NCBI GenBank assembly: GCA_018335035.1
Contig: JAGXKT010000015.1
Location: 14,590 to 52,810 of the forward strand
DNA: 38,221 nucleotides
DNA from: Phycisphaerae bacterium
GTDB taxonomy: Bacteria > Planctomycetota > Phycisphaerae > SM23-33
Reading direction: 5' to 3'
The notes beneath the pieces were generated by a model that searched no databases, was not told the origin of the DNA, and saw only the letters and a program-made list of their open reading frames with translations. This document shows, piece after piece, positions 1 through 38,221 of this stretch. Position numbers and translations under genes: made by a program. Position 1 is the stretch's first letter. Each line of letters begins with the position of its first letter.

Positions 1-49
1 CGTTCGGGGTTCGACGCTCGGCGCTCGACGTTCGGCGTTCGGGGTTCGA
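1..49. repeat. Heptamer tandem array (7 units)
   Basis: Seven consecutive 7-bp units of the form NGYTCGR (for example CGTTCGG, GGTTCGA, CGCTCGA) run from the first base of the window. The pattern degenerates over 50-115. No promoter, hairpin with a T-run or gene is visible in the rest of this spacer, which lies downstream of the transketolase stop. The array may extend to the left, outside the window. Confidence 0.75.
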
Positions 50-115
50 CGTGCCCCGGGGCGGCGTTCGGCGCCGGCGTCGTGCGTCCAACCGGGAACG
101 TCGAACCTGTGCCGC

Positions 116-2062
116 TCAGGCGGACTGGTCGAACATGGCCTGGGCGGCCTGTGCGATGTCGGCCGGGGTCAGCTTGACCATTGCCAGCGCCTCGTTGGGC
201 GTTTTGACGCTCTTGGGCACGCGGTCAGCGTAGAGCGTTTGCACGCGGACGCCGAGGTCGCTTGTGGCCGCGGCTGCGGTGATCTCGTCGGCGATGCCGC
301 CAAGGTAGTTGTCCTCGACGACGAGCAACTGCCCGCGGCAGTCGTCGCCGATGCGGAGGATCTCGTCCGTCTGGAGCGGGATGGAGTAGGCGTCGATCAG
401 CGAGGCGCTGAGCCCGGCCTCCTCCAGCAGCGCCATCGCCTCGCGCGCGACGTGCACCATGTAGCCGCTGGCGACGATCGCCACGTCCTCGCCGTCTTCG
501 AGGTGCTTGAAGCCGCCCGGCTCGAACGTCTCGGACTCGTCGTAGAGCATCGCCACGTCGGGACGGTGCGTCCGCATGTAGCACATGCCGTCGACGTTGG
601 CCATCAGCTCGGTCAGCTTGAACGCGCTGATGGCGTCGGACGGCAGCATCATCCGCACGGACGGCGCGCCGTCCACGCGCTGCGACCGCGCCAACGCGCG
701 GAAGAACGCCATATCCGGCAGGCCCATCTGGCTGGGCCCGTCGGCCGCCAGCGACACGCCGGCGTGCGAGCCGCAGAGCTTCACGTTCGCGTTGGTGATG
801 CAGGCCATTTCGATCTGGTCGTAGGCGCGGACGAGGAACTTCGCGAAGCTCGAGACGAACGGGATCCGCCCGCTGGCGGCCAGTCCCGCGGCCGCGGAAA
901 CCATGTTCTGCTCGGCGATGCGTCCCTCGAAATAGCGGTCGGCATGCCGGGCGGCGAAGAACGCGGCGAAGGTCGAGTTTTTCACGTCGCCGTCGAGCGC
1001 GACGACGCGCGGATCGGCGCCGAGCGCCGCCAGCGCCACCCCATAGGCCCGGCGGGTCGCCAGCTTGCCGGCGGCGACCTTCTCGCCCAGCCCGCAGGCC
1101 TCGGCGGCGGCGGCGAATGTCCCGGCCGACAGCGCCTCGCCGCTCGGTCGGTCCAGCGGCTGCGGCGTGGTGACCTCAATGCACGGGGCGTCGGCGGCCT
1201 CGGCGATGCCCAGTTCGGCCGCCTTGGCATCCAGGTCCGCCAGCGCCTGGTCCAGTTGCTCCGGCTTGAGCGGCTTACCGTGGTAGTTGTGCGCCTGAAG
1301 CTCGTTGACCCCCCAGCCCTTGACCGTCCGGGCGACTATGGCGATCGGCGCCTCGCCCGCCTCGCACGTCAGCGCCTCGAAGACCTGGTCCCAGTCGTGC
1401 CCGTCGATTTGACGCACGTCGCAGCCATAGGCCTCCAGCTTGCGCGCCAGGACGTCGGCCTGCTGCTGGGGCGAGACGTAATCGCTCTGGCCCTGCCCGT
1501 TGCACGAGAAGATCGCGCGCACGGCCGTGAGCTTGTGATCCACCAGGAAGTCCACCGCCTCCCAGATTTGCCCCTCGCGGCTTTCGCCGTCGCCGATGAC
1601 GCAGTAGATGTTCTTGTCGCTTCCGTCGAGCCGCGCCGCGGCGGCAAGCCCGGCCGCAACCGACAGGCCCTGACCGAGCGAGCCGGTGGCCGCGTCGAAG
1701 AAGGGAAATCCCACGGCGGGGTTGGGGTGCCCGTCGAGGACGCTGTCGGCCTCGCGGAGGGTCAGCGCATCGTCGAAGCGCAGCGCGCTGGGCTGGTCCG
1801 GCGTCCCGACGACGCCGCCGAGGTCACAGTAGGCCGCGTAGACGACCGGCACGGCGTGCCCCTCGGACAGAACAAGCCGGTCGGCGCCCGTGTTCCACGG
1901 GTTCTGCGGCTCATAGCGCATGACACGATACATCAGCGCCGTCGTCAGGTGCGCCAGCGCCAACCCGCTGGACGGATGCCCGCTGCCGGCTTCCGTGCAC
2001 ATCCGGCAGACCTGCTTCGACAGCGTGATGACCTTGCGATCCAGGTCTTTGTATTCTGGCAT
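116..2062 (-). CDS. tkt: Transketolase, animal-type, full length
   Basis: Thiamine-diphosphate enzyme moving two-carbon ketol units between sugar phosphates in the non-oxidative pentose phosphate pathway; cytoplasmic, normally a homodimer. The 648 residues contain the N-terminal TPP domain (AGSGHPSS near residue 25, DGHPNP and ATGSLGQGL, then GDGES), the pyrimidine domain with IAEQNMVS supplying the catalytic glutamate, FVSSFAKFL and GSHAGVSLAADGPSQM, and a C-terminal transketolase domain. The spacing and the GQGQSD block look more like the vertebrate-type enzyme than E. coli TktA. An in-frame start 22 codons upstream exists, but the ATG at 2062 has AGGGAG about 8 nt before it and begins the homologous region. 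Transcribed divergently from the HAD gene. Family assignment is very secure; vertebrate-type is from memory of the families. Confidence 0.96.
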   Translation of the reverse strand: MPEYKDLDRKVITLSKQVCRMCTEAGSGHPSSGLALAHLTTALMYRVMRYEPQNPWNTGADRLVLSEGHAVPVVYAAYCDLGGVVGTPDQPSALRFDDALTLREADSVLDGHPNPAVGFPFFDAATGSLGQGLSVAAGLAAAARLDGSDKNIYCVIGDGESREGQIWEAVDFLVDHKLTAVRAIFSCNGQGQSDYVSPQQQADVLARKLEAYGCDVRQIDGHDWDQVFEALTCEAGEAPIAIVARTVKGWGVNELQAHNYHGKPLKPEQLDQALADLDAKAAELGIAEAADAPCIEVTTPQPLDRPSGEALSAGTFAAAAEACGLGEKVAAGKLATRRAYGVALAALGADPRVVALDGDVKNSTFAAFFAARHADRYFEGRIAEQNMVSAAAGLAASGRIPFVSSFAKFLVRAYDQIEMACITNANVKLCGSHAGVSLAADGPSQMGLPDMAFFRALARSQRVDGAPSVRMMLPSDAISAFKLTELMANVDGMCYMRTHRPDVAMLYDESETFEPGGFKHLEDGEDVAIVASGYMVHVAREAMALLEEAGLSASLIDAYSIPLQTDEILRIGDDCRGQLLVVEDNYLGGIADEITAAAATSDLGVRVQTLYADRVPKSVKTPNEALAMVKLTPADIAQAAQAMFDQSA

Positions 2063-2135
2063 CGGCTCACTCCCTGTAGGATTGCGGCCCGCTGGCCGTG
2101 GACACATCCGCGGCCGACGGGCCGGCAAGACGCTT

Positions 2136-2164
2136 ACGGTATCCTATCGCCGTCGCCTACGCAA
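2136..2164 (-). promoter_or_regulatory. Possible promoter for transketolase
   Basis: On the minus strand, TTGCGT (2159-2164) is followed after 17 bp by TACCGT (2136-2141), giving a leader of about 70 nt. The -35 equals the one proposed for the antiporter operon, but the -10 is poor. On the plus strand a TAGAAT hexamer at 2167-2172 could serve the divergent HAD gene; it lacks a good -35. Confidence 0.25.
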
Positions 2165-2248
2165 GATAGAATGGCCCAGGTACGGTGCCCGCGTTGAAAA
2201 GGCCGCTCGGCGCCGGTATCCTCCCACGACTTGCGAGCCGGGAACCCC

Positions 2249-3022
2249 ATGGAGACAACAACGCGACAGATCAGCGGCGTGCTGTTCGACCTGGGCGACA
2301 CGCTGCTGCGCTTCGGGAAGGTCGACACGCGTGGACTGTTCGAGCAGGGCGCCGAGCTGGCGTACGCCTACCTGCGATCGCTGGGCAAGCCCGTACCCGA
2401 CTTCGCGCGGTTTCATCGCCGCCAGCTCCGCGCCGTGCGCTGGAACGTACTGGTCAGCCGGCTGACGCGGCGCGAGTTCAACGCCCTGGACGTCCTCACG
2501 CGTCAAAGCCGGCGCATGGACCACGACCTGACCGACGCCGAGGCGGCCGAGCTGGCGTGGAAGTGGTACAAGCCGCTGCGCGACCGCGGCGCCGTCGCGC
2601 CCGGCACGTTCGAAGCCCTCCGCCGCCTCCGCGACGACGGACTGACGCTGGGTCTCGTGTCCAACACGTTCATTCCAGGCCAGGTGCTCGACCGCCACCT
2701 CGCCGAGGAGGGGCTGCTGGAACTGCTGCCGATTCGCGTCTATTCCTGCGACGTCCGCTACCGCAAACCCCACCCGAAGATCTTCGCCATCGGCTGCGAG
2801 CGAACCGCGCTGGCGCCCCAGCAGGCGCTGTTCGTCGGCGATTCGCTGCGGGCCGACATCTACGGCGCCAACCGCGCCGGGCTGGTCTCCGTGCTGCTCG
2901 ACCCGGACGACGAGCACGCCGACCCGCGATGGCGCCCGCGGCATCGCATCGCAGCCCTGAGCGAACTGCCCGACGTCGTCGCCGCCTACGCCGGATGCGA
3001 GACGAAACAGGAGGACCGATGA
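2249..3022 (+). CDS. HAD-superfamily hydrolase (YjjG/phosphoglycolate phosphatase-like)
   Basis: Probably a small-molecule phosphatase of HAD subfamily I with a helical cap. Visible motifs: FDLGDTLLRF near the N-terminus (motif I), LVSNTF (motif II), RKPHPKIF (motif III lysine) and FVGDSLRADIYGANRAG (motif IV). Cap residues lie between motifs I and II. Motif I is DxGDT, so the usual second aspartate (DxD), the general acid/base, is Gly at that position with Asp one place later; this variant occurs in other HAD proteins and does not prove inactivity. 257 residues from the ATG at 2249; a TTG 18 nt upstream is in frame but less likely. Substrate cannot be told from sequence. The next gene starts about 90 nt downstream with its own -10-like element. 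Confidence 0.85.
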   Translation: METTTRQISGVLFDLGDTLLRFGKVDTRGLFEQGAELAYAYLRSLGKPVPDFARFHRRQLRAVRWNVLVSRLTRREFNALDVLTRQSRRMDHDLTDAEAAELAWKWYKPLRDRGAVAPGTFEALRRLRDDGLTLGLVSNTFIPGQVLDRHLAEEGLLELLPIRVYSCDVRYRKPHPKIFAIGCERTALAPQQALFVGDSLRADIYGANRAGLVSVLLDPDDEHADPRWRPRHRIAALSELPDVVAAYAGCETKQEDR

Positions 3023-3115
3023 GCGGGGCGCAGGCGTCGCGGAGCACGCGGCCCGCCGTCGCACGCCCGGTCGCAATGTGCTACACTTCCGGCCCCTGCC
3101 CGGATGGAGTCGCCG

Positions 3116-5143
3116 ATGCCGTCAGAAGCTCAGTCCACATCGCAGCCACAGGTAGAGCTAACGCGCGGCGCGTCGTGGCAATATCGCGCTGTGGTCGACG
3201 GTGCGGCGCGCCCGTGGCGTCCAAGCGTGGTCGAGGCCCTGGACGGTCTGGCGCCACAGCGCCGCCCGCTGGACTGGCCACGGCAATGGACAGCGTTCGA
3301 CGCCGGGAAGTACAAGGGCCCGTTGCGACCGGTCTCCGATCCCCGCAGCGGCCCCATCCCGCCACGCGAGACGCTGGCCTGCATGCCGCAGACGTTGACG
3401 CTCGGCGGACGAGCGTGTCCCGACGCCGTGTTGACGTGCGACGATCGCAACGCCGTGTACCTGACCGAACCTTTCGGCGCGCCGCGCTCGGGTCGCACGG
3501 CCTACCTGTTCGCCGAGATTGACGTCGACGCCGACGGCGAGGTGACCTTCCACCTCAGCAGCGATTGGTGGATGCAGGCCTGGGTCGACGGCGAGCCGCT
3601 CGGCGATACGCTGAGCACGTCGAACCGCGCGCCGCTGCACGGGCACGCCCGGCGTTACACCGCCGAGCTAGCCGCCGGGACGCACACGCTGGCCGTGCGG
3701 GCGATCAGCGGCAACGGCGGCTGGGCCTTCGCCGGACAGGCGTCGCGCCTGGTGGGCCCGGCGCCGGAGGGCGACCGGGACTTCTCCGTCGAGGCGCGAT
3801 TGCCGTTCGAGGTGAGCGACCCGGCGCGGTTCGCCTCGCTGAGTTTCGTCGGCCCCGAGAGCCGGCGCCCGCAACTCAACGGGCGGGACATCCCCACGCC
3901 CCTGTCGAACATGCGTTACCGCGTGGTGCCCGGCATTCCGTCGGAGATGCTCCACGCCGGCACCAACGAGCTGGACCGCGCGTGGGACTCGGCCGCCAGC
4001 CAGGCGGCCGCCCGCGTGACGGACGTGACGCACTTTACCGGCAGCGGCGGCGACGAGCGGCTGCTGGTCGGCGGGCGGCTCGTGGGACTGACCCGCGAGG
4101 CGGCGGACATCCAGACCGGTCCCGTCCTGCATACCTTCGGCGAGGACTTCTTCACGCTGAGCTGCCGGACGAACATGCGCGTCCCGGCCGTGCTGCGCGT
4201 CGACGAGCGCGAGATCCGCAGCGAGCCCGCCCTGATCCACCGTTTCACCATCCCGGCCCTGCGCGGCGGGACGGCGTACCCCTACACGGTCGGCCCGGCG
4301 GGCGCGGACGCCGACCGCCGCCGTAGCGGCCGCGTGCGCACGCTGGGCGACGACGAGCGATTTACTTTCGCCGTCATCGGCGACGAAGGCCCCCTGCCGG
4401 AGGTCTGGCAGCGTACGGCCGCCGAGGTCGCCCGGCGCGACCCGCTGTTTGTAGTCTTCTGCGGGGACATGGTCGACCAGGGACAGGCAGACGCCGAGTG
4501 GGACGAGAAGTTCATCGGGCTGGCGCGGGAGCTATTCACCAACGTGCCGCTGTATCCGGCAATCGGCAACCACGACAAGAACGGCGGCCTGGCCGAGCGG
4601 CTGTTCATGACGCCCGGCGGCGGATGGAACTGGTCCCAGCGTTTGGGCCCGGTGCTGCTGATCGGCGTGGACGGGGCCGGCGACGTCGGCGCCGACAACC
4701 GCTGGACCGACTGGCTCGAGACGCAGCTCGACGCGACCGACGCGGCGTACGTGTTCCTGTTCAACCACTACCCGGCATGGTCGTCGGCGGGACACGGGCG
4801 GCTGGACGAGACCGGCCGGCCCGTCGAGCCGACGGTGCGCTTCGCACGCGACGTGATCGTCCCCGCACTGGCGCGACATAACGCCACGGCGATGTTCAAC
4901 GGGCACGACCACTGCTACGAGCGATCCGAGTTGCCCGGCGGGGTGACGCAGATCACCACCGGCGGCGCGGGGGCGTACCTCTACGACAAGACCGAGAACC
5001 CCCACCAGAACCCCTACTCGCGACAGTACGTCAGCACGCACCATTACTGCCTAGTCGACGTCGCGCCGGATGCCTGCCGCCTGCACGCCTGGGACCTTGA
5101 GGGCACCTGCATCGCGGAGCACACCTGGCAGCCGCGAGACTGA
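3116..5143 (+). CDS. Metallophosphoesterase, purple-acid-phosphatase-like, with N-terminal beta-sandwich
   Basis: Likely a dinuclear-metal phosphoesterase of the purple acid phosphatase type. In 675 residues: an N-terminal beta-sandwich (about 125-215, rich in DVDADGEV and SDWWMQAWVDGE) resembling PA14/carbohydrate-binding modules; an FnIII-like segment (about 330-405, HTFGEDFFTLSCRTN) as precedes the catalytic domain in this family; then catalytic motifs FAVIGDEG, FCGDMVDQ, IGNHDKNGG, FNHYPAW and MFNGHDHCYERS. All ligand positions are present. No signal peptide or lipobox is seen, unusual for this type. The start at 3116 has GGAG six bases upstream; an in-frame ATG at 3104 lacks a ribosome site. 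An extended -10, TGCTACACT (3079-3087), precedes it. It converges on another metallophosphoesterase, 12 nt away, of a different subfamily. Substrate unknown. Confidence 0.88.
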   Translation: MPSEAQSTSQPQVELTRGASWQYRAVVDGAARPWRPSVVEALDGLAPQRRPLDWPRQWTAFDAGKYKGPLRPVSDPRSGPIPPRETLACMPQTLTLGGRACPDAVLTCDDRNAVYLTEPFGAPRSGRTAYLFAEIDVDADGEVTFHLSSDWWMQAWVDGEPLGDTLSTSNRAPLHGHARRYTAELAAGTHTLAVRAISGNGGWAFAGQASRLVGPAPEGDRDFSVEARLPFEVSDPARFASLSFVGPESRRPQLNGRDIPTPLSNMRYRVVPGIPSEMLHAGTNELDRAWDSAASQAAARVTDVTHFTGSGGDERLLVGGRLVGLTREAADIQTGPVLHTFGEDFFTLSCRTNMRVPAVLRVDEREIRSEPALIHRFTIPALRGGTAYPYTVGPAGADADRRRSGRVRTLGDDERFTFAVIGDEGPLPEVWQRTAAEVARRDPLFVVFCGDMVDQGQADAEWDEKFIGLARELFTNVPLYPAIGNHDKNGGLAERLFMTPGGGWNWSQRLGPVLLIGVDGAGDVGADNRWTDWLETQLDATDAAYVFLFNHYPAWSSAGHGRLDETGRPVEPTVRFARDVIVPALARHNATAMFNGHDHCYERSELPGGVTQITTGGAGAYLYDKTENPHQNPYSRQYVSTHHYCLVDVAPDACRLHAWDLEGTCIAEHTWQPRD

Positions 5144-5155
5144 GCGCAGCCCGTC

Positions 5156-6133
5156 TCAGCGCGAGGCGTCGCCGGAGGCCGGCACCAGTTCGATCAACCC
5201 GATTTCGGGTCGCGAGCAGAAGCGAATCCGCGGGGCCCGACCGCCCTCCGTGCCGATGCCGCGATTGACCAGTAGCGTCGTCTCGCCGACCCGGTGACGC
5301 CCCCGTGCGAATCGCCGTCCGTGGCGCGAGAGGGTTACCATCGCGCCGTAAAACGGCAACGCGACCTGCCCGCCGTGGGTGTGTCCGGCACAGTATACGT
5401 CGCCGCCGGCACGAGCGACGCGTTCGATCGCGTCCGGGCGATGGTGCAGCACGACGACCGCGGCGTCGTCGGGAACCTCCGCCAGCGCCGCCAGCAAGCC
5501 GTCGACGTCCCCATCCGCGCTGCCGGCAAGCCACACGTTGCCCGCCGACACACCGAGCGGCCGGGCCGCGCCGTCAAGCACGCGGACGCCGGCATCCGCG
5601 TAAAGGGGACCGACGGACAGCTCAGTGATACTCTCCCAGTTTCCCGTCACGGCGTAGACCGGCGCGATGCGCCTCAAGGAGCGCATCAGCGTGCGGAAAT
5701 TCTCCCGCCCGGCCGGCGCGTTGATCGCGTCGCCCGTGAAGACGATCGCGTCCGGCTCCAAGGCCGCGATCCGCTCGGGCAGTTCGTCTTCCAGGCGAAC
5801 CTTGGCGTCGCAGTGCGTGTCGGATATGTGAACGAGCCGGATGGGGCTGCTTTGCGGCGGCAGTTGGCTCAGCACGATACGGTGGCGGGTGACCTCCGGC
5901 CAGTAGGGCTCAACGCCCCACGCGTACAGCCCGCAGAGCAATTCCACGACAAACAGGCCGACCAGCACGCGCTCGGTGATGCGTCGCCACCGCCGGGACG
6001 GGCCCGGACGACGCCGAGCGGACCGCACAAACCAGCGGATCAGCACACTGGCCGCCAATACAGCAACGACCACGGCGCCAAGGGGCACGCCGACGGCGAC
6101 GACCTGCTCCCACCACCTCAACCCGCGCAACAT
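5156..6133 (-). CDS. Membrane-anchored metallophosphoesterase, YkuE-like, with GNWE in place of GNHE
   Basis: Two N-terminal membrane segments (about residues 10-33 and 54-73) separated by an Arg-rich loop lead into a calcineurin-like domain of the YkuE/LpxG kind: HISDTHCD (D105, H107), FTGDAIN (D135), VTGNWESIT (N165), VVVLHHRPD (H230), CAGHTHGGQ (H251, H253) and a terminal RGIGTEGG...RFCSRPEI stretch typical of YkuE. Members are envelope-associated phosphoesterases, some acting on lipid A precursors or other pyrophosphates. The His of the GNH[DE] motif, normally the catalytic acid next to the metal ligand Asn, is Trp166 here. Start has AAGGA about 9 nt upstream. 325 residues, normal length. 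The 104-nt spacer upstream (6134-6237) shows no clear signal. Physiological substrate is not predictable. Confidence 0.86.
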   Translation of the reverse strand: MLRGLRWWEQVVAVGVPLGAVVVAVLAASVLIRWFVRSARRRPGPSRRWRRITERVLVGLFVVELLCGLYAWGVEPYWPEVTRHRIVLSQLPPQSSPIRLVHISDTHCDAKVRLEDELPERIAALEPDAIVFTGDAINAPAGRENFRTLMRSLRRIAPVYAVTGNWESITELSVGPLYADAGVRVLDGAARPLGVSAGNVWLAGSADGDVDGLLAALAEVPDDAAVVVLHHRPDAIERVARAGGDVYCAGHTHGGQVALPFYGAMVTLSRHGRRFARGRHRVGETTLLVNRGIGTEGGRAPRIRFCSRPEIGLIELVPASGDASR

Positions 6134-6237
6134 GCGATCATCCTTCCGGGGCGTCGCATCGGCCTTCGGTGCTCATGCGGCCGACGTACCCCCACGCCCT
6201 GTTGCGTCTACGCCGGTCGGTGCGCCGGCGTTCGGCG

Positions 6238-9200
6238 TCAGGCGATACGCAACACGGTCCGCCATAGGAACATGCCGGCCAGGTACACGGCCAGGTACAC
6301 GGTCAGCCACCATCCCTTCGCCCACGGCTCGGGGGGAATGAGGTAGCAATAGCGTGCGGGCGGCTTGGTCTTGTACGTGTTGCTATAGCTGAGCTTGACC
6401 GCCATAAGCGGCGCGGGCTTGGGTTTCTTCCGCGCGGAATCCGACTTCTTCTCGCCGTCGGCCTTCTCGGGCTGGTCCTCCGGCGGCAACTCCGCCCACC
6501 CGGCCGCAACAGGCGGCGCGGGGGGCTCGCCGGCGCCCATGGCGGCCGTGACGGTCACGGGTTTGCCGACGTCGGCCTGGACGGTGATCGGATACCGCCC
6601 GCGCTGGCGCGGGGCCGACAGATCCCACGTGAAGCTCTGCGGCGGCAAGGGAGTGGGGTCCTCGTTGTCGTTTAGTCTGAGCAATTGATCGGCCAGGGCC
6701 TCACGCACACCCAGATCGGTGGCGCTTTTGTCGTCGCCGGGCCCCTGCCGCAGCCGCCGGGCCACAAGCTTGAGCCCCTCGCGCAGGTCCGGGGCCGACT
6801 GGCTGGGCGTGCCGCGCTTGAGCGGCATCTGCTCAGGCGGCGTGATGGTCACGTCTCCCGTATAGTCGCCAAGGACCACGGCGGTGACCGTGACGTCTTC
6901 GCCCTCGTGGGGCGTGGAAACGTCCGGCGCGATCCGACCGGGCAGCCAGACGAAGCTCATGATCATCGGGCCGAGGATCAGCGCCAGCGGCAGCATCGCC
7001 GCGCCGACGATCCGCGCCTGCACGGGCCCTGCCAAGCGCTCCAGCTGGCGCCGCCGCGGACAGCCGCGGGGCAGCTTGCCAGCCAGTTTTCGCAACCGCC
7101 CGGCGCGCTGCTTGGCGACGCGCAGCCGCGTGTTGTCCGTCAGGAAGCGCTGCCCGACCATCGTCAGTGTCGCCAGCACGGCCGCCAGGACGATCACCAC
7201 GCCGCCCTTGGACCAACCAACCACGACCGGCCAGAGCACGGCGTCCAGCGCCGTCATCGAGCCCTCGTAGAGCCACTGGCCCGGCAGCAGGAACACGCCC
7301 ACCAGGTACACGCCCCAGAGAAGCAGGAACCAGTTGCGGACCTCGGCGACGGTCCGTTCGCGCCGACCGGCGACCGGCGGAATCATCTCGAAAGGCACGT
7401 GCGTGTCCGTGGGGTCCTGCTCGTCCGCCTCCGTCGCGTCGGACGGGGCCGCCTCGGCGGCCTCGTCCGGCGTCCCGCGGAACACGCCCCCGTCGCGCCC
7501 GTCGACCGTGACGGTCTCGCCGTTGCTGAGCAACTGCGTGGCGTTGGGCAGCACCACCGCGGGGATGCCCATCTCGCGCGCGACCACAGCCCCGTGCGAC
7601 AGCGTGCCGCCGCACTCGATAATCAGACCGGCCGCGTTGACGAACAGCGGCGTCCAGCTCGGATCGGTGCTGGGGCAGACCAGGACGTAGCCCTCGCCCA
7701 GGTCGCCGGCCTCATCGGGGCTGAACACGATCCGCGCCGGGCCGCTGCGCAGCCCGCTGGAGATCGGCAGCGCCGCGTGACGCGCCTCGCTGTCGAGACG
7801 CGGCGGCTCACCGAGTTCGGCGATGTCCTGCTCGCCGATGATATTGGGCAGTACGAGCTTGGCCTCGGCGGCGCGCTCGATGCGGCGGTTCTCGATCAGG
7901 TGCAGCGGCGCAAAGCCCGTGCTCATCGCGTCGCGCAGCTCCTCGAACGTCAGCAGGAACACGTCCTCGCCGACCTCCAGGCGTCGCCCGGCCTCCAGGG
8001 CCATCTCGCGCAGCAACTCGTACCCGCGCATCAGGTGGTACTTGCCGTCCTCGCGGAAGCGGACGTATCGCTGAAGCACGTCCACGTGGTGGCGGAATTC
8101 CTGCCGGCGCTTGGCCGGGAGCTTCGCGGCGATCTCGTCGGCCTTGGCGCGGGCCTCGGCCGCGCGGCGCTCATGCATCTCCGCCGGGCTGTCGCCGACC
8201 GAGAGGCGCGAGACCATCGACTGCACGGCTTCCGGGCGCTCCCGCCAGCGCGGGGCGGCCAGGTCGAACTCCGCCGGCGCCCGGTGCCCGTGATCGGCGA
8301 GCCAGTCCTCCACCGTCTTGCCGCCCCGGGCGATCTCGTAGAGCCCCTGCCCGGCCAGGATCGTCTGGTCGCCCGCCCCGCCGGCCGAAAGAAGATTGAC
8401 CACCTCGTTCGGGTCTTCCTGCCAGACGTTCTCGGCCAGGAAGCTGCGCAGGTTCTCCATGGCCATGGCGGCGATCAAGCTGGGCAGAAGCGACTGGGGC
8501 GCGAACTCGTCCATCACGCGCCGCTCACGCTCGTGCCAGAGGTCGAACCATTCCTTCTCGCTGAGGGCGGTCAAGTCGCGGGCCTTTTCGGCATCGACCC
8601 ACCGACTGAACTCGGGGATGTCCTGTTCGTCGAGCGTGCGGTCGTGGTCCTTGGAAAGCGCTTCGAGCCGCTCGTTGATCTCCGCGAGCTTTCCGGCAAC
8701 CCGCATCCGCTGGCGCAGCGAGCCGGCCGGGATCGTCGGCGGGCCTTGGGCCGCGTCCGGATTGGCTTGCAGCAGATCAAGATCGTACTCGAAGGGGAAG
8801 TCCTCGAAGAACATGTCCGGCGCGCGGCTGAGGTCCATGTAGACCCGCCCGCCGACGCGGTCGAGGAACCCGTCGCGGCTGACGGCGGGCGAGGGCTCGA
8901 AGCCGACCTGGCGGTACATGCTGCCGAACCCGCCGTCGCCGGACATGAACCGTTTGATGACGCTCCAGGTCAGTGGCGTCGGATGCGGAAGCGTCTCGGA
9001 GATATTGTGGCGGACCCAGTCGCCGCGGCCGTCGCGCTTCCAGCGGCGCAGATCCTCGCGGGTCTGCTGGAGCCGCCGCTCGTAGGCCTCGGCGTCTTCC
9101 AGCGTGGTCACCGCCCGCGACTGGAGCAAGTAGACCTTGCCGTCGGCGATCGCCCACTCCACGTCCTGGGCCGAGCCGAAGTGCTCCATCACGCGCAGCC

Positions 9201-9927
9201 CCAGCCGCCAGAGGTCCCGAACGTCCTCGCTTCTGAGGCAGGCGACGTTGCGACGCTCGTCCGCCACCGGGCGCCGCTCGTGCGTGCCCGGCATGATCGC
9301 CTCGCGCTTCTCCCCAACGGCCACACTGGTCACCGCCCCGGTGGCGCGGTCGACCACGAGCGTGTCCGGCTGGACGATGCCGCTGACGACCGCCTCGCCG
9401 AGGCCCCAACTGGCCTCGATGAGCATCTCCGCCTGCGAGCCCGTCCGCGGGTTGGCCGTAAACAGCACGCCGGCCACGTCCGACGGCACCAGTTCCTGGA
9501 CGACCACGGCCATCGCCACCTGCGTCATGTCGATGCCCTGTTCGGCGAGGTAGCTTCGCGTGCGGTCGCTGTCGATGCTCCCCCAGCAGTGCGCCACGGC
9601 GTCGAGGACCTGGTCTTCGCCCTGGACGTCGAGGAGGGTCTCATACTGACCGGCCATCGAGGCGGTGGAGGTGTCCTCCGCCGTCGCCGAGGAGCGTACG
9701 GCCACGACGGGCGAACCGATGCGCCGGTAGCTCTGGCGGATCGCCTCGGCTACGGTCTCGTCGATCGGCCCGCCGCCGCAGGCGCGGTAGGCGTTCGTGG
9801 TGACCACGAAGCCCGAGGGCACGGGGAACCCGGCCGCCAGGAGGCGGGCAAGGTTGATCGCCTTGCCGCCGACGACCAGCGGGTCGTGACACTCGGCGAG
9901 CGGCAGAACCAGGGCACCATCAGGCAT
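6238..9927 (-). CDS. Rifampin-phosphotransferase-like dikinase fused to an EMC3/TMCO1-like membrane domain
   Basis: 1229 residues. Residues 1-285 form a PPDK/PEP-synthase ATP-binding domain (GGKAINLARLLAAGFPVPSGF, AVRSSATAEDTSTASMAGQYET, GVLFTANPRTG, QDVEWA...YLLQSRAVTT). Residues 285-720 are a helical substrate region, and 725-820 the swivelling phosphohistidine domain (DPSWTPLFVNAAGLI, GGTLSHGAVVAREMGIPAVV; His778). There is no PEP-binding TIM barrel, so the order matches rifampin phosphotransferase (Rph), not PEP synthase. After an acidic linker the chain continues with membrane segments near 865-885 and 898-925, a basic helix (TDNTRLRVAKQRAGRLRKL, 930-970), a segment near 973-995, a beta-rich domain (1005-1110) and a last segment (1205-1225). 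The helix-plus-segments part resembles DUF106/EMC3-TMCO1 of the Oxa1 superfamily; that part is my inference. Start ATG shares one base with the stop of the upstream gene (TAATG), so translation is coupled. Substrate unknown. Confidence 0.85.
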   Translation of the reverse strand: MPDGALVLPLAECHDPLVVGGKAINLARLLAAGFPVPSGFVVTTNAYRACGGGPIDETVAEAIRQSYRRIGSPVVAVRSSATAEDTSTASMAGQYETLLDVQGEDQVLDAVAHCWGSIDSDRTRSYLAEQGIDMTQVAMAVVVQELVPSDVAGVLFTANPRTGSQAEMLIEASWGLGEAVVSGIVQPDTLVVDRATGAVTSVAVGEKREAIMPGTHERRPVADERRNVACLRSEDVRDLWRLGLRVMEHFGSAQDVEWAIADGKVYLLQSRAVTTLEDAEAYERRLQQTREDLRRWKRDGRGDWVRHNISETLPHPTPLTWSVIKRFMSGDGGFGSMYRQVGFEPSPAVSRDGFLDRVGGRVYMDLSRAPDMFFEDFPFEYDLDLLQANPDAAQGPPTIPAGSLRQRMRVAGKLAEINERLEALSKDHDRTLDEQDIPEFSRWVDAEKARDLTALSEKEWFDLWHERERRVMDEFAPQSLLPSLIAAMAMENLRSFLAENVWQEDPNEVVNLLSAGGAGDQTILAGQGLYEIARGGKTVEDWLADHGHRAPAEFDLAAPRWRERPEAVQSMVSRLSVGDSPAEMHERRAAEARAKADEIAAKLPAKRRQEFRHHVDVLQRYVRFREDGKYHLMRGYELLREMALEAGRRLEVGEDVFLLTFEELRDAMSTGFAPLHLIENRRIERAAEAKLVLPNIIGEQDIAELGEPPRLDSEARHAALPISSGLRSGPARIVFSPDEAGDLGEGYVLVCPSTDPSWTPLFVNAAGLIIECGGTLSHGAVVAREMGIPAVVLPNATQLLSNGETVTVDGRDGGVFRGTPDEAAEAAPSDATEADEQDPTDTHVPFEMIPPVAGRRERTVAEVRNWFLLLWGVYLVGVFLLPGQWLYEGSMTALDAVLWPVVVGWSKGGVVIVLAAVLATLTMVGQRFLTDNTRLRVAKQRAGRLRKLAGKLPRGCPRRRQLERLAGPVQARIVGAAMLPLALILGPMIMSFVWLPGRIAPDVSTPHEGEDVTVTAVVLGDYTGDVTITPPEQMPLKRGTPSQSAPDLREGLKLVARRLRQGPGDDKSATDLGVREALADQLLRLNDNEDPTPLPPQSFTWDLSAPRQRGRYPITVQADVGKPVTVTAAMGAGEPPAPPVAAGWAELPPEDQPEKADGEKKSDSARKKPKPAPLMAVKLSYSNTYKTKPPARYCYLIPPEPWAKGWWLTVYLAVYLAGMFLWRTVLRIA

Positions 9928-11693
9928 TAGTCCGACTCCTCACCGACGTAGCAGCGCAGCCCGCCGGTCTCGCTGCCGACGAAGAGCATGCCGTCCTGGA
10001 CGAACGGGGAGCTGACGGTCAGCGCCTGCTCACCGGGTTTGGCCTCGTGGTTGATGTAGACCTTCTCCACACGCTCGCCGCTTGTGATATCGAACACCGC
10101 CATGTAGCCGTTCGTGCTGGTGGCGTAGACGTATTTGTCCGTTACGGCCGGAGCGCTCATCACCGGCGTTTCGCCGTCGACGCGCCCGCTCCAGAGGACC
10201 TCCCGCGTGGCGAGGTCGATCGCCATAATCGCGCCGGTGCGCACCGGCACGTAGGCCACGCCGTCGCGAACGGCGATCGCGCCGAGCACGGCATCCGGCA
10301 GATCGACGCGCCACTGTTCGTCGCCCGTCTTGCGGTCCAGCGCCAGCACCAGGCCCACCGGCTCAGCCGCACGGAACACGAAATCGCCCTTGCCGCAGCC
10401 GATGAGCGCCAGATCGTCGGTCAGCGTCACCGGCCCGGTGGCGGGGTACGGTGTGTCGGCCTTCCAGAGCACGCGCTGCTCGCCGCTGGCCTGAAGCTCC
10501 TCGTCGCTGGCGGTGCGCAGGGCGTAGACGGCCTTGCCGTTGAACCCGCTGCCGATGTAGCAGACCCCGTCGGCAATAGCGGGCGAGCTTTCCGGATCGT
10601 TCACGTCGTGGCGCCACAGCACCTTGCCATCCGAAATCCGCACGCACAGCACGAAGCCGGGGTGGCCTGAGGGCTTGTGCTCCTCCCCCACCTCGACGGC
10701 GCCCGCGCCGGCGACGACGATGTCCCCGGCGATCGCCGGCGAGCCCTCGATGTGCAACGGCGTCGGAATCGCCCAGTGCAGCGAACCGTCTGACGTGTTC
10801 AGACAGATGAGCTCCGAGTTGACGTCGGCGTGAAGCCCCTGGCCGATCACCAGGTATTCCCCGTCGGCCGTGACCGCCGGCGAACTGAAGAAGCCCTTGA
10901 ACTCGACCTCCTCGCCCGTGTTCGGATCCTCGCCGGACTCGACCTCCCAAAGCTCCCGGCCGGTCACGGCGTTCAGGCGGAAGACGCTGCCGTAGTTGCG
11001 CCCCAGCGCCATGTAGCACGAGGCGCCGTAAACGTCCTCGCCGACGACGGCCGGCGAAGAGAGGTACATCCGGGCCCGCTCACTCTCCGTCCACAGCCGC
11101 ATCAGATTGCGCGCGCTGTCCCCCCCGCCGTAGCCGGTGCGCCGCGGCCCGCCGCGGAAGTAGAACGCCTCGCCGGCGGCGTCGCCATGGCTGTCGCCAT
11201 CGCCGCTGCCGTCGCCGCCGTTGGCGGCCGAGGCGGTCGCCGGGCGCGTGGCGGGGTCCGCCCCCTCTTGAAGCCGCGCGATCTTGTCGCGCAGGGATTC
11301 CAATTCGGCTTCATACTTCTTGTTGATCCGGCGCTGCTTGATCCACCGGCCCCGAAGGTCCTGTTGCCGTGTCTCGTAGACGCTCCTGGCAAGCGTGGCC
11401 CAGATGGGCTGATTGTCAGGATCGCTTGCCTGTACCGCCGCCGCGGCGTCGTGGCGCGCATCCCCGTCACCGGTGAGGAACGTCACCAGCAGGATCACGC
11501 CGATGAGCACGGCGACTACGATGACCGGAATGTAGGGTTTCTCTTTGAACACGCGCATAAGCTCCTTGGGATTGAACAAGACCGCCAGCGCGCTGCTCAG
11601 CGCGGCGGCGATCGCCGGAACCACGGCGAAGCCGACGTTCACGAACACCGGAACCACGCCGACGCAGTCGGGCTGAACCACGAAATCTATCAT
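9927..11693 (-). CDS. Membrane-anchored PQQ-type (BamB-like) beta-propeller protein
   Basis: 588 residues. Two membrane segments (about 12-39 and 54-73), a charged helical stretch likely to form a coiled coil (105-143), a Gly/Asp/Ser-rich linker (145-175), then a beta-propeller made of repeated blades with SSPAVV, GSPAIAGD, ESSPAIADG, SAPAVTDK and SSPFVQDG before each blade and DGSLHW, DGKVLW, TGDEQW, TREVLW at the strand ends. This is the PQQ_2/BamB repeat pattern. The residues for PQQ binding cannot be judged; most such proteins are scaffolds. Start ATG at 11693 has AAAGGG 12 nt upstream; an in-frame extension of 22 codons is less likely. The gene overlaps the dikinase-membrane fusion by one base, so the two proteins are probably made together and may form one membrane complex. 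Confidence 0.85.
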   Translation of the reverse strand: MIDFVVQPDCVGVVPVFVNVGFAVVPAIAAALSSALAVLFNPKELMRVFKEKPYIPVIVVAVLIGVILLVTFLTGDGDARHDAAAAVQASDPDNQPIWATLARSVYETRQQDLRGRWIKQRRINKKYEAELESLRDKIARLQEGADPATRPATASAANGGDGSGDGDSHGDAAGEAFYFRGGPRRTGYGGGDSARNLMRLWTESERARMYLSSPAVVGEDVYGASCYMALGRNYGSVFRLNAVTGRELWEVESGEDPNTGEEVEFKGFFSSPAVTADGEYLVIGQGLHADVNSELICLNTSDGSLHWAIPTPLHIEGSPAIAGDIVVAGAGAVEVGEEHKPSGHPGFVLCVRISDGKVLWRHDVNDPESSPAIADGVCYIGSGFNGKAVYALRTASDEELQASGEQRVLWKADTPYPATGPVTLTDDLALIGCGKGDFVFRAAEPVGLVLALDRKTGDEQWRVDLPDAVLGAIAVRDGVAYVPVRTGAIMAIDLATREVLWSGRVDGETPVMSAPAVTDKYVYATSTNGYMAVFDITSGERVEKVYINHEAKPGEQALTVSSPFVQDGMLFVGSETGGLRCYVGEESD

Positions 11694-11714
11694 CGTCTGA
11701 GAGTGCCCTTTGTC

Positions 11715-11746
11715 ACGATGCCCGGCAGTCGGGATACGATGCCCGG
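11715..11746. repeat. Two 11-bp direct repeats, 21 bp apart, before the propeller gene
   Basis: ACGATGCCCGG occurs at 11715-11725 and 11736-11746 (plus strand), a period of 21 bp or two helical turns. The pair lies 22-53 bp upstream of the propeller-protein start, inside its presumed leader. A dimeric regulator binding one DNA face would fit, but no regulator is known. Confidence 0.6.
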
Positions 11747-11879
11747 GCGGAAGGTACACGGCTCACGCCGCCGGCAAGCACGCACGGCCGCGCCGTCGGC
11801 GCCGAGGACGCTTATGCACGCCGGCCGCGGAAACGACCGTACGCATGCAACCCTCGACGCCGGGGAATGTTTCGCCCCA

Positions 11880-11908
11880 AGTGTATCGCGTCCGCCCCGG
11901 AGGGTCCA
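11880..11908 (-). promoter_or_regulatory. Predicted promoter of the propeller-dikinase unit
   Basis: Minus strand: TGGACC (11903-11908), 17-bp spacer, TACACT (11880-11885). The predicted transcript has a leader of about 180 nt that includes the 11-bp direct repeats. The same TACACT hexamer sits ahead of two other genes in the window (3082-3087 and 12832-12837), which supports it as a genuine -10 form in this organism. Confidence 0.4.
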
Positions 11909-11920
11909 GAACTCGGCCGA

Positions 11921-12781
11921 TCAGTCGCCCGCCTCCTCCTTCGGCGTAAACACCAGCAGCACATTCGGCTCGCTGACGACGTAGAGCGTGCCGTCGGGCC
12001 CGATCGCGACGCCTTCGGGCTGGGGCGCCTCGACGTCCAGCCGACTGATTTCGCGCCCGCTCAGCGTGCACTCCACCACGCATGCGCTTTCGTCGCTGAC
12101 AACCAGAAGATGCCCGCTGTCGGCGTGCCAGCAGACGCCGGCCGCGTCGCTGATATTCACCGTGTCCTCGTTGAAGTCCCACCGCTTGCGCGACGTGGCC
12201 TTGTCGAGGTCCTGCCCCTCGGCCGGCAGTGTGACGCCGTACAGCGCCGGCGGCTTCTCCTTGACCACGAAGAGGCGCCGGCCTTTCGGGTCGTACGCCA
12301 CACCCTCCATGCCCTTGTTGCCGCCGGGACTGTCGGTGACGGCGATCGCCTCGGCGGCGGACAAATCGACCGCTTCGGCGTCGGCCGCAGGAATGTCGAA
12401 AATCAGCACCATCTGGGCGCCTTCCTCGGTGATCGCGAGTTTGCCGCCGCCCAGAGCGGTGATGCCTTCCGTGTCGCCGCCGCCGAGCAGCGGCAGGCGG
12501 CGCTTAACCCTGCCGTCCGGCGTCATCTCGACCAGGCCCGTGGGGTAGTTGATCACGCCCCACAGCGACTTGGTTTCCGGCACGTACGTCACGCCGGAGA
12601 GATTCTGGCGTACGCCTGCCACGGCGACCGGCTCGCCCGCGAGGCGATAGCGCGTCAGGTCCAGTGCCGTGCCGCCCGGCTCGCCACCGTCCCCGGCCGC
12701 ACATCCACCGACCGGCAGCGCCACCACAACCGCGGCGACGAGTCCGCAAAGCGCGCGAGTCCATCGTGTCATCGAAACCAT
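11921..12781 (-). CDS. SdiA-regulated (YjiK-like) beta-propeller lipoprotein
   Basis: 286 residues. A signal peptide (MTRWTRALCGLVAAVVVAL) ends in the lipobox VGGC with Cys27, predicting export and lipid attachment. The mature part is a single propeller of the SdiA-regulated family: LSGVTYVPETKSLWGVINYP, GGDTEGITALGGGKLAITEE, GNKGMEGVAYDPKGRRLFVV, ISDAAGVCWHADSGHLLVVS and PQPEGVAIGPDGTLYVVSEP are successive blades with the family's conserved E-G-I/V pattern. Function is unknown in the family (E. coli YjiK is the reference). GTG and ATG alternatives exist, but the ATG at 12781 has GGGAGG five bases upstream and is preferred over the ATG at 12772. It is transcribed away from the zinc-ribbon gene. 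The distance of 227 nt to the propeller gene downstream suggests separate transcription. Confidence 0.86.
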   Translation of the reverse strand: MVSMTRWTRALCGLVAAVVVALPVGGCAAGDGGEPGGTALDLTRYRLAGEPVAVAGVRQNLSGVTYVPETKSLWGVINYPTGLVEMTPDGRVKRRLPLLGGGDTEGITALGGGKLAITEEGAQMVLIFDIPAADAEAVDLSAAEAIAVTDSPGGNKGMEGVAYDPKGRRLFVVKEKPPALYGVTLPAEGQDLDKATSRKRWDFNEDTVNISDAAGVCWHADSGHLLVVSDESACVVECTLSGREISRLDVEAPQPEGVAIGPDGTLYVVSEPNVLLVFTPKEEAGD

Positions 12782-12831
12782 AGCCACCTCCCTGCAAGCC
12801 AATCCGCCGCGCGTGTCGCGCGGCACGTGGA

Positions 12832-12861
12832 AGTGTACCACGCCGCCGCCGTCAGCGACAA
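12832..12861 (-). promoter_or_regulatory. Predicted promoter of the SdiA-regulated-type lipoprotein
   Basis: Minus strand: TTGTCG (12856-12861), 18-bp spacer, and an extended -10 TGG-TACACT (TACACT at 12832-12837). Predicted leader about 44 nt, ending in the strong ribosome site GGGAGG. Confidence 0.4.
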
Positions 12862-12875
12862 CCACGCCGTGACGC

Positions 12876-12904
12876 TTGTCACCTTCCCTGCAGCGCGGTA
12901 CCAT
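12876..12904 (+). promoter_or_regulatory. Predicted promoter of the zinc-ribbon gene
   Basis: Plus strand: TTGTCA (12876-12881), exact 17-bp spacer, TACCAT (12899-12904). The predicted leader is about 130 nt and includes the TTGCCTG repeats. It lies back to back with the minus-strand promoter at 12832-12861, the two -35 elements being about 15 bp apart. Confidence 0.4.
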
Positions 12905-12956
12905 GGATATGTTGGCAGGAAATCGCCTACGGGGGGCATATGACCGGCCGTACGGA

Positions 12957-12983
12957 TTGCCTGCGTTGCCTGCTTTGCCTGTT
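12957..12983. repeat. Three 9-bp tandem repeats in the leader of the zinc-ribbon gene
   Basis: TTGCCTGCG, TTGCCTGCT and TTGCCTGTT follow one another without gaps. They are in the presumed 5' leader, 60 nt before the start codon. Role unknown. Confidence 0.6.
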
Positions 12984-13043
12984 TTCTTCGGAGCAGCTTC
13001 GCGGCGAGGGGGGCGGCGCCGAAGCCGAATCCGGAGGCACGAG

Positions 13044-14195
13044 ATGGCCGATGGACGAGTGATATCGTGCCCGCACTGCCACGCGGAATTGCTGGTGCCG
13101 CGCAGCACGCGCGCCGTGCAAGGCCGCTGCCCCACGTGCCATGCGGACTTCCCCCTGCCACCCGAGGAGCCGGATCCCCGGCAGGATCTGGTCACCGACG
13201 CGACGATCGCCGACTGGCTGGGCCCCCGCGACGAGGACGAGGCCCCCGACGCGGTCGACGAGTCGGCCTTGACGGACGTGGCCGAGGGCGTGCATCGCGA
13301 ATTGGGAGACACGCACGCGCAGACCGTCAGGTGTCAGATTCGCCTGGTTCGCCTCGACGCACACGGCGCCCTGTTCGAGTTCCCCGCCTCCCGTCTGCAG
13401 AACACCGTGTTTCGCTGTGCCATGCCGCGGCGCTGCCTGCACTGCGGGACGACGTCGCACCTCCAGGCCCACGTGATCGTCTTCGGTTCACGGTTCACGC
13501 GGGACATGTCGCTGAAGGCCGAGCACTCGGCCGGACGACTGGTTGCCTCGGAGCGCGACATTGCCGGACTTGAGGGCGAAGCATTGCTGGAGCGGCTGCC
13601 GCACGTGCCCAACGTCGACCCGCCGGCCGATTTGCCCATGCCGTACTGGCTGTGCGACATGTGTACGGGCGCCGGAGAAATCAAAGGGGAAATTGAGACG
13701 AACCCGGCCACGGGACGCGGTCGCTGCCGCCTGCTGATTCGCAATTTGCGTCGCGCCGAGGAGTTTCTCGTCGCGGCCGGGGGCAACAAGACCATCGACC
13801 ATCGACAGCTCCGCCGACGCGTCGAGGCGATGGACGACAACCTGTGGGACACGCTGCCCCTGGCGGTCCGCCACCGCATCGAGCAGTGGTTCCGGCCGCA
13901 CAAGGGCGAGCGGCTGATCGCGTTCGTTCCGGACCGCGACCACGCGCGGACGGAGGACGGTGTGGCGGGGCTGATCCTCTCAAACCGCCGCCTGATCCAT
14001 CACACGTCGTATCGGCACTCGGAAGCATCCGTCGGCACGCCGCTGGAGATGCGCCTGGCGTTCGGACAGGGGAAGGCGACGTTGCAGATCAACGCTTCCG
14101 ACTGCAACGTCAAGCGCATGTGCCTCGATCGCGAGGGTGTCCGCACGCTGCGCAGCGCCCTGTCCGAGAGCGACTTCCACGTCGCCTGGCGCTAG
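13044..14195 (+). CDS. Unknown protein: zinc ribbon, two further CxxC pairs, PH-like C-terminus
   Basis: 383 residues; I do not recognise a named family. An N-terminal zinc ribbon (CPHC at 9-12, CPTC at 29-32, as in MJ0042-type ribbons) is followed by an acidic linker (40-90). A central domain carries two more pairs, CLHC (131-134) and CDMC (204-207), which probably make a second metal site. The last 100 residues (RPHKGERLIAFVPDRD, then GVAGLILSNRRLIHHTSYRH) read like a bacterial PH-like domain, where a gerl...LilTnrRlih pattern is typical. No membrane segment or signal peptide, so cytoplasmic. Start ATG has GGAGG six bases upstream; an in-frame open extension to 12876 is not supported. Proteins of this layout are common in Planctomycetes as hypothetical genes, from general knowledge. 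A metal-dependent scaffold or regulator is possible, but no function is claimed. Confidence 0.85.
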   Translation: MADGRVISCPHCHAELLVPRSTRAVQGRCPTCHADFPLPPEEPDPRQDLVTDATIADWLGPRDEDEAPDAVDESALTDVAEGVHRELGDTHAQTVRCQIRLVRLDAHGALFEFPASRLQNTVFRCAMPRRCLHCGTTSHLQAHVIVFGSRFTRDMSLKAEHSAGRLVASERDIAGLEGEALLERLPHVPNVDPPADLPMPYWLCDMCTGAGEIKGEIETNPATGRGRCRLLIRNLRRAEEFLVAAGGNKTIDHRQLRRRVEAMDDNLWDTLPLAVRHRIEQWFRPHKGERLIAFVPDRDHARTEDGVAGLILSNRRLIHHTSYRHSEASVGTPLEMRLAFGQGKATLQINASDCNVKRMCLDREGVRTLRSALSESDFHVAWR

Positions 14196-14212
14196 CGGCT
14201 GTTGCCGGAGTG

Positions 14213-14557
14213 TCAGTCGCCCTCGACGTCCAAATGTCCAACCGCGCCGGCGATGGGGACGCACACAGCATAGCCCACGCCCGGCTTGTCAAGGTCCAGC
14301 CCTACGCGCAGAAGCAGTTCCGCAAACCGTTGCGGCACATCGTCGCGGTTCGTCACGCCGACCAGCAGCTTGCTATCGGCGGTGGGACGCGTCATCAGCT
14401 CCCGCAGGCCGGCAAAGATCGGCGCCTCGCGCGACAGCACGTCCATCACCGTTGACGACTCGATAACCTGCACCCCCGCCACGTCCATCTCGACCAGCAC
14501 CGAGAGGAAGTCCTCGATGTTCTCCACGTCTTCGACGGCAACCAGCAGCAGGTTCAT
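14213..14557 (-). CDS. Small PII-like / ferredoxin-fold protein at the end of the antiporter operon
   Basis: 114 residues, cytoplasmic. The sequence begins MNLLLVAVEDVENIEDFLSV, continues with MDVAGVQVIESSTVMDVL, and has KLLVGVTNRDDVPQRFAELL and a final VGYAVCVPIAGAVGHL strand. The beta-alpha-beta / alpha-beta-beta order, with interaction through a flexible middle loop (EAPIFAGLRELMTRPTADS), resembles PII-like signalling proteins, which sense nucleotides and bind transporters. PII signature motifs are not present, so homology is an inference from layout and context. It overlaps the antiporter by 4 nt (ATGA) and is the last gene of the operon, a position often held by transporter-regulating PII-like proteins. 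A small-ligand or nucleotide sensor for the antiporter is the favoured guess. Confidence 0.7.
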   Translation of the reverse strand: MNLLLVAVEDVENIEDFLSVLVEMDVAGVQVIESSTVMDVLSREAPIFAGLRELMTRPTADSKLLVGVTNRDDVPQRFAELLLRVGLDLDKPGVGYAVCVPIAGAVGHLDVEGD

Positions 14558-15972
14558 GCGGTCTCTCCCTGCGTTGCGCCGGCCTGCCGTCCGGCAGGTG
14601 CCGCCGCGGCGATCTCGCCGGCGCGCGACAGCGCAAGCTTTGTGGTAAGCGGCCCGACGACCTCGAATATTATCGTCGTAGCCGCAATCGTGTTAATCGT
14701 CAACTCCGCCAGTTGTCGACCAAGCTCGCCGTAGAGCGGGTCGCGGAACTCGTTGGCGACCGTCAGCGCCAGCCCGATTGCCACACCCGCCTGCGACAGA
14801 ATTCCCAACCCCAAATACCGACGCACTGTCGGCTCCGCCCGCGACAGTGTCGCACCGAGGTACGCCCCGCCGATCAGCCCGGCCGAGCGCCCGACGATAT
14901 ACACGGGCCCCAGCAAACTTAGCGCCGCCAGCAGGCGCAGGTCCAGATGCGCCCCCGCCACGACGAAAAACAGCACGAACACCGGCCCCGTGATGCCCTG
15001 TATGGCCTGGTACGCGTGTTCCGTCTTGCGGCGCGACAGGTTCGCCAGCACCGCACCGACGCCGAGGTTCGCCAGAATCAGCGACAGGCCCAGTGCGTTG
15101 GCCAGACCCGTCGTCAGCAGGATCGCCCCAAGCGTGTAGATCAGCGCGTCGCCGTGATCGCCCCGTCGGGCGAGGATCACGCGCAGCTGCACGCCGACGA
15201 CGGCACCGACGGCGAGGCCGCCGACGATCTCCAGCACGGGCCCCTGTACCAACGAAACGAACGTCGGCGTACCGGCGCTGAGCAGAACCTTTGCCGCGGC
15301 GGCGGCGAAGGCGTAGATCATGATCGCGAACGCGTCGTCCAGCCCCACGATGCCCAACAGCAGACGCGTCAGAGGCCCGCGGGCGCCGTATTCCTGAATG
15401 ACCGCCACCGTGCCGGCCGGCGCGGATGCCGGCGCCATCGCGCCGAAGATCAGCGCCCCGGCGACCGCCAGCCCCGCCGGTAGCAGCCAGCCCGACAAAC
15501 TCCAGACCAACAGCGCGACAAATGCGAACGCCACCAGCGATTCGCTGACCATAATGATCAGCAGCTTCGCCCCCAGGCGGCGAATGAGCCGACGTGACAA
15601 CTCCGTACCGATCATGAACGCCACGATGCCCAGTCCGAAGTCCGTCACCAGCTCCAGCGCATCGGTTGCCTCGGCGCTGACAACGTTCAACACGCTGCGC
15701 CCCAGCACGATGCCCACCAGAAGGTATCCGACGACCATCGGCGCGCCGATCCGCGACGTCAGGCGCCCCCCAAACCGCCCCAGCAAGAGTGCGACGCCCA
15801 CCAGAAGCCAGTTCTGTATGTCGTGCAGGGCGTCGTAAACCGCAACCATCGCGCCGCCGTCGCCGTCTCCTGCCACGGCAACCGGCGCGGCACCGGCGAA
15901 GACCGCCCCCATCGCCAATACGGGCCACAGCGCCCACGCCGCCCCGCCGCTGCTATGCCACGCTCGGGTCAC
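14554..15972 (-). CDS. CPA2-family cation/proton antiporter (Kef/NhaS-like membrane domain)
   Basis: 472 residues, polytopic. After a possible N-terminal signal-like segment (LWPVLAMGAVFAGAAPVAVA) come about 12 hydrophobic segments. Family motifs: NWLLVGVALLLGRFGGRLTSRIG and GAPMVVGYLLVGIVLG at the start, FGLGIVAFMIGTELS, the AMAPASAPAGTVAVIQEYGARG block and VGLDDAFAIMIYAFAA, where the paired Asp is the ion-binding site. The protein ends soon after the membrane domain and has no TrkA-N/RCK domain, so control must come from separate proteins. GTG start within GTGA shared with the preceding EIIA stop. Exchanges K+ or Na+ for protons across the inner membrane; which ion cannot be told. Confidence 0.92.
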   Translation of the reverse strand: MTRAWHSSGGAAWALWPVLAMGAVFAGAAPVAVAGDGDGGAMVAVYDALHDIQNWLLVGVALLLGRFGGRLTSRIGAPMVVGYLLVGIVLGRSVLNVVSAEATDALELVTDFGLGIVAFMIGTELSRRLIRRLGAKLLIIMVSESLVAFAFVALLVWSLSGWLLPAGLAVAGALIFGAMAPASAPAGTVAVIQEYGARGPLTRLLLGIVGLDDAFAIMIYAFAAAAAKVLLSAGTPTFVSLVQGPVLEIVGGLAVGAVVGVQLRVILARRGDHGDALIYTLGAILLTTGLANALGLSLILANLGVGAVLANLSRRKTEHAYQAIQGITGPVFVLFFVVAGAHLDLRLLAALSLLGPVYIVGRSAGLIGGAYLGATLSRAEPTVRRYLGLGILSQAGVAIGLALTVANEFRDPLYGELGRQLAELTINTIAATTIIFEVVGPLTTKLALSRAGEIAAAAPAGRQAGATQGETA

Positions 15973-16424
15973 TGCTCAAACGCCTCGAACACGCTTCGCA
16001 CCGCAGCCGGGTCCGGCGCCTCGGCCACCGCCTCGGTGAAATCGCCCTGCTTGATCAGCAAGCTCAGATGAGCCAGCAACTTCAGGTAGGACTTCACCTT
16101 CCGCGTTGGTATGCCCATTAGGATGATGAGGCGCACGTTTTGGCCATCAACGGCTTGGAAATCCACGCCGTCCGGCACCCGCCCCACGGCGGCGACGAAA
16201 TCGTCAACGCTGTCGGTCCGCGCGTGCGGAATGGCCACGCCGTGACCGACGCCCGTGGTACTGTCCATCTCGCGGGCGAAGACCGCCCCGAGAAACTCGT
16301 CGAAATCCCGCACGCTTGCATGCCCGCGCAGCGTCTCGGCTACCTCGGCAATCGCCGCTTCCTTCGTCTCGACCTGAAGCGCTGGCAGGATCGTCTCATC
16401 CGTCAGAAATTCATAGAGTCTCAT
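15969..16424 (-). CDS. PTS EIIA domain protein (PtsN/fructose type), stand-alone
   Basis: 151 residues forming one EIIA-2 domain. It contains the phosphorylation motif GVGHGVAIPHART with His67 as the expected phosphorylated residue, followed by DGVDFQAVDGQNVRLIILMG and LKLLAHLSLLIKQ, all standard for the family. Such proteins take a phosphate from HPr-type donors and more often regulate than transport; PtsN in Proteobacteria controls potassium uptake. Here the next gene is a cation antiporter overlapping by 4 nt, and the gene before it is another EIIA, also overlapping by 4 nt. No PTS membrane permease is near, so a regulatory role in ion transport is the natural reading (inference). Confidence 0.92.
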   Translation of the reverse strand: MRLYEFLTDETILPALQVETKEAAIAEVAETLRGHASVRDFDEFLGAVFAREMDSTTGVGHGVAIPHARTDSVDDFVAAVGRVPDGVDFQAVDGQNVRLIILMGIPTRKVKSYLKLLAHLSLLIKQGDFTEAVAEAPDPAAVRSVFEAFEQ

Positions 16425-17158
16425 CGTTGGCCTTTCGCAACGCGCTGCTCAGCGGCATCGCACTCCAGGACACCTGCCGCCCGCCGGATGAACGCCTGCA
16501 CGTCGCGGCGGCTACGAATCCGCTCGATGTCGTGCATCAATCGCTGGTCCCGCGCCAACCAGCCGATCTTGGCCATCAACTGGAGGTGAATCTCCTCGCG
16601 GGTCGAACAGATCAGGAAGAACACGTGAACCCGCTGGTCGTCCACGGCGTCAAAGTCCGTCCCGTCCGGACAGACACCCAAGGCGACGGCCGGCTCAGGA
16701 AACATCCCCGGAACCGGTCGCCGCGGGTGGGGAATCGCGATGCGGTGTCCCACGGCCGTGCTCATCATCCGCTCGCGCTCCAGCAGTCCGGCAAGCAGCC
16801 GCTCCGGCTCGCGAGCGAAGCCCGTCTCCCGCAACGGCGTCATAAGCTGCCGCAGGATGCCCTCCTTCGGCGCCGGCGTCACACACGGATTGGACAGCTC
16901 GACGCGAATCACCTCATGCAGCGGAAGCAGTGGGCGATCCGCCTCGACCAGCTCGGCCGCCTCCGGCACCATCGTCTGCATCCGTCCGGCCAGCCAGTCA
17001 CGCACGACCGACCGCAGAAACCGCCACTGGCTGGCGATCTTCGCCGCCGGTATCTCGCCCCGCTGTGCCATCCGCACCACCGTCCGCTCGGCGAGCTGTA
17101 GATACGCCGCCACCTCGCTGACCGTCATCACTTCTCGATCGTGCTCGGCTGCAGTCAT
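16421..17158 (-). CDS. Excisionase-type HTH fused to PTS EIIA domain
   Basis: 245 residues. Residues 11-58 are a helix-turn-helix of the excisionase/MerR-like DNA-binding type (VSEVAAYLQLAERTVVRMAQ then GEIPAAKIASQWRFLRSVV). Residues 85-235 form an EIIA-2 domain with STAVGHRIAIPHPRRPVPGM (His144) and DGTDFDAVDDQRVHVFFLI. A phosphorylation-controlled DNA-binding or target-binding protein is likely. Second gene of the operon: 16 nt after the microprotein stop and overlapping the stand-alone EIIA by ATGA. The start at 17158 has only a weak TAGGT 15 nt upstream; MTVSEV at 17128 is an alternative that keeps the whole HTH. Likely regulates its own operon or sits on the antiporter; neither is shown. 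Confidence 0.88.
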   Translation of the reverse strand: MTAAEHDREVMTVSEVAAYLQLAERTVVRMAQRGEIPAAKIASQWRFLRSVVRDWLAGRMQTMVPEAAELVEADRPLLPLHEVIRVELSNPCVTPAPKEGILRQLMTPLRETGFAREPERLLAGLLERERMMSTAVGHRIAIPHPRRPVPGMFPEPAVALGVCPDGTDFDAVDDQRVHVFFLICSTREEIHLQLMAKIGWLARDQRLMHDIERIRSRRDVQAFIRRAAGVLECDAAEQRVAKGQR

Positions 17159-17174
17159 CGGTACACACGCCGAC

Positions 17175-17255
17175 CTACTGACAGGCCGTTTGCAATGCCC
17201 ATATCAACAGAAACACCCCCGCCAAGAACACCAAGTGGAATGCCAAACGCCTCAT
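17175..17255 (-). CDS. 26-residue membrane microprotein leading the antiporter operon
   Basis: ATG at 17255, TAG at 17175. A good ribosome site (GAGGGAT) lies about six bases before the start, and the gene ends 16 nt before the HTH-EIIA start. The peptide begins MRR, then LAFHLVFLAGVFLLIWAL and ends QTACQ: one hydrophobic helix with a positive N-terminus, so N-in single-span topology. In size and makeup it is like KdpF and other one-helix transporter subunits, though I see no sequence match. It lies between a predicted promoter (17355-17382) and the operon. What could argue against it is length alone, since 27 codons occur by chance; the ribosome site, hydrophobicity and placement argue for it. 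Confidence 0.45.
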   Translation of the reverse strand: MRRLAFHLVFLAGVFLLIWALQTACQ

Positions 17256-17354
17256 ATCATCCCTCTCGCTCGTCGCCGCCACACCGCACCGGCTCCCCGC
17301 GTCGGCCGGAACCACGTTTTTGCGTAATGAGGCCACCTAAAGACCTCGTAGTAC

Positions 17355-17382
17355 ATCATAATGCCTCATAGTGCATACGCAA
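17355..17382 (-). promoter_or_regulatory. Predicted promoter of the EIIA-antiporter operon
   Basis: Minus strand: TTGCGT (17377-17382), 16-bp spacer, TATGAT (17355-17360), in a locally AT-rich stretch. The leader to the microprotein start is about 93 nt. It is back to back with the plus-strand promoter at 17422-17451. Confidence 0.45.
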
Positions 17383-17421
17383 GCCATTTCCGGGCGTACC
17401 GGACGCTTTGGGCAAAAAAAC

Positions 17422-17451
17422 TGGACCTGCGACGGGCGTTGTGCATAAACT
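17422..17451 (+). promoter_or_regulatory. Predicted promoter of the 254-residue unknown gene
   Basis: Plus strand: TGGACC (17422-17427), 18-bp spacer, TAAACT (17446-17451). The -35 matches the one ahead of the propeller-dikinase unit. Leader about 95 nt. Confidence 0.35.
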
Positions 17452-17550
17452 GCCGTAGTTTACGAGCCAAGCGACGAGGCGTTTGGCGCCGCCCGGGCTA
17501 TGGACATCGCGCGCGGATGCGAGCGAGACGAAGAAGCGGAAAGGCACGCT

Positions 17551-18315
17551 ATGACCACACACCTATACCTGTCTATGATCCCCGAAGCGCTAGTCGTCTC
17601 GATGCTCCCGCCGGACCAATTCAGCACGTACTTGGCCACGGGCACCCAGAAGCGATCGCGCGGACAGGCGATGTTTTTCGAGCTGCCCAGCGACTTCTCC
17701 AGCGAGGCGTTTGATGTGTCGGCCGCGCGCGCCAAGTGCGTGCCCCACAGCGACGGCACGCCGAAGCGGTCGTTGTACGTGTCGGTCTACCGCGTGCTGG
17801 AGCAGGTACCGACCGAGGCGCTGGGGAGCTTGTGGCTGGTGACACAGGACGGGCGGCCGCTGGAGCTGACGCGCGGCGAACTGCCAGAGTCGTTCGGCGG
17901 CACGTTCCACCTGTATCAGGAGGTCTGCCCGGTTCACCCGCGCGTGGTCTCCACGATGGACCCGCGCGAGTTTGCACGCTTTATCACCGCCCCACGCCGC
18001 GCGGTATCCGTACCGCGAATCTGTTTCGGCGAGTTGGCGCTGGGCGAGCTGGCCGAGGACCCGGACGGTGGCGAGGTCCATAACCTGCCCTATGATAACG
18101 TCGCGCACCTGCGTGACTGCCTGCGACAGCTTCGCGGCAGCGAGCAGAAGGCCACCAAAACCGTCAACCGCATTCAGCCGCAGCAGTTTCCCTACCGCTG
18201 CGTGTGCAACGGCTTTTTCGTCGGCGATGCCGAATCGCTGGCGTACTGGCCCTTCCCGACGCGCGACCAATTCGAGACGACCTACCACGACTGGTGGCGC
18301 TCAGCGAACGTCTAG
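17551..18315 (+). CDS. Conserved-looking unknown protein, 254 residues
   Basis: I do not recognise this protein. From MTTHLYLSMIPEALVVSMLP it is a soluble alpha/beta sequence without signal peptide or membrane segment. It has well-defined strands (YVSVYRVLEQVP, SLWLVTQDGRPLELT, GTFHLYQEVCPVHPRVVSTM), several Cys, and a C-terminal block FPYRCVCNGFFVGDAESLAYWPFPTRDQFE rich in aromatics. The start ATG has GGAAAGG eight bases upstream and codon usage is like that of its neighbours, so it is a real gene. The downstream mutarotase-like gene begins 33 nt later, so they probably share a transcript. No motif points to catalysis. Confidence 0.8.
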   Translation: MTTHLYLSMIPEALVVSMLPPDQFSTYLATGTQKRSRGQAMFFELPSDFSSEAFDVSAARAKCVPHSDGTPKRSLYVSVYRVLEQVPTEALGSLWLVTQDGRPLELTRGELPESFGGTFHLYQEVCPVHPRVVSTMDPREFARFITAPRRAVSVPRICFGELALGELAEDPDGGEVHNLPYDNVAHLRDCLRQLRGSEQKATKTVNRIQPQQFPYRCVCNGFFVGDAESLAYWPFPTRDQFETTYHDWWRSANV

Positions 18316-18348
18316 CCCGGGACAGGTCCAATTGAGGAACCCCATACG

Positions 18349-19488
18349 ATGGCCCAAGCGACTTACGCAGACGATCTGGCGTTCTGCCAGAAGCACGCAC
18401 AACTCATCGAACTGACAAACGGCGCAGCCCGCGTGGTCGTCGCCCCCGACTGGCAGGGACGCGTGATGACCTCCTCGCTTGCCGGCGCGGACGGTGCGAG
18501 TTTCGGCTGGGTGCACCGCGCGTTCATCGACGCCGGGCAGACCGGCACCGCCTTCGACAACTACGGAGGCGAAGACCGCTTCTGGCTGGGCCCGGAGGCC
18601 GGGCAGTTCGGGCTGTGGTTCGCCCCCGGCGAGCCGTTCGACCTGGATCACTGGACAACGCCGGACGGGTTCAACACGGGCGCGTTCGCCGTGGACGCGC
18701 AAGACGCGGCCTCGGTCGCCTTGAGCCGCCGGTTCAGCGTCACCAACGCCGGCGGCACGTCGTTTGACTGCTCCGTGTGGCGAACGATCGAACTGATCGG
18801 CGCCGACAGGGCGAGCACGTTGCTGGGCGTCGACGTGCCCGACGGCGTCTCGATGGTCGGCTTCGCGTCGATCAATCAACTCGGCAACGCCGGCGAGAAG
18901 CCCTGGACGCGGGAGGCCGGTCTGCTGAGCGTGTGGATTCTCGGACAGTTCAAACCCCTGGCGAACGGCAAGGTTATCGTCCCGTTCGTCGCCGGGGACG
19001 AGGCCACGCTGGGCACGAAGGTCACCACCGACTACTTCGGCGAGCTGCCGCCCGAGCGTTGCCACGTGGGCGAGTACTGCGTCTTGTTCACAGTCGACGG
19101 GCAGCATCGCAGCAAGATCGGCATTTCACCGGCGCGGGCCAAGGACGTCCTCGGCAGCTACGACCCGGACGGCAAGGTGCTGACGATCGTGCAGTTTTCG
19201 CTGCCGGCCGGGGCGGCCGAGCTGCCCTACGTCAACAGCTTGTGGGAGCAGCAGGACGAGCCGTTCGCCGGCGACGCGGTCAACAGCTACAACGACGGAC
19301 CGCCGGAGCCCGGCGCCGCGCCGTTGGGGCCCTTCTACGAGATCGAGACGTCCAGCCCGGCCGCGGAACTGGCGCCCGGCGAGAGCATCACGCACACGCA
19401 CCGCACCTTCCACTTCGCCGGGAAGCGCGACGCGCTGGACGCCCTGTCCAGGGCGCTGCTGGGCGCCTCTCTGGCCGATATCGTTTAG
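18349..19488 (+). CDS. Galactose-mutarotase-fold protein, similar to DUF6786
   Basis: 379 residues, mostly beta strand, soluble, no signal peptide. The N-terminal IELTNGAARVVVAPDWQGRVMTSS, then FGWVHRAFID, YGGEDRFWLGPEAGQFGLWF and PLGPFYEIETSSPAAELAPGESITHTHRTFHF, match what I recall of the DUF6786 family, which shares the aldose-1-epimerase beta-sandwich. Family function is unknown; sugar binding or modification is plausible because WLGPEGGQF-like loops line the substrate cleft of mutarotases. ATG has GAGGAA about 10 nt upstream. It is probably co-transcribed with the unknown gene before it. Confidence 0.7.
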   Translation: MAQATYADDLAFCQKHAQLIELTNGAARVVVAPDWQGRVMTSSLAGADGASFGWVHRAFIDAGQTGTAFDNYGGEDRFWLGPEAGQFGLWFAPGEPFDLDHWTTPDGFNTGAFAVDAQDAASVALSRRFSVTNAGGTSFDCSVWRTIELIGADRASTLLGVDVPDGVSMVGFASINQLGNAGEKPWTREAGLLSVWILGQFKPLANGKVIVPFVAGDEATLGTKVTTDYFGELPPERCHVGEYCVLFTVDGQHRSKIGISPARAKDVLGSYDPDGKVLTIVQFSLPAGAAELPYVNSLWEQQDEPFAGDAVNSYNDGPPEPGAAPLGPFYEIETSSPAAELAPGESITHTHRTFHFAGKRDALDALSRALLGASLADIV

Positions 19489-19720
19489 ATCGCGCTAGCG
19501 GAAGATCGCTTCGGCAGCGCTGCCTCACTAACGTGCAGTAGACCATCAGGTGGTTTGTGGCGGTTTGTCTGCATAGAATTATGTAACAAGTGCATGTAAT
19601 GCTTAGGCTGCGTCAGGGTCGGCAAGTGTTTCAGGTGCTCAACAAGCATGCTCCCGCGTTGGGAGCTTTCCTGAGCCGGGCCCGTCAGCGCCCGCATGCC
19701 GCCAGATTGGGAGATAGGTC
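19489..19720. promoter_or_regulatory. Leader with competing anti-SD hairpin before the 22-mer repeat gene
   Basis: 232-nt spacer, more AT-rich around 19550-19605, with -10-like TAGAAT (19574-19579) and TGTAAT (19595-19600) but no convincing -35. A hairpin GCTCCC-GCGTT-GGGAGC (19650-19666) has a right arm containing TTGGGAG (19659-19665). The same TTGGGAG recurs at 19707-19713 as the ribosome site of the next gene. CTCCC (19651-19655) can therefore pair with either copy, which would hide or free the ribosome site. A structural possibility only. Confidence 0.35.
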
Positions 19721-20218
19721 ATGGGTAAATCCGTTCTGTCCAGCATCGTAAAGGCCGCAAAAATGGCCACCATCGGCGCGATCAAGAGCGCCGGCGACGT
19801 CGGCGAGAGCGTCGTCCAGGCCACGCGTGATATGGTCTGCACCGCCCTCCAGGGTGTCACGGATGTAACCGTGGCGGCGGAGGAAAGCGTCGGCAAAATC
19901 ATCCGCGGAGCGATCCAGGCAGCGTCGGATGTCGGCTCGGACGTGGTCAAGACGGCACGGAAGGCCGCGTACGGCGCCGTGAAGGCCGCCCACGAAACCG
20001 GTGCCGACGTGTCGAAGACGGCGGTCGCGGCCGTACGCGGGAGCATCGAAGCGGCCGAAGATATCGGCGGCGATGCCAACAAGGTCATGAAAGGCGCCGT
20101 CACAGGTGCGATCGAAGCGGCCGGCGACATTAGCGAAGAGACCGCCCACTCCGTGCGCGACGCTCTGACCGCCTCGATCGACGGCGCCAGGGACGTGATC
20201 AAGTCGACCTACAAGTAA
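19721..20218 (+). CDS. Amphipathic 22-residue repeat protein (apolipoprotein/phasin-like)
   Basis: 165 residues with an exact 22-residue period: Gly-initiated units at 19, 63, 85, 107 and 129, with weaker units at 41 and 151. The unit is roughly GAIxAAxDVGxDVxKxARxAAx, for example GAIQAASDVGSDVVKTARK and GAVKAAHETGADVSKTAVA, and splits into two 11-mers. This gives long amphipathic helices with Ala/Val on one face and Lys/Asp/Glu at the edges, the type seen in apolipoproteins, perilipins, alpha-synuclein, LEA proteins and phasins. No signal peptide or full membrane helix; one cysteine. A role in coating lipid droplets or polyhydroxyalkanoate granules, binding curved membranes, or stress protection is possible. 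The ribosome site TTGGGAG is eight bases before ATG. I do not recognise a named family. Confidence 0.82.
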   Translation: MGKSVLSSIVKAAKMATIGAIKSAGDVGESVVQATRDMVCTALQGVTDVTVAAEESVGKIIRGAIQAASDVGSDVVKTARKAAYGAVKAAHETGADVSKTAVAAVRGSIEAAEDIGGDANKVMKGAVTGAIEAAGDISEETAHSVRDALTASIDGARDVIKSTYK

Positions 20219-20274
20219 CGCTCGTTCTGCGACGAACGGCGTCGCACGGTCCCGCATGAGAGATTCGCAAGCTC

Positions 20275-21360
20275 GTGCCCGCTCGGTCTAAACGATTCGC
20301 GCGCCGGGTGCAGCGTTTCCTGGCGGCCCCGAGTGACGAACTCGGGCAGTGGATGCGCCTTCTGCGCCACCAGGTGCGGATGTGGCGGCTGTGTGCGCAG
20401 CGGCTGCGCGAAAACAACGCGATGACATTGGCCGCGGCGATGGCGTTTCGCACGATCTTCGCGTTGATCCCGACGCTGGTGCTGGCCTACGTGGCGCTGA
20501 AGCCGTTCGGCGCGCTGGACATTCAATCGCAGGTTCGCGGGCTGCTGCGCCAGGGCGGGCTGGACGAAGTGCGTATCGCCGGTTCGGACGGCGAGGACGC
20601 GCCCCACCGCCGTGACGCGCCGGCCACGTCGACACGCCCGCATCGGCCCCGTCGCGACCGCCCGCGTACGCTCGTCGGACACGTCGAACGCCTCGTCGGA
20701 AACGTCGAGCAGAAGCTTACGCTCGGGCGGATCGGCCCGATCGGCGTGCTGTGGTTGATCTACTCGGCCGTGGCGCTGCTGACGGCCGTGGAGCGGTCCC
20801 TCAACCGCGTCTTCGACGCGCCGCGATCGCGAGGATTCCTTCATCGCGCCATGCTGTACTGGGCGGCGGTGACGCTCCTGCCGCTGACGTTCCTGGCCGC
20901 CCACTGGGCGACCGGGCGCGTGGCGGACGCCGCCGACGGCATCCCCGCCGTCGGCTGGCTGCTGGCGTGGCTGGCGCGCACACCGGCCGCTGCCGTCGGC
21001 GTCATCCTGTTGGCTGGCGTCTACTGCGCCATGCCCAACACCCGCGTGCGCTTCCGCTACGCCGTCAGCGGAGCGCTGGTCGCGGTGATTTGCTGGCTGA
21101 TCGCACAATGGGGCTTCCGGCTGTTCGTGGTCCACGCCGCGACGCGCAGCATTTACGGCGCCCTGGCGCTGTTGCCGCTGTTTCTGATCTGGCTCTACCT
21201 GTGGTGGATCATCTTTCTGTTCGGCGCGGTGTTGACGTACGCGGCCGGGAACGTCAACGCTCTCCGCACCGACGACGCGCCGCGCGACCGGCCGGGCGAG
21301 CGCCCGGTCGAGTCGGCGAGTGCAGGCGCTCCGCCCCCGCGCGGGCAGGAGGCGTCGTGA
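20275..21360 (+). CDS. YihY/BrkB-family (UPF0761) membrane protein
   Basis: 361 residues. The membrane part begins with the family block LRENNAMTLAAAMAFRTIFALIPTLVL (about 45-72); later blocks are LWLIYSAVALLTAVERSLNRVFD, GVILLAGVYCAMPNTRVRFRYAVSGAL and SIYGALALLPLFLIWLYLWWIIFLFGAVLTYA. Six membrane segments are expected. A hydrophilic insertion of about 70 residues (80-150, Arg/Pro rich) separates the first two. Members were once called ribonuclease BN; that assignment is wrong and they are inner-membrane proteins of unclear function. GTG at 20275 is the first usable start; an upstream TGA blocks extension and the ribosome site is poor. An ATG at residue 27 is possible. The last base is shared with the corA start (TGATG), so translation is coupled. 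Confidence 0.85.
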   Translation: MPARSKRFARRVQRFLAAPSDELGQWMRLLRHQVRMWRLCAQRLRENNAMTLAAAMAFRTIFALIPTLVLAYVALKPFGALDIQSQVRGLLRQGGLDEVRIAGSDGEDAPHRRDAPATSTRPHRPRRDRPRTLVGHVERLVGNVEQKLTLGRIGPIGVLWLIYSAVALLTAVERSLNRVFDAPRSRGFLHRAMLYWAAVTLLPLTFLAAHWATGRVADAADGIPAVGWLLAWLARTPAAAVGVILLAGVYCAMPNTRVRFRYAVSGALVAVICWLIAQWGFRLFVVHAATRSIYGALALLPLFLIWLYLWWIIFLFGAVLTYAAGNVNALRTDDAPRDRPGERPVESASAGAPPPRGQEAS

Positions 21361-22424
21361 TGGCACGCCTGTTTCCATCGCTGTCGCGTAAGCGGAATCT
21401 TCCACCGGGCACGCCGGTGTACGTCGGCGCGCCGCGGGCCGAGCCGGTCCGCATCACGGTCATCGACTACGACCCGGACCGCGCCGAGCTGCGCGCGGTC
21501 GACACGCCGCAAGACTGCTTCGCCTATCGGGACAACGACTCGGTCACCTGGATCAACGTCGACGGCGTCCACGAGCCGCAGATCGTCCAGGCACTCGGGC
21601 GGCACTTCGGCCTCCATCCGCTCGTCCAGGAGGACATCCTCAACACCACCCAGCAGCCCAAGTGCGAAGACTTCGGCGACTACGTGTGCCTCTTCGTCAA
21701 GATGCTCCAGTGGTCCGACGACGCCGACGGCATCACCAGCGAGCACGTCAGCTTGATCCTAGGGCGGGGGTTCGTGATCTCGTTCCAGCAGCGGTCCGGC
21801 GACGTGTTCCAGGCCGTCCGCGACCGCATCCGAGACAACGCCGGGCGCATCCGCACCATGGGTGCCGACTATCTCGCCTACGCGCTGCTGGACGCCGTGG
21901 TGGACGGGTACTTCGCCGCGCTCGAGCAGCGCGCCGAGCGCATCGAGTCGATCGAGGCCGAACTGGTCGAGCGGCCGACGCCGACGACGCTGGCGCACAT
22001 CCACCGCCTGCGGCGCGAGGGTCTGATGCTCCGCCGCGCGGTCCGCCCGACGCGCGAAATGACCGCGGCGCTCGACCGCGGCGGCTCGGCGTTGATCTCG
22101 CCCGAGGTGGCGCCCTACCTGCGCGACCTGTACGACCACGCCGTGCAGGTAATTGACACGGCCGAGACGTTCCGCGAGATGCTCACCGGCATGCTGGACA
22201 CGTACCTATCCAGCCAGTCCAACCGGATGAACGAGGTGATGAAGGTCCTGACGATGATCGCGACGATCTTCATCCCGCTGACGTTCATCGCCGGCATCTA
22301 CGGGATGAACTTCCAGCACATGCCGGAACTGACCCGCCCGTGGGCCTACCCCGCCGTACTGGGCGTCATGGCCGTTATCACACTGGCCATGCTCGTCTGG
22401 TTCCGTCGCAAGCGGTGGTTGTAG
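21360..22424 (+). CDS. corA: CorA-family magnesium/divalent cation channel
   Basis: 354 residues. The large cytoplasmic N-terminal domain ends in a long stalk helix (around DTYLSSQSNRMNEVMKVLTMI), then two membrane segments flank the signature YGMNF (IYGMNFQHMPEL), and the chain ends in a short basic tail (WFRRKRWL). A pentameric channel for Mg2+ and related ions in the inner membrane. Family motifs VQEDILNTTQQPKCEDFGDYV and FVISFQQ are clear. Coupled to the YihY gene (TGATG); AGGAGG lies inside the end of yihY. The two membrane proteins may function in the same stress or ion context, but that is inferred only from co-transcription. Confidence 0.93.
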   Translation: MARLFPSLSRKRNLPPGTPVYVGAPRAEPVRITVIDYDPDRAELRAVDTPQDCFAYRDNDSVTWINVDGVHEPQIVQALGRHFGLHPLVQEDILNTTQQPKCEDFGDYVCLFVKMLQWSDDADGITSEHVSLILGRGFVISFQQRSGDVFQAVRDRIRDNAGRIRTMGADYLAYALLDAVVDGYFAALEQRAERIESIEAELVERPTPTTLAHIHRLRREGLMLRRAVRPTREMTAALDRGGSALISPEVAPYLRDLYDHAVQVIDTAETFREMLTGMLDTYLSSQSNRMNEVMKVLTMIATIFIPLTFIAGIYGMNFQHMPELTRPWAYPAVLGVMAVITLAMLVWFRRKRWL

Positions 22425-22537
22425 CGCTCGTGCCGTGTACGTTCGTCCCGAACAGATTGCCTCCCCGTCTGACGGCGTGCTTGCGTTTGCAGGGCGCCGT
22501 ACTTCTTCGCATGGGTCCGCAGGCACGCTTGCAAGAT

Positions 22538-22567
22538 GCCGTGCTTCCCCGCAAGCGGAAGCATGGC
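22538..22567. terminator. Hairpin between convergent corA and a membrane-protein gene
   Basis: Perfect 11-bp stem with one G-U pair: GCCGTGCTTCC (22538-22548), 8-nt loop, GGAAGCATGGC (22557-22567). It lies between a plus and a minus stop codon, a fitting place for a bidirectional terminator. No T-run follows on either strand, so Rho-independent function is uncertain. The rest of 22425-22590 holds only shorter inverted words (GCTTGC/GCAAG). Confidence 0.4.
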
Positions 22568-22590
22568 ACCCCGCTGCGTCCTACGTCCAT

Positions 22591-23289
22591 TCAGCGCCGC
22601 CGCAGCGCCAGGCGCGTCAGAGCGGCGACGCCCGCGAGGGCGGGCCAGAGCAGCACGCACCAGCGGGGCTCGGGAAGCCACGATCCGCGGAAGGAGGCCA
22701 ACTGCCAGGCGTGCACGGCGGGCGCGACGCGGGCGACGACCGCGGCGGCCGAGGGCGTGGCGAACTCCGCGGCGATGTAGTACACCGCGGGCCCGCCGAG
22801 AGCGACGACCAGCAGGCCGAGAAGCATCCCCCACGCGCCCCGAGCGGCCCCGGTATCGCTGCGCGGACCGGTACACCACGTGCCAGCCGCCAGCGGAAGG
22901 GTCCACACGGCCGCGACGTACATCGCCACGCGAACCACGTCGCCGACCGTGGCGTCGGCGACCCACCCGGCGGCGACGTAGAACGGTACCGTCGCCAGCA
23001 GCCAGCCGAGAAGTTCAACGGCGCCGGCCGCGGCGTTGTCAGCAGTGCCACCGGCAGCAGAGCTGCCGGCCCTGTGAAGCTGCGCCAAGGGCCAGACGAC
23101 GAGGGCAAACAGCACCTGCCCGGCCGCGAGAATCGACAGCGCCGGTAGCGCCGCCCCGCCGGCGCCCGGCGAGACGTACGCGAGATGCGGGTACAGCCCC
23201 AGCGCCACGGCGAGAACGCACATCGCCAGATAGCCGGCGCCCTGAAGGCGCCACAGGGCCGAACACACGAAATTCACCACGGAGCCCAC
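22591..23289 (-). CDS. Polytopic membrane protein of unknown function
   Basis: 232 residues with about six hydrophobic segments (AGYLAMCVLAVALGLYP, ALSILAAGQVLFALVVWPLA, LLGWLLATVPFYVAAGWVA, MYVAAVWTLPLAAGTW, WGMLLGLLVVALGGPAVYYI, CVLLWPALAGVAALTRLAL). Not recognised. It is next downstream of ftsQ, 57 nt away, with no own promoter visible, so it may be the last gene of the mur-ddl-ftsQ operon. Several of its features (six spans, no catalytic motif) are seen in ABC-type permease components and integral scaffold proteins, but none is specific. The start GTG at 23289 has no clear ribosome site; GTG codons a little further in are alternatives. Confidence 0.7.
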   Translation of the reverse strand: MGSVVNFVCSALWRLQGAGYLAMCVLAVALGLYPHLAYVSPGAGGAALPALSILAAGQVLFALVVWPLAQLHRAGSSAAGGTADNAAAGAVELLGWLLATVPFYVAAGWVADATVGDVVRVAMYVAAVWTLPLAAGTWCTGPRSDTGAARGAWGMLLGLLVVALGGPAVYYIAAEFATPSAAAVVARVAPAVHAWQLASFRGSWLPEPRWCVLLWPALAGVAALTRLALRRR

Positions 23290-23346
23290 GAGGATTCGCT
23301 AAGCCGTCTATGCAGCGTCCGTCCGGATCGCCCAGACGCGCGCCGT

Positions 23347-24504
23347 CTAGGGCGCGCTGCGGTGCGACAAGGGCGCGACGCGGTCGGTTTGGTGCCGCGC
23401 TGCGCGGCGGCGGGCGGCCTGACTGCGACGTTGTTGCTCGCTGTAGGCGCTGACAACCAGCCGTCCGTGACGACGCAGGTCGACCTGGGCGTCGATGCCC
23501 GCCAGGCGGCCGGCGTGGGCATCGGCGTATGCATCCAGCTTGGCCATCTTCTCGGCCGGGGACACGACCCAGTCGCCATCGGGATGCGGAAACCGCCCGA
23601 ACAGAATCTCCGTACGATTGCCCCAACGGTCGCGGGCGACCAGTCGCAATTGGGGCTCGTCGCGGCTGGCGCGCCCGCGGAAGTTCCGTACGTCGATCTC
23701 GGCGATCTGGGCGCGATACGGGCGATCCCAGAGCAACTCGACCATGCGCAATCCGGCCGCGAGGTCCTCGCCCGCCCACGGCTCGCCGGGCGGGGGCGGC
23801 TCGGCCTCGACACCGCGCAGCAGAAAGTAATGCACGCGCGATGCATCGCGCGCCCCGGCCGGGACGTGCTCGTGACCGGTGAAGTACGCCTCGTGCAGCG
23901 CCCCGTCGATCTGCAGACGTGCCCGCCAGCGCGGAACGGTGTCGTTCAGGCGATGGGAATCGTGGCTGACGTAGGCACAGCGGCGTCCATCGGCGGCAAG
24001 CACGCGGGCGGCCGGAGCACGGTAGGCCGCGTGAACCTCGAGCACGCCGCCGGAGTTCTCGGCGTCGCGGCTCTTGCGAACGAAGCGCACCTCGCGAAGC
24101 CAGGGGTTATCCTCGGCACGTTGGTAGACGCGTTCGGCCAGGCCTGGGTCGCGAAGGTCCGCCCCGACCGGTGGCGTCAGGTCGGCGACGATGGCGCGGC
24201 GCAGCATCGGCGGGAGCCAGTCGGGCGCATCGACCAGCCGGACGCGCGCGCCGACATGCTCACGCTCGGGATGCTCCAGAACGTAGCGCCGCGCGCCCCA
24301 GAGCCCCAGGGCGATCGCCATCGGTGGCAGCAGAACCAGCGCCGCGGCCAGCGTACCGCGCCCCAGCGCGGCGCGGCGCTCGGCGACGGCGCGGGCACAC
24401 CGCCCGAGCAGCCGGGGCCGGTCCTTACCGGCACCAGACGATTTCGCGCGTTTCTTGCGAGCCATGGTACGTGCAGCATTGCGGCCACATCGGCCGCGAC
24501 GCAT
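23347..24504 (-). CDS. ftsQ: FtsQ-like cell-division protein
   Basis: 385 residues: basic cytoplasmic N-terminus (MARKKRAKSSGAG near 14), one membrane segment (about 50-70, TLAAALVLLPPMAIALGLWGA), then a periplasmic part that begins with a POTRA-like section (PPVGADLRDPGLAERVYQRA, NPWLREVRFVRKS, EVHAAYRAPAARVLAADG) as in FtsQ. It is longer than E. coli FtsQ (276), with extra C-terminal residues. Sequence identity is low, so the call rests largely on architecture and on position directly after ddl, where ftsQ stands in most dcw clusters. Start ATG at 24504 is preferred over MARKKR (24465) because AGGAG lies nine bases upstream; 12 nt after the ddl stop. Would link the divisome in the inner membrane. 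Confidence 0.8.
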   Translation of the reverse strand: MRRGRCGRNAARTMARKKRAKSSGAGKDRPRLLGRCARAVAERRAALGRGTLAAALVLLPPMAIALGLWGARRYVLEHPEREHVGARVRLVDAPDWLPPMLRRAIVADLTPPVGADLRDPGLAERVYQRAEDNPWLREVRFVRKSRDAENSGGVLEVHAAYRAPAARVLAADGRRCAYVSHDSHRLNDTVPRWRARLQIDGALHEAYFTGHEHVPAGARDASRVHYFLLRGVEAEPPPPGEPWAGEDLAAGLRMVELLWDRPYRAQIAEIDVRNFRGRASRDEPQLRLVARDRWGNRTEILFGRFPHPDGDWVVSPAEKMAKLDAYADAHAGRLAGIDAQVDLRRHGRLVVSAYSEQQRRSQAARRRAARHQTDRVAPLSHRSAP

Positions 24505-24516
24505 CCTCTGCCGCTC

Positions 24517-25497
24517 CTATCGGCATGCTGCCCGCTCGGCCGCCAGTGCGACCAGGCGATTGACCAATGCCTCAAAGCTCACCCCCACCCGCGCCGCGGC
24601 CTTGGGAAGCAGCGAGTGACTCGTAAAACCAGGTATCGTATTGATTTCCAGCACGTGCGCCGTGCCGGCCTCGTCCAGCACGAAATCCACGCGGCTCATG
24701 TCGCGACAGCCCAGCGCGTCGTGCGCCGTGCGGGCGGCCGCCTGCAACCGCGCACAGACGTCGTCGCCGAGACCATGCTCGAACGTGTAGCGGGTGCCGG
24801 CATCGTCGGCGTACTTGGCGCGGTAATCGTAGAACTCGCCCTGTGGAACCACCTCCAGCACCGGCAGGGCCTCGTCGGCGAGGATGCCGACGGTGACCTC
24901 CCGCCCCGGAACGTAGGCCTCGACCAGCGCCCGGCCGTAGTCGTCCAGCAGGCGCTCCAGTGCCGCGTCGCGAGCGGCCGTGTCGCGCGCGATCGTGATG
25001 TCCACGCTGGAGCCGCCATCGACGGGTTTGCAGACGACCGGCGGGGGCAGTTCGGCCAGCCAGCGGTGCATCTGCGAGGGCACGTGATAGTGCTCGAGGA
25101 TCATCCAGTTCGGCGTCGTCAGCCCGGCGCGCCGGAAGAGTTGCTTGGCGGCGGCCTTGTCCAGCGCCAGGCGGCTGGCGGTGGCGTCCGAGCCGGTGTA
25201 GGCCAGGTGCCGCTGCTCGCAGAGGTCCTGCACGTCGCCGGACTCGCCGAAGTCCCCGTGCAGCGCGATGAACACCACGTCCAGCCCCTCGCGGTCGAGC
25301 GCGGTCGCGTCCGTGCGGTCGATATCTGCGGGGGTCACACGATGCCCACAGCGTTCCAACGCGCCGGCGACGGCGGCGCCACTGGCCAGCGACACCGCGC
25401 GCTCCGACGACGGGCCGCCCGTCAGAACGGTGATATCAAGGGGCCCGGACGGACCGGGCCCCGGAGTGCCTTCCCTGGCCGCGTTGGTGGGGTCCAT
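24517..25497 (-). CDS. ddl: D-alanine--D-alanine ligase
   Basis: 326 residues, ATP-grasp fold. It joins two D-alanines for peptidoglycan. Motifs: LTGGPSSERAVSLASG, ALHGDFGESGDVQDLCEQ, YTGSDATASRLALDKAAAK, VCKPVDGGSSVDI (ATP binding), EFYDYRAKYADDAGTRYT and the terminal RVDFVLDEAG, LEINTIPGFTSHSLLPKAA with metal ligands Glu and Asn. Start at 25497 follows the murB stop by one base; seven in-frame codons upstream lie inside murB and are not needed. Part of the dcw-type group, upstream of ftsQ. All catalytic residues I can judge are present. Confidence 0.96.
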   Translation of the reverse strand: MDPTNAAREGTPGPGPSGPLDITVLTGGPSSERAVSLASGAAVAGALERCGHRVTPADIDRTDATALDREGLDVVFIALHGDFGESGDVQDLCEQRHLAYTGSDATASRLALDKAAAKQLFRRAGLTTPNWMILEHYHVPSQMHRWLAELPPPVVCKPVDGGSSVDITIARDTAARDAALERLLDDYGRALVEAYVPGREVTVGILADEALPVLEVVPQGEFYDYRAKYADDAGTRYTFEHGLGDDVCARLQAAARTAHDALGCRDMSRVDFVLDEAGTAHVLEINTIPGFTSHSLLPKAAARVGVSFEALVNRLVALAAERAACR

Positions 25498-25498
25498 C

Positions 25499-26377
25499 TC
25501 ACCAGACCTCGATTTCAAGCTCCAGGTAAACCTCAGCTTTCTTGTAGACCTCCTCGCGAATGGAACTGATCAGTTTTAGCACGTCGGAGGCCTTGGTGCC
25601 TTTGTCGGCGAGGATGAAGTTTGCGTGCTTCTCGGACACGTGCGCGCCGCCGACGCGCTTGCCCTTCAGCCCGGCGCGGTCGATCAAGGCCCCGGCCGAG
25701 ATGCCGCGCGGGTTCTTGAAGACGCATCCGGCGTTGCGCCCACCCAGCGGCTGGGTGTTCTTCTTGTAAATCCAGATCTGCTTGACCTGCCGCAGGATCC
25801 GGTGCGGATCGTCCTCGGTCAAGCGGAAGCCCACCGACAGGATGAACGGCGCGGTGATATTCGTCGATCGGTAGGCGAACGCCAGTTCCGGGCGATGCCG
25901 GGTGAAGATCGCGCCGGCGTCGGTCATGACGTCGACGGACTCGACCACGTTTCCGATATCGCCGAACGCCCCACCGGCGTTCATGCGCACGCACCCGCCG
26001 ACCGTGCCGGGGATGCCGGTGAGACACTCCAGCCCGGCCAGGCCCTGGCGGACGCAGTGCAGGACGCACTTGCCCATCTCCGCCCCGGCCGCGGCGGTCA
26101 GGCCCGTCTCGTCGCGCCGATACTCGCGGAAGTCGCCCTTCGTCAGGCGGATGACCGCGCCGTCCACGCCGGCGTCGTCGATCAACACGTTCGCTCCCCC
26201 GCCGAGGACGCGCATGGGGACGTCATTCTCGCGGCAACGGCGAACGACGTCGGCAAGCTCCTCGACGTTGCGCGGCTCGATCAGGTACGACGCCGCCCCG
26301 CCGATGCCCATCCACGTATACGGGCCCAGCGGTTCATCGCACGTTATGATCTCTTCCAAGCCCGCGAACAAGCTCAT
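25499..26377 (-). CDS. murB: UDP-N-acetylenolpyruvoylglucosamine reductase
   Basis: 292 residues, FAD-dependent, NADPH-using; reduces UDP-GlcNAc-enolpyruvate to UDP-MurNAc. FAD fold marks: YTWMGIGGAASYLIEP, VLGGGANVLIDDAGV and LECLTGIPGTVGGCVRMNAGG. The substrate loop RNAGCVFKNP carries Cys where the E. coli enzyme has Ser, a common variant of the catalytic acid. The final Glu is within AEVYLELEIEVW. ATG at 26377 has GGGAAG seven bases upstream and lies 44 nt inside the end of murC, so the two are read in different frames over that stretch and are likely coupled. Confidence 0.95.
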   Translation of the reverse strand: MSLFAGLEEIITCDEPLGPYTWMGIGGAASYLIEPRNVEELADVVRRCRENDVPMRVLGGGANVLIDDAGVDGAVIRLTKGDFREYRRDETGLTAAAGAEMGKCVLHCVRQGLAGLECLTGIPGTVGGCVRMNAGGAFGDIGNVVESVDVMTDAGAIFTRHRPELAFAYRSTNITAPFILSVGFRLTEDDPHRILRQVKQIWIYKKNTQPLGGRNAGCVFKNPRGISAGALIDRAGLKGKRVGGAHVSEKHANFILADKGTKASDVLKLISSIREEVYKKAEVYLELEIEVW

Positions 26378-27776
26378 CGGCCACTTCCCACACGTTGCCG
26401 GCGCCCATGGTGACCAGCAGGTCACCCGCGGAGACCTCCGCGAGCAGGCGCTCGACGATCTGCTCGAACGATTCGAGGTACTCGGCCGCGCCGCCGTTGA
26501 GGCGAATCTGCGCGACCAGGTCCTGCGAGGAAATATACTCCTTTTCCCGCGCGCTGTCCCGCACGAAGTAAATCTCCGGGACGAAAACCTTTTCAGCGCA
26601 CGTGAAGCTGCGTGCGAAGTCCTTCAGCAAGAAGCGCGTCCGGGAGTGCTGGTGCGGCTGGAAGACGCACACGAGCCGGCGCGGCTCGTATCGCTCACGC
26701 AGCGCCCGCAACGTCACCTGGATCTCCGTGGGGTGGTGGGCGTAGTCGTCCACCACCGTCACGCCGCGCGGCGCGCCCTTGACCGTCATCCGCCGATGGG
26801 CGCCGGTGAAGCCGCCGAGCCCGTCGGCAATCGCCTGGGGCGACAACCCCGCCTGATGCAGCAGCGCCGCTGCGGCCAGGGCGTTGTAAACGTTATGCCG
26901 CCCCGCCAACGACAGGCCCACTTGCGCGAACCGCTGCCCACCGTAGCGCAGCTCGAACGCATATCGCCCCCGCCGATGCTGCACGTCCGCCGCCTGCCAG
27001 TCGCAGCCGTCGGCCAGGCCGAATGTCTCGACCGCCGCGCGGGCGCCTTCGGCGGCGCGGACGGCGTGGCGCGACTCGCCGTTGACCACCAACACGCCGG
27101 CGTCGTCGACCTGCCCGGCGAACGCGCCGAACGCCTCGACGATCGCGTCCAGGTCGTCGTAGCAGTCCAGGTGGTCCTCCTCGATGTTGAGGATCGTCGC
27201 CAGGCGCGGCCGGAGGTGCAGGAAGCTGCGGTCGAACTCGCACGCCTCGGCGACGAAATGCCGCCCCGTGCCGACGCCGCAAGGCCCGCCGAGCTGGCCG
27301 ACGGTGGCGCCGATGATGTAGCTCGGCGTCGCCCCGGCCGCGTGCATCGCGTAGGCGACCATCGCCGCGGTCGTGCTCTTGCCGTGCGTGCCCGCCACCG
27401 CCAGACCCACGTGACGGTCCATCAGCCGCCCCAGCATCTCGCTGTATTTGACGACCTCGATGCCGCGTCGCTCGGCCGCGAGACGCTCGGGATTCTGCGG
27501 GTGGATCGCCGCGGAGTAGACGACCAACTCGCACCCGTCGGGGATATTCTCGTCGCGTTGCCCAACGGCGACGGTCGCGCCACGGTCGATCAGGCGGTCC
27601 AGTGCGGCGCTGCCGGCGCGGTCCGAGCCGGAGACCACCGCGCCGCAGCCCAGCAGCATCTCGGCCACGGCGCGCATGCCGCAACCGCCCATGCCGATCA
27701 TGTGGACCCGCCGTCCGGTGAAGGGCTTCGCCGCCTGCTGCGCCGTCTGTTCGCGCGGTGTCATCTGCGTCGGCAT
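26334..27776 (-). CDS. murC: UDP-N-acetylmuramate--L-alanine ligase
   Basis: 480 residues; ATP-dependent ligase adding L-Ala to UDP-MurNAc. Three domains: Rossmann N-terminus (VHMIGMGGCGMRAVAEMLL, GSDRAGSAALDRL), central ATPase with P-loop GTHGKSTT, NIEEDHLDCYDDLD and GRHNVYNALAAAALL, and the C-terminal domain with VVDDYAHHPTEIQVTL and FQPHQHSRTRFLL. Start at 27776 has GGAG nine bases upstream; MTPREQ at 27764 is an alternative. An open extension to 28070 overlaps the divergent gyrB leader and is not supported. First gene of the mur-ddl-ftsQ group. Confidence 0.96.
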   Translation of the reverse strand: MPTQMTPREQTAQQAAKPFTGRRVHMIGMGGCGMRAVAEMLLGCGAVVSGSDRAGSAALDRLIDRGATVAVGQRDENIPDGCELVVYSAAIHPQNPERLAAERRGIEVVKYSEMLGRLMDRHVGLAVAGTHGKSTTAAMVAYAMHAAGATPSYIIGATVGQLGGPCGVGTGRHFVAEACEFDRSFLHLRPRLATILNIEEDHLDCYDDLDAIVEAFGAFAGQVDDAGVLVVNGESRHAVRAAEGARAAVETFGLADGCDWQAADVQHRRGRYAFELRYGGQRFAQVGLSLAGRHNVYNALAAAALLHQAGLSPQAIADGLGGFTGAHRRMTVKGAPRGVTVVDDYAHHPTEIQVTLRALRERYEPRRLVCVFQPHQHSRTRFLLKDFARSFTCAEKVFVPEIYFVRDSAREKEYISSQDLVAQIRLNGGAAEYLESFEQIVERLLAEVSAGDLLVTMGAGNVWEVADELVRGLGRDHNVR

Positions 27777-27846
27777 CGTACCGCTCCGGGCGGCGGCTGT
27801 CAAAGCGCCGCCGGCCGACGAAGATCGCGCCTGCGGCGGATCGCGC

Positions 27847-27875
27847 TGGAACGCCGCGTCGTGATGTGCGATAAT
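27847..27875 (+). promoter_or_regulatory. Predicted gyrB promoter in the gyrB-murC divergent region
   Basis: Plus strand: TGGAAC (27847-27852), 17-bp spacer, extended -10 TGC-GATAAT (GATAAT at 27870-27875). Predicted leader about 170 nt. On the other strand the same site reads TATTAT (27871-27876), a -10 for murC without a good -35, so the two promoters may overlap and exclude each other. Confidence 0.35.
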
Positions 27876-28026
27876 AGCATCGCAGCATCGGGGCTGCCCT
27901 GCGGCAGGAGGCCACGGGCCATGTGTATCCGCTCGTTCAGCCCCGCGACCGGCCGCCCCAGGCCGGCACGTATCCCGCCCGCGCCGCGACCGGTTCGCGG
28001 CGATCGAGGCAACGTGTTTTACATGA

Positions 28027-30543
<2,517 letters not shown>

Positions 30544-30547
30544 TGCT

Positions 30548-30579
30548 CGTTGATTCGTTGACCCGTTGATTCGTTGACT
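30548..30579. repeat. Octamer array 1 (CGTTGAYY x4)
   Basis: Four adjoining 8-bp units (CGTTGATT, CGTTGACC, CGTTGATT, CGTTGACT) begin 5 nt after the gyrB stop. Same period and similar word as array 3. Confidence 0.8.
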
Positions 30580-30595
30580 CGCCGCGAGGTCGTGT

Positions 30596-30659
30596 GGTCA
30601 ATCGGTCAATTGGTCAACTGGTCAATTGGTCAATTGGTCAACTTGTCAATCAGTCAATT
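30596..30659. repeat. Octamer array 2 (GGTCAAYY x8)
   Basis: Eight exact 8-bp units, mostly GGTCAATT or GGTCAACT, the last two TGTCAATC and AGTCAATT. GGTCAA is the reverse complement of the TTGACC in array 1, so arrays 1 and 2 form an inverted pair able to fold on themselves. Confidence 0.85.
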
Positions 30660-30670
30660 GGTTCTCGGCG

Positions 30671-30771
30671 GGTGCCATGGGCTGCGAGATTCGCCCGCAG
30701 GGCGACACCATTCCAGGCCGGGGCGGCAGCCCCGGCGACAGGGGCCGGCAACGCCCGGCAGGGGTGGCACC
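30671..30771. repeat. Hairpin-rich element with GGTGCCA/TGGCACC ends
   Basis: 101 bp bounded by 7-bp inverted ends (30671-30677, 30765-30771). Inside are perfect hairpins TCGCCC-GCA-GGGCGA (30691-30705) and CCGGGGC-GGCA-GCCCCGG (30718-30735). It has the look of a small non-coding dispersed repeat, or of the 3' end structure of gyrB mRNA. No open reading frame of note. No target-site duplication is visible, since both flanks are octamer arrays. Confidence 0.45.
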
Positions 30772-30777
30772 TTCCTT

Positions 30778-30806
30778 CGTTAACGCGTTGATTCGTTAAC
30801 CCGTTG
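30778..30806. repeat. Octamer array 3 (CGTTAAC/CGTTGATT)
   Basis: Three 8-bp units (CGTTAACG, CGTTGATT, CGTTAACC) and the first five bases of a fourth, same word family as array 1. Bases 30807-30930 hold nothing else I can name. Confidence 0.75.
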
Positions 30807-30931
30807 CCCCCCCTTGCCCTGCGACGTCCTGAGCATCTCGAAGGACCACGCCGGGTCGATTCGTATGCTCATCCCCGCGCCGGGACGCACAGAAGCACGT
30901 TGACGTCACGCCGCTTCGACCCTTCCACCGG

Positions 30932-30961
30932 TTATCAACAGCGTTTCACAACGTGTCCACA
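30932..30961 (+). promoter_or_regulatory. Possible DnaA-box pair upstream of nrdJ
   Basis: TTATCAACA (30932-30940) is one base from the DnaA consensus TTATCCACA, and GTGTCCACA (30953-30961), in the same orientation 21 bp on, has two mismatches. DnaA boxes occur at nrd promoters in E. coli. A wider inverted repeat CACAAC/GTTGTG spans 30948-30969. Weak evidence. Confidence 0.25.
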
Positions 30962-31009
30962 GGTTGTGCACCAAGCCGTCTGAACCCCAACATATCGAAA
31001 AATGGAACG

Positions 31010-31025
31010 ACACTTTACATTGTGT
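31010..31025. promoter_or_regulatory. NrdR-box-like palindrome, distal
   Basis: ACACTTTACATTGTGT fits the 16-bp NrdR consensus acaCwAtATaTwGtgt at 14 positions. It lies about 295 bp upstream of nrdJ and about 130 bp upstream of the proximal box, further than in normal tandem pairs. A TATGAT hexamer (31032-31037) sits just beyond it and might be an alternative -10. Confidence 0.45.
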
Positions 31026-31133
31026 TCGCACTATGATAGGATGTTCAGGCGTGTTGGCAGAAAAAAACGGCGCCTGGAAGGTGTTTTGCGAACGCGATTT
31101 AGAAAATTGCCCCAGATTTTGACGGCCGTGTGC

Positions 31134-31162
31134 TTGACGACCCAATATCTTGGGTATATGCT
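31134..31162 (+). promoter_or_regulatory. nrdJ promoter with NrdR-like box in the spacer
   Basis: TTGACG (31134-31139), 17-bp spacer, TATGCT (31157-31162). The spacer contains ACCCAATATCTTGGGT (31140-31155), a perfect 6-bp palindrome around TATC that matches the NrdR consensus at most positions. A repressor bound there would cover the promoter, the usual arrangement for NrdR. Leader about 150 nt, with AGGGAG nine bases before the start. Confidence 0.6.
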
Positions 31163-31319
31163 TTTTCTCCGCTGGATGGATATGGCATCATCGTGCATTT
31201 CCCTCGGCGGGCGTCGCCGGCCGGGGCATGAAGGTCAGTAAGGAAGCTGCGCATGTGCGCCTGCCAGCGGGGAATTGGACAGCCGTCCCGCGCGGCGAGA
31301 CTCAGGGAGATTAGTGGCA

Positions 31320-34300
31320 ATGACGTTGTATGATTCTGCAGCCAAGTCCCGTCCCGCCGACAGCGCTCACGACACGGCGGACCGCGACGCAAGCAAAGGC
31401 CTGCACGTCGAGCGCATCTTCTCGACGGAGGGAATCGACCCGTTCGACGAACAGACCTGGGAGAAGCGCTCGGCCCGCATCTGCGGGGACAAGGGCGAGA
31501 CGATCTTCGAGCAGCACGACGTGGACGTGCCCGCCGGCTGGAGTCAACTGGCCACCAACGTCGTGGTCAGCAAGTACTTCTACGGCGAGGTCGGCACCGA
31601 TCAGCGCGAAAGCTCCGTTCGCGATCTGGTCCATCGCGTCGCGCGCACCATCGCCGACTGGGGGCGCGACGACGGCATCTTCGCCTCGGACACCGACGCC
31701 GAACGTTTCTGCGACGAGCTGGCCTGGCTGTGCGTCAATCAGAATGCGGCGTTCAACTCACCGGTCTGGTTCAACGTTGGACTCTACCACCAGCGCGGCG
31801 TCGCCGGGTCCGAGGGCAACTACCACTGGGACCCCAAGAGCCAGAAAGCCGTCAAGACCCTCCGCAGCTACGAGTATCCCCAGGCGTCGGCGTGCTTCAT
31901 CCAGTCCGTCGACGACACGATGGAGGACATCATGCGCCTGGCGGCGTCCGAGGCGATGCTGTTCAAGTACGGCTCGGGCACGGGCACGGACCTCTCGACG
32001 CTGCGGTCCAGCCGCGAGAAGCTCTCCGGCGGCGGCACGCCGTCGGGGCCGCTGTCGTTCATGCGGGTGTTCGACCAGATCGCCGGGGTCATCAAGTCCG
32101 GCGGCAAGACCCGTCGCGCGGCCAAGATGCAGTCCCTCCGTTGCGACCACCCGGACATCAGGGAATTCATCACCTGCAAGATGGACGAGGAGAAGAAGGC
32201 CTGGGCGCTGATCGAGCAGGGCTACGACGGGTCCTTCAACGGCGAGGCATATTCGTCGGTGATGTACCAGAACGCCAACACGTCGATCCGGGTGACGGAC
32301 GAATTCCTCAAGGCCGTCCTCGACGACGGCACGTGGCAGACGTACGAGGTGACGACCGGCCGACCGTCCGTCAGCTACCCCGCGCGCAAGCTGATGAACG
32401 GCATCGCCGAAGGCACGCACATTTGCGGCGATCCCGGCGTGCAGTACCACAGCACGATCAACCGCTGGCACACCTGCCCGAACAGCGGGCCCATCAACGC
32501 CTCCAACCCGTGCAGCGAGTACATGTTCGTCAATGACTCGGCCTGCAACCTGGCGAGCTTGAACCTGATGAAGTTCCGCCGCCCGGACGGGTCGTTCGAC
32601 GTCGAGCGTTTCCGTGCGGCCGTGCGGGTCATCATCATCGCCCAGGAGATTCTCGTCGACCACGCCAGCTACCCCAGCGAGCGGATTTGTGAGAATTCCC
32701 ACGCCTTCCGCCCGCTGGGCCTGGGCTATGCGAACCTGGGCTGCCTGCTGATGTCGCTGGGCCTGCCGTATGACAGCGAACTGGGCCGGTCATACGCCGC
32801 GGCCGTGACGAGCATCATGACCGCCACGGCGTACGCGACCAGCGCTGAACTCGCCAGCCGGCGGGGACCGTTCGAGCGGTTCGCCGAGAACCGCGAGGCG
32901 ATGCTCACCGTCATGCGGATGCACCACGCCGCGGCGGACGACCTGGCCGTTGAGACGTGCCCGGCGAACCTGGTGGACGCGGCGCGGGCGTGCTGGGACG
33001 ACGCGATCGCCGGCGGGCAGCGCAGCGGCTATCGAAACGCCCAGGCGACGGTCCTGGCGCCGACCGGCACCATCGGCTTCATGATGGATTGCGACACGAC
33101 GGGAATCGAGCCGGACATCGCCCTGGTCAAGTACAAGAAGCTCGCCGGCGGCGGGATGTTCAAGATCGTCAACCGCACGGTTCCGCTGGCGCTGGAGCGG
33201 CTCGGCTACGACGACGAGCAAATCCAGCGCATCGTCGATTACATCGACGCCCACGACACGATCGAGGGGGCGTCCGACCTGGCCGAGGAACACCTGCCGG
33301 TGTTCGACTGCGCCTTCCGCCCCGCCAACGGCACGCGGTGCATCAACCACATGGGACACATTCGCATGATGGGCGCGGTGCAGCCGTTTCTGTCCGGGGC
33401 GATCTCCAAGACCGTCAACGTCGCCAACGACGTGAGCGTCGAGGAGATTTTGAACGTGTACATGGAGGGCTGGAAGCTCGGGCTCAAGGCGGTCGCCATC
33501 TACCGCGACGGCTCGAAGCGTATCCAGCCGCTCAACGTGCGCAAGGACGAACAAGAAAAGGCCGACCCGCTGACGCTGCAGATCGAGGCCGCACGCCGCG
33601 AGCCCCACCGCCACCGCCTTCCGGCGACGCGCCCGTCCGTGACGCACAAGTTCGACATCGCCGGGCACGAGGGCTACCTGAACGTCGGGCTCTACGAGGA
33701 CGGCTCGCCGGGCGAGCTGTTCATCACGATGGCCAAAGAGGGCTCGACGGTCGGCGGGCTGGTCGACGCGTTCGCCACGGCGATCAGTCTGTGCCTCCAA
33801 TACGGCGTGCCCCCGGCGGCCCTGGTCAAGAAGTTCACGCACCAGCGGTTCGAGCCGAACGGGATGACGACGAACCGGGAGATCCCCTTCGCCAAAAGCA
33901 TCGTGGACTATGTGTTCCGTTGGCTGGGGCTGACGTTCATCGACGAGTACCGCAAGGCGAATCTCCCGGCCGGCGCGAGCGACTCGTCGAGCATGCAAAG
34001 CACGTCCGAGACCGTCACGGACGACGGACCCTCGGAAACCGGCAGCGCCGAGACGGGCGCGCGCACGGATGCCGATGCGCCCCTCGGTGCGCTGTTTGAC
34101 CGCGGTCGAACCGGCACGTACGCCAGTGAGAGCGGCGGCAATGGAAAAACCGCTTCCGGCGGCGGAAACGGAAGCGGCTCTGCCGCGGGCTCGGGCCCGC
34201 TGGGCACGGAGGCCCAGGCCGCGTCTTCCACCGCGACCAAGGTGCTCGCCGACCGCCAGCGGCGATTCAGCGCCGCCGCCGGCGCCGAGCAGATGGACGC

Positions 34301-34418
34301 GCAGTTCTCCTACTTCCAGGAGGACGCGCCGGCCTGTGACGTCTGCGGAGCAATCACCGTTCGCAACGGCAATTGCTACAAGTGCTACAACTGCGGCGCG
34401 TCCCTGGGGTGTAGCTAA
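31320..34418 (+). CDS. nrdJ: Adenosylcobalamin-dependent (class II) ribonucleoside-diphosphate reductase
   Basis: 1032 residues; oxygen-independent reductase making deoxynucleotides with B12 radical chemistry. The 10-stranded barrel carries the redox cysteines Cys192 (ASACFIQ) and Cys409 (SACNLASLN) and the catalytic triad N396-C398-E400 in NPCSE, plus the family marks AAFNSPVWFNVG, GSGTGTDLSTLRSS, TGTIGFMMDCDTTGIEPD and INHMGHIRMMGA. A TSCPD domain (VTHKFDIAGHEGYLNVGLYED to AKSIVDYVFRWLG) follows, then about 110 Ser/Gly/Thr-rich residues and a Cys-rich end (CDVCG, CYKCYNCG) that recycles the active-site disulfide. No ATP cone. The linker DNA includes an 8-bp hairpin (CCGCTTCC/GGAAGCGG). ATG at 31320 has GGGAGA nine bases upstream. 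No partner subunit is needed. Expression is probably NrdR-controlled. Confidence 0.96.
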   Translation: MTLYDSAAKSRPADSAHDTADRDASKGLHVERIFSTEGIDPFDEQTWEKRSARICGDKGETIFEQHDVDVPAGWSQLATNVVVSKYFYGEVGTDQRESSVRDLVHRVARTIADWGRDDGIFASDTDAERFCDELAWLCVNQNAAFNSPVWFNVGLYHQRGVAGSEGNYHWDPKSQKAVKTLRSYEYPQASACFIQSVDDTMEDIMRLAASEAMLFKYGSGTGTDLSTLRSSREKLSGGGTPSGPLSFMRVFDQIAGVIKSGGKTRRAAKMQSLRCDHPDIREFITCKMDEEKKAWALIEQGYDGSFNGEAYSSVMYQNANTSIRVTDEFLKAVLDDGTWQTYEVTTGRPSVSYPARKLMNGIAEGTHICGDPGVQYHSTINRWHTCPNSGPINASNPCSEYMFVNDSACNLASLNLMKFRRPDGSFDVERFRAAVRVIIIAQEILVDHASYPSERICENSHAFRPLGLGYANLGCLLMSLGLPYDSELGRSYAAAVTSIMTATAYATSAELASRRGPFERFAENREAMLTVMRMHHAAADDLAVETCPANLVDAARACWDDAIAGGQRSGYRNAQATVLAPTGTIGFMMDCDTTGIEPDIALVKYKKLAGGGMFKIVNRTVPLALERLGYDDEQIQRIVDYIDAHDTIEGASDLAEEHLPVFDCAFRPANGTRCINHMGHIRMMGAVQPFLSGAISKTVNVANDVSVEEILNVYMEGWKLGLKAVAIYRDGSKRIQPLNVRKDEQEKADPLTLQIEAARREPHRHRLPATRPSVTHKFDIAGHEGYLNVGLYEDGSPGELFITMAKEGSTVGGLVDAFATAISLCLQYGVPPAALVKKFTHQRFEPNGMTTNREIPFAKSIVDYVFRWLGLTFIDEYRKANLPAGASDSSSMQSTSETVTDDGPSETGSAETGARTDADAPLGALFDRGRTGTYASESGGNGKTASGGGNGSGSAAGSGPLGTEAQAASSTATKVLADRQRRFSAAAGAEQMDAQFSYFQEDAPACDVCGAITVRNGNCYKCYNCGASLGCS

Positions 34419-34476
34419 CCTCACGGGCGTTCGGACGCGATGAACGGGCCTTACGGACGAGGCCTGAAAGTGGTCG

Positions 34477-34511
34477 GACGCTGCCGGCGACAGGATGCCG
34501 TCGGCAGCGTC
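34477..34511 (+). terminator. 10-bp hairpin after nrdJ
   Basis: GACGCTGCCG (34477-34486) and CGGCAGCGTC (34502-34511) form a perfect 10-bp stem with a 15-nt loop, 58 nt after the nrdJ stop. Only a weak T-rich stretch follows. It may be an attenuating or mRNA-end structure rather than a full terminator. Confidence 0.4.
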
Positions 34512-34675
34512 GCATGATTCATTTGCAGGCCGAGCGGCCCCGCAGGGCGATGAACTGCAGCCGCGGCGGGTTTCCGGCGAAAAGTCGGCTAAAGATTTCG
34601 CATAAGCCGCTCCGAGATAGAGACAGACGCGTTTAACAACCGGCAGGCGTTCTAGACGAGTACGTTGTCCGCTGC

Positions 34676-34772
34676 ACCCCGAACGGTGTAGGTCTCCCTC
34701 CGCCTACATCAGGGTTGCGGCTAACTGGGTGACGCCGAGGTCTCCCTCCGCCTCAGGCGTCGCCCCTTTTTT
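34676..34772 (+). ncRNA. Candidate small RNA with two C-rich hairpin loops
   Basis: Two hairpins carry the same 10-nt loop UCUCCCUCCG: TGTAGG/CCTACA (34687-34708, enclosed by ACCC/GGGT) and GACGCCGAGG/CCTCAGGCGTC (34731-34761). CUCCCUCC is complementary to ribosome-binding sequences, as in the C-rich loops of Staphylococcus and Bacillus small RNAs. The second hairpin is also the terminator. Upstream, TTAACA (34633-34638) resembles a -35 but no good -10 follows, so the RNA could be cut from the nrdJ transcript instead. No homologue is recognised. Confidence 0.4.
34727..34772 (+). terminator. Strong intrinsic terminator
   Basis: GGGTGACGCCGAGG and CCTCAGGCGTCGCCC form a stem of 13 pairs with one T-G mismatch and one bulged A, loop TCTCCCTCCG, followed by six T (34767-34772). 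It is the only textbook Rho-independent terminator in the window, facing plus, between nrdJ and the glycosidase gene. Confidence 0.8.
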
Positions 34773-34895
34773 CGCGCCGGTTCTGCGCCAAACAGGGCCT
34801 TGCGGGCGATTTCGCCTTGCCCACACGCGGCCGGATGTCTACAACAACATCACCACCCCACAACGATGCACTCGCCGTCCTGACAGGAGCATAGC

Positions 34896-36605
34896 ATGGG
34901 TATCAAGGTCGCATTCATCGGTGCCGGAAGTGTCGGGTTTACCCGTCGGCTGATGCGGGACATCCTCGCCGTGCCTGAGCTGTCCGACACGCAGTTCGCC
35001 TTCACGGACATCTCCAAGCGCAATTTGGACATGGTGACGCGCCTCTGCCGCAAGGACATCCGCAACAACGATCTTCCGGCCGACATCCAGGCCACCACCG
35101 ACCGCCGCCGGGCGCTGGACGGCGCCGACTACGTCGTCAACTGCACGCGCATCGGCGGGCTGGAGGCCTTTCGAGGCGACATCGACATCCCGTTGAAGTA
35201 CGGCGTCGACCAGTGCGTCGGCGACACGCTCTGTGCCGGCGGCATCCTTTACGGACAGCGCAACGTCCCCTGCATCCTCGAATTCTGCAAGGACATCCGC
35301 GAGGTCGCCGGCGACGACGCCCTGCTTCTCAACTACGCCAACCCCAACGCGATCAACACCTGGGCCGCCAACACCTACGGCGGGGTGCCCACGATCGGAC
35401 TCTGCCACGGCGTCCAGGGCGGGCACAAGCAACTCGCCGACGTCATTGAGCTGCTCGTCAACGAGGGCCGCGACGCCGATGACCCCAACTACGTCCGCGT
35501 GACGCCGGATGACGTAGACATCATCTGCGCCGGGATCAACCACCAGACCTGGTACGTCCAGGTCCTCTACGACGGGCAGGACTGGACGGACCGCCTGCTG
35601 GAGGGATTCGAGAAGCACCCGACCTTCCGCAAAACCGAAAAGGTCCGCATCGACGTGCTGCGCCGGTTCGGCTACTACTCGACCGAGTCCAACGGGCACC
35701 TCAGCGAGTACCTGCCCTGGTACCGCAAGCGCCCCAAGGAAACGCGCCAGTGGATCTCGTTGGACAACTGGATCAACGGCGAGACGGGCGGCTACCTCCG
35801 CGTCTGCACGGAGGGGCGCAACTGGTTCCAGACGGACTTCCCCAAGTGGATGGCTGCCGACGATCCGCCGATCGGCCCGGGCGACCGCAGCAACGAGCAC
35901 GGCAGCCACATCATCGAAGGCCTCGAGACCGGCCGGGTCTATCGCGGGCACTTCAACGTGCCCAACGACGGGTGCATCACGAACCTGCCCGACGACAGCA
36001 TCGTCGAGGTGCCCGGCTACGTGGACCACAACGGCGTGAGCATCCCGCAGGTGGGCGATCTGCCGCTGGCGTGTGCGGCCACGCTGTCGGCGAGCATCAA
36101 CGTCCAGCGGATGGCGGTCGAGGCGGCCGTCGCCGGCGACGCGATCCTGCTCAAACAGGCCGTGCTGCACGACCCGCTGACCGCCGCCGTCTGCACGCCG
36201 GAGGAAGTCTGGCAGATGGTCGACGAGATGCTCGTCGCCCAGGCGAAATGGCTGCCGCAATACGCCGACGAGATTCCCGCCGCCAAGAAGCGTCTGGCCG
36301 CGGCGAAACGCGGCAAGCGCTACAAGGGCACGTGGACGTGGGACGGGTCGGCCCGACTGAAAGTCCGCAGCGTCCAGGAACTGCGCGACGCGGGCGACAA
36401 GGCCCGCGGCGTCCTCGACGCGGACAAGGCCGCCGCACAACGCGCCGCCGACGCCGAGTCCGGCAAGACAAAGCGAACGCGCCGGCGCAAGAGCAGCCGG
36501 AAGAAGGCCGCCAAGAAATCCCGCACCGGCCGCGGCAAAAGCGCCAAGAAATCCTCCGGCGCCAAGCGCGCCAAGAAGAGCCACTCGTCGCGCAAAAAGA
36601 GCTAG
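34896..36605 (+). CDS. Glycoside hydrolase family 4 (MelA-like) with histone-H1-like tail
   Basis: 569 residues. The first 460 or so match NAD+/Mn2+-dependent GH4 enzymes of the alpha-galactosidase (MelA) / alpha-galacturonidase branch: FIGAGSVGFTRRLMRDIL, GDTLCAGGI (110-117), LCHGVQGG with Cys170 and His171, CAGINHQTWY with His216, and GYYSTESNGHLSEYLPWY. Hydrolysis goes through oxidation at C3 and elimination. Substrate is unknown; lacking phospho-sugar genes nearby, a galactoside or galacturonide is the better guess. It is 120 residues longer than E. coli MelA: a helical section, then a tail (523-569) in which 24 of 47 residues are Lys or Arg in a KKAAKKS/SAKKSS pattern, like histone H1 or AlgP. 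Cytoplasmic. ATG has AGGAG six bases upstream. It is in one open frame, so the tail is not a frameshift product. Confidence 0.88.
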   Translation: MGIKVAFIGAGSVGFTRRLMRDILAVPELSDTQFAFTDISKRNLDMVTRLCRKDIRNNDLPADIQATTDRRRALDGADYVVNCTRIGGLEAFRGDIDIPLKYGVDQCVGDTLCAGGILYGQRNVPCILEFCKDIREVAGDDALLLNYANPNAINTWAANTYGGVPTIGLCHGVQGGHKQLADVIELLVNEGRDADDPNYVRVTPDDVDIICAGINHQTWYVQVLYDGQDWTDRLLEGFEKHPTFRKTEKVRIDVLRRFGYYSTESNGHLSEYLPWYRKRPKETRQWISLDNWINGETGGYLRVCTEGRNWFQTDFPKWMAADDPPIGPGDRSNEHGSHIIEGLETGRVYRGHFNVPNDGCITNLPDDSIVEVPGYVDHNGVSIPQVGDLPLACAATLSASINVQRMAVEAAVAGDAILLKQAVLHDPLTAAVCTPEEVWQMVDEMLVAQAKWLPQYADEIPAAKKRLAAAKRGKRYKGTWTWDGSARLKVRSVQELRDAGDKARGVLDADKAAAQRAADAESGKTKRTRRRKSSRKKAAKKSRTGRGKSAKKSSGAKRAKKSHSSRKKS

Positions 36606-36659
36606 CGGCGCGCCGGCTGCGTTTCGCCGTGCGCATCGCCGAAAGGCAGCATCCGCATT

Positions 36660-38198
36660 CTACCGCCGCTTCCTGCGGACCAGGGGCACCCAAGCGGCCC
36701 CGGCCAGCAGCGCCAGCGTTGCCGGTTCCGGGATTTCGTCGACGACGCGCAGCTCCAGGTTGTCCAGCAACACGCGCTGCCCGCTGCCCGGATGGTCCAG
36801 CGTGACCTTCAGCGTTGCGCCGGGCAGGTCGTACAGTGCCTCGTCGGTCACGAGAAAGCCGTGGCTGACCCAGTCGGGGTCCGCCGCGACGGCCGGGCCG
36901 AGCGATTCGAGCAACTCGTCGTTGATGTGCACGTCCAACGTGCCGCCGGCGTCGAGGAAACGATAGTCGAAGGCGATCTCGAAGCTACCGTTCGGCGTAT
37001 CGACAGTCTGCTCGACGTAGACCGGCGAGCCGGTGGTCATCTCCACGCAGGAATTCGACGCATCGGCCGGATCGGTTACGACCTCCCCGCTGCCTCCGCC
37101 ACCGAAGTTGAGCCCCGTCGCGTCATCGAACGAGGTGTTGGCAACGACGTTCTGGCCGGTGACCGGCAGGAGCAGGAGGTTGACGTAATGGCCGCTCGAG
37201 CCGGACGGCTGAGCTGCCGCGAGAATCTCGCCCCGTTGGTTGATATCCTTCACGTAGATCTGGTCGTAGCCGGCGCCGCCACCCACCAAGAGATCCTCAA
37301 TGGGATCAAGCTCGCCGTCACGATAGAGGGCTGGCTGGTTGCTGTATGCGGCCGCGCTGCCGACAACCCACCCGCCATCGTTGATTCCCACGGAGCCGCC
37401 GCCCGAATACAGATGGGTATTGATCAGCTCGCCGCCGATCTGCTTGAGGTGTACCGAACCATTGTAAGAGAGGGCGACGTAGCCCGTGTCGTTGATGTCG
37501 TAGATATCGTCCGTGCCCCCCTCGGGCAACAGGTCTGACACGCCGTCGGCCTCGCTCCAGACGAACGCGTGCCGGCCGTCGTCGGAGACGATACCCGCCA
37601 CAACGCCGTGATTATTGACCGCCCGGCCCACCATGAGATGCGCCACACCGTCGCCGTCAAAATCCAGGTGGGGGATAAGCGTGGCGCTATTTGTCTGCCA
37701 GTCATACGCGAACGCACGACGGTGCTCGCTCTTGTCCGTGTAGCCGGTCATCAATCCGTGCACGTTGACCGCGACGGCCCCGCTGTACTCCGTCGTCGAA
37801 ACCGGCAATTGACGAGCCGTCGCCGAGCCGGCCGTCACGTGCCAGCCCATGGCCTTGTTGTACCCACCGTACTCGCCCGCCACGTATCCCGTGGCACTGC
37901 AGCCCCGTATGTGCTTGCGGGCAATCCAGTCTCCATCGCCGCTGAGATCAAACTGCGTCCACCCACCTTGCCAGCGCCAAAGTTTACGCACGGAATCGTA
38001 GTAAGGCGTCCCGCGATCCACAGGGTCCCCGACGCCGACGAAGCTCAGATTCCCCTCCGCCATCCCCCCCTGCACGGCCACGGGCGACGTTTCATCGGGC
38101 GGGAAGGGAACCTCGAATACCTCGTATCCCAGCTCGCCGACGGCGACAGGCGACAAACACGTCAGAGTAAGCGCAACGGTAAGCGCCGAGCGTCGCAT
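36660..38198 (-). CDS. PEP-CTERM exported protein with HAF-type repeats
   Basis: 512 residues. Signal peptide (MRRSALTVALTLTCLSPVAVG). The main part is made of HAF-type repeats: AVAVNVHGLMTGYTD...RRAFAYD, GRAVNNHGVVAGIVSDDGR then HAFVWS, DIYDINDTGYVA, SVGINDGGWVVGSAAA and VKDINQRGEILAAAQ, likely blades of a propeller. A beta-sandwich domain follows (GSFEIAFDYRFLDAGGTLDV to LLDNLELRVV). It ends with the PEP-CTERM signal IPEPATLALLAGAAWVPL and RRKRR, so exosortase should cut it and fix it at the cell surface. Exosortase is not in the window. Start at 38198 has AAGGAG seven bases upstream, better than the ATG at 38204. Convergent with the glycosidase gene; the 54-nt gap shows a weak hairpin (TTTCGCCG/CGCCGAAA, 36622-36644). 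Confidence 0.92.
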   Translation of the reverse strand: MRRSALTVALTLTCLSPVAVGELGYEVFEVPFPPDETSPVAVQGGMAEGNLSFVGVGDPVDRGTPYYDSVRKLWRWQGGWTQFDLSGDGDWIARKHIRGCSATGYVAGEYGGYNKAMGWHVTAGSATARQLPVSTTEYSGAVAVNVHGLMTGYTDKSEHRRAFAYDWQTNSATLIPHLDFDGDGVAHLMVGRAVNNHGVVAGIVSDDGRHAFVWSEADGVSDLLPEGGTDDIYDINDTGYVALSYNGSVHLKQIGGELINTHLYSGGGSVGINDGGWVVGSAAAYSNQPALYRDGELDPIEDLLVGGGAGYDQIYVKDINQRGEILAAAQPSGSSGHYVNLLLLPVTGQNVVANTSFDDATGLNFGGGGSGEVVTDPADASNSCVEMTTGSPVYVEQTVDTPNGSFEIAFDYRFLDAGGTLDVHINDELLESLGPAVAADPDWVSHGFLVTDEALYDLPGATLKVTLDHPGSGQRVLLDNLELRVVDEIPEPATLALLAGAAWVPLVRRKRR

Positions 38199-38221
38199 GA
38201 GCATTCTCCTTCTGCCGGCAC

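Follow-up and report, generated by a model that had tools for sequence, protein, structure and literature searches.

Gene organisation at the locus

The window, i.e. the whole analysed stretch of 38,221 nucleotides from contig JAGXKT010000015.1 of a Phycisphaerae bacterium, carries on its reverse strand (as do all features of the module given below) a gene with an ATG start (6238-9927), the 1229-aa product of which joins a dikinase resembling rifampin phosphotransferase (Rph) to an EMC3/DUF106-like membrane domain, as identified by Pfam matches and full-length homologous fusions. Directly upstream lies a partner gene (9927..11693, in the frame 9927-11759), the stop codon of which overlaps the dikinase start as TAATG, and which encodes an N-terminal two-helix membrane hairpin followed by a PQQ/BamB-like propeller. 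This gene occupies the upstream position in fused loci wherever the contig extends far enough, and in most loci in which the dikinase and membrane domain are split over two genes. The nearest PDB match of the propeller is BamB (4hdj, E 2e-24), assigning it to the PQQ-type propellers, although the conserved membrane hairpin stands in place of the outer-membrane lipoprotein character of BamB itself. The hairpin motif (VVPVFVN..P..LF.PRxL..KP) shows strong conservation across the fused loci and can still be recognised in the split loci. EMC1 was considered as the closest relative of the propeller and rejected, as it is absent among the matches listed, which are led by BamB and other PQQ propellers.

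A gene for a secreted FG-GAP protein adjoins the module at many loci of both the fused and the split form (e.g. L013:5155-7263, L017:5259-7247 and L014:7855-9288), the Pfam FG-GAP assignment being obtained for 5/5 proteins tested; the window contains no such gene, but this genome encodes a homologue on a different contig. The remaining neighbours in the window (metallophosphoesterase, SdiA-regulated and Na/H antiporter genes) are not conserved with the module in homologous loci. These include two converging calcineurin-like phosphoesterase genes just downstream of the module (3104-5143 and 5156-6133), which are likewise not conserved with it. A PTS EIIA_2 domain together with an HTH_17 domain is encoded close to a Na+/H+ antiporter gene (16421-17158 and 14554-15972). 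No lipid or glycan biosynthesis gene is conserved beside the dikinase module in the loci compared, and a role as a defence system was set aside as PADLOC returned no match.

The dikinase region

The Rph-like domain order that the sequence-only reading had assigned to residues 1-820 was upheld by Pfam domains, by a search with the curated family model RIF_Ptrans_rph (NF041857) and by alignment to Listeria Rph (5fbs). The region begins with an ATP-grasp domain (PPDK_N; residues 1-283, 9079..9927), recognised by Pfam at residues 54-283 (E 3.4e-76) and by alignment to 5fbs, and ends with a phosphohistidine swivel domain (PEP-utilizers; residues 745-813, 7489..7695; Pfam E 4.6e-22). Between these domains lies a central, substrate-type region (residues 290-715, 7783..9060), which is kept in fused and split homologues. 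His778 (codon at 7594..7596) corresponds to the catalytic-type histidine, as GGTLSHGAVVARE of the window protein is matched in the alignment by GGLMTHGAVIARE in Listeria Rph, and the S-H-G motif at this position is present in 31/31 dikinases compared, which argues that the enzyme is probably active. The PEP-binding barrel that is the C-terminal hallmark of PEP synthase and PPDK (PEP-utilizers_C, PF02896) found no Pfam match at E<=0.1 in the 1229-aa protein, the membrane domain being present there instead. Thus, both the placement of His778 in a phosphohistidine domain and the lack of the barrel stand as originally proposed, and an ATP-grasp domain combined with a swivelling histidine domain in the absence of this barrel is the architecture of rifampin phosphotransferases.

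The closest solved proteins to residues 1-820 are indeed the Listeria rifampin phosphotransferases (5fbs/5hv1-3), to which residues 75-277 and 535-814 are alignable. Residues 278-534 gave no alignment to Listeria Rph, so that within the central region only residues 535-715 align. The RIF_Ptrans_rph score of 367.8 bits falls below the curated family cut-off of 999 and, given this score and the unalignable segment, rifampin is judged an unlikely substrate.

Segments and topology of the membrane domain

Four hydrophobic segments are present in the protein (approximately residues 863-881, 907-928, 973-991 and 1206-1226), the fourth of which was recognised from sequence and model as it lies under the hydropathy threshold. 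The first, TM0 (residues 863-881, 7285..7341), is an extra helix missing from the split form. It is followed by an LDAVLWP-type helix (residues 884-903, 7219..7278), identified by secondary structure and by its alignment with LDAIFMP of the archaeal DUF106 protein MJ0480, and by TM1 of the EMC3-like core (residues 907-930, 7138..7209), a basic, predicted cytosolic helical hairpin (residues 931-970, 7018..7137) and TM2 (residues 971-996, 6940..7017). TM1 and TM2 were delimited by the MJ0480 alignment and hydrophobicity, and the hairpin by the same alignment, its charges and secondary structure. A beta domain predicted to be extracytoplasmic (residues 1000-1195, 6343..6930), delineated by the model and by comparison of the branches of the family, precedes the last membrane helix, TM3 of the core (residues 1205-1226, 6250..6315), for which the MJ0480 alignment is weak alone and is accompanied by a helix in the model. 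The expectation of four membrane segments with a basic stretch was therefore borne out, the latter (13 K/R) being positioned between the second and third segments. The beta domain had been put at 100 residues; this figure requires correction, as the region spans approximately 190 residues (1000-1195), a helical part included. As the beta region of the third-branch profile (see below) matched filamin Ig domains at E 0.002, this domain may be Ig-like.

The first, outer loop contains 0 K/R residues, the hairpin has a net charge of +12 and the beta loop one of -1. We infer that the dikinase, the basic hairpin and the C-terminus are cytosolic, and that the beta domain and the propeller are extracytoplasmic. 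The split protein possesses three membrane helices and the fused protein four, TM0 being confined to the fused form. With the dikinase remaining inside and the former N-terminus of the membrane protein outside, a fusion needs an added helix; TM0 would accordingly serve to keep the dikinase cytosolic in the fused form, and the charge pattern agrees with such a role.

Relationship to the DUF106/EMC3 family

Profiles were built from 13 homologues of the membrane domain (A1), from the split homologues (A4) and from a third branch of the family (A6). The best PDB match of A1 (residues 845-1229) was MJ0480 (5c8j; E 4.7e-9), the next match having an E value of 0.12, which sustains the earlier suggestion of a DUF106/EMC3-like membrane part. 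The alignment covers the first two helices and the hairpin, with the last helix in the right place, albeit weakly. MJ0480 was also the best PDB match of the independently built profiles A4 (E 1.4e-7) and A6 (E 1.5e-8), and the three profiles matched one another over the whole domain, the beta part included (A1-A4, E 1.4e-17; A1-A6, E 2.1e-17; A4-A6, E 7.6e-26). Furthermore, among 2179 ORFs of the fetched loci, A1 and A4 matched only each other's families.

Individual sequences behaved less uniformly against Pfam EMC3_TMCO1 (PF01956). The window protein alone gave no match at E<=1, nor did its residues 845-1229, while 7/13 homologues of the membrane domain matched (best E 0.0011) and the split homologues L046 (27.1) and L050 (30.6) reached the cut-off of 27.1. 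Additional PF01956 matches in L051, L052, L085 and L087-L089 were missed by A1 and A4 and have no adjoining dikinase, and were taken as chance coiled-coil similarity. YidC/Oxa1 proper (PF02096) was not matched by the window protein or the homologues tested, and a separate, normal YidC is encoded in the same genome. EMC6 (PF07019) was found in 0/40 genomes, with a model that is insensitive (its control was matched in 1 genome only, below the cut-off).

AlphaFold models obtained from two-row alignments (the window and L013 sequences) reached pLDDT values of 52 for residues 845-1229 and 63 for residues 875-1005. With these low-confidence models, Foldseek gave nothing significant and VIA-align returned generic long helices only; a Get1/Get2 chain (8cr1_C, Z 6.8) among these generic matches was not counted. 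Profile comparison assigns the domain to the Oxa1 superfamily and, within it, to the DUF106/EMC3/TMCO1 type; the order of its helices and its charges fit a three-helix core with a cytosolic helical hairpin.

Fused and split forms and their distribution

The membrane domain occurs in 10/100 related genomes, always as a fusion where the reading frame is complete, and also elsewhere in the phylum; the presence of the fusion in close relatives, on which the original proposal depended, is thereby established. Full-length fused homologues of approximately 1190-1270 aa exist in related and further genomes of the phylum (among them L017, 1237 aa, and L059, 1186 aa), including that of the named isolate Aporhodopirellula aestuarii (Planctomycetota), and the fusion is thus no assembly accident. 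In other genomes, a separate EMC3-like gene, mostly of approximately 245-330 aa, directly follows a same-strand dikinase gene in 24/24 loci with upstream DNA on the contig (L046, 48, 49, 50, 53, 54, 61, 62, 63; L080-84, L086, L090; L101, 102, 103, 105, 123, 135, 136, 137). In a tree of the dikinase region, at least 17 fused members are set apart from 14 split members by one branch with a support of 100/100, the simplest reading of which would be one fusion or one fission event. Across the phylum, a search with A4 located the EMC3-like family in 48/392 genomes (~12%), complete ones included, in a survey that covers one phylum and mostly draft genomes.

Many split dikinases, and the fused members L015 (5805-10259) and L016 (7348-11028), start with an ATP-grasp domain of PPDK type rather than PEP-synthase type. 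As these two fused members are nested among PEP-synthase-type members in the tree, the N-terminal part has apparently been exchanged. The dikinase ORF of L015 (5805-10259) is additionally broken by repeated in-frame stretches (EFPFVECGSEATA...), i.e. an expanding repeat within the coding sequence.

A second operon type

The third EMC3-like branch comprises 15 weaker A4 members (L124-L134 and L138-L141) and is not accompanied by a dikinase; instead, two large conserved genes of one family adjoin in 15/15 loci. By Pfam analysis of 5 loci, these tandem genes encode type I phosphodiesterases, which are apparently extracytoplasmic. Near some third-branch loci, genes that appear to encode ATP sulfurylase, APS kinase and sulfotransferase were also observed. 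As the EMC3-like family occurs with dikinases and with phosphodiesterases, it is associated with phosphate-handling enzymes in two settings unrelated to each other, which makes phosphate chemistry the common theme.

Possible functions of the module

It is almost certain, from comparisons at the sequence level, that the module consists of an Rph-type dikinase engine attached to a three-helix DUF106/EMC3-type core, which bears a basic hairpin and into which a beta domain is inserted, together with a co-encoded propeller. As regards its mechanism, we tentatively favour a membrane-anchored dikinase that phosphorylates a membrane-borne substrate, an account which as a whole is plausible rather than probable. 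The ATP-grasp domain would phosphorylate His778, and the swivelling histidine domain would ferry the phosphate to the central domain, where it would be passed to a hydroxyl of the substrate presented at the inner leaflet by the EMC3-like groove. This substrate would most likely be a lipid alcohol or another lipophilic molecule, and the propeller and the beta domain would hold or sense a partner outside. This proposal draws on the domain content, the DUF106 homology, the fused/split tree, the adjacency in 24/24 split loci, TM0 and the charges, the S-H-G motif in 31/31 dikinases and the pairing with phosphodiesterases in 15/15 loci. The lack of a conserved lipid or glycan gene, the poor models (pLDDT 52/63) and the failure of the window protein to match PF01956 argue against it. 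Furthermore, the Oxa1-superfamily proteins of known function are, to our knowledge, insertases and not lipid-presenting scaffolds.

A rival reading is a dedicated EMC-like insertase or chaperone, in which certain proteins (e.g. the secreted FG-GAP proteins) would be inserted or exported by the EMC3-like domain and the dikinase would regulate or drive the process by phosphotransfer. The fold is that of an insertase family (PMC8887752), FG-GAP genes adjoin the module in fused and split loci, and the propeller and outer beta domain are reminiscent of the EMC1 propellers in the lumen and of the beta-barrels of EMC7/EMC10 (PMC7292650). However, the genome already possesses a normal YidC, the EMC6-type partner was found in 0/40 genomes (by an insensitive model), the propeller matches listed are BamB and other PQQ propellers rather than EMC1, and the window itself is devoid of an FG-GAP gene. 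We also know of no insertase that uses a dikinase, and this function is considered unlikely. Rated only slightly below it is a bacterial EMC-like machine, in which an Oxa1-superfamily core of archaeal/eukaryotic type and an EMC1-like outer propeller would be powered or controlled by the ATP-dependent phosphohistidine dikinase for the phosphorylation-dependent placing or moving of a membrane or secreted substrate, or of a lipid.

The membrane domain might alternatively just localise the dikinase, whose substrate would then be a soluble metabolite or drug of the cytosol, handled in Rph-like detoxification or catabolism. While the Rph enzymes are the closest solved relatives of residues 1-820 and the Rph-like HpeHI takes other small molecules (PMC12167813), mere tethering fits poorly with the strict association of the dikinase with one membrane family, in split and fused forms alike, and with the propeller, and with the missed RIF_Ptrans_rph cut-off; it is regarded as improbable. 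The least probable of the functions weighed is a PTS-like vectorial phosphorylation, in which a small molecule, with the propeller as its receptor, would cross inward through the membrane domain and be phosphorylated by the cytosolic phosphohistidine domain as it enters. In favour of such a process, phosphohistidine chemistry is coupled here both to a membrane domain and to a domain of binding type on the outside, yet the three-helix DUF106 core is no known solute channel and the third branch is paired with phosphodiesterases, not a kinase.

Comparison with known systems

The PTS (enzyme I and membrane EIIC) similarly has a phosphohistidine swivel domain serving a membrane unit; it is driven by PEP and not by ATP, operates through an HPr/EIIA/EIIB relay, and its membrane fold is unrelated to that of the window protein. 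Rifampin phosphotransferases share the ATP-grasp domain, the swivel domain with its aligned histidine, the alignable residues 535-814 and the lack of a PEP barrel, and differ in that the window protein has a membrane domain, an unalignable segment (278-534) and a score far under the family cut-off. The two-component HpeHI is likewise an Rph-like small-molecule dikinase split over genes; however, no membrane domain is described for it, and its division separates the ATP-grasp domain from the remainder rather than falling at a membrane domain (PMC12167813). DUF106/Ylp1 of archaea (MJ0480, 5c8j; PF01956) has TM1, the basic helical hairpin, TM2 and the last helix in the same order, together with the LDA..P motif and P-x6-P in TM2, whereas the window protein is bacterial, has a large beta domain between TM2 and TM3, and is extended ahead of the core by TM0 and a dikinase; no EMC6 was found with it (by the insensitive model). 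The ER membrane complex (EMC1/EMC3; PMC7292650) also has an EMC3-type core, the outer side of which carries one or more propellers and small beta domains, but is without a dikinase, and in the window the PQQ partner matches BamB and other EMC subunits were not seen.

The literature searched contained no description of a dikinase joined to an Oxa1-superfamily/DUF106/EMC3 membrane core, nor of such a family in Planctomycetes, and titles on the pairing of FG-GAP and PQQ proteins held nothing relevant. The parts thus belong to known families, and the combined system is new within that literature. DUF106 has been called an archaeal family (PMC8887752); here, a family of this type recurs across a bacterial phylum, where it is encoded in two types of operon that are each linked with a phosphate-handling enzyme. 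The membrane half is of the kind by which proteins are threaded into membranes in archaea and in human cells. The recurrence of the pairing across the phylum suggests a membrane-bound phosphorylation machine that is undescribed in the literature searched. If the proposed mechanism is true, it would amount either to a new route for the phosphorylation of membrane substrates or to a novel role for the insertase fold.
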